A stretch of 45,393 nucleotides of DNA from a virus, in the IMG/VR virus record IMGVR_UViG_3300044824_000033, positions 1 to 45,393 of that record, one strand, 5' to 3'. Below are positions 1-45,393 of the stretch, in pieces (within the stretch, counting starts at the first letter, position 1; every line of letters begins with the position of its first letter). The translations under genes were made by a program, and so were the position numbers. The notes below the pieces were generated by a model. It was not told the DNA's origin. It made no database searches and saw only the letters and a program-made list of their open reading frames with translations.

Positions 1-1
1 C

Positions 2-865
2 GGGGTGACCGGAAAATATGAACAGATCCCGTCACAATATGACAAGGTCTTCACCAAGTTCAACTCCAAGCTCGCCCTCGAGCGAACGGCCGAAATGCGC
101 TACCTCGGGTACGCTCAGCTGAAGACCGAAGGCGGTCAGACGGCATTCGACAACAACGCCGGCGAGCGCTACGTCTACAACCAGGAGCACGTCGAGATCG
201 GCTTGGGTTACGCAATCACCCGCAAGGCCATCGACGACAACCTCTACAAGACCCAGTTTCATCCCAGCAATCTGGGCCTGATGGAGTCGGCTCACCAGAC
301 GCAGGAGTTGTACGCGGCGAACGTGCTCAACACGGGCACCACGTACAACGCCGCAGTCGGTGGTGACGGCGTCGCGCTGTTCTCAGCCTCGCACCCGATC
401 GACGGTATGACCATCGGCAACACGCCCAGCACGCAGGTTGACTTGAACGAAGCGACGCTGCTGAACACAATGATCAACATCCGCACGAACTTCCGGGACC
501 AGGCGGGTCTGAAGATGTTCGCGCGCGGCCGCAAGCTGATCGTGCCACCGCAGTTGGAGCCGGTTGCGATTCGTCTGACGAAGACGGAGCTTCGCCCCGG
601 CAGCGCAGACAACGACGTGAACGCGATCCTCTCAACCGCTGGCGGCGTGCCCGAGGGCTACATGGTGATGGATTACCTCACCAGTTCGTATGCCTGGTTC
701 ATGCTCACCAACGTCGCAGGACTCGCCTACATGGACCGCGTCCCGTTCGAGACGGACATGCAGGTTGACTTCGTGACGGACAATTTGCTTGTGAAAATGT
801 ATCAAAGATACTCTTTCAATTATTTCAATTGGCGCGCAGCATATGGCAATTTGCCAACGACTTAG
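2..865 (+). CDS. Major capsid protein, 5'-truncated by the window edge
   Basis: The reading frame is open to the left edge, so the gene probably starts upstream; the GTG at 5 is only the first start-like codon. The visible 286 residues have the character of an HK97-fold major capsid protein: an early segment with YGYAxTRKAID-like residues (GLGYAITRKAIDDN), a central LFSASHP motif typical of Mu gpT-like and related capsid proteins, and the late RKLIVPPQLE segment followed by a YMVMDYLTSSYAWFM strand. The protein would form the icosahedral shell. Position at the head of a rightward structural operon agrees with this. The TAG stop is followed by a short AT-rich spacer carrying a promoter for an endonuclease gene. 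Capsid assignment is from motif recognition, not from a search. Confidence 0.85.
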   Translation, partial: GVTGKYEQIPSQYDKVFTKFNSKLALERTAEMRYLGYAQLKTEGGQTAFDNNAGERYVYNQEHVEIGLGYAITRKAIDDNLYKTQFHPSNLGLMESAHQTQELYAANVLNTGTTYNAAVGGDGVALFSASHPIDGMTIGNTPSTQVDLNEATLLNTMINIRTNFRDQAGLKMFARGRKLIVPPQLEPVAIRLTKTELRPGSADNDVNAILSTAGGVPEGYMVMDYLTSSYAWFMLTNVAGLAYMDRVPFETDMQVDFVTDNLLVKMYQRYSFNYFNWRAAYGNLPTT

Positions 866-902
866 CCGCGTTATCTGTAACTGAAACGAAGATAATGGAC
901 GC

Positions 903-930
903 TTGCGCTAAAGAAGATAATGTGTATAAT
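903..930 (+). promoter_or_regulatory. Sigma-70-like promoter for the endonuclease gene
   Basis: TTGCGC at 903-908 and a perfect TATAAT at 925-930 are separated by 16 bp in an AT-rich spacer between the capsid stop and the next start. A Shine-Dalgarno (aataggag) follows at about 942-949, ahead of the ATG at 958. Inferred to give the endonuclease gene its own transcription. Confidence 0.5.
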
Positions 931-957
931 GCGAATCTCTTAATAGGAGATTCCGAC

Positions 958-1674
958 ATGTACACCAAGCGTTCGCCCCTGACTTTTGCGCAGTATGCCG
1001 AGCAGATGACCTACGATCCCCAGAGTGGCGTCTTCACCTGGAAGCAGGCGCGCTCACGGCGCTACAAGGCGGGGATGGAAATTGGCAACATCAAGTCGCG
1101 CATCGACAAGTATGGCCACGAGCAGAGCTACCGATACATCGGTCTTTTTGGCCAGCAAGTCCCGGCGCAGCGCGTCGCGTGGCTGATGCAGACTGGTGAA
1201 TGGCCGAAAGGCAATATCCTGTTTAAAGATGAAGACTCGACAAACCTGAAATTTGACAATCTGAAGGAAGCTGACTTCCCGGTTATCAAGATCCAGACCA
1301 TCGAAGGCAAAACCAAGTACAAAATGCCACGAAATCAGGCTCGCCGTTTCGGCTTGAAGCGCTACTACGGCCTGACGCTCGAAACGTACAATGTCATGCT
1401 GGCCGCACAGGGTGGTGTTTGCGCCATCTGCAAAGGTGCCGAGACGTACCAGCCGAAGACATACGATGGACCGAAGGCGCTGTCGGTCGATCACAACCAC
1501 GCTACCGGCGCGATCCGTGGGCTGCTATGCTCCCGCTGCAACTACATGATCGGCCATAGCATGGAGAATCCGGACGTGCTGATTGAAGGCGCCGCATATC
1601 TGCGCAAGCACAATGGCGAAGTCCGAACGGCCCCGACCCTGACGCTCGTCCCGACTGAGGGCAAGACTTCATGA
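958..1674 (+). CDS. Homing-type endonuclease: degenerate HNH_3 domain fused to endonuclease VII domain
   Basis: A 238-residue protein. The ATG at 958 is chosen over an upstream TTG at 829 because it has a good Shine-Dalgarno and does not overlap the capsid gene. The C-terminal 140-220 is a recombination endonuclease VII domain: zinc pairs C155/C158 and C191/C194, with the catalytic DHNH at 178-181. The first 105 residues match the layout of HNH_3 homing enzymes (YDPQSGVFTW near 19-28, then the hydrophobic QRVAWLMQTGEWP stretch). However, the place where the catalytic DH normally follows reads NILFKDED, so that active site looks lost. It probably cuts DNA near its insertion site; a Holliday-junction resolving role like T4 gp49 is an alternative. 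The stop overlaps the next start as ATGA. Confidence 0.8.
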   Translation: MYTKRSPLTFAQYAEQMTYDPQSGVFTWKQARSRRYKAGMEIGNIKSRIDKYGHEQSYRYIGLFGQQVPAQRVAWLMQTGEWPKGNILFKDEDSTNLKFDNLKEADFPVIKIQTIEGKTKYKMPRNQARRFGLKRYYGLTLETYNVMLAAQGGVCAICKGAETYQPKTYDGPKALSVDHNHATGAIRGLLCSRCNYMIGHSMENPDVLIEGAAYLRKHNGEVRTAPTLTLVPTEGKTS

Positions 1675-2249
1675 CCACCTACATCTCCCCCACCAGCGGC
1701 CAGACCTGGCCTGACATCCAAACGGATGAGACCACGCAGGTCAACGGCAGTCCGCCCTATCCTGGCTCGTCATTCCAGGGACCGTTACTGGCTGGCGGCG
1801 TGCAGCGCAGCGACGGTAGTGGCAATCTAGCCGGCGTTGGCGGCACTGCTGGCACTGCGAATAGGGGTTACAGCGTCACCGTCCAGTCGTGCGTGATCAC
1901 TCAGGCGACGAACGATGGCACCGCTGGCCAGTTCGCCTGCCCGATCGTCATTCCAGCGCAGAGCCAGATTCTGCATATCACGCTGATGGTGACCACAGCT
2001 TGGACCGGCACCACAACGCTTGGGGTCGGCACTGGCGCCTCGGCCACCGCATTCACGACGGCAGCCGCCGTGTCGGGCGCTACGCTCGGACAGGTGATTG
2101 TCACCCCTGGTACAAGTGCCACGCAGAGCGCCAACTGGGACAACGTCGGCACGCAGGACGTGCAGATTGTCGTACTGTCTGGATCAACTGGGTCGGGCGT
2201 TGGTACGCTCTCGGTTGAGTACGTCCCGAACATCAATTTGGCCTCCTGA
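1671..2249 (+). CDS. Small virion protein, possible head decoration
   Basis: A 192-residue Gly/Ser/Thr/Ala-rich protein without recognisable catalytic motifs. Two cysteines (VQSCVI and QFACPI) sit in the middle, and the second half is a run of short beta-strand-like segments ending in LSVEYVPNINLAS. It overlaps the endonuclease gene by ATGA, so before the endonuclease arrived it would have followed the capsid gene directly. Proteins of this size and composition just after capsid genes are often decoration or head-completion proteins; that role is inferred from position only. Confidence 0.5.
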   Translation: MTTYISPTSGQTWPDIQTDETTQVNGSPPYPGSSFQGPLLAGGVQRSDGSGNLAGVGGTAGTANRGYSVTVQSCVITQATNDGTAGQFACPIVIPAQSQILHITLMVTTAWTGTTTLGVGTGASATAFTTAAAVSGATLGQVIVTPGTSATQSANWDNVGTQDVQIVVLSGSTGSGVGTLSVEYVPNINLAS

Positions 2250-2267
2250 TAGGCCTGGAGACGAATC

Positions 2268-2609
2268 ATGAAGAGCGGTCGCAAGCATAAAGAGACTGGC
2301 GGCGCCAACGAGGCCGAAGAGGATCTGAAGGACAAGCCCGAGGCTCGCACCGATGCCAAGGAAATCGACCATGAGGCCGAAGAGATGAAGAAGGGCGGCC
2401 GTGCCAAGCGCAAGCGCGGCGGTCGCTCGGAGCGCAAGGAAGGCGGTAAGATCGAGGGCGAGAAGGGCGCTATGCATGCGGGGCGCAAGCCGCGCAAGAG
2501 CGGTGGTCGCACCGGGGCAGATGCGGACCCCTGGACGACTGCTCGCAAAGGCAAGGATGCACCGGGCCGCTCGCTGATGAAGGGCGAAGCCGGGTTCGGC
2601 GAGGATTGA
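2268..2609 (+). CDS. Highly charged, basic small protein
   Basis: A 113-residue protein made largely of Lys, Arg, Glu, Gly and Asp, with repeated GGR/RKR patches (for example GGRAKRKRGGRSERK near the middle). It is very hydrophilic and probably disordered. A GGAG Shine-Dalgarno lies just before the ATG. Located between head genes and followed by a terminator, it may bind packaged DNA or act as a head-associated protein, but no family motif proves this. Confidence 0.55.
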   Translation: MKSGRKHKETGGANEAEEDLKDKPEARTDAKEIDHEAEEMKKGGRAKRKRGGRSERKEGGKIEGEKGAMHAGRKPRKSGGRTGADADPWTTARKGKDAPGRSLMKGEAGFGED

Positions 2610-2650
2610 TCTGACGAGGCAGGGCGACACTGGCCCACCGCAGTACGACG

Positions 2651-2680
2651 ACGGGCCCGCAGAGGGCCCGTTTTCATTTT
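2651..2680 (+). terminator. Intrinsic terminator
   Basis: A perfect 8-bp stem, ACGGGCCC (2651-2658) with GGGCCCGT (2664-2671), closes a 5-nt loop and is followed by TTTCATTTT. It lies between the basic small protein and the gene at 2691, so it may separate the head transcripts from the tail transcripts. Confidence 0.85.
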
Positions 2681-2690
2681 TGGAGCACGT

Positions 2691-3623
2691 ATGAGACCTA
2701 TCGTTGTATCAATCGGCCCCTCCTTGGCCTCCACGGCCAATGACATCGCCACCACCCAAACGCCCGCAGCGGCTGGCGGAACTGCGACAGCGACGTTTAC
2801 CAACTCGTCAGCATCGATCGCGGCGACCAACACCTTTGTTGCAGGCCAGCTGGTGTACTTCACCACGACCGGGCAGTTGCCGTATCCGCTGATGCCATTC
2901 TGTAAGTACTACGTGCTGTCGACAGGCCTGACCGGCGCGGCGTTCGAGGTCTCAGGCAATTACGGTGGCACCGCGATCACGGTGAACACTGCGGCCGTTG
3001 GGTCATCCTTCGCGCCTCCTTACTGGCCAGCAGCGGCCGGCACTCAGACCGTGAACTACGGCGGTAATGTCGCCATCAACGGGACGTTGGTGGTGGCCGG
3101 CGTGGCCGTGCTGGCGACCCCGCAGCGCGTGTTGATCACCACGGCTGACTCGACGACGAAGTTCACCATCAATGGGGCGAGCGCCGACGGGTCACTGCTG
3201 ACCGAGACTGTGACCTCCAATGGCACCAGCGTTCAGTCGGCACTCGACTACGCGTCGGTCTCGAGTATCACGGTGAACCAGCTGGCAACGGCCGCGATCA
3301 CCGTGGGCACGAACGGGGTTGGCTCGACGCCTTGGGTACGCCTGGACGAATGGGCATCCCCGTCTTCCTTGATTCAATGCGATGCGACGGGAACGGTGAA
3401 TTATACCGTGCAGTTCACACTTAATGACCCGAACAGCCCGACGAATCCGGTGGCTCCGTCGGCTGTGGACTGGATCAATTCCAACGACGCGGCCGCAGTG
3501 GGCGCGACGGCGTCCATCCAGACCAACGCGCTCTTCTCTCCCCTGTACGCACGCACGCTACTCAACAGCGGCTCAGGCTCGGTGACCATGACGGTGTCCC
3601 AGTACAGCGCGGCGCCGCGGTAG
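2691..3623 (+). CDS. Structural protein of unknown function
   Basis: A 310-residue Thr/Ser/Ala/Val-rich protein with the alternating pattern of beta-sandwich virion proteins and no catalytic motifs. A GGAG Shine-Dalgarno overlaps the tail of the terminator just before the ATG. The middle contains a strand-rich segment (VLITTADSTTKFTINGASADGS, about residues 145-166) of the kind seen in phage decoration or tail proteins. It heads the group of tail-side genes. The family is not recognised. Confidence 0.5.
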   Translation: MRPIVVSIGPSLASTANDIATTQTPAAAGGTATATFTNSSASIAATNTFVAGQLVYFTTTGQLPYPLMPFCKYYVLSTGLTGAAFEVSGNYGGTAITVNTAAVGSSFAPPYWPAAAGTQTVNYGGNVAINGTLVVAGVAVLATPQRVLITTADSTTKFTINGASADGSLLTETVTSNGTSVQSALDYASVSSITVNQLATAAITVGTNGVGSTPWVRLDEWASPSSLIQCDATGTVNYTVQFTLNDPNSPTNPVAPSAVDWINSNDAAAVGATASIQTNALFSPLYARTLLNSGSGSVTMTVSQYSAAPR

Positions 3624-3629
3624 AGTGCC

Positions 3630-3974
3630 GTGGCCGCTGGCGTCTACAACCTGTGCATCGATCAAGGCGCGACCTACGCCAAGATATTCGCATGGGTTGC
3701 CGGATCGCCGCCTAAGCCGGTGGACATCACCGGCTACACAGCCAACATGCAGATACGGCCTTTCCCGCTCTCGACCACGCTTCTATATGACGCCAGCGCG
3801 GACCTGACGCTTGGCGGACCATGCGGCACGATCGGTCTAACGATTGATGCCACAGACACCGAATCCTTCGACTGGCTGCAGGCCGTCTATGATTTGCTGC
3901 TCACCAGTCCCGCAGGCCTCGTGTCGCGCTTCATTGGCGGTTCTATCAGCGTGTCCGATGGGGTCACGCCGTGA
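3630..3974 (+). CDS. Small beta-rich tail-side protein, paralog A
   Basis: A 114-residue protein with a GTG start 4 nt after the preceding stop. It shares a full-length pattern with the next gene: GVYNL near the N-terminus, DQGATY, a PVDITGYTANMQIRPFPL block, LYDASADL, GTIGLTIDATDTE and YDLLLTSP. The composition suggests a small beta-sandwich resembling N-terminal domains of baseplate or fibre-attachment proteins such as BppU; that comparison is by eye. The stop overlaps the paralog's GTG (GTGA), so the pair is translationally coupled. Confidence 0.6.
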   Translation: MAAGVYNLCIDQGATYAKIFAWVAGSPPKPVDITGYTANMQIRPFPLSTTLLYDASADLTLGGPCGTIGLTIDATDTESFDWLQAVYDLLLTSPAGLVSRFIGGSISVSDGVTP

Positions 3975-4429
3975 GTGCGGGTGTCTACAATCTGGCCGTT
4001 AACCAAGGTACTACGTTCACGCGGGTATTTCTGTGGACGCAGTCACCATGCTCCGGTCAAGGAACAGCCGGCGCGCAACCGATGCCGGTGAATTTGACCG
4101 GGTTCACGGCAGCAATGCAGATTCGAGCGTTTCCGCTGGCGACTTCGATTTTGTACGATGCCAGTATGGACCTGGTGCTTGGCGGCACGTCTGGCACGAT
4201 CACGCTCACCATTGACGCCAATGACACCGAGAACTTTACCTGGTGGACCGGCGTCTATGACCTGCTGCTCACCAGTCCAACGGGCTACGTCACGCGGTTG
4301 CTGATGGGATCTGTAACGGTCTCACCTGCGGTGACGATGCTTGGGGAACTCGTGCCATTGCTGGCAGATGACGGAACGCCGCTGCTATCCGATTCTGGCA
4401 ATCCACTCTACAACAGTCAGAGAAGCTGA
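3971..4429 (+). CDS. Small beta-rich tail-side protein, paralog B
   Basis: A 152-residue tandem paralog of the gene before it. Shared blocks include GVYNL, NQGTTF, PVNLTGFTAAMQIRAFPL, LYDASMDLVLGG, GTITLTIDANDTE and YDLLLTSPTG. It has an extra N-terminal loop with CSGQGTAG and a C-terminal tail of about 35 residues containing the internally repetitive PLLADDGTPLLSDSGNPL. The start is a GTG overlapping the previous stop. It probably forms a hetero- or homo-oligomer at the tail or fibre base (inferred). Confidence 0.6.
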   Translation: MSAGVYNLAVNQGTTFTRVFLWTQSPCSGQGTAGAQPMPVNLTGFTAAMQIRAFPLATSILYDASMDLVLGGTSGTITLTIDANDTENFTWWTGVYDLLLTSPTGYVTRLLMGSVTVSPAVTMLGELVPLLADDGTPLLSDSGNPLYNSQRS

Positions 4430-4430
4430 T

Positions 4431-5489
4431 ATGAAGAAACTATTTTTCGCGTTGCTGATGCTGCTTGCGTCCTTGGATGCCGGAGCGCAGCAGATTAATG
4501 GGCTGCTCAACGGAGCCGCTATCGAAGGCAGTGATTACACGATCTGTGATCAATCCAACGTCACCAACAAATGCCCGTACTCGGCAGTATTGACCTACAT
4601 TCAGGCCAACATATCGGGCGGCGGCAGTGTCACCAGCGTTGGCACTACAGTCCCCGCGCCATTGACTGCGACGGGGTGCACGATCACAACCGTCGGGGTG
4701 TGCGCGATTTCTTGGACTCTCGGGCAGCCAGCCAATGAGGTGTTGGCGACTCCCAATGGCAGTTCAGGCCCTATCGGTCTGCGCGCGCTGGTAGCTGCGG
4801 ATGTCCCGAATCCTCTGAATCAGAACACCACCGGACAGGCTGGCACTGCGGTGGCTTTTGCTGCTACGCCGTCGCAATGCTCTGGTAGTCAGTTTGCAAC
4901 TGGCATCACGGCTTCTGGTGCGGCGAACTGTTCGAGTCCTGCCGGTGCCGGCACCGTCACCAGCGTCGCAACGACTGTTCCTTCTCCGCTGACAGCCACG
5001 GGATGCACGATCACTGTTAGCGGAACATGCGCGATCACTTGGACGACTGGTGAGACTGCCAATGAATTTCTGGCTACGCCCAATGGAACGTCAGGCGTAG
5101 TAGGCTTACGCACCATCGTCGCGGCCGATATACCGCTACTCACCGCAACGCAGATGCCGGCATTTACCGGCGACACCACGACCAGCGCAGGGTCGGTCGC
5201 GACAACCACCAATGGCTCGCGCACGCAATTCACAGCGGTTTCTACAGCGACGTTGCTCTCGGCGACGAACACGAGCGTGATAGTGAGCGGGGCGACGACT
5301 ATCACCCTGCCGACCGCCGTGAGCGAAGTGCATACCTACTGCGTGACGGTCGCCGCAGGCAGTTCCAATACGGTGTCCATCGCGACGACCAGTTCCCAAA
5401 CTATCCAAGGTAGCGCGGCCCCCGCGACGCTCAGTGGCCCGGGAAACGGTGCGTGTTTTAACTCTGACAACTCCAACTGGTGGTATTAG
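4431..5489 (+). CDS. Signal-peptide-bearing repeat protein, fibre-like
   Basis: A 352-residue protein from the ATG at 4431, which directly follows the preceding stop; an in-frame ATG 90 bp upstream lies inside the neighbour. Residues 1-20 form a classic Sec signal peptide: MKK, a hydrophobic core, then AGAQ, with a likely cut near 19-20. The mature part carries two copies of a module of about 60 residues (64-126 and 173-235) starting GSVTSV/GTVTSV. Each has a Cys pair about 8 residues apart (C83/C91, C192/C200), and another pair lies at C150 and C167. GTVTSV repeats are typical of phage tail-fibre shafts, but a signal peptide is not. It could be an exported adhesin or a fibre component; no enzyme motif is seen. 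Confidence 0.65.
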   Translation: MKKLFFALLMLLASLDAGAQQINGLLNGAAIEGSDYTICDQSNVTNKCPYSAVLTYIQANISGGGSVTSVGTTVPAPLTATGCTITTVGVCAISWTLGQPANEVLATPNGSSGPIGLRALVAADVPNPLNQNTTGQAGTAVAFAATPSQCSGSQFATGITASGAANCSSPAGAGTVTSVATTVPSPLTATGCTITVSGTCAITWTTGETANEFLATPNGTSGVVGLRTIVAADIPLLTATQMPAFTGDTTTSAGSVATTTNGSRTQFTAVSTATLLSATNTSVIVSGATTITLPTAVSEVHTYCVTVAAGSSNTVSIATTSSQTIQGSAAPATLSGPGNGACFNSDNSNWWY

Positions 5490-5491
5490 CC

Positions 5492-5941
5492 ATGAATACT
5501 TTTCTACGTCTTGCGTTCGCTGCAACGCTACTGAGCTTCGTTACTGGCATTGCCAGCGCTTCGCTGTCGCTCAACACTGTCACGCTCAACATCAACGGGG
5601 CGAGCGAGGACAATCTTATCGCCCCCGCAACCCCTGCGGCGCACGCAGTCAAGACCTCGAAGGGGGTGCTCGCGGCGATCTATTGTTTCAATGACACCGC
5701 AACCCCGGTCTTTATCCACGTCTACAACCTCGGGATCGGCAGCGTCAGCATTGGCACTACCAGCGCATTGGTGGTCTACGGGTGCCCTGGCAACACGGCG
5801 GGTGCGGGATTCGTTGAGCCGATCTTCGTCGGCGTCGCCTACAGCACCGCCATCAGTTACTACGTGTCAGGGGCGATCAGCCTTACGGATAACACGTCGA
5901 TCACGGCCAGCACCGTGATCGTGGACGTGGTGTACCAGTAA
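5492..5941 (+). CDS. Small exported beta-rich protein
   Basis: A 149-residue protein. The ATG at 5492 puts a signal peptide (FLRLAFAATLLSFVTG, then IASAS) at the N-terminus, with the cut near residue 24. The mature part is strand-rich with two cysteines (AIYCFND, VYGCPGN) that could form a disulfide. It is the second of four consecutive genes with Sec-type N-termini, 2 nt after the previous stop and abutting the next ATG. The family is not recognised. It might be a surface or decoration protein exported to the periplasm. Confidence 0.55.
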   Translation: MNTFLRLAFAATLLSFVTGIASASLSLNTVTLNINGASEDNLIAPATPAAHAVKTSKGVLAAIYCFNDTATPVFIHVYNLGIGSVSIGTTSALVVYGCPGNTAGAGFVEPIFVGVAYSTAISYYVSGAISLTDNTSITASTVIVDVVYQ

Positions 5942-7393
5942 ATGAAGCGGGTCCTAATCGGCGGTCTTCTGGCGTTGCTCGCGACGCTTACTAATGCCGC
6001 GAGTCTCACGCCTGTTGCCACTCTGAGCTTCGGTGGCCCCGCAGTTCCGACTCCCTCTGTTGCTTGCGGGTCGTACATTGGCGCACAGACCGTTACGCTT
6101 TCGACCGCTACGTCTGGCGCGGCTATCTACTACAGGCTCGACGGCGGAACGCCGACGACGGCGAGTTCGCTGTACACGGCACCGCTAATTATTTCCTCCA
6201 ATGAAACAATCACGGCGATAGCTGCCCTCCCGATCGGGGGTATCAGCGCCATCGCCTCATGCGTGTACACGATCAGCGGCGGGTCGGTGCGAGCGCCTGC
6301 GGGGCATTGGATCTTGGGGCTTGGCATGGTAGGTATTACAGGGGGTTATGGGCTTACTCAAATTGAGGCACAGATTGACGCGGCGTTCACCGGCGGATCT
6401 GTTATTGCCGGCTATCAGCTTTACATCGCATGGGCACAGATGCAAACCGGAGCTAGCACTTATGACTTCACGCTGATTGATTCCGTGCGCAATTATATCG
6501 CGGTAAATTACCCTACAAAGGGCTTTTCTTTGGTGTTGTATACCACCAATTACTTCAACTCAAACCCAACAGGAATGGTGCCCCCGAACATACTGAGCGG
6601 TTCGATATATGGGCCAGGGTACAACAGTAATCAGTATGGCTACGGATACTGGCAGTCAACGGCGGGTGCGCCAGCAAGTCTTGTCGCATTCTGGCGTAGC
6701 AACGCCATACAGGGTATGCCTGTTGAGGATCAGATTGTATCCTTTGCCCAAGCGCTGGCCTCTCATGTGTGGTCCGGAGCGGGAAATACGGGCGGATGGA
6801 CATACAATAGTGACCCCAATTTCTTCTCGTTTACGCCTGTCGAAGAGAACGGGGTGAGCATTCCGGCCAGTGGCGGAGGGTCTGATTCAACTCTCACTGA
6901 GAGCGCTTTCAATACCAATTGGGCAAGCCTGCAGAATCAAGTCTCTGCCGCTTTGCCGAATGTCACCATTCTCAATGCCGACAACTATGGTGCAGGAGCG
7001 GCAGGGACTCAAAGCGATACAAACACGCGCATCAATGCTGCCGCCGCGCGGAATGTGGCGGCCGGCAATAAACAAATCGCTGTCAGCGGCCCTGATCTTT
7101 TCATCCTGCAAAGTGAGTACACTTACGGGCAGCTTGCTTATCTGGGGCTGGCATCTGGTTCTACAAATCAAACTGCAAATATGCCTTGGGCGCCTCGTGT
7201 TGAAACAGGTAGCCAACTTATGGGAGAGGACCCAGGAGTAGATCCCAGCGTGACACTTGCCAAGCTCTTTACGGTTGCATATGGGAACGGTGCCGCGGCG
7301 ATGTTCTGGCAGCCAGGGTACGTGGTTGGCAGCACGCAGTACGGCTTCACAGTCTCCCAGATTTTAGCCTTTGCTGCGGCAAATCCTTTTTAG
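5942..7393 (+). CDS. Exported glycoside-hydrolase-like protein with CHB_HEX-type domain
   Basis: A 483-residue protein with a signal peptide at 1-20 (MKRVLIGGLLALLATLTNAA). Residues about 44-112 match the chitobiase/beta-hexosaminidase C-terminal type domain: AIYYRLDGGTPTTASSLYTA, then ITAIA and a CVYTIS end, with C42 and C107 as a possible disulfide. From about 120 to the end, a large domain rich in Trp, Tyr and Asn has the look of a TIM-barrel glycosidase (YQLYIAWAQM, FTPVEENG, WQPGYV). It may degrade surface polysaccharide. The start abuts the previous stop without a Shine-Dalgarno, implying translational coupling. The catalytic residues and exact GH family cannot be assigned by eye. Confidence 0.6.
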   Translation: MKRVLIGGLLALLATLTNAASLTPVATLSFGGPAVPTPSVACGSYIGAQTVTLSTATSGAAIYYRLDGGTPTTASSLYTAPLIISSNETITAIAALPIGGISAIASCVYTISGGSVRAPAGHWILGLGMVGITGGYGLTQIEAQIDAAFTGGSVIAGYQLYIAWAQMQTGASTYDFTLIDSVRNYIAVNYPTKGFSLVLYTTNYFNSNPTGMVPPNILSGSIYGPGYNSNQYGYGYWQSTAGAPASLVAFWRSNAIQGMPVEDQIVSFAQALASHVWSGAGNTGGWTYNSDPNFFSFTPVEENGVSIPASGGGSDSTLTESAFNTNWASLQNQVSAALPNVTILNADNYGAGAAGTQSDTNTRINAAAARNVAAGNKQIAVSGPDLFILQSEYTYGQLAYLGLASGSTNQTANMPWAPRVETGSQLMGEDPGVDPSVTLAKLFTVAYGNGAAAMFWQPGYVVGSTQYGFTVSQILAFAAANPF

Positions 7394-7409
7394 GCAAAAG
7401 AGGGTGATC

Positions 7410-8255
7410 ATGAAACTATTCGTACGGCTCGCAGTTTTGCTCCTGGCATTTTGCGCCGTTGCTCATGCCGCTATTGCTGTTGTCCAAGTCGGCTCTGTCG
7501 GTCATTTCAACGGTTCATCCCTCACCGCACAAAGCGTGCTGTCCGGAGTGACTGCCGGAAATACCATTATCTCTTGTGTCAACCATGAGGATTTCGGCAG
7601 TACGGCCCCGGCCATCAGCGTATCGGATGGTGTCTCCTATACCGCGGATGAAGCATTTCAGCTTTCCAGCGCGTACGACTCTGGCATCTATCGATCAAGC
7701 AGCGTTACCGCGGGCACGCATACCGTTGTGGCTACCGCATCATCCGGAACGACAGGCAATAGCTTCGGTTCGGTGGTTGCAGTTGAAATCTCAGGACTTG
7801 CCGCAAGTCCGGTAGATCAGGCCGCCGTTGGCCACAACATAGCCAGTACGACACCTTCAGTAGGGCCGACATCCGTCCTTGCACAAGCCAATGAGTTGCT
7901 CATCGTGTGCTACGTGGCAAACGGGGTGACCACTGGCATCACCTGGCCGCCGACAGGAGGTCCCGGAACATTCACAACGATAGATAACAGCCTCTCCACG
8001 AATGACTCCGCCTCTGCTCAACAGATTCAAACCAGCGGCACGTCCGCCGTCACCGTGAGCGCTGGGACCACTCCTACCCGCGGCTGGGTGATGCCTTTGG
8101 TGACATACAAAGCCGCGGCGAGCGGCAATAACGGCGCGATGATGATGCGTGGTATCGGCGCGAATCGGCCGCGCAAGGATCATCGACCCCTGCTGGCCGA
8201 CAACGACGATTACTTCCACCAGCGCCTCGACGGCCGCTTGAAGGAAGCCGAATGA
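7410..8255 (+). CDS. Exported beta-rich protein, fibre- or adhesin-like
   Basis: A 281-residue protein from the ATG at 7410, preceded by an AGAGGG Shine-Dalgarno. The N-terminus is a signal peptide (MKLFVRLAVLLLAFCAVAHA). The mature part to about residue 250 is Ser/Thr/Ala/Val-rich with a strand pattern (SVLAQANELLIVCYVA, GTHTVVATASSG) resembling phage or bacterial beta-sandwich adhesins. The last 40 residues switch to a charged tail (RPRKDHRPLL, RLDGRLKEAE). It ends in ATGA overlap with the next gene and closes the run of four signal-peptide genes. Confidence 0.55.
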   Translation: MKLFVRLAVLLLAFCAVAHAAIAVVQVGSVGHFNGSSLTAQSVLSGVTAGNTIISCVNHEDFGSTAPAISVSDGVSYTADEAFQLSSAYDSGIYRSSSVTAGTHTVVATASSGTTGNSFGSVVAVEISGLAASPVDQAAVGHNIASTTPSVGPTSVLAQANELLIVCYVANGVTTGITWPPTGGPGTFTTIDNSLSTNDSASAQQIQTSGTSAVTVSAGTTPTRGWVMPLVTYKAAASGNNGAMMMRGIGANRPRKDHRPLLADNDDYFHQRLDGRLKEAE

Positions 8256-8518
8256 GTTGCCCAGGCGAAGTCGTAGTCGCTGAGATTGGCTGCACTGTCG
8301 TGCAGGTCGCGACTGCTGGGCCACAGGGTCCGCCTGGGCCACCGGGATCGATCGCGACCACGACGCCTATTCTGACCGCAGCATTACCGGCGCCTGCCGC
8401 TGGCCTACATGCGATGGTGACGGATGCGACCTCGACGGTGTTTTATAGCGTGCTGGTGGGGGGCGCCGGCAATACGGTGCCCGTTTGGGCTGATGGCACG
8501 AGCTGGAGAATCGGGTGA
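8252..8518 (+). CDS. Small collagen-like tail protein
   Basis: An 88-residue protein with a short collagen-type stretch (GPQGPPGPPG near residues 23-32) followed by a strand-rich C-terminus ending in WADGTSWRIG, a common end of phage fibre-associated small proteins. The collagen-like part would trimerise. Starts with an ATGA overlap and ends with a GTGA overlap to the adaptor gene. It lacks a signal peptide, unlike the four genes before it. Confidence 0.55.
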   Translation: MSCPGEVVVAEIGCTVVQVATAGPQGPPGPPGSIATTTPILTAALPAPAAGLHAMVTDATSTVFYSVLVGGAGNTVPVWADGTSWRIG

Positions 8519-9219
8519 GCACGCCTAATCCGCCGAATACGAGTGGGACTTATAACTTCGGGCCATCGCTGGGTGAGGCGGTTTTATATTCATATGGGCT
8601 GATTGGCATCCGTCCCACTGAATTGGTACAGCAGCACTTCGAGTACGCGCGCATGGCGTCCAATTTGCTGATGGGTCGGTGGAGCGCAGATGGCGTCAAT
8701 CTCTGGCAGGTAGATCGCCAGGTGATACCGCTGGTGCAAGGCTGCTCAACGTACTCGGTGCCGAGCAACACAATCGTGATGCTGGACATGTATTACACGA
8801 TCAGCAATGGCGTGACCGAAATTGATCGGATCATGACGCCGATCAGCCGTACTGAGTACGCGAATTATCCAAACAAAAAACAACAGGGCGCGCCAACTGT
8901 GGCCTGGTTTGATCGATTGTTAGCACCAACGGTGACGATCTGGCCGACTCCTAATGGACAGCAGGCGGCGTTCAAATATTATCGATTGCGTCAGACGCAG
9001 GACTCCAATCTTTCAAACGGCCAGCAGGTCGAAATCCCGGTGTATTTCCTCGAGGCGTTCACGTTCGGTCTGGCTATGCGCCTCGCGCAGATATGGGCAC
9101 CAGAGAAAGCCCCAGCGCTGAAGATCATGGCTGACGAAGCGTGGGGGATTGCGAGTCGACAGAATATAGAACAGGCCAACACGTACATCAGCCCCGTTGT
9201 TAGTGGATACTGGCGATAA
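8515..9219 (+). CDS. Head-tail adaptor, P22 gp4-like candidate
   Basis: A 234-residue protein of the type found in short-tailed phages near the hub genes. It has an N-terminal helical part (AVLYSYGLIGIRP, then LLMGRWSADGVNLW), a strand part with VIPLVQGCSTYSVP and the conserved-looking ISRTEYANYPNK, then TIWPTPN and FKYYRLRQ, and a C-terminal helix pair. These blocks occur in P22 tail-accessory-factor-like proteins that sit under the portal. The GTG start overlaps the preceding stop, and the TAATG end couples it to the next gene. Confidence 0.6.
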   Translation: MSTPNPPNTSGTYNFGPSLGEAVLYSYGLIGIRPTELVQQHFEYARMASNLLMGRWSADGVNLWQVDRQVIPLVQGCSTYSVPSNTIVMLDMYYTISNGVTEIDRIMTPISRTEYANYPNKKQQGAPTVAWFDRLLAPTVTIWPTPNGQQAAFKYYRLRQTQDSNLSNGQQVEIPVYFLEAFTFGLAMRLAQIWAPEKAPALKIMADEAWGIASRQNIEQANTYISPVVSGYWR

Positions 9220-9953
9220 TGGCATACGCATCAAGATCAGGGCGCGCTCGGACATCTGCGAAATATCCATCTGCGTTTGGCGTCTGTTTTCGTTGTGGCA
9301 TGTGGTACAACCGCAGCGATTTACAATTTCAGATGGAATGGCGCGGACCGACGTTGAAGAATATTTACGTGCTGGTATGTACGCGAACTTGTCTCGACGT
9401 TCCACAAGAACAGTTGCGCAGTATAAATTTGCCGGCTGATCCCGTTCCGGTGTATTTCCCTTCGGTCGAGCAATTCGAGCAGGATGAAACCGACTACCGC
9501 TCTCTAGCCGAAGTCCGCACCGACCCGGTCACTGGCATTCCCATTCCCTCAACCGACCTTCGCATCACCGAGGACTGCGAGAACCGCATCACGCAGCCGC
9601 TTGGCAGTCCCAACGGCCTCGAGCAAGCCGCGATCATGCCGTACAACGGGGGCGTCCAGAAGCACTTCGGCGTCCCGCTGTCGCTGCTGTCGGTCATCGC
9701 GAACGGTACGAATGTCATCGCCGTGACATGCTCCAAAGCGCATGGCCTGGTGACTGATGCTCAGATTTCCGCCGCTGGCATGCCGCGCGCCAACGGCTTC
9801 TACAGCGTGTGCGTGGTGACGCCCATGGCCTTTACTTACCAGACTGTCGATCCGGTGCCATCAGGCCCTCTCCTGACGCCCACCACGCGGATCGTGACCG
9901 CTCTGGTAGGATTGCCGCTGGGCTCCGTCACAATCCCGCTGGTGGCTCCGTAA
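9219..9953 (+). CDS. Zinc-knuckle phage structural protein
   Basis: A 244-residue protein. The N-terminus has a treble-clef-like zinc site, CFRCGMWY at about 23-30, with a second Cys pair in CTRTCLDVPQEQLR. The PQEQLRxINLPADPVPVYFPS block that follows is characteristic of a phage family lying next to adaptor and hub genes. The C-terminal half (FGVPLSLLSVIANG, then ITVTCSKAHGLVTD-like strands) resembles fibre or hub beta-domains. Coupled by TAATG on both sides. It is probably a tail component; the specific role is unknown. Confidence 0.55.
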   Translation: MAYASRSGRARTSAKYPSAFGVCFRCGMWYNRSDLQFQMEWRGPTLKNIYVLVCTRTCLDVPQEQLRSINLPADPVPVYFPSVEQFEQDETDYRSLAEVRTDPVTGIPIPSTDLRITEDCENRITQPLGSPNGLEQAAIMPYNGGVQKHFGVPLSLLSVIANGTNVIAVTCSKAHGLVTDAQISAAGMPRANGFYSVCVVTPMAFTYQTVDPVPSGPLLTPTTRIVTALVGLPLGSVTIPLVAP

Positions 9954-10420
9954 TGGCAACGTCAAGTATCTTGCAGCTAGGCGTCCGAATCGCCCTCACA
10001 GGCCTGGAATGGCTGGAGCTGGCGATCGACCCGAACACCAAGTCGATGCGCTGCACGACCGCCCAACTTGCCCTGCTGGCAAACAACATCGCGCCGATTG
10101 GCCCAGTAGGCGTCGCGGCGGGCGTCCCGGCCGCTGGCGAGAACGACAACTACGCCATTGGCGGGCTGATGGGGGCCTTGATCGGGTTCGCGGAACTGAC
10201 GCCAACCGCCAATGCCAACATCACCGGCCTTCAGGCTGGCTTCAATGGGCAGATCATCACGATCACGAACCTGAGCGCGTTCACCCTGACGCTGAATGCG
10301 CTCAATGCCGGTTCAGTGCCTGCGAATCAGTTCCGGCTGCCGAAGGATCTTGACCTGACGCAGAATAACAGCCAGACCTTCAAGTACTCGACGACAATTG
10401 GAAAGTGGGTGCCTCTGTGA
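9953..10420 (+). CDS. Fibre-type distal protein
   Basis: A 155-residue protein whose ATG overlaps the previous TAA. The second half has the strand pattern of phage fibre tips: GFNGQIITITNLSAF, LTLNAL, SVPANQFRLP and the end TTIGKWVPL. The N-terminal part is helical (TTAQLALLANNI). It has no signal peptide. It probably forms part of a trimeric fibre with neighbouring gene products (inferred). Confidence 0.55.
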   Translation: MATSSILQLGVRIALTGLEWLELAIDPNTKSMRCTTAQLALLANNIAPIGPVGVAAGVPAAGENDNYAIGGLMGALIGFAELTPTANANITGLQAGFNGQIITITNLSAFTLTLNALNAGSVPANQFRLPKDLDLTQNNSQTFKYSTTIGKWVPL

Positions 10421-12192
10421 AATTCCTGAGATGGGCGATATTACTGCTGGCATGGCAGACGGCGTTTGGGCAGGCAGCTGGTTTCAACTACTACGTGCCC
10501 GCGCCTGGCGTTCAATTCAATACTGGCGCGAGCCCGATCAATAGCGCAGCCACCTCGGTGAATGTCGGAAATCTGTGGCTTGGTTCCGGATGCACTGGCG
10601 CCGTGGCCATGCTGATCAATGGGAACTGCTCTATTGTCGGTCCTGGCACTGTCACCAGTGTTGCAGTAACCGTGCCTGCTCCCCTCACGGCGACAGGGTG
10701 CTCTGGGACCTCTGTACTGACGTGCGCGATCACCTGGACCGGCGCGCAGACCGCAAATGAATTTCTAGCCACTCCCGACGGTACGGCGGGGCCGGTCGGA
10801 CTGCGCGCCATAGTCGTTGGCGATATCCCGACCCTTAATCAGAATACCAGCGGCAATGCAGCCACAGCTACCGCATTGGCTACGTCTCCTGCCCAATGCC
10901 CTGGTGTGGAGTTTGCAACCGGGATCACGGCGGCCGGCGTTGCCAATTGTTCCACGCCGCCCGGAGGTGGCAACATCAGCAATTCTGGTACGCCGACGAA
11001 CGGCCAGATTGCACAGTGGATCAGTTCGACCCAGATCGAAGGCATCACGACAGTACCGATCGCGGCTGGTGGAACCGGCACAGCGTCTCCAGCCATTGTC
11101 GCAGGAACAAACGTCACCGTCAGCGGCTCATGGCCAAATCAGACAATCAACTCCACGGGCGGCTCTGGTTCGGGAGCTAATCCGACTGGCACTGTAGGTC
11201 TCAGCGCAGTCAATGGTTCGTTGACGACATTCATGCGTTCTGATGCTGCGCCCCCTCTCTCGCAATCGATTAGTCCAACGATGACTGGAACGTGGATATG
11301 GACTGACACAACCGGCGGTGGCATCACGCCGGCCAGCGGCTTCTGGGCAGAAAATTTCCACTTAAATGATCAACAGGCGAGCGGACATTCGTACGGAGAG
11401 ATTGCCGGGTATTGCAATGGCGCATCTCCTGGGACCTGGGGACTCTATGATTATACGGCCGCGGCATCGCGAATTTGTGTCGGGCCTTTGGGCAATACGA
11501 CAATTGAAGCACCAAGCAGCGGCACAGCATTAACAGTGAACGGAGGGAGTGGTGTTGCTGGGTATTTTTATGGGGGCACCGCTTTACAGGTATTGGATGC
11601 TTCCACGAGTTATTTGTTAAACATATATTCAGCTGCAAATAATTCATATATTTCGGCCTACTCAGCAAGTGGTCAAGCATTGGTATTTCAAACATCAGCA
11701 AGTGGTGGTGGTGCTGCAACTCGCATGACTATTGGTGCTGATGGCGGTGTCACAGTTGGCTCACCGACCGGTGGTTCCGAGGGCGCGGGCACAGTCAACG
11801 CCACAGGCCTCTACATCAACGGCGGCTTAGTCGGCACGGGTGGACAGACGACTGGGACGTTTTCTCTAACCGCTTCGGCAGGATGTACTAGTGGCACAGC
11901 CACAGCGACTGGTACCTATACGAAGCAAGGTACGATTGCCACGGTTCGCATCACGTCTACCGCATTGTGCACATCGACCGCTTCCTTAATGACATTTTCT
12001 GGATGGCCATCGTCATTGGAAGCGGCGGCCAATTATTTGCAGATTCCGGTGATCATCGCTTATGCCACCGGTCAAAGCGGAGTAATTGAAATTGGAACAA
12101 GCACGTCGGTGACGATATACCCGATGAGCGGTGCATTTTCTGGTTTTAGCGGATTTGTTGATTCTACTTCTTTGACATACCCGCTGAACTGA
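10417..12192 (+). CDS. Large signal-peptide-bearing fibre protein
   Basis: A 591-residue protein. GTG at 10417 overlaps the previous stop (GTGA) and gives an N-terminal signal peptide (KFLRWAILLLAWQTAFGQA). Residues 77-138 are another copy of the GTVTSV module of the 4431 gene, with Cys pair C95/C103, followed by CPGVEFATGITAAGVANC (161-178). A middle part (about 300-450) is encoded by visibly more AT-rich DNA. The C-terminal 120 residues (FSLTASAGCTSG to SLTYPLN) look like a fibre tip with two more cysteines. It is probably a receptor-binding or surface protein; why a virion fibre would carry a signal peptide is open. Confidence 0.6.
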   Translation: MKFLRWAILLLAWQTAFGQAAGFNYYVPAPGVQFNTGASPINSAATSVNVGNLWLGSGCTGAVAMLINGNCSIVGPGTVTSVAVTVPAPLTATGCSGTSVLTCAITWTGAQTANEFLATPDGTAGPVGLRAIVVGDIPTLNQNTSGNAATATALATSPAQCPGVEFATGITAAGVANCSTPPGGGNISNSGTPTNGQIAQWISSTQIEGITTVPIAAGGTGTASPAIVAGTNVTVSGSWPNQTINSTGGSGSGANPTGTVGLSAVNGSLTTFMRSDAAPPLSQSISPTMTGTWIWTDTTGGGITPASGFWAENFHLNDQQASGHSYGEIAGYCNGASPGTWGLYDYTAAASRICVGPLGNTTIEAPSSGTALTVNGGSGVAGYFYGGTALQVLDASTSYLLNIYSAANNSYISAYSASGQALVFQTSASGGGAATRMTIGADGGVTVGSPTGGSEGAGTVNATGLYINGGLVGTGGQTTGTFSLTASAGCTSGTATATGTYTKQGTIATVRITSTALCTSTASLMTFSGWPSSLEAAANYLQIPVIIAYATGQSGVIEIGTSTSVTIYPMSGAFSGFSGFVDSTSLTYPLN

Positions 12193-12193
12193 C

Positions 12194-12985
12194 ATGCCAA
12201 GCACCCCCGCAACCAATCCACTCTCCTATAACGCCTACGTGCAGAACCTGGGCGTGATGGCAGTTTCAACGACTGTTGAGACGGCCGGTGTGTACGGGTT
12301 TGTCGATCCATTTTTGCAGACGATATTGAATCAGTGCCTGAACTACGCCGAGCTACGGATCGCCAGAGACATCGACTTTCTGCAGGCCAAAGGCTCAAAT
12401 ACCTACACACTGACCGCTGGTACGAACATTCTGTCGATCCCGATCAACGACTTTTTCATGCTGGAGACGCTGGAGGTCACGCAGAATAATGGATCGCAGG
12501 TCGTCAACTCGACGCCGCTGATACCGGTCTCCAAAGAGTTCATTCAGAATTGCTACGCAGGGGCAGCAAGCGCCAACACGCCGAAGTACTTCGCCATGGT
12601 GGGCGACAATTACGGAGATGGCGCGAATTCGTTTCTCAACGTACTGCTGGGGCCAGTGCCGAACTACGCGTATCCGATACGCGCGTATGGGGTGATTCGG
12701 CTGCCGTCGCTGGCGAAGTTTGCGGTGACCGGGACAGCGGATACGTCGTACACGTTCATTTCGCAATTCTTGCCAGATATGCTGATGATGGCTAGCATGA
12801 TTTATATCTCAGCGTTTCAGCGTCAATTTAGTTCGACGAGTGACGATCCGAATATGGGCCAATCGTATGAGAAGCAGTACCAGGCATTGCGTCTCGGAGC
12901 GATCAGCGAAGAGAATAGACGCAAGTTCAATGAAAGCGCTTGGTCGTCAATGTCAACTCCTGTCTCTGCAACTCCGACGCGGTGA
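12194..12985 (+). CDS. Phage head-tail adaptor-type protein
   Basis: A 263-residue protein of the adaptor type found just before gp10-like genes. It has N-terminal helices (FLQTILNQCLNYAELRIARDIDFL), a strand part (YTLTAGTNILSIP, FFMLETLEVT), the NTPKYFAMVGD block, and long C-terminal helices (FLPDMLMMASMIYISAFQRQ, then YEKQYQALRLGAISEENRRKF). It would join the portal ring to the tail hub. It shows no close similarity by eye to the 8515 gene beyond the same architectural class. It lies 1 nt after the fibre stop. Confidence 0.6.
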   Translation: MPSTPATNPLSYNAYVQNLGVMAVSTTVETAGVYGFVDPFLQTILNQCLNYAELRIARDIDFLQAKGSNTYTLTAGTNILSIPINDFFMLETLEVTQNNGSQVVNSTPLIPVSKEFIQNCYAGAASANTPKYFAMVGDNYGDGANSFLNVLLGPVPNYAYPIRAYGVIRLPSLAKFAVTGTADTSYTFISQFLPDMLMMASMIYISAFQRQFSSTSDDPNMGQSYEKQYQALRLGAISEENRRKFNESAWSSMSTPVSATPTR

Positions 12986-12988
12986 TCC

Positions 12989-15025
12989 ATGCCACATGCA
13001 GCGCTGAAGCTCGCGCCGGGCGTTAATACCACCGAAACTCCGGCCCTCAATGAGAATGGCGGTGTCTCACAGTCGCAATTAATACGCTGGTATCCAGATC
13101 CGATCCTTGGTGCCCTGGTCGCAAAACTCGGCGGCTGGACTCGCTATTTTCCAACCCCCATGGCCGCCATCGTCCGCGCCCTGTGGGCATGGGAGGATCT
13201 GAACGAACACGCGCATCTCGCAGTCGGCACTCAAATAATCGCCGGTCAGGCGTACTCGGAACTGGCGGTCATCACGAATGGCGCGCTGAAGAATATCACG
13301 CCGACGCAGGCGCAGAGTTTTCTTACGCCCCCAACGATCACGCCCACTATCGGCAGCGCATCGCTTTTGATCACCGATATAGTTACGACCGGCATCACCA
13401 ATCTGAACAGCGTCTATATAGTCACTCAAATAGCTGTCGGCGGCATTGTGCTGTTCGGTCTGTATGAGTGCGACCCAGACGGATTCTCAGGGGCCAATCA
13501 GTACACCGTTTATGCGCGCGATATCTTAGGCAACCTCCTTGCGGCTACGAGCGCTGCCGGCCCAGCGCTTCCGACGTTCACGACAACGGCAGGCTCCAAT
13601 GTCGTAGAAGTCGATCTGACCGACAATCCCTACGCATTGGGGGACAGTTTCCCAATTTTGGTGTCGACCTTCGTGGCCGGCGTCACGCTGTTCGGCAACT
13701 ACGTCATTCAATCCATCATCGACGCCAGTCACTTCACGATTGTGGGTGACACGGCCGCTACCGCGACTGCTACCGTCACGCTTAACAATGGGACGGCCAT
13801 ATTTGTCTATAACGGCGTAGCGCTAACGCCACCGAGTGCGACGCCCATCCCTGCCTCGGACTGGACGCTGGATAACTTCGGCGAAGATCTGATTGCGTGC
13901 CCCGCCACATCGACGGAGATATTTTCAGGGCTGTCCTATCAGCCGATCTATATCTGGAACCCTCTACAGACGACCGCGGTAGTGATTCCACAGGCCCCTC
14001 CTGTCAATGACGGCATATTCGTCGCGATGCCGCAGCGGCAGATTGTGGCGTGGGGGTCCACCGCAACTGGCGTACAAGATCCGCTGTTGATCAACTGGTG
14101 CGATGTCAATAATCCGACTCAATGGATCGCATTGGTAACTAACCAGGCTGGCTCCTATCGCATCCCGACAGGGTCATATATCGTCGCGGGAGTTCAAGGT
14201 CCGCAGCAGGCGCTCTTTTGGACTGACATTGATCTGTGGTCCATGACGTACATCGGACCGCCGTACGTGAACTCGTTCAATAAAATCGGGACCGGCTGCG
14301 GCTTGATCGGCAGAAAAGCCGCCGCGTTCCTGAATGGCATCGGATATTGGATGAGCTACGCGCAGTTCTACTCGCTAAGCAGCAATGGCGTGCAACCTAT
14401 CGAATGCCCGGTGTGGGACGTGATCTTCCAGAACCTGGATCAGAACAACCTGTACAAGATTCGCGTGGCGGTCAATACGCGCTTTGGCGAAGTGACTTGG
14501 TACTACCCGTCTATCACTGGCGGAACTGGCGAAGTTGATTCGTACGTCAAATACAACGTGTATCTGAACGTGTGGGACTACGGGACTTTGGGGCGCACAG
14601 CCTGGGTTGATCAGTCGGTACTAGGACCGCCGATTGGGGCGGATCCGGTCAGCCTGTACCTCTACCAGCACGAGACCTCGAACGATGCGGATGGCGTGGC
14701 GATGCTGCCGTTTTTCCAGACTGGGTATTACACGCTAGCGGAAGGGGACTTTAAGACATTCATTGATTTGATCTGGCCGGACATGAAGTGGGGTCAATTT
14801 TCACAACCTAAGACAGCCACGGTAATGATCACTTTCATGGTGGTCGACTACGCGGGCGACACCCCGCAGGTCTTCGGTCCCTATCCGGTCACTCAGGCCA
14901 CCACGTTTTTCAACACTCGACTGCGTGGGCGATTGGTGGCAGTTCGCATCAGCAGCAGTGACCTTGGGTCATTTTGGCGAATCGGCGCACTGCGATATCG
15001 CTTTGCGCAGGATGGCAAATTCTGA
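12989..15025 (+). CDS. Tail hub / DNA stabilisation protein, P22 gp10-like
   Basis: A 678-residue protein. It begins KLAPGVNTTETPALNENGG, then SQLIRWYPD and KLGGWTRY, the N-terminal signature seen in gp10-like packaged-DNA stabilisation proteins. The rest is strand-rich with Trp/Tyr clusters typical of a beta-propeller or hub (SMTYIGPPYVNSFNKIG, EVTWYYPSITGG, WDYGTLGRTAW). It would plug the portal channel and hold packaged DNA. It follows the adaptor gene, as in P22-like orders, and ends with a TGATG overlap. Confidence 0.65.
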   Translation: MPHAALKLAPGVNTTETPALNENGGVSQSQLIRWYPDPILGALVAKLGGWTRYFPTPMAAIVRALWAWEDLNEHAHLAVGTQIIAGQAYSELAVITNGALKNITPTQAQSFLTPPTITPTIGSASLLITDIVTTGITNLNSVYIVTQIAVGGIVLFGLYECDPDGFSGANQYTVYARDILGNLLAATSAAGPALPTFTTTAGSNVVEVDLTDNPYALGDSFPILVSTFVAGVTLFGNYVIQSIIDASHFTIVGDTAATATATVTLNNGTAIFVYNGVALTPPSATPIPASDWTLDNFGEDLIACPATSTEIFSGLSYQPIYIWNPLQTTAVVIPQAPPVNDGIFVAMPQRQIVAWGSTATGVQDPLLINWCDVNNPTQWIALVTNQAGSYRIPTGSYIVAGVQGPQQALFWTDIDLWSMTYIGPPYVNSFNKIGTGCGLIGRKAAAFLNGIGYWMSYAQFYSLSSNGVQPIECPVWDVIFQNLDQNNLYKIRVAVNTRFGEVTWYYPSITGGTGEVDSYVKYNVYLNVWDYGTLGRTAWVDQSVLGPPIGADPVSLYLYQHETSNDADGVAMLPFFQTGYYTLAEGDFKTFIDLIWPDMKWGQFSQPKTATVMITFMVVDYAGDTPQVFGPYPVTQATTFFNTRLRGRLVAVRISSSDLGSFWRIGALRYRFAQDGKF

Positions 15026-15402
15026 TGGCCGCCAATACCCCAGACTCCAACGTATCGCCCTCCGACATTCTCACGACGCTGAAGAACGTCGTGCTGGCGC
15101 TCAATGGCGCGACGACGGCGTATCGTCAGGTCAATGGCATTTCGACCAAGGAAGGCATTACTGTCCCAACGGTTGTCAAAACGACACCGGGACGCGTGGC
15201 ATCAGTCAGCATTATCGTCGCTGGAAGCACCACAGGGATGCTCTATGATGCCAATCAGCTAGGCATCACATTGGCCCCTCTGTGGGTGATTCCGGAGGCG
15301 GCGAAGACGGATGGGCAGCCCTATGTGGTGAATCAAGCCACCGACACTGGTATTCTAGTCGTGCCCGGAACTGGGCAGTCAGTCACGGTCTGTTGGTCTT
15401 AG
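15025..15402 (+). CDS. Small virion protein
   Basis: A 125-residue protein with ATG overlapping the previous stop. A short helical N-terminus (DILTTLKNVVLALNGAT) is followed by a compact strand domain (GRVASVSIIVAGSTTGMLYD, then LWVIPEA and GILVVPGTGQSVTVCWS). The pattern matches small head or tail beta-barrel proteins common in phages, whose exact role is not established. Next to the hub gene it is probably structural. Confidence 0.5.
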   Translation: MAANTPDSNVSPSDILTTLKNVVLALNGATTAYRQVNGISTKEGITVPTVVKTTPGRVASVSIIVAGSTTGMLYDANQLGITLAPLWVIPEAAKTDGQPYVVNQATDTGILVVPGTGQSVTVCWS

Positions 15403-15404
15403 CG

Positions 15405-16397
15405 ATGCCGCTACTCAAAGGAAAAAAGGAGATTGGGCACAACATTTCTGAAATGGAAGATGCGGGGCATAGTCGCGCGCAAGCCATAGCCGCCGCCCTG
15501 AACGTCGCCCGCAAGCATCGGGACGATGGGGGGTTCACCACGACATCCACCACCAAGGGCGTCCCGCTGCACGTCGGCCCGATCCACAGTTCAGTTGCGG
15601 GGCGAACCGATCACCTCCCAATTACTGTTGAATCAGGAAGTTACGTAATTCCGGCGGATTGTGTTTCAGCAGGCGGGGAAGGCAACACCATCGCCGGCTT
15701 CAAGGTCCTGCGCCGCACCTTCGGTGGCGAGCCGTACGGCCAGTCAGGCAGCCCTTACGGGCAGACCGGGGGCCCTTATGGCTCGCCGGCACCTCGAGCC
15801 GCTGGCGGCCGCGCGCCGCATCACAAGGCGGCCGGCATCCTCTTCGTCAGCCCTGAGAAAGAGGTTTTGTTGCTGCGCCGAACCGGCAAGGATCACCAAG
15901 GCGAATGGGCGCTCCCGGCTGGAGGCATCGAGAAGGGCGAGACGCCCGAACAGGCCGCCAGGCGGGAGACTGAAGAGGAAGCGGGCCACACGCATGAAGG
16001 GGGGCTGTCGCCGTTCATGCATTCTGACAGCGGAAACGTAAGTTTTACGACTTTCATTGCTCATTCAGATAAATTTGCTCCAAAAATCAATGGGGAGCAT
16101 GATTCTGCTGTATGGATTAAGCCAGAGGATGCGGAAGCTAAATTACCCCTCCACCCAGGAGTTCGTATAGCGCTGGAAAAATTGGTCAAGCGCCGCGGCA
16201 AAGCCCACGGCGGCGCATCCTCCGGCGTGCCAATCGTGGCTGCGGGAGGTGAACACGTGTTGAGTCCGGAACAAGTGCGCGCGGTTGGGAACGGGGATAT
16301 CGACATGGGGCATCGCGTGCTCGATGCGTTTGTACTTCGCGTCAGGAAAGAGTTGATTCACACGTTGAAGGGCCTCGCGCCACCGAAGAAGGATTGA
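15405..16397 (+). CDS. Phage virion-type protein interrupted by a Nudix hydrolase domain
   Basis: A 330-residue protein in three parts. Residues 1-107 carry the phage-typical IGHNISEMEDAGHSRAQAIAAAL helix and the IHSSVAGRTDHLPITVESGSYVIPAD block. Residues 109-128 are a PYGQ repeat linker. Residues about 138-262 are a complete Nudix domain with a perfect Nudix box: G173, E179, R187-E188, E191-E192, G194. From 275, GVPIVAAGGEHVLSPEQV to the end returns to the phage family. Nudix enzymes hydrolyse nucleoside diphosphates linked to other groups; the substrate here is unknown. The enzymatic domain appears inserted between two halves of a normally shorter phage protein. A GNAT gene follows 2 nt later. 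Confidence 0.75.
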   Translation: MPLLKGKKEIGHNISEMEDAGHSRAQAIAAALNVARKHRDDGGFTTTSTTKGVPLHVGPIHSSVAGRTDHLPITVESGSYVIPADCVSAGGEGNTIAGFKVLRRTFGGEPYGQSGSPYGQTGGPYGSPAPRAAGGRAPHHKAAGILFVSPEKEVLLLRRTGKDHQGEWALPAGGIEKGETPEQAARRETEEEAGHTHEGGLSPFMHSDSGNVSFTTFIAHSDKFAPKINGEHDSAVWIKPEDAEAKLPLHPGVRIALEKLVKRRGKAHGGASSGVPIVAAGGEHVLSPEQVRAVGNGDIDMGHRVLDAFVLRVRKELIHTLKGLAPPKKD

Positions 16398-16398
16398 T

Positions 16399-16911
16399 GT
16401 GAGCCTTTCCCTAAGCATCTACGACGGCCTGCAACTTCGACTCGGAACGCCAGACGATGTGCACGAGGTGATGGCGCTTGCGATAGCCGCCGCGCAGGAA
16501 AATGGATTGGTGAATGCGAGCCAGGAACTGCTGCTGCGCACGGTGTGGCCGTGTTTGAATCGGCATAGCGGATTGGTTGGGTGCATCGGTAAGCGCGGTG
16601 GCGGCGAGATTGAGGGAATGGTGGTGCTGAATATTGGCACGTTGTTCTACTCACCGGAAATGTGTCTAGAAGAAAAAGTTTGTTTCGTGAGGCCGGAATA
16701 CCGAAGCGCAAAAGGTGGCCGGGCAAACAAATTGTGCGAGTTCAGTAAGTCTGTGGCAGACGCCCTAAATCTAAAATTAATCATGGGAGTGTTCAGTTCT
16801 TTGCAAACTCGCGCAAAAATTTCTTTGTACACGCGCGCGTTCGGAGAACCAGCCGGGGTATATTTCTTATACGGCGGAAAAACAGGCGATGCCAAGAGTA
16901 TCTCTGCATGA
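16399..16911 (+). CDS. GNAT-like acetyltransferase
   Basis: A 170-residue protein. The pattern fits a GCN5-type fold: LQLRLGTPDDVHEVMALAIAA at the start, a middle EGMVVLNIGTLFYSP strand, then VFCVRPEYRSAKGGRANKLCEFSKSVAD-like, where VRPEYRSAKGGRA is a variant acetyl-CoA loop (Q/RxxGxA), and a late LYTRAFGEPAGVYFLYGG. Many related phages carry such a gene in this position. The target is unknown. GTG start 1 nt after the Nudix gene; the stop overlaps the homing endonuclease ATG. Confidence 0.6.
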   Translation: MSLSLSIYDGLQLRLGTPDDVHEVMALAIAAAQENGLVNASQELLLRTVWPCLNRHSGLVGCIGKRGGGEIEGMVVLNIGTLFYSPEMCLEEKVCFVRPEYRSAKGGRANKLCEFSKSVADALNLKLIMGVFSSLQTRAKISLYTRAFGEPAGVYFLYGGKTGDAKSISA

Positions 16912-18125
16912 ATGAGGGGCAGGATACTCTTGGGCCGCACACGCCGCATAAGACCGGCATCCCTGTTGCGCGGTTTTACGTGTACGAACATTGGCGACCG
17001 GATACCGATCAACCATTTTACGTTGGTAAGGGAACCGCTGGGCGCGCCTACAAAATGGGAGATAAGGGCAATCGCAATTTGCACCATCGAGCCATAGAGA
17101 AAAAACTGCACAACCTTGGGTTGGCTATTGAAGTAAAAATTATCGCCGCGGGGTTAACAGATGATGACTCCTATGATCTAGAAATGGACTTAATTTCATT
17201 CTGGAGGTTTGCTGGAGCCAAACTCGTCAATAGAACAGATGGTGGCGACGGCGTCCGTAACCCTCCTCAAGAAACCAGAGAGAAGATGCGGCAGCTAAGA
17301 TTGGGAACCAAAGCGTCTGAAGAAACTCGCGCCAAGATGAGAGCCGCGCAGAGCGTGCGAGCGCCACAGACTCCTGAGCAAATTTTAAAAGCTACTCGTA
17401 ACAGACAGGCAAAGAGGAAGCCAACGACTGAAGAAACCCGTATTAAAATGAGCATCGCAGCTCAGAAAAGATTTGCCAAAATATTGTCCGATCCGGATTC
17501 GGCTGCAACCCTTCGCGCGATGCGTTCAAAAAGCTCTAAAGAAATGTGGGCACGTATGAAGGCCGAGGATCCTAACAGATTTTCCGCCCTTCAGGTCTCA
17601 AGGGTGGAAGCTTGTCTGCGGTCATGGACTCCAGAACGGAGGGTTAAACACGCTGAGGCGATGAGACATCTCGCTCGTCCAAGAAAATCGCCGCGCGCCC
17701 CATTTGTTGGCCCAAGAAAGCGCAATACAATGAAAAAAGATGGGCCGCATGGAAATAAAGGCAAGAAGATGCCACTCCACGTTAGAGAATTGCTCGCAGC
17801 GCACGCTGGGGCTATGAAAGGGAAGACACTTCCGCCAGAGACCATTGATCGGATGAGGAAATCATGGACACCGGAGAGACGTGCAAAACAAGCACTTGTT
17901 GGCGCTCGGTCAATGGCAAAGCGCGTTCGTCGCAAAATGACGCCAGCGGAAGCAGAGGCCAATAGACTTGTAAACGTTGGCAGAAAACAATCTCCGGAAA
18001 CGTGCGCAAAGATGAAGGCCGGCTGGACGCCGGAGCGGCGTGCTGCGATGGCCGCATGTACAGCTCGTCGAAACACCGAAAATGCCGCAAAGAGCAACAA
18101 ACTATTGTACGGGAGTGCCGTATAG
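16908..18125 (+). CDS. GIY-YIG homing endonuclease with NUMOD3 repeats
   Basis: A 405-residue protein. Residues about 21-110 form a GIY-YIG nuclease: FYVYEHW replaces the first motif and QPFYVGKGTAGRAY carries the second, followed by a conserved-looking Glu in EMDLISFWRF and N in LVNRTDGGDG. The rest has at least five NUMOD3-type DNA-binding repeats (SEETRAKM, TEETRIKM, PPETIDRM, SPETCAKM, with SWTPERRAK between), rich in Lys/Arg. It likely propagates itself by cutting cognate sites. It is wedged between GNAT and the next virion gene with ATGA and TAGTG overlaps on both sides. The DNA is more AT-rich than its neighbours, consistent with recent arrival. Confidence 0.85.
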   Translation: MNEGQDTLGPHTPHKTGIPVARFYVYEHWRPDTDQPFYVGKGTAGRAYKMGDKGNRNLHHRAIEKKLHNLGLAIEVKIIAAGLTDDDSYDLEMDLISFWRFAGAKLVNRTDGGDGVRNPPQETREKMRQLRLGTKASEETRAKMRAAQSVRAPQTPEQILKATRNRQAKRKPTTEETRIKMSIAAQKRFAKILSDPDSAATLRAMRSKSSKEMWARMKAEDPNRFSALQVSRVEACLRSWTPERRVKHAEAMRHLARPRKSPRAPFVGPRKRNTMKKDGPHGNKGKKMPLHVRELLAAHAGAMKGKTLPPETIDRMRKSWTPERRAKQALVGARSMAKRVRRKMTPAEAEANRLVNVGRKQSPETCAKMKAGWTPERRAAMAACTARRNTENAAKSNKLLYGSAV

Positions 18126-21100
18126 TGGGCGGAAAGACAGCTACGTCGACTCAGAATTTGTCGGTGCCACCGGCCGTCCTGGCGCAGTACCAGTCGGTGA
18201 ATCAAACTGCTGAAACTGCGGCACAAACGCCATTCCAGCAATATGGCGGAGAATTCGTCGCGCCAGTAAATTCTGAACAGTCCTCCGGCATCACAGGCAC
18301 TAACGCCGCAGCGACTGAAGCGCAGCCCTACTATGCCGCAGGGATTGGGGCGCTCTCCGACACGCAAGCGGCCACGAATCCAATCAATCAGGCGGCCACC
18401 GGACTGGCCGCAAACTCATCGTCTCTGAATGGAAGCGACGTAAACAATTTTCTCTCGCCGTATCTTGGAGATGTACTTGGTAGCACCGAAGCCCTGCAAA
18501 ACCAGAGCAACCAACAGGCTCAGGCCGGTCAATTGGGGAACGCGATTACCTCCGGCGCGTTCGGTTCAGATCGTACAGGGATTGCTGCAGCGAATCTTCA
18601 GCAACAGGAGGACCTAGCGAACTCCAATGTAATTGCTGGTATCGCCAATACTGGGTATCAATCGGCGCTCGGTGCTGCGCAGACGGAGCAAGGCATTGGG
18701 TTGCAGGGAGCATCAACGCTGGCCGGGATTGGCTCAACTGCTTACGGGGAAGGAGCTAACACAGCGAGCGAATTGGGCACTCTCGGATCAGGTGAGCAGA
18801 CTGCCGCATTGACCGGCGCGCAGGCACAAATCGCTGCGGGTACGGTAGAGCAGCAAACGCAGCAAGCGCAGGATACTGCTGAATACAATCAATTTTTGCA
18901 GCAACAGAGTTATCCGTTTCAGGTGTCGCAGTTTCTCACGAATACGGCTGAAGGAACCGGCGCCCTCTCCGGTTCCACCACCACCACCCAGCAGCCTGGC
19001 GGCTTCTTCTCCGACCGCCGCTTGAAGCGCGACATTCGCAAAATCGGTGAGACCTTCGACGGCCAGCCGATCTATTCCTACAAAATGGGGGACGACGAGC
19101 GCACGCGCGTGGGCTTGATCGCGCAGAACGTCGAGAAGAAACACCCTGACGCTGTGGGCGTCGCGGGCGGCTTCAAGATGGTCGACTATGGTCGCGCGAC
19201 CGAGGCTGCGGCCAATCGAGGACATTTCTACTCTGGCGGCGTGGTGCCAATCCGGCGCGCGCGGGCGGTGGGCGGCGGCTTGGATGACGTATTGTCGGCC
19301 CAGCAACAGATGTACGCGGGAATTGGCGGCCCAAATAGGCAGCGCGAGATCGCGCAGGGCAACGGCGGATCGCATCAGTTGGCTGTGGCGCAGGGCTCGC
19401 CCGGTCAGGCCCCCAATGGCGCAAGCCAGGTACAGCAGGGCATGGGGCTCGTGAACGATGCCAACAAACTCTACAAGATGTACGCCAAGCCGTCGACGGG
19501 CGGGGTGGCTGGCAATGGGGCCGCTGCGCCGAGCGCCGCGGGTCCGCAAGCAAGCGGAGCGACGACCTTTGCCGATCCTTCGGCTGTGGCGACTGAGCAG
19601 CCGGCCGCTGGAGCGTGGGAGGCGGCGCCGGCCGCTGGAGCGGATACGACTGCGGCTGCCGGGGCGACCAGCGCCGCCGCTCCTGCCGCCACGGATGCCG
19701 CTGCAACTGCCGCTGGAAGCGCCGCAGCGGGCGCGGCCGGGGATGCTGCAGTCACGGGTGCGGCTGATGCCGCCGCGGCCCTGGCGGCCGAATACGCAGC
19801 CGCAGACGTGGGTGCGGCCGTGCTGTTGGCCAAGCGCGGCGGTCGAATCAAGCGCGATATCGGCGGCGGGACGCCCTACGACCAGGGCAATGACCTGTCC
19901 ATTCCGAACGACGCCAATCAGTACTCGCTGGCGAAGCCCGGTCCGCTGGTGAAGCAGAAAACCGGCCTGCAGACCCTCTCGTACATGGGTGACCCGAACA
20001 ACGCTGGGACGCTCGGCAGCAGCATGTTCAGCAACTCGGCGCTCGCTCGAGGCGGGGTCGCAGCGCGGCGTGGGTACGATACGGGCGGGGCGCCGGATGA
20101 TCCGGACAACCTGCAGGCTGGCGACACTGGCGAGGCCCCTGATGGCGGTCTGGCAGATGCCGTGATGGCTGCGGCACCGACATCAAGCGGCGTGGCCGCA
20201 TCTCCGCTGGATAGTTTGCCAATGTCCTCCGGCACGAGCACGGATGACCAGAAGCAGTCCCTGTGGGACAAAGTCAAAGGGAGCGAACTGGGGAAGGCGC
20301 AGAACTGGGTGCCCTTGCTGTCCGCCATCAGTGCGATGGGCACCGACAAGACCCGATCCTTGGGCGTTGCGCTCGCGGCTGGCTTGGGCGCCGGTGCGAA
20401 TTCGTACATGGACACACAGACGACCCAGGCTAAGAATCAGCAGACGCAGGCGCTCACGCAGGGGGATGTTCTCCAGAACCAGATGCAGGCGATGCAGAAC
20501 GCTGCGGCCAAGAAGTGGCTGACACCTGGGGCAACCGCACCGGTGGCCGTGTCGAATCCCGTGTCGGGCGCGCAACCATCCGATCAGGGCGCTGCAGCCG
20601 CTCAGAACTTGGACCAATATTATCGCACGAAGAATTACGTGCCGCCGATTCTGCCCCAAGAGGCTGCGGACATGCAGACGGCAGCCGGGGCCGCGATAGC
20701 GCTGAAATCAGACGTTCCGGTGCAACAGATGCAGCGGCAAATCGCCCAACGGGTGACGGCGCAGACATCGGCCAATCAGAATTCTGCCCAGCAGCACGCC
20801 GATCAATTGCACGATATCTATGTCGACCCGACCACGGACCCAGTCACCAAAGCCGCCGCATTGGCGAAGTACAATGCGAATTTCCAATGGACTGGGGATA
20901 AGAACGAGGACCGCGGCGGCAACATGTTCAATTCGCGCACAGATCAGCCGGCGATCGGTACGCAGGTTCAGACGCTGAATCCTGCACAGCGCGCAGGGCT
21001 GCAGATCCAAGAGGCGAGTCCGGTCAGTACTGGCGCTGTTGCAACGACACCGCTGCGTGATTTTGCGGCTCAACATGGCGCTCCATTACCTGCGGTTGGC

Positions 21101-21919
21101 AGCGCTGCACCAGGCGCACAGCCTGTGGCCGGAACTACGCCAAGGTCCGCACCCCCACAAGCCTCCGCAAACTTCAATGACGCGCCACAGAAACCCGCAT
21201 GGCTCTCTGATCCAACTCACATCGTGACTGACGAGGAAAAGCCGGTCGCGGATGCCTACGGTAAAGCGGATATAGCACTTCGTGATGATGCATCTCATCT
21301 GCAGGACACTCAGCGTTCTATCATTCAAGCCAAGCGTGTTCTTAGTGAACTGCCGAACGCCAAGACCGGGCCCGGCACAGATACGATGGCGGCCGTCCAG
21401 ACTGTTCTTGGCAACATGACGGGCTCTCAATTTGCCAATTGGGTTGATCAAAACCCAAGTGCGCGGGCAATGCTGGAAAAGACTCTAGGCTCGAACTCGC
21501 TGAACACGCAGCTTAAGAGCTTGCGCGACAATGGCGCGGAAATACGTTTGGGTCAGATGGAAAGTAATCTGATCATGAACAAGATATCAGCGTCAGCGCA
21601 GATGCCAAAGGATGCGATCGCATCCCTGATGAATTATCAGATTCAGGATGGTCAGTACCAGGCACACAGGCAGGCCGCTATCCCGGCGTATCTTGCGCAG
21701 CAGCGTGACCCGACTTTGTTCGACAGTTATTGGAGCGGAAAGCATCCTCTTGAACAGTCATTGTCGACGGCCGCGCCGGCCGGTACAACTTTGGCAAAGC
21801 CGGTCGCTGGCGTGCCCACAGCAGCGCCTGCTGACAAAGGCGGTTTCTCTCCTGGGCAGAAGTACAAGGACGCGCACGGCAACGTGGCCACGTACGTCGG
21901 CAATGGGATGTGGAAATAA
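18125..21919 (+). CDS. Very large internal virion / ejection protein with S74-like autoprotease domain
   Basis: A 1264-residue protein from the GTG at 18125 (TAGTG overlap). The first 290 residues are Gln/Ala/Gly/Asn-rich and helical. Residues 293-360 match the peptidase S74 intramolecular chaperone: FFSDRRLKRDI with the Ser296-Lys301 dyad spaced as in endosialidase (Ser/Lys five apart), then VGLIAQNVEKKHPDAVG and GGFKMVDYGRA. An Ala/Pro-rich spacer (about 460-570) and a long Gln/Ala helical C-part follow, ending in KYKDAHGNVATYVGNGMWK. It probably enters the host with DNA. Placing S74 in the first third rather than at the C-terminus is unusual relative to fibre proteins. Confidence 0.6.
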   Translation: MGGKTATSTQNLSVPPAVLAQYQSVNQTAETAAQTPFQQYGGEFVAPVNSEQSSGITGTNAAATEAQPYYAAGIGALSDTQAATNPINQAATGLAANSSSLNGSDVNNFLSPYLGDVLGSTEALQNQSNQQAQAGQLGNAITSGAFGSDRTGIAAANLQQQEDLANSNVIAGIANTGYQSALGAAQTEQGIGLQGASTLAGIGSTAYGEGANTASELGTLGSGEQTAALTGAQAQIAAGTVEQQTQQAQDTAEYNQFLQQQSYPFQVSQFLTNTAEGTGALSGSTTTTQQPGGFFSDRRLKRDIRKIGETFDGQPIYSYKMGDDERTRVGLIAQNVEKKHPDAVGVAGGFKMVDYGRATEAAANRGHFYSGGVVPIRRARAVGGGLDDVLSAQQQMYAGIGGPNRQREIAQGNGGSHQLAVAQGSPGQAPNGASQVQQGMGLVNDANKLYKMYAKPSTGGVAGNGAAAPSAAGPQASGATTFADPSAVATEQPAAGAWEAAPAAGADTTAAAGATSAAAPAATDAAATAAGSAAAGAAGDAAVTGAADAAAALAAEYAAADVGAAVLLAKRGGRIKRDIGGGTPYDQGNDLSIPNDANQYSLAKPGPLVKQKTGLQTLSYMGDPNNAGTLGSSMFSNSALARGGVAARRGYDTGGAPDDPDNLQAGDTGEAPDGGLADAVMAAAPTSSGVAASPLDSLPMSSGTSTDDQKQSLWDKVKGSELGKAQNWVPLLSAISAMGTDKTRSLGVALAAGLGAGANSYMDTQTTQAKNQQTQALTQGDVLQNQMQAMQNAAAKKWLTPGATAPVAVSNPVSGAQPSDQGAAAAQNLDQYYRTKNYVPPILPQEAADMQTAAGAAIALKSDVPVQQMQRQIAQRVTAQTSANQNSAQQHADQLHDIYVDPTTDPVTKAAALAKYNANFQWTGDKNEDRGGNMFNSRTDQPAIGTQVQTLNPAQRAGLQIQEASPVSTGAVATTPLRDFAAQHGAPLPAVGSAAPGAQPVAGTTPRSAPPQASANFNDAPQKPAWLSDPTHIVTDEEKPVADAYGKADIALRDDASHLQDTQRSIIQAKRVLSELPNAKTGPGTDTMAAVQTVLGNMTGSQFANWVDQNPSARAMLEKTLGSNSLNTQLKSLRDNGAEIRLGQMESNLIMNKISASAQMPKDAIASLMNYQIQDGQYQAHRQAAIPAYLAQQRDPTLFDSYWSGKHPLEQSLSTAAPAGTTLAKPVAGVPTAAPADKGGFSPGQKYKDAHGNVATYVGNGMWK

Positions 21920-23682
21920 TGCCATTCGATCCCACCACCGCACAGCCGCTCAACGCTGCGCCAGCGTTCGATCCGGCGACCGCAACGCCGTTTGATTCCG
22001 GAGGCGGCGGAGAATCGGCCTCCGCCGCAGCGCCGGGGTCTGATCCTACCGAAGGCATGTCGACTCCCGACAGGTTGGCCGCTGGCATTGGCAAGGGAAT
22101 GGTCGACTTGGGCCGCGGCACTTATCAGCTTGGGGCATCCCTTGGGCACGCGGCTGGCTTGGTCTCTGACGATAAAATGGCCGAAATACAGAAAAACGTC
22201 GACGAGGCTCACGAGCGAGACAAGCCCCTCATGGCCACCACGTCAGGGCGCGTCGGCGACATCATTGGACAGGCCGCACCCATGCTGGCGATGCCCGGCG
22301 CCGGAATAGTCGGAACGGCTGCCGAAGGGGCTCTGACGGGCGCTATGCAGCCTGTGGCGACCGGTGATTCTCGGATGCAGAATGTCGGTGCCGGCGCCGT
22401 TGGCGGCGCACTGGGCGCCGCTGGAGGGAAACTGGTTGGCGGCGTTCTCGGCGGCTTCGGCGGAGCTGGAGAACGTCAGGGCGCAGTGGACCTGCTTCGG
22501 TCCGAAGGCATCCCGGTCAGCGTTGCCCAGGCCACTAAGTCCAAGGCTGCGCAGTCCATAGAGCGCGCGTCCGCCATGACGAGCGATGATGCGACTGAAT
22601 TTGCTGGCACCCAACAACAGGCGTTCAGCAAGGCGGCAATGCGACGCATGGGTGTCAATGATCCGACGGTGACGGCGGCCACACCGAAGGTGATGGGAGA
22701 CACTGACGATAGAATCGGTGCGGTCATGAACGGCGTTATGAGCCGAACGCGCCCGCAATTTGACACCGCTTTCGCTGGGGATCTGCAATCCATACAGCGT
22801 GACTTGCCGCGGATGATGCCCGACAGCGACGCTGGTCCGATAACGACAAACATCAACGATATTCTGTCGAATGCCGCTCAGAATGGAGGCTATCTGGACG
22901 GCACGTTCGTTCAGAAATTGCAGTCGAATCTTAAGACACTGGCCCAGAATCCGACGTATCAGCCAGTCGCACATGACCTTATGGAGTCGGTACACAACGT
23001 CGTAAACCGCTACGCCTCGCCACAGGACGCGGCCGACATGCTTCAGGCCCAGCGTCAATTCCGTGCGATGAAGCAGATCGAGGGCGCTACCGACAAAGCG
23101 AGCGGCAACATCAGCGTCCCGTCATTGCTGAATCAAATGGGCCAGAAAGCCTATGGCGGTCGAAACCAGGTTCTGTACGGCCGCGGGGACCAGAGCCTGG
23201 TGGACTTGGCTCGCGCCGCGAAACAGGTGATTCCTGACAATCTTGGAAACAGCGGGACTGCGGAACGCTCGCTGCCAGCGCTCACTGGGCTGGAGATTTT
23301 GGCGTCTGGTGACGTGCTGAAAGCCGGGACAAAAGCCGCCGTCAGCATCGGGGGAGTGAACTCAGCGGGGCGCGCGCTACGCAGTCAAGGAGTCCTCGGA
23401 AAGTATCTTCAGAACGGCGTTCCCGTATTAAATAATTTGGCTCCAGACGTGAATGCTTGGGCGCCTGTTGCCGGGTATGGAATATCGGAGACTCAGCCAC
23501 GCGATGCAGACGCAACACCCCGCGCCTCCGGTGGCCGCGTAGACCACGAGGCCCTAGTCTCGCGCCTGATGACCCGCTGGAATAACGCGCGCAAATCTAC
23601 CACGGCGGACACGAAGCCGTTATTGCACGTCCCTGACGCCTCGATTATTCGCGCCCTAGATATTGCGCAGGCACATTTATGA
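21919..23682 (+). CDS. Internal virion protein, DNA-transfer candidate
   Basis: A 587-residue protein, ATG at 21919 overlapping the previous TAA. The N-terminus is Pro/Ala-rich (FDPTTAQPLN repeated as FDPATATPFD). Residues about 110-190 are strongly Gly/Ala-rich and hydrophobic (AMPGAGIVGTAAEGALTGAM, then GAGAVGGALGAAGGKLVGGV), as in membrane-inserting ejection proteins. A helical part follows and a basic C-terminus (SGGRVDHEALVSRLMTRWNNARK). It probably forms a channel or conduit with the 1264-residue protein (inference from context). Confidence 0.55.
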   Translation: MPFDPTTAQPLNAAPAFDPATATPFDSGGGGESASAAAPGSDPTEGMSTPDRLAAGIGKGMVDLGRGTYQLGASLGHAAGLVSDDKMAEIQKNVDEAHERDKPLMATTSGRVGDIIGQAAPMLAMPGAGIVGTAAEGALTGAMQPVATGDSRMQNVGAGAVGGALGAAGGKLVGGVLGGFGGAGERQGAVDLLRSEGIPVSVAQATKSKAAQSIERASAMTSDDATEFAGTQQQAFSKAAMRRMGVNDPTVTAATPKVMGDTDDRIGAVMNGVMSRTRPQFDTAFAGDLQSIQRDLPRMMPDSDAGPITTNINDILSNAAQNGGYLDGTFVQKLQSNLKTLAQNPTYQPVAHDLMESVHNVVNRYASPQDAADMLQAQRQFRAMKQIEGATDKASGNISVPSLLNQMGQKAYGGRNQVLYGRGDQSLVDLARAAKQVIPDNLGNSGTAERSLPALTGLEILASGDVLKAGTKAAVSIGGVNSAGRALRSQGVLGKYLQNGVPVLNNLAPDVNAWAPVAGYGISETQPRDADATPRASGGRVDHEALVSRLMTRWNNARKSTTADTKPLLHVPDASIIRALDIAQAHL

Positions 23683-23963
23683 ACTCCACTTCCATCCAGC
23701 TTATCCAGATCGCAGTCTCGCTCGTCGTGGGGCTGGGCGGTGGATGGCTAGGCGCTTACATGACGATGAAAATCGTGACGGTCAAGATGGAAGCACGGCT
23801 TGATGCCCATGAAGTATGGCGCGGCATAACGGACGGCGCCATTAACCGAAATACTGTCGACATCAGCGCACACCGTGACGATATCCGTACCCATGATATT
23901 GAAATTGATGAGATCATGCGTGTCGGTGGGCTGCAGCGTATTCGACGGCAGGATATTCGATGA
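23679..23963 (+). CDS. Lysis-cassette membrane protein
   Basis: A 94-residue protein with one N-terminal membrane segment (IQLIQIAVSLVVGLGGGWLGAYM) followed by a charged, likely coiled-coil tail (HRDDIRTHDIEIDEIMRVG). The layout fits an inner-membrane spanin or a small holin-like protein; which one cannot be decided. ATGA overlaps on both sides link it to the lysozyme. Confidence 0.5.
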   Translation: MNSTSIQLIQIAVSLVVGLGGGWLGAYMTMKIVTVKMEARLDAHEVWRGITDGAINRNTVDISAHRDDIRTHDIEIDEIMRVGGLQRIRRQDIR

Positions 23964-24400
23964 GCGCCGCCGCCGATATCACTGCCGCGCGGATCATTCG
24001 CGACAATATCGAGGGTTTCAAGGCGGATGTCTATGATGATGCAACGGGGGAGCCTATCCAGTGCATCGGCCAGCCCACTGTCGCGTACGGATTTCGAGTG
24101 CGCCAAGTCAGCAAGTGGCTCGGCCAGAAGATTCTCGCGCTGCAACTGACCGAATGCGAAGCGCCCTTGCTGCTGACCGACTGGTACAACGGGACGGATG
24201 ACGTGCGTCGCTCTGCACTGCTCGAGATCGCCATGAATCAGGGAGATTCAGGCCTTGAGAACGGCTATCCCATGCTGATCGCGGCTGTTCGCGCCAAAGA
24301 CTGGCCGCGCTCGCAAATTGAATGCACCGTAGAAAACCAGAATGTCAAGGCCAGATATGTGAGAATCGGGCAAATCTTACTGACGGGAGTGGATGCGTGA
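23960..24400 (+). CDS. Endolysin, T4-type lysozyme (GH24)
   Basis: A 146-residue protein of the usual length for the family. The N-terminal catalytic region reads IRDNIEGFKADVYDDATG, with the probable general acid Glu18 in IEGF, then QPTVAYGFRV with Thr40, matching the E-D-T layout of phage lysozymes. It would cleave peptidoglycan glycan chains after holin action. Lacking a signal peptide, it needs the neighbouring holin for release. The stop overlaps the holin GTG. Confidence 0.75.
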   Translation: MSAAADITAARIIRDNIEGFKADVYDDATGEPIQCIGQPTVAYGFRVRQVSKWLGQKILALQLTECEAPLLLTDWYNGTDDVRRSALLEIAMNQGDSGLENGYPMLIAAVRAKDWPRSQIECTVENQNVKARYVRIGQILLTGVDA

Positions 24401-24741
24401 ACACAGATACCAGCCGACTCGTCGCCTGGGCACAAATATGGATCGCGCTGATTCTTGTTGTCGGAGTCTTCGCGGTTCTAATTCTGCTGCTGCTGAAGCG
24501 GATGGACATCGATCAGCAGGCCATGACTATCGTTACCTCGATTTTGGGCTCTGTCGCCAGCATGGCGATGGCCGCTGTTGCGTACTTCTTCGCTCGCCAT
24601 CGACCTTCTCAACCTGGGGACGTTTCCATAGCAGGCCCATCTTCTTCCTCGCCACCGACTGACGTTTCTTTGAAGGTGAGCCCGACCGGCACATCTGTCA
24701 CCTCGACCCCTACTGTAACTCCACCGGAGATCCCCAAATGA
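24397..24741 (+). CDS. Holin candidate, two membrane segments
   Basis: A 114-residue protein with GTG start overlapping the lysozyme stop. Two hydrophobic helices (IWIALILVVGVFAVLILLLL and ILGSVASMAMAAVAYFFA) are separated by a short polar turn (KRMDIDQQ). The Ser/Thr/Pro-rich C-terminal tail is long for a class II holin. Its place next to the lysozyme supports the role of opening the inner membrane. Confidence 0.65.
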   Translation: MNTDTSRLVAWAQIWIALILVVGVFAVLILLLLKRMDIDQQAMTIVTSILGSVASMAMAAVAYFFARHRPSQPGDVSIAGPSSSSPPTDVSLKVSPTGTSVTSTPTVTPPEIPK

Positions 24742-25007
24742 GCACTCTGAATCCCGCTGAAATTGCCGCTATTCCGACCGCGCGCGCGGCACTCGCAGCC
24801 GTTAAGGCATTCGTTGCCAACATGGGCACAGACCCGGCGCAATGGGCGCTGAAGTACCCAGGCTCATCGATCATTCTGCTCGGCACGCTGCAGAATCTGG
24901 CGCCATCGCTCCTGGTTGCTGAAGGCGCAGCCCTCCAAACTGTCGTATCGACCCAGATCGATAGTTGGGATGCGACGTTAGCTGCTGCACAGGCGCCTGC
25001 TGCGTGA
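24738..25007 (+). CDS. Small lysis-cassette protein of unknown function
   Basis: An 89-residue Ala-rich protein, mostly helical, with one mildly hydrophobic stretch (SSIILLGTLQNLAPSLLV) and a C-terminal IDSWDATLAAAQAPAA. ATGA overlap with the holin and GTGA with the next gene. No motif was recognised. Confidence 0.5.
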   Translation: MSTLNPAEIAAIPTARAALAAVKAFVANMGTDPAQWALKYPGSSIILLGTLQNLAPSLLVAEGAALQTVVSTQIDSWDATLAAAQAPAA

Positions 25008-25249
25008 CCGCAGCGGCTATACTGGTCCTGATCCAGATCCTCGGCGCCGTCGCTGGCGCCGACTGGGCTTTCCTGCAGATCTGCGAAGTCATCAAGAAAG
25101 ACGGTGGGATCGAGGCCACCGGGCAGAATCTATTGGAGATTCTGCGCGGACAAGCGACGCCTCCGACGTTGTCTCAACTGAATGTGTCGAATCCGGAACT
25201 GCATGCGCGGGCAGTACAGTTGCTGGGATCGCAAGGCAGTCCTGCGTGA
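25004..25249 (+). CDS. Small hydrophobic protein in lysis cassette
   Basis: An 81-residue protein. GTG at 25004 overlaps the previous stop. A short hydrophobic N-terminus (TAAAILVLIQILGAVAGA) could be a membrane anchor; the rest is polar with CEVIKKDGGIEATGQNLLEI. The function is unknown; it may belong to the lysis or release set by position. Confidence 0.45.
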   Translation: MTAAAILVLIQILGAVAGADWAFLQICEVIKKDGGIEATGQNLLEILRGQATPPTLSQLNVSNPELHARAVQLLGSQGSPA

Positions 25250-25899
25250 CTGAATCCGCGCCAAAAGACGCCGTAATCCGATTTCTCTTTGAATTAGGCT
25301 ATGGCTGGACGTCATTGCTCATCGGGCGTTTTGGGTTGCCTATTGGGGGATGGTCCCACGTGCGCCCAATTCTCGACGATGGCAGTTCTATCGATAGTTA
25401 CGAGGGCTGGATCTATTCCGCGCCAGAGGGATGGGGGGTTTCTGGTTTCCCGCAGTCAATCGCTCCCGGTGTCGCCCATAGGCCACCTAATTTTCGCAAA
25501 GTCAAGGCATCTGCCCTGGTAGTAATTCCGGTCACTTCAGAACAAAAGGCCAAATGGCTGAAGTTTCTGTGGGCTGGAGCAGACGCGCATCTCGCCTATG
25601 ATTTCGCCGCGATCGAAAACTATATTTTAGGCGGTAACCGTCCCGCCAAAAATTCCGACATCTGCTCCGCATGGGCACGCCAGTCAGCTAGGAATCTCTG
25701 GCTCGGCCATCCGTCGAATGTACTCTCGCGCGAGGTGTCGCCGGATATGTTTTATGCCCTAACGCAAGAAGCCTATGGCGGCACGGTGATTGTGCAGAAG
25801 GGGACGCCACCTGTGGGCGCCTCGGGCACCATAGCCACCTCTGACTCGCCCTCACCGCCTATATCCGCGGTCCTCGATTCACTTAGGACTATCAAATGA
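25246..25899 (+). CDS. Permuted NlpC/P60-like papain-fold protein
   Basis: A 217-residue protein with GTG start. The pattern of a circularly permuted NlpC/P60 (YiiX-like) enzyme is visible: an N-terminal GGWSHVRPILDDGSSIDSY with His38, and later NSDICSAWARQSA with Cys139 as candidate nucleophile, the reverse of the usual Cys-His order. Such proteins may cleave peptides or lipids. It lies in the lysis cassette, so a cell-wall peptide role is plausible. The C-terminal 40 residues are Pro/Ser-rich. Confidence 0.6.
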   Translation: MTESAPKDAVIRFLFELGYGWTSLLIGRFGLPIGGWSHVRPILDDGSSIDSYEGWIYSAPEGWGVSGFPQSIAPGVAHRPPNFRKVKASALVVIPVTSEQKAKWLKFLWAGADAHLAYDFAAIENYILGGNRPAKNSDICSAWARQSARNLWLGHPSNVLSREVSPDMFYALTQEAYGGTVIVQKGTPPVGASGTIATSDSPSPPISAVLDSLRTIK

Positions 25900-26234
25900 A
25901 ATTGCGTCTCTGGTTAATATTCGCGTTGCTGTTGCCGACTATGGCGCTTGGGCAGGCCAATCCCGGCGGTCTGGCCTATGTGCCCGGCGGCGGCAGTGGG
26001 TCTGGCATCGGGCCCGGCACCGTAGGCCAGCTGTGCATCTTCACGAGCACTACCAATTGCACGGGTACGGCTGCATCTGCTGTAACGGTCGGCATCGCCA
26101 CCAACATCGCCGCCGGCACTGCCAATCAGATCCCGTACCAAACAGCCGTAGCCACCACCGAAGCACAGCGGTCGGCGTCTGTCAGCAGCCAATTAATAAG
26201 TTCAATATCGGTCATGGCTTTACTTTTGAGTTAG
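25896..26234 (+). CDS. Short signal-peptide fibre-like stub
   Basis: A 112-residue protein that starts with a signal peptide (MKLRLWLIFALLLPTMALGQ). After a Gly-rich linker come CIFTSTTNC (a Cys pair eight apart, as in the GTVTSV modules) and the TNIAAGTANQIPYQTA block that in fibre proteins is usually followed by hundreds of residues. Here it ends after ISSISVMALLLS. It therefore looks like a fibre gene cut short at the late/early junction. Its 3' end overlaps, antisense, a leftward ORF start. Confidence 0.55.
   Translation: MKLRLWLIFALLLPTMALGQANPGGLAYVPGGGSGSGIGPGTVGQLCIFTSTTNCTGTAASAVTVGIATNIAAGTANQIPYQTAVATTEAQRSASVSSQLISSISVMALLLS
26126..26215 (-). pseudogene. Truncated leftward ORF at the module junction, DRCA-type remnant
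   Basis: A 29-codon ORF reading leftward from the ATG at 26215, antisense to the end of the signal-peptide stub. The leader (AAGTAAAGCC before the ATG) resembles that of the leftward gene start at 28190. The encoded DADRCASVVATA resembles the DGDRCAELVATA core found near 28.1 and 30.3 kb. It then hits a stop. It is most likely a remnant of a leftward gene cut by the join to the late region; coincidence is possible. Confidence 0.3.
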
Positions 26235-26238
26235 GTGG

Positions 26239-26598
26239 TTAGCTTGGCCCTGCCCAGACGCCACAAGACCCTACGCCGCCAGCGCTATGCAGGGAGCGCT
26301 TTACCCCACAGTTGACGCACCGATCATTTGAAGAAGCACGTCGCATAGCCTCAGTGACTGCCGCGTCGAAATGCTCCTCCCAATGGACATCGGTGTCCCA
26401 GTCGGAATAGGCGTCCGCGACCACCTGTGCGCAGCGATCGCCGTCCGCATTCAGCCAGAGGTATCTGGCGGCATCAACGCGCTTATCCTCCAACTCGCCA
26501 TGCCTGGCATACTTCGCGTCAAGCCACTTCGCGCAGTCCTCTGGCGTCATAGGGCCGTTCTCTCCGATACACTGCACGAACACCGTATTATCGCTCAT
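26239..26598 (-). CDS. Small DRCA-module protein with zinc knuckle
   Basis: A 119-residue protein. The ATG at 26598 is preferred because GAGAGGAC precedes it; an ATG at 26625 is possible. The centre holds NADGDRCAQVVADAYSDWDT, a diverged copy of a module repeated at about 28.1 and 30.3 kb, followed by an EEHFDAAVTEAMRRA helix. The C-terminus has CVNCGVKRSLHS and a further Cys, a likely zinc site. No known function. It is the last gene of the long leftward operon and converges on the late region. Confidence 0.55.
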   Translation of the reverse strand: MSDNTVFVQCIGENGPMTPEDCAKWLDAKYARHGELEDKRVDAARYLWLNADGDRCAQVVADAYSDWDTDVHWEEHFDAAVTEAMRRASSNDRCVNCGVKRSLHSAGGVGSCGVWAGPS

Positions 26599-26608
26599 AG
26601 TCCTCTCG

Positions 26609-27022
26609 CTACTCATGCTTGCCACTCACGGTTAACCTGCCTCTAAATTCAGCTATCACGCCGAACCATGCGATGCCCGCAAAGCCCATGAGCATCAGCA
26701 GTGCCCATGTGTCTTGGCGCCCCCACGGATACGACTGAACGAAAATAAGCATCACAAACCCCTCCGCCACGCAGATTGAAATGCAAACGGCAGCTAGCAC
26801 GAAGAACAGGCGAAACATACAACGACCGCATCCTCTCATGACTTCGGCCCTGCGCTGAGTGGTGAGTTTGAGACCGTAAAAGTGACACTTCAAAGCGGCA
26901 GACGTATTAGCCAGTTCTGGCCTGCCAGCAGAACCGATCCAGCGCGCACGCAGGGACCCGAGCGCCAACCCGACGAAGGGCGGAAGCTGACCTGCGGAAT
27001 GCTGTGGCCTATTTCTGTTCAT
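26609..27022 (-). CDS. Membrane protein with two hydrophobic helices
   Basis: Up to 137 residues if started at the ATG at 27022, which overlaps the end of the upstream gene; 76 residues if started at 26839. The second half has two membrane helices (FRLFFVLAAVCISICVAEGF and WALLMLMGFAGIAWFGVIA). The first half reads less like a real protein, so the shorter form is quite possible. The function is unknown. Confidence 0.45.
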   Translation of the reverse strand: MNRNRPQHSAGQLPPFVGLALGSLRARWIGSAGRPELANTSAALKCHFYGLKLTTQRRAEVMRGCGRCMFRLFFVLAAVCISICVAEGFVMLIFVQSYPWGRQDTWALLMLMGFAGIAWFGVIAEFRGRLTVSGKHE

Positions 27023-27641
27023 TGACTTGTAAGGCAGAGCGCGCAATCGACAGCAGCAGCTCCGCGAATTCTGGTGGTGTAGCGTCGCGGATCTTCGTCT
27101 TATCCTTGCCGCCGACCATGGCCATCATTCCGATGCGCCGCGCCTTCTCATAGCCGTACTTGGCCAGGGCGACCGGGTGCAGCCGCTGTGCACCGCGGCC
27201 CCAGCGCAGTTCGGGGAGCGCCGTTTTGCAGGCATACAGCCATGTCCCTTTGCGGCTGAAGTGGCCGTAGAAGCCTTGCTCGACGTAACAGGTATGGCCG
27301 CCAAAGGCGTCAGCCTGAATCCATCCGCCGTCGCGTGAGGGCGCATTGAGCCCGAACCAAGCCCAGGCATGGCTATCGGCGCAGTGCTCCAGAACACCGC
27401 CGTAATTGCGCACATGGGTCAACGCGGTGGCAAAGCAGCCACCATCGTCTCCAAGCCGATATCGATGTGGGCGCCTGGTACTCCCATGCCAGAAGCGGCC
27501 CCATCGCTGGCACGGAGGATGAGCTACCACTGGATGTGGGCCGATGTAACCGCGCGCGTCATCGCTGGATCCCCACGTCACAACTTGGTTGCGCCAAGCG
27601 TAGACGCCTGACGGATCGACAAATAGGGCGGCGATGGTCAT
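27009..27641 (-). CDS. HPPC-motif phage protein, possible methyltransferase-like fold
   Basis: A 210-residue protein. The N-terminus AALFVDPSGVYAW, then DARGYIGPHPVVAHPPCQRWG, contains an HPPC motif reminiscent of the catalytic PPC loop (motif IV) of cytosine-C5 methyltransferases. YGGVLEHCADSHAW follows and GKDKTKIRDATPPEFAELL lies near the end, again like late MTase regions. The protein is shorter than true C5 methyltransferases and a clear SAM-binding FxGxG is missing. It is a known-looking phage family, often annotated hypothetical. It could modify DNA or be a non-catalytic relative. Starts directly after the TAA of the upstream gene. Confidence 0.5.
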   Translation of the reverse strand: MTIAALFVDPSGVYAWRNQVVTWGSSDDARGYIGPHPVVAHPPCQRWGRFWHGSTRRPHRYRLGDDGGCFATALTHVRNYGGVLEHCADSHAWAWFGLNAPSRDGGWIQADAFGGHTCYVEQGFYGHFSRKGTWLYACKTALPELRWGRGAQRLHPVALAKYGYEKARRIGMMAMVGGKDKTKIRDATPPEFAELLLSIARSALQVNEQK

Positions 27642-28034
27642 TTAGCGGCCATGTACGGGACAATCTGCGTCGCCGCGCAACGGATCATCAACACAGGCAC
27701 ATTTCGGCCTGCAATTCGGGCATTTGCCATCGGCTGCCAGCGCGCCCGTATAAATGGCCTGACAGGACCAGCACACGCGTTCATGCACTTCGCCGCGTGG
27801 ATGCTTCGGTCCTGAGCAGTGGACACACGGCGTGCCGTCTTGGGCGAGTCCTGATCCTGTGCACTTCTGGCAAATCGGCCTCATTAGTGCGACTAGTGTA
27901 TCGGCCCGCTCACGCGCGGCAGCGTCCAAGCGAGCCGAGTACTGCTCATACCCCTTGGTCTGGTGATCAATCCAGATATCGCCGCCCTGTGAGAGCGTGG
28001 AGCGCAGAAACGACCACAATTCACCCTTGTCCAT
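27642..28034 (-). CDS. Cys-rich zinc-ribbon protein
   Basis: A 130-residue protein from the ATG at 28034, preceded by AAAGGGAGAAGC. The frame stays open upstream to 28190, but that stretch is the wrong frame of a duplicated module, so it is not used. It has an N-terminal helix, then CQKCTGSGLAQDGTPCVHC (DnaJ-type zinc pattern), CWSCQ with CPNC, and CACVDD to CPVHG. Two or three zinc sites are likely. It may bind nucleic acid or protein; the role is unknown. Confidence 0.6.
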   Translation of the reverse strand: MDKGELWSFLRSTLSQGGDIWIDHQTKGYEQYSARLDAAARERADTLVALMRPICQKCTGSGLAQDGTPCVHCSGPKHPRGEVHERVCWSCQAIYTGALAADGKCPNCRPKCACVDDPLRGDADCPVHGR

Positions 28035-28179
28035 GCTTCTCCCTTTGCTGGCATTCGGCCACGGCGCAGTCAAGCTGCCGGAACCACGGAATGTCCGTAT
28101 CCCACTCGTCATAGGCGGTAGCGACCAATTCCGCGCACCGGTCGCCGTCAGCGGCCCCGTGCGAGCGACTTTCAGCCAA
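28021..28179 (-). CDS. Duplicated DRCA-module microprotein
   Basis: A 52-codon frame with a TTG start (28179) as the only candidate. It encodes AADGDRCAELVATAYDEW, then DTDIPWFRQLDCAVAECQQ, nearly identical to the C-terminus of the gene at 30233-30502. In the DGDRCAELVATAYDEWDTD core, the six base differences between the copies are all synonymous in this frame and change residues in the alternative frame, so this frame is probably translated or was until recently. The start is uncertain: the ATG at 28190, which overlaps the upstream stop, is in another frame, so a frameshift or a decayed start may be involved. Confidence 0.45.
   Translation of the reverse strand: MAESRSHGAADGDRCAELVATAYDEWDTDIPWFRQLDCAVAECQQREKHGQG
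28047..28156. repeat. 110-bp direct repeat, copy 1
   Basis: It is about 90% or more identical by eye to 30253-30362, running from GCTGGCATTCGGCC to GTCAGCGGCC. It encodes the DRCA module on the minus strand. A diverged third copy lies inside 26239-26598. Confidence 0.9.
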
Positions 28180-28186
28180 TCTGTGC

Positions 28187-28384
28187 TCATGGCTTTACTC
28201 CTTGATTGACTGCGTACTTTCGAGCATAAGCCGCGTCCTGATCGCTGCTAATCTTCTTTCTGCCGTCGCAGATCGGGCAGTTGCGCAGCTCGTTGACGCA
28301 GCGGTTGCGGTAATTGACCTTGGCCATTAGCTGGCCTCTGCCTTTGCATGCCGGACACAGAACCATGATGTTAAATCCGTTCAT
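28187..28384 (-). CDS. Small zinc-ribbon protein
   Basis: A 65-residue protein with CPACKGRGQ and CPICDGRKK, the two CxxC pairs and Gly-rich turns of DnaJ-type zinc fingers. The helical C-terminus reads SSDQDAAYARKYAV. A leader ending GCAAAGCC precedes the ATG, and the stop overlaps an ATG at 28190. It probably binds one zinc; the partner is unknown. Confidence 0.6.
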   Translation of the reverse strand: MNGFNIMVLCPACKGRGQLMAKVNYRNRCVNELRNCPICDGRKKISSDQDAAYARKYAVNQGVKP

Positions 28385-28408
28385 GGCTTTGCTTGATTGA
28401 TCCTGAAG

Positions 28409-29188
28409 CTACAGCGCACAGCCGCAGCCTCCCTGTTCTGTTTTGTCGATTGGCTTCCGGCCCTCGACCCTGATTCTGAAATCTTTGAGCGTCAGCGGCG
28501 TGGAGCGCTTTTTGGTGCGGTCTCGCAAAATCGAGTGATTGCCGACCTTCAGGCGCATTCCGGCTTCCCATTGCTCCCACTCATCATAACGCTCGGGGAA
28601 GTGCAGCAGGACGTTTGCCCAGGCGCCCTGGCCGCCCTTTATGCAGGCACCGCCGCAGTTGTTGTGCGTGAACCCCAGCTCGTATAGTCGCGGCACCTTG
28701 ACCCCTTCCCGGTCCAGCCATGCGAAGGCATCCTGCTTGCTCATATACGGTGGCTCACATAATGGCCCCTCGACGCGCCACGGGGCGATGCGAGCGCGGA
28801 AGGTGGTCAGGCGGTTAACCTCTGTCCAATCGATGCCGATATAACGGATGGTATCTGCGGGGTCGCAATTATCCTTGCACCAGCGGTCCAGAAGTTGGCG
28901 CTTCAGGATCTTGCTACATGGATCCTTCCGAGAATTCCCGATGAATTTCTCATCGGTCATGACCTGCATGGGCGTGCGCCCATCGCTGATTCTGGTGAGC
29001 GGCGCGCCGATATTTGCTGAGGCATCCTCAAGGAACCGATATAGGTCAGGATCTTCGTTCATCACGTCCGCGAACAGCAGCACCATATCCGTAGTGCCAT
29101 ACCGCTGCGCGACCAGTTTCCCGGCTGCCCAAGACCCCACGCCACCGCTAAATTGCACGACATGCTTCACTTGGGATGGTCCTGGCAT
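28409..29188 (-). CDS. PP-loop ATPase, PAPS reductase-like
   Basis: A 259-residue protein from the ATG at 29188. The PP-loop SGGVGS (14-19) follows the first strand VKHVVQF. Then comes VLLFADVMNEDPDLYRFL, typical of the adenine nucleotide alpha-hydrolase fold. Cysteines at 91, 104, 108, 144, 178, 182 and 255/257, including the phage-typical NNCGGACIKGGQGAW, suggest an iron-sulfur or zinc site as in DndC- or PAPS-reductase-like proteins. It would activate a substrate by adenylation, possibly for sulfur transfer or nucleic acid modification. The substrate is unknown. It overlaps the upstream gene by 22 bp. Confidence 0.75.
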   Translation of the reverse strand: MPGPSQVKHVVQFSGGVGSWAAGKLVAQRYGTTDMVLLFADVMNEDPDLYRFLEDASANIGAPLTRISDGRTPMQVMTDEKFIGNSRKDPCSKILKRQLLDRWCKDNCDPADTIRYIGIDWTEVNRLTTFRARIAPWRVEGPLCEPPYMSKQDAFAWLDREGVKVPRLYELGFTHNNCGGACIKGGQGAWANVLLHFPERYDEWEQWEAGMRLKVGNHSILRDRTKKRSTPLTLKDFRIRVEGRKPIDKTEQGGCGCAL

Positions 29189-29727
29189 CGTGAATAGCCA
29201 TGATCGCCGGGGCCGAATTCGCGACCACACTGGGAGCAAGAGACATTGGCAAACTTCACTCCTGTCTCGGGAGCGCCTCGCAGAAGAAACTGCTCGGCAA
29301 TTGGCAGGGCTTCCAGCGTTGGCGATATTTCGGCTTTGCCGAGGCATCGGAATTCAGCGGAACCGTATTCGCCTTCAGTCAGTTCGCCAAACGCGATCCT
29401 GCGTGGCGGCCCGTAGTCCTTGCCCAGATCCGGCCACCAGTTAGCCCGTATCGAGGCGGCAATCGTGGGCGACTCGGATTCCACGAAGCGAGCCATGTAC
29501 TCGCGACAGGCCAGCAATCCAGCCCGGAACCAAACCTGCTCCACAGGGTGATTCAGGCTCTCTTGGCATGTAACCGTGGAATCTTGGATATCCTCGGTGC
29601 GCTCAATCTCATCGGCCGCGCCTAGCAGTAGATTGGATGTCACATCCGCAGGAAAGAATCGCGGCTCCGCAACTCGACGCAGTTCTACAACCCACTGCCT
29701 TTGGCTCTTTGAGGTATGGCTAGTCAT
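29167..29727 (-). CDS. Hypothetical protein with C-terminal zinc site
   Basis: A 186-residue protein, mostly helical in the first half (VVELRRVAEPRFFPADV, LLACREYMARFVESE). The end has CSQCGREFGPGDHGYSRCQDH, a C2-C/H zinc site. No family is recognised. It overlaps its neighbours by 8 and 22 bp. Confidence 0.5.
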   Translation of the reverse strand: MTSHTSKSQRQWVVELRRVAEPRFFPADVTSNLLLGAADEIERTEDIQDSTVTCQESLNHPVEQVWFRAGLLACREYMARFVESESPTIAASIRANWWPDLGKDYGPPRRIAFGELTEGEYGSAEFRCLGKAEISPTLEALPIAEQFLLRGAPETGVKFANVSCSQCGREFGPGDHGYSRCQDHPK

Positions 29728-29971
29728 GGCTCATCCCCAGCAGCGCTTCGATTTCCAGTGCAAGGCGCGCACATCCGCCACTGTCCTCGTTCAGCAGTGA
29801 CGGGCATTCGCCTTTGACGGTAGCGTGCAATTCACTCAGAGCCGCTTTCATCCGGTCATAATCTGAGACAAGCACCACGTCCTTCCAATTTTCGTTGTAC
29901 GTCTTACGGGCATCTGGATGCACCACCAGCAAGCCGGTGCAGTGCGTCACATATCGTATTGCGCCACTCAC
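29720..29971 (-). CDS. Small hypothetical protein
   Basis: An 83-residue protein with GTG start overlapping the upstream stop (GTGA). It contains YDRMKAALSELHATVKGECP and a C-terminal LALEIEALLGMS, both helical. No motif was found. Confidence 0.5.
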   Translation of the reverse strand: MSGAIRYVTHCTGLLVVHPDARKTYNENWKDVVLVSDYDRMKAALSELHATVKGECPSLLNEDSGGCARLALEIEALLGMSHD

Positions 29972-30240
29972 AGCGGGAATCTCCCGGTCTTTCGATTGTT
30001 GATGATGTCAGCCACTAAGGCGCGAGCGGACTTCATGCGCTCTTTGTGCGTTCCATTGTTGAAGCGGCCAGCGTGCCACTTCACGGCGTCGGCACGACGG
30101 CACATTGGGCACGGGATATCTTCGTCCTGGTCGTATAGATTCCCCTCGCTGTCGCAATTGTCAGCGTCCAGCAACCGGCCTTCGTAGCAGATCGAATCTG
30201 GATAGCGCGCCCCGAACTCATAGCCCTGATAGTCACACAT
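29968..30240 (-). CDS. Small acidic protein with CxxC
   Basis: A 90-residue protein from the ATG at 30240, after AGAAGG. The first half is acidic and aromatic (CDYQGYEFGARYPDS), the centre has IPCPMCRRADAVKWHAGRF, and the end is basic and helical. The frame remains open upstream to 30420, but only as the off-frame of the DRCA repeat. The function is unknown. Confidence 0.55.
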   Translation of the reverse strand: MCDYQGYEFGARYPDSICYEGRLLDADNCDSEGNLYDQDEDIPCPMCRRADAVKWHAGRFNNGTHKERMKSARALVADIINNRKTGRFPL

Positions 30241-30502
30241 CCTTCTCTCCCTGCTGGCATTCGGCCACGGCGCAGTCAAGCTGCCGGAACCACGGAATAT
30301 CCGTGTCCCACTCGTCATAGGCAGTCGCAACAAGTTCCGCGCACCGGTCGCCGTCAGCGGCCAGCAGTTCATACTTGGCGGCAATCTTGCGCAGGCGCTC
30401 ATTCTCGGCCTTAAGGGCATCCCGCTCTATCTCCAGTTCTCGCACCTCCTCGTCGCGCGATTCTCTGCCCGCCCAATAGCCGCCATCATACTCATCGTCC
30501 AT
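30233..30502 (-). CDS. Coiled-coil protein with DRCA module
   Basis: An 89-residue protein. The N-terminus is acidic (MDDEYDGGYWAGRESRDEE) and runs into a coiled coil (LEIERDALKAENERLRKIA). The C-terminus is the module LAADGDRCAELVATAYDEW, then DTDIPWFRQLDCAVAECQQ, also present near 28.1 kb and, diverged, near 26.4 kb. The ATG is preceded by CTCAGGAAATCAGC. This is the most complete copy of the module. Confidence 0.55.
   Translation of the reverse strand: MDDEYDGGYWAGRESRDEEVRELEIERDALKAENERLRKIAAKYELLAADGDRCAELVATAYDEWDTDIPWFRQLDCAVAECQQGEKDV
30253..30362. repeat. 110-bp direct repeat, copy 2
   Basis: Partner of 28047-28156. The six base differences inside the DGDRCAELVATAYDEWDTD core are synonymous in the DRCA frame. 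Confidence 0.9.
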
Positions 30503-30516
30503 GCTGATTTCCTGAG

Positions 30517-30843
30517 TTAGGTGGTCAGTGAAGCATCTGACGTGGCTTCCTGGAAGGCCCTGCCAGCGGTTTCAGTGACCGGCCCTGAAACGGAATGCCC
30601 GACGCACCTTTCACATGGGCCCTGGCCGTTTATAGCGGCTATCTGACCGAACATGAGGTCGCCATCATATCGGTGCAACCATTGCTCGAAACCGTCGCTG
30701 CGGTCCTGCTCCTCGATCAGCTGCCGCTCTAGACGCGCAATCTCTGTGGTCAACAGACTCGAATGGGCAAGCGCCGCGTCTCGCTCTGCGCGTAATCCGT
30801 CAACGACTTCGGATACGATTTCCCCTATGGTCTTTTCACTCAC
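30517..30843 (-). CDS. Coiled-coil protein with CxxC
   Basis: A 108-residue protein with GTG start. The first 60 residues are a strong coiled coil (VVDGLRAERDAALAHSSLLT, ARLERQLIEEQD). A middle GQGPCERCVGHSVSG could bind zinc in a dimer. The function is unknown. Confidence 0.5.
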   Translation of the reverse strand: MSEKTIGEIVSEVVDGLRAERDAALAHSSLLTTEIARLERQLIEEQDRSDGFEQWLHRYDGDLMFGQIAAINGQGPCERCVGHSVSGPVTETAGRAFQEATSDASLTT

Positions 30844-31156
30844 GACGTTCTCCCTGACTCAGTGATAATGCGCCCGGAGCAGCAAGCGTCCCAATCACGT
30901 GCATAACTGGCCGGTCATCGAAGGCCGCCGCCCGCGCCGTCCCGACGAGAAACCCCGCAATGAGCGCGCAGATAATAGCGAATACCCATGCCCAGAATAT
31001 CGCTCGCCTGGCGTATTTGGGGCCGTCCCAAATCACAGTGGTCTTGTCATTCTTCATATCTCCCTCCATGTGTCCCGCCGCCTGCGCCGCCCGCTGCCAT
31101 TTCCCGAGCGCAATGCACAACACGAACCAGAGCGATATGGCGATGGCGGTCTTCAC
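30836..31156 (-). CDS. Two-helix membrane protein
   Basis: A 106-residue protein with GTG start overlapping the upstream stop. Membrane helices: TAIAISLWFVLCIALG at the N-terminus and AIFWAWVFAIICALIAGFLV near 52-71. The polar segment between them contains KNDKTTVIWDGPKYARR. Early-region membrane proteins like this may alter the host envelope or block superinfection; no evidence decides. Confidence 0.55.
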   Translation of the reverse strand: MKTAIAISLWFVLCIALGKWQRAAQAAGHMEGDMKNDKTTVIWDGPKYARRAIFWAWVFAIICALIAGFLVGTARAAAFDDRPVMHVIGTLAAPGALSLSQGERRE

Positions 31157-31296
31157 GGCGCGTTCATCAATTTTTTAATGTAGCGCTGGACCTTGACCCA
31201 TAGGTCAGGCCGTACCCAAATCTCTCTACGCACCAGGCCGGACGCTAATTTGCGGTCCCGCTTGGCAGCCTGTCGTTCTGCGTTTGTCTTGGCCAT
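31153..31296 (-). CDS. 47-residue basic protein
   Basis: The ATG at 31296 and the TGA overlapping the next GTG (GTGA) define it. The sequence AKTNAERQAAKRDRKLASGL, then VRREIWVRPDLWVKVQRYIK, matches a common type of phage microprotein with an N-AERQ helix and a V-P-xxxW strand, possibly a ribbon-helix-helix-like DNA binder. Too short to appear in ordinary ORF calls. Confidence 0.6.
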   Translation of the reverse strand: MAKTNAERQAAKRDRKLASGLVRREIWVRPDLWVKVQRYIKKLMNAP

Positions 31297-31342
31297 GTCG
31301 TTACTGTACACGTGTCCGGTTACGGGCGCAATGCTTCAATTC

Positions 31343-31525
31343 TTAGGCCACCGGTAATGGCGCAAACTCACACTCATCCGTATGCCCGTCGCCTTTCTTG
31401 CACCGACTCTCGCCGACAATGACGTTACAGCGAACGGCATGCGCCGGAGCACCGGGATCGCGGGCGTGGCTACGGGCGTATCGGTCAGCCTCGGCAAGTT
31501 CGGCTGTGACGGGGTAGGGGTTCAT
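31343..31525 (-). CDS. Small Cys-containing protein
   Basis: A 60-residue protein with ATGA overlap to the upstream gene. It has the pattern VRCNVIVGESRCKKGDGHTDEC, a possible C-C-H-C zinc knuckle, near the C-terminus. The function is unknown. Confidence 0.5.
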   Translation of the reverse strand: MNPYPVTAELAEADRYARSHARDPGAPAHAVRCNVIVGESRCKKGDGHTDECEFAPLPVA

Positions 31526-31722
31526 TTAGCAAGCCTGTGCCGCAGCGTCTCGACGTTTCGCCTCAGCGCGTCGTTTTCGCCAATGACGCGGGCGAGCGTG
31601 GCAGTGAGCAGTGCGTTGGCTACGCGTAGGGTGACGGCGTCGGGGAGGGCTTGGCGAAGGAGACGGAGTTCGCGTTCGATGGCGAGAAGGCGCTGGTGTT
31701 TGGATTCGATGGGACGCGTCAT
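31522..31722 (-). CDS. Coiled-coil microprotein, paralog A
   Basis: A 66-residue helical protein: LLAIERELRLLRQALPDAV, then VANALLTATLARVIGENDAL. It aligns along its length with the protein at 31836-32054, sharing LERE/IERE-LRLLR, NAL-ATxARxIGENDxLR. It probably oligomerises. Confidence 0.55.
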   Translation of the reverse strand: MTRPIESKHQRLLAIERELRLLRQALPDAVTLRVANALLTATLARVIGENDALRRNVETLRHRLAK

Positions 31723-31726
31723 GCGA

Positions 31727-31828
31727 TCAACTCTTGTTGAGCAAGGCGATCGACCGCATTGCCTTGCGCGCTTTGTATTCGGCGCGTGCTTCGAGCTTTT
31801 GCAGTTCGGTCATTTTGGTACGTCTCAT
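31727..31828 (-). CDS. Possible 33-residue basic microprotein
   Basis: An ORF of 33 codons fills the gap between two coiled-coil paralog genes with spacers of 7 and 4 nt. It reads MRRTKMTELQKLEARAEYKA and continues basic and helical. An internal ATG at 31813 is an alternative start. Support is positional. Confidence 0.4.
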   Translation of the reverse strand: MRRTKMTELQKLEARAEYKARKAMRSIALLNKS

Positions 31829-31835
31829 TCGTGCG

Positions 31836-32054
31836 TCAGCCCGCGCGTGAGCACCGTCCCCACCACCCCACCGCATCCACCTTCGCCATCCCCGCTCGCT
31901 CCCGCAACCTGTCATTCTCGCCAATCAGCCGAGCGATGGTAGCCGCCATGAGCGCGTTCTGCACCTTGGCATTGATCGCAGCGGCGAAGTCCTTGCGCAT
32001 CAGTCGGACCTCGCGCTCGAGCGACTGGAGGCGTTTTAGCTCGATCAGGGTCAT
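31836..32054 (-). CDS. Coiled-coil microprotein, paralog B
   Basis: A 72-residue protein, ATG at 32054 overlapping the ATPase stop (ATGA). It contains LQSLEREVRLMRKDFAAA, then VQNALMAATIARLIGENDRL, a homolog of the gene two places downstream. The C-terminal 20 residues differ (GMAKVDAVGWWGRCSRAG). Coupling to the recombination ATPase suggests a replication or recombination accessory role. Confidence 0.55.
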   Translation of the reverse strand: MTLIELKRLQSLEREVRLMRKDFAAAINAKVQNALMAATIARLIGENDRLRERAGMAKVDAVGWWGRCSRAG

Positions 32055-33001
32055 GCGGTTACTCTGGTCTTGGCGGTGTCGGACGCCAACTTCAGCGCCG
32101 CCTTCTGCTCGGTCGAAATCTGACGCCACATGCCATTTCGGATGGTCTCCAGTTTATCGAAACTGGCCTTATCCGGCGCGAGCGAGTAACTGGTGATCAG
32201 GCTATCGACCTCCTGGGAGGTGACGGGTTTGGTGCCGGCGGCCCACCTTGCTAGCGCTTCACCGATATCCTCATCGAGCGGCTTCGGTTTGTCGAAAATC
32301 GCCGCAAACTGCTGCGGTAGTTTGATAATCGCGCGCTCGCCCATTTCCTCCGGATGCCACGAAGGTATGCCGCCGCTGTTCGGATACATCAGGCAATTGA
32401 GCGTCATCTCATAAATCATCTCGTCCCCAGCGATTGGCATGAAGCCGAGCGCTTTTGGCTGCTGGCCGGGAATGATCTTCATCTTATCCTTGGCGCGGAA
32501 ACACCAGATCGTGTTCACCTGCATCTGCAGCACTGTGTTCAAGAACTTGCGCAGTTCCTGCTTCGGCTTCTGCCACGCTGACATCTGCACCCGGTCGCGC
32601 GACGCCGGCTGGCCATTCTTGCTCCACAACTGCATCAGCCGCTCACATTCCGCCTCGTGCATCTCAAGGGTGCCACCAGGGCCTTCGTGCATGTGGCTAG
32701 CGGAATCGATGATGACCGTACGCGCGCCTTTGCTCACGCAGTATTGAACAGCGGCCAGATATGACAACGCATCGAATGGGGCGCCGAATGGAACATGCCG
32801 GAAGTCGTGGAAATCCGCGTAGTGCAGCGCGCGATTAGCCTCGGTGTCGATGCAGAATACCGGACCAGGCATCACGCGCTGAATGCCGGCAGCCAATCGA
32901 AGCGCGCCGCGAGTCTTGCCGCCGCCGCTGGGGGCTACTAGACCTATTAGGAGCGGAACCGCACGGCGAACTGCAGGGCTGTCTTCAAAAGCGCGCGTCA
33001 T
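32051..33001 (-). CDS. RecA-like ATPase, Sak4/AAA_24 type
   Basis: A 316-residue protein. ATG at 33001 overlaps the homing endonuclease stop (ATGA); an ATG 12 bp upstream is an alternative. Walker A is GLVAPSGGGKT (20-30, Lys29), followed by CIDTEANRALHYAD; Walker B is RTVIIDSAS (94-102). WCFRAKDKMKI holds a likely sensor strand. The family fits phage single-strand-annealing-associated ATPases such as Sak4. With the exonuclease downstream in the same operon it forms a probable phage recombination pair. The C-terminal 60 residues are helical (DKLETIRNGMWRQISTEQKA). Confidence 0.7.
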   Translation of the reverse strand: MTRAFEDSPAVRRAVPLLIGLVAPSGGGKTRGALRLAAGIQRVMPGPVFCIDTEANRALHYADFHDFRHVPFGAPFDALSYLAAVQYCVSKGARTVIIDSASHMHEGPGGTLEMHEAECERLMQLWSKNGQPASRDRVQMSAWQKPKQELRKFLNTVLQMQVNTIWCFRAKDKMKIIPGQQPKALGFMPIAGDEMIYEMTLNCLMYPNSGGIPSWHPEEMGERAIIKLPQQFAAIFDKPKPLDEDIGEALARWAAGTKPVTSQEVDSLITSYSLAPDKASFDKLETIRNGMWRQISTEQKAALKLASDTAKTRVTA

Positions 33002-33720
33002 ATGTGTTTCCACGATTTGCGGTGCACTATTCTCCCAATCAAGGCTTTGTCTACGCCATATTCTAGCGCAAGCGGAGATTGCGGATGGCCGTCTGCGACC
33101 AAGGATCGAATGCGGATAACGTCGGCTTCCGTAAGTTTTGCGCGAGGGTTTGAAGCGCCCCTACGGGTAGCGCGCGGCGGCCGAACTATTTCCAGACTCT
33201 GACCTTCATATTCGGAGACTGGAAAATTCGTTTTGGCAAATTCGCCAAAATGTTTGATGGCTGCACGGTCATAGGCGCGCGCGGCCTCTATTTCATCGCG
33301 GTAGCGTCCAATGTACATTTGCTTACCAGAGCCGTTTTTTAGCTCACCGGCAACGATGACCACCAGATATTTTCCAGATTTATCTATTGACACGCCGTGG
33401 TAGGGACTGGTTTTAGTGCCGCGCGCTGTATGTCTGGCGTTTTGTGCATTTTGTCGGCGTGTTGCTTCGCGCAAATTTCCACGACGGTTGTTCAGACCAT
33501 CACCATCACGGTGATCCACCTCAAATTCCGGAGATGCGCCAATGACGAACCTGTGCATTGGCACGCTGATCTTCTTCCCGCCCTTCTTCACCGTTCTTGC
33601 GGCATACCATAAATCCGTGCGCCGATGCTTGTACGCGTACCACTTGAACGCCGAGACGCGCTCATAATCCTCGTCATCGACGATTGCGATTTTGCCGCGC
33701 GATAGCTGAATCTCACGCAC
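32998..33720 (-). CDS. HNH-AP2 homing endonuclease
   Basis: A 240-residue protein. The GTG at 33720 is chosen for its GGAGG and small overlap. HNH nuclease: MHRFVIG (His56) and EVDHRDGDGLNNRRGNLREA (Asp69-His70, Asn82). An AP2-type DNA-binding domain follows at about 105-168 (YHGVSIDKSGKYLV, YIGRYRDEIEAARAYDRAA, FGEFAKTNFP). The C-terminal 193-240 looks like a helix-turn-helix (KLTEADVIRIRSLVADG, YGVDKALIGRI). It likely homes into the gap between its two neighbours, with overlapping codons at both ends. Confidence 0.85.
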   Translation of the reverse strand: MREIQLSRGKIAIVDDEDYERVSAFKWYAYKHRRTDLWYAARTVKKGGKKISVPMHRFVIGASPEFEVDHRDGDGLNNRRGNLREATRRQNAQNARHTARGTKTSPYHGVSIDKSGKYLVVIVAGELKNGSGKQMYIGRYRDEIEAARAYDRAAIKHFGEFAKTNFPVSEYEGQSLEIVRPPRATRRGASNPRAKLTEADVIRIRSLVADGHPQSPLALEYGVDKALIGRIVHRKSWKHI

Positions 33721-33940
33721 CGGCAACCTCCTTCGCCTCGAAATATCGTGCAGTCGGCCCGCACCGCGTCGATTCATCGCTGCGACGAATAGACTGACAA
33801 TATACCAGCGTGTCCATGATGAGCATCTTGCCGGTGACCGGGCTCATTCCCTGACTGCGCAGACACTTCCCATACGTATCAGTATCAGTATCCATGGCAA
33901 GAGACGCACTATAATGTTTGCAATCGATACACAATTTCAT
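33713..33940 (-). CDS. Small Cys-rich phage protein
   Basis: A 75-residue protein. The ATG at 33940 overlaps the exonuclease stop (ATGA). It has CIDCKHY at the N-terminus, GKCLRSQ, VYCQSIR and CGPTARYFE at the end. This is a common phage type with five or six spaced cysteines and a terminal ARYFE/ARFFE motif, probably a zinc-binding fold. The function is unknown. Confidence 0.6.
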   Translation of the reverse strand: MKLCIDCKHYSASLAMDTDTDTYGKCLRSQGMSPVTGKMLIMDTLVYCQSIRRSDESTRCGPTARYFEAKEVAGA

Positions 33941-34806
33941 GCTTCTTCCCCCATCATCTGACTGAGTGCCCACCCCGGCGGCTCCAACCGCACGGTCTCG
34001 CGCGCGTACCCCGGAAAGTCGTTGTTGATCAAACAGTGTTCCCACTTACGCACGGCGGCGCGCCATCGTGACTGGCCAATCTCCTGAAACGCACCTGACA
34101 ACTTAGCCGGCAGAACGCCGTAGGGTGGCTCCAGTTCGCAGAATAGAAATGTGAATGTCGACGCGCCGTCAAGGCCATGTTCGGTCCGCAGCGTATCCAG
34201 CGCTGACCGATAGGCGGCCGACTGGAGGTGATATCCGTACCGGAACACGGCCCGCGCTGCGGACTCTTCGCTGCCGTCCTCGATAGACTTCACGTCCAGG
34301 ATCTGGCCGCTGGCGACGTTGACCCAGTCCATCATTGCACGGCACCTGACGGGACCGTGCTGGCCTTCCTCATCCCATTCGATAGCCTGTTCGACGAGCG
34401 ACCCCATGGCACCCAGGTCGAAGCCAAGATCATTAAGGCGCGCGCGTATCGCCTCCGCAGCGCTTGAGATTTCCGCATAGTCGCCAATTTTGATAGGGAT
34501 ACGGCCGGCGTTCAGCGCCGCGTCGCGTTCTTCCTTGGCGGCTGTCTTGCGGTAATCATCGTGATTGATGATCGCGATTTCAGCGCCCTTACCGAGCAAG
34601 AGCTTATGAATAATCGACCCACGATTCATCGCCGCAGTGGCTTCGTGCGGACCTGCCCCCAGCTTCGGGTGCGCGTACCAGGCGTGCAGCGAGGAGCGGT
34701 CCAGAAGAATCTTGGCGATGGAACTGGAAAGAGCGATCCCACCAGTCGGGTCGGCGTGGTACTGAGCGGGCGTGCAGTCTAGGAGTCTAGCGTGCATGTT
34801 ATTCAT
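33937..34806 (-). CDS. PD-(D/E)XK exonuclease, RecE/DUF3799-like
   Basis: A 289-residue protein. Motifs: RGSIIHKLLLG (His67), then CRAMMDWVNVASGQILDVKS with Asp160, Asp171 and Lys173 as the D-DxK core, then HLQSAAYRSA with Gln195 and Tyr199. This is the layout of phage RecE-type 5'-3' double-strand exonucleases. It would resect DNA ends for annealing, with the Sak4-like ATPase in the same operon. ATG at 34806 overlaps the upstream small gene; an ATG at 34797 is an alternative. Confidence 0.8.
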   Translation of the reverse strand: MNNMHARLLDCTPAQYHADPTGGIALSSSIAKILLDRSSLHAWYAHPKLGAGPHEATAAMNRGSIIHKLLLGKGAEIAIINHDDYRKTAAKEERDAALNAGRIPIKIGDYAEISSAAEAIRARLNDLGFDLGAMGSLVEQAIEWDEEGQHGPVRCRAMMDWVNVASGQILDVKSIEDGSEESAARAVFRYGYHLQSAAYRSALDTLRTEHGLDGASTFTFLFCELEPPYGVLPAKLSGAFQEIGQSRWRAAVRKWEHCLINNDFPGYARETVRLEPPGWALSQMMGEEA

Positions 34807-34939
34807 CCCAATTATATTCAGATTCGTCCTGCGGCAACGATCCGCGCCTCTTCCGAAACGTATGCACTTTGCATCCGAACCAAATGAGCGCCACGACGAC
34901 GATGGCCCATATAAGGAAGAGGATGGCGGCGAGTTTCAC
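34799..34939 (-). CDS. 46-residue single-pass membrane protein
   Basis: Defined by GTG at 34939, overlapping the upstream stop (GTGA), and a TAA just inside the exonuclease start. It has a membrane helix (KLAAILFLIWAIVVVALIWF), then a basic stretch (HTFRKRRGSL) and an acidic end. The positive-inside pattern puts the C-terminus in the cytoplasm. The function is unknown. Confidence 0.6.
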   Translation of the reverse strand: MKLAAILFLIWAIVVVALIWFGCKVHTFRKRRGSLPQDESEYNWDE

Positions 34940-35141
34940 GGCAACGAATCCTCCAGCACGTTTAACATTTCATGCTCAATGCCGGCCGGGATGAATGCGC
35001 TTGAGTCCCCAATCTGACGCAGGACTGCAAGAGCGCGTTCGCCTAGCGTTGCGCCGTGATCCGCCACGACTGGGCAGCAACCTGCCGGCACGTCGCGCAG
35101 CAGCGTGAAGGGACCAGCGGGGCGGTTGATGAGTAAGTGGA

Positions 35142-35145
<4 letters not shown>
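34936..35145 (-). CDS. Small hypothetical protein
   Basis: A 69-residue protein whose ATG at 35145 overlaps the upstream stop. It starts MIHLLINRPAGPFTLLRDV and ends in FIPAGIEHEMLNVLEDSLP. The long Arg-rich upstream extension of this frame is the off-frame of the GGC microsatellite and is not coding. No motif was found. Confidence 0.55.
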
Positions 35146-35753
<608 letters not shown>

Positions 35754-35758
35754 CTCAG

Positions 35759-35995
35759 TTACTCCGCATCACTCGCGTCCACCGGCTCGATGTCCGCCTT
35801 GGCGCAGGCATACAGGTCGGCCTGCTCGGCAAAGCGTGACTCGTACTTCGGGGTGACGAAATGCTTGAGAGCGGCGGCGGGTGTGGTGGTACGGATCAGC
35901 GCAACGGGACGCGTCTGGCCGGGCTCATCCTCTGTGGCTGCGGTCGTTTCGATGATGACGTAGAGTCTTGTACCGGGGGCTTTGGTAGCGGACAT
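35759..35995 (-). CDS. First gene of the leftward early operon, hypothetical
   Basis: A 78-residue protein. It has an N-terminal strand part (TRLYVIIETTAATED, PVALIRTTTPAAALKHFV) followed by KYESRFAEQADLYACAKADI. Small proteins of this type with a final xDIEPVD occur in proteobacterial phages. The function is unknown. It lies right behind the divergent control region. Confidence 0.55.
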   Translation of the reverse strand: MSATKAPGTRLYVIIETTAATEDEPGQTRPVALIRTTTPAAALKHFVTPKYESRFAEQADLYACAKADIEPVDASDAE

Positions 35996-36038
35996 AGGAA
36001 CTCCAGAGGAAGCGGGTTAAATAATTGGCGAAGTGGAG

Positions 36039-36066
36039 AGTATCGGAAAAGTATCGGTCACGTCAA
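36039..36066 (-). promoter_or_regulatory. Leftward early promoter candidate
   Basis: On the minus strand TTGACG (36066-36061), a 16-bp spacer and GATACT (36044-36039) fit a sigma-70 promoter. The -10 overlaps one GTATCGG repeat and the spacer another, as expected for a repressible phage promoter. Confidence 0.45.
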
Positions 36067-36105
36067 CTGGTTGCAAGCACGATCGGTATCGGTGTACTGT
36101 ATCGC
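36040..36105. promoter_or_regulatory. Cluster of GTATCGG operator-like repeats
   Basis: GTATCGG at 36040-36046, 36051-36057 and 36086-36092, and GTATCGC at 36099-36105, all in the same orientation between divergent operons. A partial GATCGG lies at 36081. They are probable binding sites of the adjacent HTH protein. Confidence 0.5.
36071..36100 (+). promoter_or_regulatory. Rightward promoter candidate of the HTH gene
   Basis: TTGCAA (36071-36076) and TACTGT (36095-36100) with an 18-bp spacer. Transcription would start at about the ATG at 36107, and no Shine-Dalgarno is seen. A leaderless message is implied if this is the promoter. Confidence 0.35.
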
Positions 36106-36106
36106 C

Positions 36107-36286
36107 ATGAAAAAACTCAAATCATTGCGCGAGCGCGCACGCCTTACACAATTACAACTGGCGATGCGGCTGGGCGTCGCAGAGATTACAGTAAGGAAAT
36201 GGGAGGCCTTGGAGCGTACCCCGCGTGCTTGGCGGATGCGAGATATAGCCAGGGCGCTGAAGTGTTCGGCGGGGGCATTACGGTGA
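36107..36286 (+). CDS. Cro/C1-type HTH regulator
   Basis: A 59-residue protein. It has an XRE helix-turn-helix: LRERARLTQLQLAMRLGVAE, with the recognition helix in ITVRKWEALERTP. It is short, without an oligomerisation or cleavage domain, like Cro. The ATG at 36107 lacks a Shine-Dalgarno. It is probably the regulator of the divergent promoters through the GTATCGG repeats. The stop overlaps the next GTG. Confidence 0.75.
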   Translation: MKKLKSLRERARLTQLQLAMRLGVAEITVRKWEALERTPRAWRMRDIARALKCSAGALR

Positions 36287-36432
36287 GCAATCAAACCGCG
36301 TTTCTCATAGGCATCGTGGCGCTGTATTCGACGCATCATTGGATCGGTGCCTCGGTTCTGATGCTGTTTCTCATTTGGAGCCTTCGCGACGAGACGCTGG
36401 CTGAATTCCAAGAGCGTTTGCGCCACCAATGA
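36283..36432 (+). CDS. 49-residue membrane protein
   Basis: Start GTG overlapping the HTH stop (GTGA). A hydrophobic pair of segments (TAFLIGIVALYSTHHW and GASVLMLFLIWSL) may form one long or two short membrane helices. The charged C-terminus is RDETLAEFQERLRHQ. The stop overlaps the helicase ATG. The function is unknown. Confidence 0.5.
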   Translation: MSNQTAFLIGIVALYSTHHWIGASVLMLFLIWSLRDETLAEFQERLRHQ

Positions 36433-37832
36433 TCCATCTTCGTCCATACCAACTGAATGATGTATTGCGTATCCGCGAAGCATTCGGGCGCCGACAGAAG
36501 AAACGGCCGCTTTATGTGTTGCCCACGGGAGCCGGCAAGACCGTTATGTTCGCCCACATTACTGCCGGGGCAGCGGCGAAAGGCCATCGCGTATTGATCC
36601 TATGCCATCGCATCGAACTACTAGACCAAATATCGGGTGCCTTAACTGACACCGGAACGGAACACGGTTTCATTGCTGGCGGCTACGCCAAGGAACTGCG
36701 GCAGACAATGATCGCGAGCGTTCAGACATTGGTCAGGCGATTGGATACTATACCGCAGCCAGGGTTAATAGTGGTCGACGAAGCACACCACGCCAGAGCT
36801 GCGACTTATGAAGCCATCCTGGACGCGTACCCTAATGCCAAAGTACTCGCCGTCACGGCAACTCCGATCCGTCAGTCTGGCGAAGGGCTTGGCAAACTGT
36901 TCGATGATATGATTCTCGGCCCGTCGATGCGCGAGCTGATGGACCAAGGATATCTAGCGAAGTACCGATTGTTCGCGCCGCCTACAGTCAAGACTGATGC
37001 GCTCCATACGCGGGCCGCTGAATTCATCACCAGCGAGACTGAGGCGCTGATGAATAAGCCCGCGATTACTGGGCGAGCCCTCGATCACTATCGCAAGCAC
37101 GCGGACAATCTGCCGGCGCTGATATTTTGTACATCGGTCAAGCACGCCACAGATGTTGCTGTGCAGTTTCGCGATGCCGGTTATTCGGCCGTCACGCTCA
37201 ACGGCGCAATGGATCGGGAGATACGTCGCGGAATCGTTGCGGATTTTAGGCGTGGCGCGATCAAGATCATTACATCCTGCGAAGTACTGTCGGAAGGATT
37301 CGATGTACCGGGCGCTCACTGCGGAATATTCCTACGGCCGACGCAATCGGTTGGACTGTATTTGCAACAGATCGGCCGGATCCTGCGCCCATGTGAAGGA
37401 AAATCGCACGCCATACTTCTCGACCATGTTAACAACGCCATGTTGCACGGGCTGCCGGACACCCCTCGCCAATGGTCCCTCGACGGCGAAGACCGCAAGA
37501 AAAAACCCAAGGCCCCATCAGTCCGCGTCTGCCCCTCCTGCTGGCGAGCGTTGCCCAGTGCGACACGCGAGTGCCCGGCACCGTGCGGACATGTGTTTGC
37601 GGTGGAGTCGCGCACGATTCGGGAATTGGACGGAGAACTGGCGGAACTGACGGTCGAGGAATATCAGCGGCGGCAGGAGCGAAAATCTGACGGCTGGGAC
37701 CGCCACAACGCACAGACGCTTGAATCATTGCGGGCCTTCGCCAAGAGGAAAAATTACAAGCCGGGGTGGGCAGAGAAAGTTTTTGCTGCTAGGCTCGCCA
37801 AGAAACAGGCGTCCTCGCAAACAGGTGCATAG
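36429..37832 (+). CDS. SF2 DEAH-type DNA helicase with C-terminal zinc finger
   Basis: A 467-residue protein. Motifs: LRPYQ (4-8), Walker A LPTGAGKTVM (31-40), LILCHRIELLDQ, VVDEAHH (DEAH, 115-121), VTATP (142-146), IFCTSVKHA, the VLSEGFDVPG block and QQIGRILRP. This is the full set of a RecQ/UvrB-like phage SF2 helicase. A zinc site with CPSCWR and CPAPCGHVF follows, then a helical tail (EEYQRRQERKSDGW). It unwinds DNA at replication forks or during recombination. ATGA overlap with the upstream gene. Confidence 0.9.
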   Translation: MIHLRPYQLNDVLRIREAFGRRQKKRPLYVLPTGAGKTVMFAHITAGAAAKGHRVLILCHRIELLDQISGALTDTGTEHGFIAGGYAKELRQTMIASVQTLVRRLDTIPQPGLIVVDEAHHARAATYEAILDAYPNAKVLAVTATPIRQSGEGLGKLFDDMILGPSMRELMDQGYLAKYRLFAPPTVKTDALHTRAAEFITSETEALMNKPAITGRALDHYRKHADNLPALIFCTSVKHATDVAVQFRDAGYSAVTLNGAMDREIRRGIVADFRRGAIKIITSCEVLSEGFDVPGAHCGIFLRPTQSVGLYLQQIGRILRPCEGKSHAILLDHVNNAMLHGLPDTPRQWSLDGEDRKKKPKAPSVRVCPSCWRALPSATRECPAPCGHVFAVESRTIRELDGELAELTVEEYQRRQERKSDGWDRHNAQTLESLRAFAKRKNYKPGWAEKVFAARLAKKQASSQTGA

Positions 37833-37896
37833 AATGTTTTGGCGCAAACGTAGAGATGCCTTTGAAAGTTTTGTAGTTCACTCACTAGGAAAAATC

Positions 37897-38091
37897 ATGA
37901 CTCAGTTAGACGACGTAAACGCGGCGCTCGCCACTTTGGCGGCTGACGTGACTGCTGAAACGACTGCCGTGACGGCCGAGATTGCGGCCATTCAGGCGGC
38001 CAACCCGACCGTTGATCTGTCTGGCGTGCTGACGAGCATCCAGAGTATCGATACGGCAGTGAAGGCGGCCACGCCGGCTGCGACTGCGTAA
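37897..38091 (+). CDS. Small Ala/Thr-rich coiled-coil protein
   Basis: A 64-residue protein from the ATG at 37897 after AGGAAAAATC; an in-frame ATG at 37834 would add 21 residues. The sequence is nearly all Ala, Thr, Val, Asp and Ile in heptads (MTQLDDVNAALATLAADVTA). Similar small coiled coils are common in phages, with no proven role. Confidence 0.55.
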   Translation: MTQLDDVNAALATLAADVTAETTAVTAEIAAIQAANPTVDLSGVLTSIQSIDTAVKAATPAATA

Positions 38092-38171
38092 CCGAACCCA
38101 AAGCCCGCGCGTCCGGAGTGACCTATCGTTACGCTGGATCACTCTTTGAGGGCGCGCGGGCCGAGGCTGAA

Positions 38172-38732
38172 ATGACAATGGAATCGAACCCTAACCAGTG
38201 GCCCGGCAAAACAGGACCTAAGCCGGTTGAGTTGCCAGCCAAGAATTGTTTGACATGCGGAAAGGCGTTCACACGAGGGCGCCGACCGAATGGCAAGATC
38301 CAGCAGGCGAGCATTTGGAAGCAGCGAAAATACTGCAGCCGCCCCTGCTATCAGAAGGTAAATCACGCTCGTCCCGATCTGGGTTCTTTCGAGGATAGGA
38401 TGAGGGCTCGTTGTGTCAAGGATGAGCAATCGGGCTGCCTGATTTGGAATGGGCGCGTCGCCAATAGTGGGTATCCGCGCTTCGAGCATCACGGAACGAT
38501 TGAATCTGGGCACCGAGCAATGTTCGCCGCGGTGAATGGTGCGATTCCTGCCGGATTGTTTGTCCTGCACCGTTGCGACAATAGACGCTGCATTGAGCCG
38601 TCGCACCTATTCTTGGGCACTCATGCTGAAAACATGGCTGAAAAGTGGCGTTATGGGCGAACCGAAACTGGAAGATTCGCGATGGCCACAGTTGAGCGGC
38701 ATTCTGTCGACGGCAACGGGAGCCCGATATGA
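38172..38732 (+). CDS. HNH endonuclease with N-terminal zinc site
   Basis: A 186-residue protein. The ATG at 38172 has a GAGG before it; a GTG at 38118 is a longer option. Zinc pair CLTCGKAF (Cys26/29) with KYCSRPCYQ (Cys55/59). The C-terminal HNH: GHRAMFAAVNGAI (His114), LHRCDNRRCIEPSHLFLG (His133, Cys135, Cys140, His145) and HAENM (Asn154). It probably acts as a free-standing homing nuclease in the early operon. The stop overlaps a small ORF (ATGA). Confidence 0.8.
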   Translation: MTMESNPNQWPGKTGPKPVELPAKNCLTCGKAFTRGRRPNGKIQQASIWKQRKYCSRPCYQKVNHARPDLGSFEDRMRARCVKDEQSGCLIWNGRVANSGYPRFEHHGTIESGHRAMFAAVNGAIPAGLFVLHRCDNRRCIEPSHLFLGTHAENMAEKWRYGRTETGRFAMATVERHSVDGNGSPI

Positions 38733-38857
38733 GCCGCATGGGCACCCATCGCTGGAACGCAAAGCGTGATTTGAGCGAGCCGCGAGAATTTCCGCCGCCA
38801 TATAGGCAATTCCGGTCCAGTTTCGAGGTGCCCAAACTTGCCAGCACTAAGTGCTGA
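38729..38857 (+). CDS. Possible 42-residue protein
   Basis: ATG overlaps the HNH stop (ATGA). The product is basic and Pro-rich (MSRMGTHRWNAKRDLSEPRE, then FPPPYRQFRSSFEVPKLAS). Support comes from coupling and spacing only. Confidence 0.4.
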   Translation: MSRMGTHRWNAKRDLSEPREFPPPYRQFRSSFEVPKLASTKC

Positions 38858-38875
38858 CTCTAGCCATCAACGCGA

Positions 38876-39091
38876 ATGAGCACACCTGAAAAACGCGTTC
38901 TGATGGGCAATAACCGGATAAGCATGGCACCGATCCGCACATGCAGACTGTGCGAATGCTGCCGTTCAGAGACGCCAAAGGTCAGTCCACGCGGCTGCTG
39001 TGCGGCCTGTGAGGGCGACTTCGTAAGGTTGCGGCCGCTATGGCGTCACGCAATGGTGCGGATCACCAACGCGTTTCTGCCGGTCAGTTAG
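38876..39091 (+). CDS. Small Cys-rich protein
   Basis: A 71-residue protein with CRLCECCRSE and GCCAACEGDF, likely one zinc-binding unit, followed by a basic end. Its stop overlaps the stop of the leftward membrane gene (TTAG shared by both strands). The function is unknown. Confidence 0.5.
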   Translation: MSTPEKRVLMGNNRISMAPIRTCRLCECCRSETPKVSPRGCCAACEGDFVRLRPLWRHAMVRITNAFLPVS

Positions 39092-39294
39092 TTGAGTCTA
39101 CCGCCATGGAGAGTGCCCCAACCGCCGGCGCCACCGCCAACAAACGAAAGAAGCCATAGCAGGCAAATGACTGCGACGATGACGTAGACCACGGTTTTGA
39201 CGATGGGCGCAATGCCGGGAATCTGCCCGATACCCCACAGGATAACGCCGATAATGCACAGCGCAATAAATACAGTCAGCAGTGTTGCGATCAT
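39088..39294 (-). CDS. Thivi_2564-type membrane protein
   Basis: A 68-residue protein from the ATG at 39294, preceded by GGAG; an ATG 12 bp upstream is an alternative. It has two membrane helices around a GIGQIPGIAPIVKTVVY loop (IATLLTVFIALCIIGVIL and VVYVIVAVICLLWLLSFV), the pattern of the Thivi_2564 family. It is the only leftward gene in this rightward block and is convergent with the gene before it. The role is unknown; holin-like or envelope functions are possible. Confidence 0.65.
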   Translation of the reverse strand: MIATLLTVFIALCIIGVILWGIGQIPGIAPIVKTVVYVIVAVICLLWLLSFVGGGAGGWGTLHGGRLN

Positions 39295-39362
39295 GATCAA
39301 CTCCATGTTGGCTTGGCGGCAAGGTGGCACACTCACGTGGCCCATGTCTATAGGCCGGCGCC

Positions 39363-39746
39363 TTGAGTGAGTCGCATCTTGTCGCGAAGATTTTGCTCGA
39401 GGCGTCTCGTGGGCCCGATACTCGGTTGTTTCGTCTCAATGCCGGCCGCGTCTGGGCCGGCGTCATCGTCAAGCGGACGGCGCAACTTCTCACCTTGGCG
39501 CATTATTATCCGATCAAGCTCGCGCCCGAAGGATTCTCAGACACTGCCGGCTGGACCTCCATCACAATCACTCCTGAGATGGTCGGCCAAAGGGTCGCCC
39601 TGTTCATCGGTTGCGAAGTCAAGGTTCTGCCGAACAAACCCACACCCGCGCAGCTATCCTTCATTGATGCGGTTGTCAAGGCGGGCGGACGGGCGGGCGT
39701 TGCGTACTCAACAGATGAGGCAAAGCGAATAATTGCGGGATTGTGA
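39363..39746 (+). CDS. VRR-NUC nuclease
   Basis: A 127-residue protein with a probable TTG start. VRR-NUC pattern: GPDTRLFRLNAG, then GFSDTAGW (catalytic Asp), GCEVKVLPNKPTPAQLSFI (Glu-x-Lys and the conserved Gln) and KAGGRAGVAYSTDEAKRII. These small virus-type nucleases often accompany helicase and primase genes and may resolve branched DNA. The stop overlaps a GTG (GTGA). Confidence 0.8.
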   Translation: MSESHLVAKILLEASRGPDTRLFRLNAGRVWAGVIVKRTAQLLTLAHYYPIKLAPEGFSDTAGWTSITITPEMVGQRVALFIGCEVKVLPNKPTPAQLSFIDAVVKAGGRAGVAYSTDEAKRIIAGL

Positions 39747-40018
39747 CGTGTAGGTGTTGCGCCTACATGAAACTTGGCGTTATTGTCGGGGCGCGGCTAG
39801 GGGAAAGTAAGCTCTTCCCCGAAATTCCAAACCCTCAATCTCCCTGTGCATGCCGCATTTTTACCTACACAGGGTGCCAGGGAGCCTCAATTGCCACACA
39901 CGTACTGCCCACCATCACCGCATCAGCCGGTGATCAAGAATCGCCGCCAATTCAGGGCGTGGTTGATTTTCCAACTCATTCAGTCCGGTGCGGAACTTCC
40001 CGCCGACCCCAGTTATAA
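39743..40018 (+). CDS. Possible Cys-rich small protein, frame A
   Basis: GTG at 39743 overlaps the VRR-NUC stop. The first 50 codons look coding (TCRCCAYMKLGVIVGARLG, with CACRIFTYTGCQG later, possible zinc). The last 30 residues do not, and they overlap another good frame at 39846-40076. Either two genes overlap or one gene is split by a frameshift. Confidence 0.35.
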   Translation: MTCRCCAYMKLGVIVGARLGESKLFPEIPNPQSPCACRIFTYTGCQGASIATHVLPTITASAGDQESPPIQGVVDFPTHSVRCGTSRRPQL

Positions 40019-40076
40019 GGATCTACAGTCAGCGCTTGAGCCTATGTTTGAGCGTGCGACGCCGCGCGAAGGCTGA
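39846..40076 (+). CDS. Possible small protein upstream of primase, frame B
   Basis: 76 codons from ATG 39846, or 48 from GTG 39930. The C-terminal part (RRQFRAWLIFQLIQSGAELP, then YKDLQSALEPMFERA) is a convincing helical protein. It ends 6 nt before the primase GTG. The N-terminal part is Pro-rich and doubtful. The start is unresolved. Confidence 0.45.
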   Translation: MHAAFLPTQGAREPQLPHTYCPPSPHQPVIKNRRQFRAWLIFQLIQSGAELPADPSYKDLQSALEPMFERATPREG

Positions 40077-40082
40077 CGCGCG

Positions 40083-42362
40083 GTGTCGATTGATTTTGAC
40101 GGGATCGGAGCCCGGTTGCTGGCATCAGCCGAAACTTTGATCCCGCAGTGGATCCCTGGCGGCAAATGGCGCGGGAACGAATATGTCGCTGGATCGGTCC
40201 AAGGCGGCGCAGGCTCATCCTTCAGCGTCAATAAAGTGACGGGGCTGTTTGCAGATTTTGCAGCAGATGTCAAGGGTGGGGATTTGGTGGCCCTCTTCGC
40301 CGCCATTCACGGCCTATCCCAAGTCGATGCCGCCCGCGAGCTCGAGCCCGATGCAACGCCAGGCAAGGCGAATGGCCACGCCAAGCCCACGGCGGAACGG
40401 CCCGCGACGCCGGCTCCCCTGGACTTCCCCGAGATTCCTTCCCTCAATGGTCTGCGCCCCGTGGCGACCCACGCCTATTTCGGGCCTGGCGAGGCTGGGC
40501 CCCTGTTCATCGTCGCCAGGTACAAGCCCGATGGGGCGCCAAAGGAAATCCGCCCCTTCACCTGGCGCAATGGTTCCTGGTCGTTCAAGCATTACCCCTC
40601 GCCCCGCCCCCTTTATATGCTGCGGGACCTCATTGCGCGGCCCGCAGCGCCCGTTCTGGTAGTAGAGGGCGAAGGCTGCGCAGACGTGGCGTTCTCGGTA
40701 CTGGCGCCGTCCTATTGCGTCACGACCTGGTCCGGAGGCGCCAACGCGACCTCCAAGACCGACTTTACCCCCCTGCACGGTCGGGACGTGACGATCTGGC
40801 CTGACGCCGATGAGCCCGGCCGGCTCGCCGCGGCCGCGATCGCCAGCAAGCTCCAGGGCAAAGTCGCCTCTCTGCGCATCCTCAACATCCCCAAGACCGT
40901 CCCCGAGGGATGGGACTGCGCGGACGCGCTGCTCGCCTTGGTGGATCTGGCGGACTTTATTGGCAAACACGCGGTCACGGTCGCCGCGGCTGTCCCGGAT
41001 GAGGCGGCGAAGGGCCCGGATCCTGTCGAGCCCAAACGCATCACCCGCGCGCAACCGCAGCGGGCTGAGGGCGATACCGTCCAGCCTGACGGCCAGGTTG
41101 ATGAGTCTGCGTTCTCACAGTGGGAGCGACTGGGGCTGGCGCGCGGCGGAAATGGTCCCCCTTTCCCCATGGAGGCCAATGTTGTATCGATTTTGGCCAA
41201 ACATCCCAATTTCGCCGGCAAGATCTGGTTCGATACCTTCCGCGAAGAGGTGCGTCACACTCTCAACGGCGACGAGCGACCGTGGATCGACTCTGATTCT
41301 CGAGTGTTGCTCTATTGGGTACAGACGGCGCTGCAGTTGTCCAAATTCACAAAGCGTCTGATCGATGAAGGCGTGTTGATGTACGCCACGCAGCACAAGA
41401 AAAACTCAGTCATCGAATGGATTGAGTCAGTGCCGTGGGATGGCACCAATCGAATCGAAGACTGGCTAGCGGATTATATGGGCGCTCCCAATGATGCGCA
41501 CCATCGAGCGGCCGGGCGCAATTGGCTAATATCCATGGTAGCTCGGGCTGTGCGCCCAGGCTGCCAGGTAGATCATATGCTGATCCTGGAGGGCGTCATG
41601 GGCCGCGGTAAATCCGCGATTCTGCGCGCACTGGGGGAGCCGTGGTTCGCTACGCTCAACCAGCGTTTCGGGTCTAAAGAATTCATTGAATCTATCCAGT
41701 CTAACTGGTTGATTGAACTCGCGGACCTGCGCGCACTTGCGAATGCGGACCACCTTCACATTTTGGCAGAAATCACAAACCGCGATGACCGCTATCGCAC
41801 CCCATGGGATCGGCTGGCCAGCAATCACCCGAGGCGTTGCGTATTCGCCGGATCAACCGAACGGCGGCTTGATTATCTGCACGACACGTTTGGTATTCGG
41901 CGTTTCTGGTCGGTGAGCTGTAACGAATTGGACGTTGAAGGACTGAAAATTCACCGGCAGCAATTATTCGCCGAGGCCATGGCCCAATATAAGGCCGGCG
42001 AGACATGGCACGTGATGCCAGAGCAGACGGAGGAAGAACAACTAAGCCGCGTACAACAGGACGATTACCAAGAGCGTATTGAAAGTTTCATTGAGGGCAT
42101 GGAGGACGTAACCGCCCTTGAAGTGTTTGAAGGCGTGTTCGTTCGACGCGATGACTTTGGTCGCATGATTGGGCGCACCGTCATGGAGGACAAGGATTCA
42201 AAGCGCGTGGCAAAATGCTTGCGCGCATTGAAATGGTTTCCAGTTCAAGGCAAGCGAAACAATCACAAGGTTAATCTTTGGAGGCCCATTCCGGGAACAC
42301 GCAAGCTCCCCAAGCAGGGGCTTATTCCGTTGCCACCGCTGCCGCCCCAAGACGATGACTGA
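40083..42362 (+). CDS. Primase-helicase: TOPRIM domain fused to VirE-type SF3 helicase
   Basis: A 759-residue protein. An N-terminal segment with FSVNKVTGLFADFAADVKGG (47-66) is a primase-type region without a visible zinc finger. TOPRIM follows: LVVEGEGCADVA (Glu195) and IWPDADEPG (Asp241/Asp243). From about 370 the virulence-associated E family helicase appears: VPWDGTNRIEDWL, Walker A EGVMGRGKSAILRAL (503-517), IELADL (545-550) and FGIRRFWSV. It primes and unwinds phage DNA. GTG start. The TGA ends 20 nt before the converging operon. Confidence 0.9.
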   Translation: MSIDFDGIGARLLASAETLIPQWIPGGKWRGNEYVAGSVQGGAGSSFSVNKVTGLFADFAADVKGGDLVALFAAIHGLSQVDAARELEPDATPGKANGHAKPTAERPATPAPLDFPEIPSLNGLRPVATHAYFGPGEAGPLFIVARYKPDGAPKEIRPFTWRNGSWSFKHYPSPRPLYMLRDLIARPAAPVLVVEGEGCADVAFSVLAPSYCVTTWSGGANATSKTDFTPLHGRDVTIWPDADEPGRLAAAAIASKLQGKVASLRILNIPKTVPEGWDCADALLALVDLADFIGKHAVTVAAAVPDEAAKGPDPVEPKRITRAQPQRAEGDTVQPDGQVDESAFSQWERLGLARGGNGPPFPMEANVVSILAKHPNFAGKIWFDTFREEVRHTLNGDERPWIDSDSRVLLYWVQTALQLSKFTKRLIDEGVLMYATQHKKNSVIEWIESVPWDGTNRIEDWLADYMGAPNDAHHRAAGRNWLISMVARAVRPGCQVDHMLILEGVMGRGKSAILRALGEPWFATLNQRFGSKEFIESIQSNWLIELADLRALANADHLHILAEITNRDDRYRTPWDRLASNHPRRCVFAGSTERRLDYLHDTFGIRRFWSVSCNELDVEGLKIHRQQLFAEAMAQYKAGETWHVMPEQTEEEQLSRVQQDDYQERIESFIEGMEDVTALEVFEGVFVRRDDFGRMIGRTVMEDKDSKRVAKCLRALKWFPVQGKRNNHKVNLWRPIPGTRKLPKQGLIPLPPLPPQDDD

Positions 42363-42382
42363 CCTCCCCAAACTACCCCAAG

Positions 42383-42607
42383 CTATTGCAGCGGGCGCTC
42401 TGGTCCCTCCCCAAGCAATATGCCGCAGTCCTGCAAGAATCGGTGGCGATCAAATGCCTTGTTTTCAGAATAGATCGCTTCGGCAATCGCCCGTGTGATG
42501 ACATCGCAGCCGGCCGCCTTTTCCCAGTTGATAGGCATAACTCTCAGGATTGCCAAGCGGGCTGCGGAAATCGTTCTGGACAGCAGCAGGTAGTCACGTC
42601 TTTGCAC
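42383..42607 (-). CDS. Small conserved phage protein
   Basis: A 74-residue protein from the GTG at 42607, after GGGGAGG. The sequence QRRDYLLLSRTISAARLA, then AIAEAIYSENKAFDRHRFLQ and a final CG motif, matches a very common phage family (R-DY-LI-x-AL and AIA-L-x-N-xFDRxRFLxACG). The function is unknown. The frame is open further upstream to 42658, but the strong Shine-Dalgarno favours this start. Confidence 0.65.
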   Translation of the reverse strand: MQRRDYLLLSRTISAARLAILRVMPINWEKAAGCDVITRAIAEAIYSENKAFDRHRFLQDCGILLGEGPERPLQ

Positions 42608-42698
42608 GGGACCTCCCCAAGCGCAGTACGCGCTTGACCCACGCCCACAATTCGGCACGCAGACCTCCCCAGATAACTACCCCACGCGGCGCATTCAC
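42594..42698 (-). CDS. 34-residue basic microprotein
   Basis: GTG overlaps the upstream stop (GTGA), and the gene ends 14 nt inside the next gene. Product: MNAPRGVVIWGGLRAELWAW, then VKRVLRLGRSRAKT, an amphipathic and basic helix. Coupling on both sides supports translation. Confidence 0.45.
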   Translation of the reverse strand: MNAPRGVVIWGGLRAELWAWVKRVLRLGRSRAKT

Positions 42699-42883
42699 AA
42701 AGCACCCATGCGCACGTAGACCGGCCGCGTGGCGCGAGCTGTCGCGGCTGCCAGCGCCTGCCGGCGCGCTTGATTGCGCTCAACGCGTAACCGCCAGCGC
42801 TTCACTTCGACTGCATCGTGCGCCGCGTGTTGCGCGAGCGTGCGATGGTCTCCCCAAAACATGGGGCGGAGAATGATTTTCAC
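42695..42883 (-). CDS. Small basic helical protein
   Basis: A 62-residue protein, GTG overlapping the upstream stop. Very Arg/Ala-rich (VKRWRLRVERNQARRQALAA), predicted as a long helix, possibly nucleic-acid-binding. No family was recognised. Confidence 0.5.
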   Translation of the reverse strand: MKIILRPMFWGDHRTLAQHAAHDAVEVKRWRLRVERNQARRQALAAATARATRPVYVRMGAL

Positions 42884-43182
42884 GGTTGCACCTCACGATA
42901 CGAATATTTGCGGCCACGAATTGGCGTATGTGCCTGGCGGATCGCCGCGCGCTCCTGCGCCACCTCTTCTGTAATTAAGGCGACATCGCCGCATGCGCGC
43001 ACCTTCGCCCGGTCACTGGCGTCCGTGTAGACAACTAGGAACTGTTTGCGCACGTGGCGCGATTCGTGCGCTGCCTGCAATTTGCGCTCGCACCATGCCG
43101 CAATCCGCTGCTGCAGGTCGCAGACCATTGCGTCAGCCAGTGAACCGGCCGCGCGCCAGCGAATGCGTGTCGATAGTTTCAT
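42880..43182 (-). CDS. Hypothetical early protein
   Basis: A 100-residue protein. It starts MKLSTRIRWRAAGSLADAMV and has a helical middle (CDLQQRIAAWCERKLQAAHE) and a C-terminal KYSYREVQP. GTGA overlap with the next gene. It lies downstream of hairpin H1. The function is unknown. Confidence 0.5.
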   Translation of the reverse strand: MKLSTRIRWRAAGSLADAMVCDLQQRIAAWCERKLQAAHESRHVRKQFLVVYTDASDRAKVRACGDVALITEEVAQERAAIRQAHTPIRGRKYSYREVQP

Positions 43183-43211
43183 GATCTACCCCAAGTAAAC
43201 GGCAAAGCGCC

Positions 43212-43251
43212 GCACTATCGGGGGCACTCGCGAGAATGCCCCCTGTAGTGC
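43212..43251 (-). ncRNA. Intercistronic hairpin H1
   Basis: Outer stem GCACTA (43212-43217) with TAGTGC (43246-43251), a conserved TC/TG internal loop, inner stem GGGGGCA (43220-43226) with TGCCCCC (43237-43243), and a 10-nt loop that is itself palindromic (CTCGCGAG). No U-tract follows on the leftward transcript, so it is not a plain terminator. Same architecture as H2 and H3. Confidence 0.65.
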
Positions 43252-43254
43252 GTG

Positions 43255-43770
43255 CTAGAACACGCGCACCTGGTGCGACAGACGCACCGATGTACCGTAA
43301 GCATGCTCGATGCAGGTATCGACATACTCAGGCACTGGCGGAATATCCTGCGACTCTTCTACGGCGAAATGATCCGCTTGCGTCATGTAGTCGATTTGCC
43401 CAGTAAAAATAGGCTTTGTGACTGCCTTAACCCGGTGATACGTGGTCTGTTCCACCACATTGCGCGGCGGTTTTTCGCTGTACGCGTGGACAACTGGCAG
43501 ACCCTTCGACTGTGCCCAGCGCAGGTAATCGGCCTGAATGTCAGCGACTGTGCGCTGGCAGTTCGGGTGCGGGCGCGTGTACTTTGGCTTGAGCGGCCTA
43601 TCAGACTTCGCCACGCGCCATGAGCGCTCCCCAGACGCACGGCCGATGTCCGCCAGCCCGCGGCCCGCTTTGCTGTCGATAGGTTCGCAGCAACTGGCGG
43701 GAGCGTAGGCGCGTTTGCGAGCATCCCAGAATTGCAACTGAACGGTTGCGGCACTACGTAGATATGTCAT
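43255..43770 (-). CDS. Hypothetical early protein
   Basis: A 171-residue basic protein with VQLQFWDARKRAYAPASCCE, a Pro/Lys-rich middle (KPKYTRPHPNCQRTVADIQA) and an acidic end (FAVEESQDIPPVPEYVDTC). AAGGG precedes the ATG. The gene is followed by H1 and preceded by H2. No family was recognised. Confidence 0.5.
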   Translation of the reverse strand: MTYLRSAATVQLQFWDARKRAYAPASCCEPIDSKAGRGLADIGRASGERSWRVAKSDRPLKPKYTRPHPNCQRTVADIQADYLRWAQSKGLPVVHAYSEKPPRNVVEQTTYHRVKAVTKPIFTGQIDYMTQADHFAVEESQDIPPVPEYVDTCIEHAYGTSVRLSHQVRVF

Positions 43771-43803
43771 GGTCCCTTACCCCTATGATCTGCGCCGGAA
43801 TTG

Positions 43804-43846
43804 GCACATTGTCGGGCGCACCGTTTGCCGATGCGCCCTGCAATGC
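43804..43846 (-). ncRNA. Intercistronic hairpin H2
   Basis: Outer stem CATTG (43807-43811) with CAATG (43841-43845), TC/TG internal loop, inner stem GGGCGCA (43814-43820) with TGCGCCC (43832-43838), and an 11-nt loop. The stem sequence differs from H1 and H3 but pairing is kept. It lies immediately after the stop of the gene at 43848. Confidence 0.65.
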
Positions 43847-43847
43847 G

Positions 43848-44039
43848 TCACTCCGTAGTAAATTCGTACTTGGTACCGGCGCGTACCTGCGCTGACGTTC
43901 GATTGTTGTTATAGCTGGCGCACATTTCGCGCGCTTGCTGGATGGTCAAGCCGCGCCGTTTCGTTGTCTTACGCGCTGTCGCGAACGATTCGAAACTGGT
44001 AGCGGAACGGCTGAACACTTTGTACGTGACATCGGCCAT
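43848..44039 (-). CDS. Small basic protein
   Basis: A 63-residue protein from the ATG at 44039, with GGAG upstream. It contains VTYKVFSRSATSFESFATAR, then TIQQAREMCASYNNNR and VRAGTKYEFTTE, a compact alpha/beta pattern resembling many phage microproteins with a Q-A-R helix. The function is unknown. Confidence 0.5.
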   Translation of the reverse strand: MADVTYKVFSRSATSFESFATARKTTKRRGLTIQQAREMCASYNNNRTSAQVRAGTKYEFTTE

Positions 44040-44041
44040 GG

Positions 44042-44119
44042 CTATTCTCCAAAGTAGGCATCCGTGCTCATGGCACGGATGCCGTTGATTGAGAGCATTT
44101 CGCAGTGATCGCATTTCAT
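44042..44119 (-). CDS. 25-residue microprotein with CxxC
   Basis: ATG at 44119 overlaps the upstream stop (ATGA); the TAG is 2 nt before the next ATG. Product: MKCDHCEMLSINGIRAMSTD, then AYFGE. It contains a perfect 11-bp hairpin in its coding sequence. It could be a real zinc-type peptide or a translated leader. Confidence 0.4.
   Translation of the reverse strand: MKCDHCEMLSINGIRAMSTDAYFGE
44057..44083 (-). ncRNA. Perfect 11-bp hairpin in the 44042-44119 leader
   Basis: GGCATCCGTGC (44057-44067) pairs with GCACGGATGCC (44073-44083) around a 5-nt loop. It is 18 nt upstream of the ATG at 44039 and lies inside a 25-codon ORF, so translation of that ORF would open it. Confidence 0.55.
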
Positions 44120-44301
44120 GATTGCACCTCCGGGGTCGCGCGGTACGCTACGGTTTCGTTTAGCTCTGTCATCACGCGGCGATTCCAAGCGCAGTCCAGC
44201 CATACCTTGCCGTTATCCGGCGGAAAGCTGGTTATGATGTAGGCGCGACGCGTGGCGTTAGCCCGCGCTTGCGCGTAGGCGATTCTGTCTGGGTTCATCA
44301 T
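44116..44301 (-). CDS. Small hypothetical protein
   Basis: A 61-residue protein, ATG at 44301 overlapping the upstream stop. It has PDRIAYAQARANATRRAYI, then DNGKVWLDCAWNRRVMTEL. The upstream extension of the frame is not used. The function is unknown. Confidence 0.5.
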   Translation of the reverse strand: MMNPDRIAYAQARANATRRAYIITSFPPDNGKVWLDCAWNRRVMTELNETVAYRATPEVQS

Positions 44302-44597
44302 GGCGCATCTTCCGCATGGCTGACAAACATCACGGTGCAGATACCGTAGGGCCGAAATTCCGTATCGCCCCCAATGTCGGACGTGACGCCACGCTTGCCG
44401 GTCAGTCCCATGGCCGCCTTGGCCTTGCGCATTAACTCGCGCTGGAATGTACGATTCGCTTTGCCGTAGCTGCCATCCGTGCCCCCGGTATAACCGTAAT
44501 GCGTCAGTTCCGGCATGGTGACAGTCGCACGGCGTACCCAACAATAGTTCGCTTCGCCGCCAAACGTGTCCGTGTACTCAACGTTAAATGTGTTCAT
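44298..44597 (-). CDS. Hypothetical early protein
   Basis: A 99-residue protein with ATG at 44597. It contains TFGGEANYCWVRRATVTMPE, a Tyr/Gly-rich HYGYTGGTDGSYGKANR and FRPYGICTVMFVSHAE. Strand-rich; the repeated aromatic residues suggest a folded small domain. The function is unknown. Confidence 0.5.
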   Translation of the reverse strand: MNTFNVEYTDTFGGEANYCWVRRATVTMPELTHYGYTGGTDGSYGKANRTFQRELMRKAKAAMGLTGKRGVTSDIGGDTEFRPYGICTVMFVSHAEDAP

Positions 44598-44636
44598 GGT
44601 GTATCCAGTCCTTTAGTCTGTGATTCTGCGAGGTTT

Positions 44637-44682
44637 CGCATTGTCGGACACTTGCCAGCGTGCGCAAGTGTCCTGCGATGCG
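44637..44682 (-). ncRNA. Intercistronic hairpin H3
   Basis: Outer stem CGCATTG (44637-44643) with CGATGCG (44676-44682; one G-U-type pair), TC/TG internal loop, inner stem GGACACTTG (44646-44654) with CAAGTGTCC (44665-44673), and a 10-nt loop. It directly follows the stop of the gene at 44684. Inner stem 9 bp against 7 bp in H1 and H2. Confidence 0.65.
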
Positions 44683-44683
44683 T

Positions 44684-44923
44684 TTAATATTCGCGCGTGA
44701 AGGCCAGCGCCGTCCCGTTGTGTTTGAAGCTGAAACGCATATCACGGCACCGTATCGACTGGCCGCGCGACATGCGGACATCGGTAGGAATTGGGCGCCC
44801 AGTGTCGTGCATGTATCGGCCGAATGAATGCGCGTACCAGCACGCACTAGACCACAAGTGTGGATTCTCGGCGCCGTCATATCCGGCGCGCGCGTAGTCG
44901 GTAAGGTTGTCCGGCTTACTCAT
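44684..44923 (-). CDS. Hypothetical early protein
   Basis: A 79-residue protein, ATG overlapping the upstream stop. It contains DYARAGYDGAENPHLWSSAC, then RMSRGQSIRCRDMRFSFKHN. The start context GGTGCAATCATG is shared with the gene start at 44119. The function is unknown. Confidence 0.5.
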   Translation of the reverse strand: MSKPDNLTDYARAGYDGAENPHLWSSACWYAHSFGRYMHDTGRPIPTDVRMSRGQSIRCRDMRFSFKHNGTALAFTREY

Positions 44924-45135
44924 GATTGCACCGTCAGCGCGGTTAACGCGTCATTCGGCAGCCGCACAGTGTCAATGGCTACTGTCATGCCATTGAGACG
45001 CAGCGCTCGCGCCATCTGGTCAGCGTGGTATTCGGTGTAATACATGCGCGTGAGAGATCCAGCGCGCACGCGGTATGTCGTGATTGTGCGCGCGGCCGTG
45101 GTCAGAATCGCCGCGTATCGTGTCGTGTGTGTCAT
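44920..45135 (-). CDS. Small hypothetical protein
   Basis: A 71-residue protein. ATG at 45135 lies behind an ATAGGG leader like that of the 43770 gene. It contains TRYAAILTTAARTITTYRVR and MYYTEYHADQMARALRLNG. It could be a small alpha/beta domain; unknown. Confidence 0.5.
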   Translation of the reverse strand: MTHTTRYAAILTTAARTITTYRVRAGSLTRMYYTEYHADQMARALRLNGMTVAIDTVRLPNDALTALTVQS

Positions 45136-45170
45136 GGTTCATTTGCCCTATGAGTGAATGTATGTATCTG

Positions 45171-45386
45171 TCAGTTCGCGCCCAGTGCGGCGCAAGCCTG
45201 TTCGGCCATCGTCGACGGCTCAGAGATGCACGTCACCGTGTGTCCGAGTCTCTTTGCATCGGTCAGATTCTCAAGCGTCAGCGTCTTCGTGCCCGCGATG
45301 CGTGCCAGTGTGCAACCGGCATCATTCGTCGGGTAGATACGGTCCGCGCCGTACACGTTGCGGATTGCGATTTGTATGGTTGTCAT
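45171..45386 (-). CDS. Small conserved phage protein
   Basis: A 71-residue protein. ATG at 45386 is at the window edge, and a second ATG lies 3 bp upstream. TTIQIAIRNVYGADRIYPTN, then LARIAGTKTLTLENLTDAKR and LGHTVTCI match a widespread phage microprotein with the N-VYG and GTKTLT motifs. The function is not established. Confidence 0.65.
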   Translation of the reverse strand: MTTIQIAIRNVYGADRIYPTNDAGCTLARIAGTKTLTLENLTDAKRLGHTVTCISEPSTMAEQACAALGAN

Positions 45387-45393
45387 CACTGCT

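Follow-up and report, generated by a model that had tools for sequence, protein, structure and literature searches.

A large and apparently uncatalogued family of hairpins, which fold on the sense strand, follow stop codons, and lie at junctions between shuffled genes, is spread across unrelated phages. One of its members, H1, is found in the window (the whole stretch of 45,393 nt analyzed here, which is one complete IMG/VR record with the major capsid protein at its start), together with H2, a likely member, and H3, which belongs to the family by architecture, position, and company. The most likely reading, which we hold tentatively, is that these hairpins are widespread cis-acting RNA elements placed at the 3′-end of individual cistrons in polycistronic phage mRNAs, where they serve mRNA 3′-end processing or stability.

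H1 (43211..43252), H2 (43805..43847), and H3 (44637..44682) are all on the minus strand and exist where the earlier note had placed them. The outer stem, fixed internal loop, and inner stem that it described are indeed shared, but they had been read from the plus strand, whereas the operon is on the minus strand; thus, the internal loop given as 'TC/TG' is fixed but is 5′-CA/5′-GA in the mRNA. In the mRNA sense, the common plan consists of a 5-bp outer stem (CAYYR/YARTG), a 5′-CA/5′-GA 2x2 internal loop, an inner stem, and a loop of 4-8 nt. H1 folds as CGCACTA CA GGGGGCATTC TCGC GAGTGCCCCC GA TAGTGCG, with a 7-bp outer stem, a 10-bp inner stem, and a 4-nt loop; H2 as CGCATTG CA GGGCGCATCG GCAAA CGGTGCGCCC GA CAATGTG; and H3 as CGCATCG CA GGACACTTGC GCACGCTG GCAAGTGTCC GA CAATGCG. 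Rather than the 7-9 bp inner stems and 10-11 nt loops first reported, the folds contain an inner stem of exactly 10 bp, free in sequence, and loops of 4, 5, and 8 nt, respectively. Their minimum free energies are -31.6, -30.5, and -25.8 kcal/mol (z = -7.8, -6.4, and -4.7). On both strands of the 45 kb, an explicit descriptor of the structure matches H1-H3 only, compared with a mean of 0.03 matches in 60 dinucleotide shuffles of the whole window.

Each hairpin directly follows a stop codon, as had been claimed. The H1 core starts 4 nt beyond the TAG stop (43255..43257, minus strand) of a 171-aa ORF, the H2 core 2 nt beyond a TGA stop (43848..43850, minus strand), and the H3 core 3 nt beyond the TAA stop (44684..44686, minus strand) of a 79-aa ORF (44684-44923). 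The 171-aa gene, which lies between H2 and H1 (43255..43770, minus strand), has no PHROG match and no relatives in IMG/VR, while the 99-aa gene 3′ of H3 (44298..44597, minus strand) matches phrog_22729 (E = 3e-41); both genes are of unknown function. All four operon spacers longer than 70 nt contain a hairpin, as stated previously, but the fourth is no family member: this perfect 11-bp hairpin with the loop CATGA (44057-44083, minus strand) lacks the CA/GA internal loop, matches neither of the covariance models R2 and R3, and possibly lies within a 25-codon ORF (MKCDHCEMLSINGIRAMSTDAYFGE). Elsewhere in the window, ORFs at 829-1674, 16908-18125, 32998-33777, and 38118-38732 resemble homing or HNH/GIY-YIG endonucleases by eye, one of them directly 3′ of the capsid gene.

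The training set of model R3 comprised 28 copies, all enterobacterial and none from the window. The model recovers H1 at 42 bits (E = 1.2e-10), which places H1 in the family on independent evidence, and also recovers HK97, P22, and the soil phage copy L018. In an unfiltered run over 9.4 kb, R3 recovers H2 (22 bits, E = 5e-5) and scores only 10.4 bits on H3, the most divergent copy, which is supported by its fold and the explicit descriptor. The family as modeled by R2 and R3 has a 5-bp outer stem, the CA/GA 2x2 loop, an inner stem of approximately 10 bp, and an orientation in sense to the upstream gene, and the window hairpins conform to this plan.

Covariation of the stems, proposed from H1-H3, was borne out over an alignment of 44 copies. 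In this alignment, 98.5% of pair cells are paired (75% in shuffles), 12 of the 15 pairs show two-sided change, and the covariation value of 0.645 compares with 0.07-0.13 in control registers slid by 1-3 columns. The internal loop is invariant, with C and A on the left side and G and A on the right, and a U-G pair occurs near the loop in 30 of the 44 sequences. Counted on the sense strand over ten stem pairs in 74 distinct enterobacterial copies, there are 607 Watson-Crick, 115 G-U, and 4 A-C pairs. The excess of G-U over A-C indicates that the sense strand is the one that folds and is under selection. These data favor RNA as the folding molecule, with single-stranded DNA of the same sense being a possible alternative.

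The family is far broader than the window. Further copies, for which a search had been proposed, number in the hundreds in unrelated phages, but none that is convincing was found in approximately 46 long contigs whose capsid is at least 79% identical to that of the window; thus, the capsid lineage is no guide to where the element occurs. Relatives of the window phage are recorded in IMG/VR and a spring metagenome. Loci carrying relatives of the 99-aa gene also contained no hairpin copies. Gapped pattern scans of IMG/VR brought up genuine family members in other soil phages (L018/L034/L058, L057, and L033) and in further records (L247, L260, and L251/L261), nearly all of which begin 0-4 nt 3′ of a stop codon. 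A re-search with the copy-bearing records led to enterobacterial prophages, where the hairpin CATTACA-GCAGGCATTC-nnn-GAGTGCCTGC-GATAATG follows an Rz-like gene. BLAST with an enterobacterial copy matched 40 phage records and, in E. coli, 485 places distributed over 432 of the 5,426 genomes; many of these matches are limited to the hairpin alone within unannotated gaps. An additional pattern scan of IMG/VR gave at least 120 matches. Low-scoring matches such as L052 and L154 were judged to be chance, as were pattern-scan matches in genome contigs, which fell mostly within coding frames.

Model searches located copies in HK97 (38661 and 38856), HK022 (39679 and 39874), P22 (40309), and phi80 (44298), in Fels-1, ST64B, mEp390, ZF40, cdtI, and phi458, and in a Klebsiella, an Edwardsiella, and an Actinobacillus phage. 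No model match was found in lambda, N15, or Mu, in T7 (searched with R3 only), or in the DLP12 region of E. coli K-12 (R2 and R3). One to three matches each were present in 35 of 149 genomes of the family of Tatumella (Enterobacterales). None were found in 294 genomes of the family of Undibacterium, 391 of the order of Halomonas, 289 of alphaproteobacteria, and 249 of Bacillota, and since only 16-26 candidates were scored per genome, these four sets provide weak evidence of absence.

Several copies depart from the simple arrangement. L251 carries the same family hairpin twice, at a spacing of about 500 bp (301-338 and 803-840) and with near-identical 3′ flanks, as does L261; after the first hairpin of L251 comes a terminator-like hairpin with a T-run. 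The 3′ flanks of L247, L251, and L260 are able to fold into an additional hairpin, in competition for the outer 3′ strand; such a downstream hairpin, noted by eye in several soil phage copies, was rejected as a general feature, as the flanks are not generally conserved. In HK97 (38661-38896) and HK022 (39679-39914), a pair of hairpins approximately 195 nt apart with little annotated between them forms a small candidate cassette. The copy in Salmonella phage FSL SP-016 (L292, 36827-36869) has a right arm that mirrors the left (TTACAGCAGG...CCTGCTGTAA) and no longer has the CA/GA mismatch, as though it had been formed by joining two halves in opposite orientation. A group of IMG/VR phages (L249/L250/L253/L256-L259/L270) carries a less regular hairpin, CACTACA-GGGYGTCATTAC-GATGGYGCCC-GATAGTG, between a methyltransferase-like gene upstream and a ParB-like gene downstream, and in some of these phages a regular copy is also present, 3′ of an Rz-like gene.

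Of 95 copies with unique flank combinations, 66 are preceded by a stop codon that ends 0-4 nt before the hairpin, compared with 23% at control positions. Of 19 annotated records, 13 have the copy 0-10 nt 3′ of a co-directional CDS, 15 show a lysis gene no more than 1.5 kb upstream of it, and several encode the small subunit of terminase one to three genes farther downstream. In annotated enterobacterial phages, copies are found mostly downstream of lysis genes and, in several cases, just before terminase. Approximately 30% of copies lie elsewhere than directly at a stop codon; the nearest annotated stop is over 100 nt away from the P22 copy and from the second of the two in HK97. Some copies are located 3′ of an intrinsic terminator (TTTTT just upstream of the hairpin in 5 of 69) and would be transcribed only upon read-through. 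Flanking information is near zero except for GG at -2 and -1 before the hairpin.

The genes on either side of the element are shuffled, so that the hairpin marks mosaic junctions: 11 upstream-flank clusters each occur with two or more downstream clusters, and 9 downstream clusters with two or more upstream ones. Runs of identity between copies stop at either edge of the hairpin or within it, which fits recombination by homology or selection to keep the element and not a fixed crossover.

With the hairpin structure well supported, the following mechanism is what we infer. The occurrence of the same internal loop across phages of unrelated types points to a host-conserved protein, which would recognize the invariant CA/GA loop plus a stem of fixed length; the hairpin is thus probably bound by such a factor. 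Once bound, it would define or protect the mRNA 3′-end through processing or stability, and every accessory cistron would act as an independent unit. Because the element would work whatever its neighbors, recombination between phages could exchange genes there, making it a site of gene exchange. A processing or stability element, or a protein-binding site, was what the earlier note had proposed, and both remain consistent with the data; that interpretation is partly supported overall, though the breadth of the family, the invariant CA/GA on the mRNA strand, and the siting at mosaic gene junctions went beyond what it anticipated. Against 3′-end processing or stability, the invariant internal loop would be superfluous for simple 3′-end protection, and the copies away from a stop codon, some of them 3′ of an intrinsic terminator, also count against it. 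A bolder version, in which one element and a factor common to proteobacterial hosts form a phage-wide plug-in boundary, so that a late operon could take up any accessory gene as a separate expression unit and phages of unrelated types could exchange genes through the element, is possible but clearly less probable.

The shuffling of genes on both sides also suggests that the element could act as DNA, as a hairpin-forming recombination or cassette-boundary site resembling integron attC, for the gain and exchange of accessory genes. The series of elements with intervening genes in the window, L251/L261, HK97, and HK022 agrees with this, as does the combination of a conserved outer box, a mismatched spacer, and a variable inner part. 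However, the attC core (GTTRRRY) is absent from the ends, the crossover points vary, no common recombinase was found, and the U-G pairs conserved on one strand favor RNA, leaving a DNA site unlikely.

More doubtful is a role in transcription, in which the RNA would modify RNA polymerase or block Rho after the translation stop, in the manner of put-like antitermination, to permit read-through of the late operon. Its location at the start of untranslated RNA, mainly in long late operons and sometimes adjoining intrinsic terminators, and a spread that suggests a host target would suit this role, but the element is a single hairpin with several copies per operon, and HK022 has only two model copies, near the right genome end. 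An effect on translation, through termination, read-through, or re-initiation at the next cistron, is somewhat less probable again. In most copies, the core begins 0-4 nt after the stop, so the inner stem would lie near the leading edge of the terminating ribosome; yet all three stop codons are represented, many copies are farther from a stop or 3′ of a terminator, and the next annotated gene in phi80 is on the opposite strand. A selenocysteine-type reading, which would place the hairpin after UGA, was discarded, since TAG and TAA stops also precede the hairpins. That these are ordinary intrinsic terminators or unrelated hairpins alike by chance, as the abundance of stable GC-rich hairpins 3′ of stop codons might suggest, is very improbable and already contradicted by the covariation, by recovery with an independent model, by the 3 descriptor matches in place of 0.03 expected, and by the lack of a U-tract directly after the stem, both in H1-H3, as noted earlier, and in the family (at least 6 T within the first 10 nt downstream in only 4 of 59 downstream clusters).

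Rfam 15 contains no family above its curated cut-off at any copy searched, and in the annotated stretches of HK97, P22, phi80, and others, no feature marks the hairpin; in P22, the annotation places the start of a small ORF (orf25) inside it. A full-text literature search found no description, although the older HK97/HK022 and P22 genome papers lay outside that search and may mention it in passing. A conserved regulatory or boundary element may therefore have been overlooked in the standard phages HK97, HK022, P22, and phi80, which allow immediate tests of its role in laboratory strains. The element may account for the harmless fit of accessory (moron) genes in late operons and for the siting of lambdoid mosaic joints between genes, and the model offers annotators a marker of cassette boundaries.

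Among known systems, the R sites of T7 are RNase III processing hairpins with an internal loop between the genes of a polycistronic mRNA. The present family likewise consists of internal-loop hairpins between phage genes, but in these the CA/GA loop never varies, the stem is fixed at 10 bp, and the duplex is shorter, and T7 itself gave no R3 match. The put RNAs of HK022 are cis-acting structured phage RNAs with compensatory pairs, as are the hairpins described here; however, put comprises two adjacent stem-loops in early operons near early promoters, whereas the family is a single hairpin of accessory and late regions, and its HK022 copies, at 39679 and 39874 only, are not paired stem-loops near early promoters. 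Integron attC sites share the gene-proximal imperfect hairpin, the conserved outer part, mismatches, variable inner part, and position at an exchangeable-gene boundary. In contrast, the family has no GTTRRRY/RYYYAAC core, fixed crossover, or linked integrase; its 44-copy alignment ends in CAYYR/YARTG-type boxes, and the sense strand folds with U-G pairs.

REP elements (palindromic units) of enterobacteria are also short mismatched hairpins 3′ of stop codons, but number in the hundreds per genome, compared with one to three matches for the family, and have a GTAG/GTGG-type foot instead of CATTA/TAATG. Moreover, the annotated copies of the family that were examined sit among phage genes, and their inner stem is free in sequence. 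Lambdoid boundary sequences and the PeSL cassettes of T4-type phages are conserved short sequences at module junctions; the family occupies similar junctions but conserves structure with covarying arms, shows no promoter, and occurs in phages of unrelated types. Lastly, the anti-sRNAs of EHEC prophages are Hfq-bound RNAs of 51-60 nt, downstream of PR′ and encoded 3′ of moron genes in lambdoid prophages (PMC4104026). Although the hairpins lack poly-U and are mostly downstream of lysis genes, they resemble these anti-sRNAs as short RNAs 3′ of genes in lambdoid prophages.
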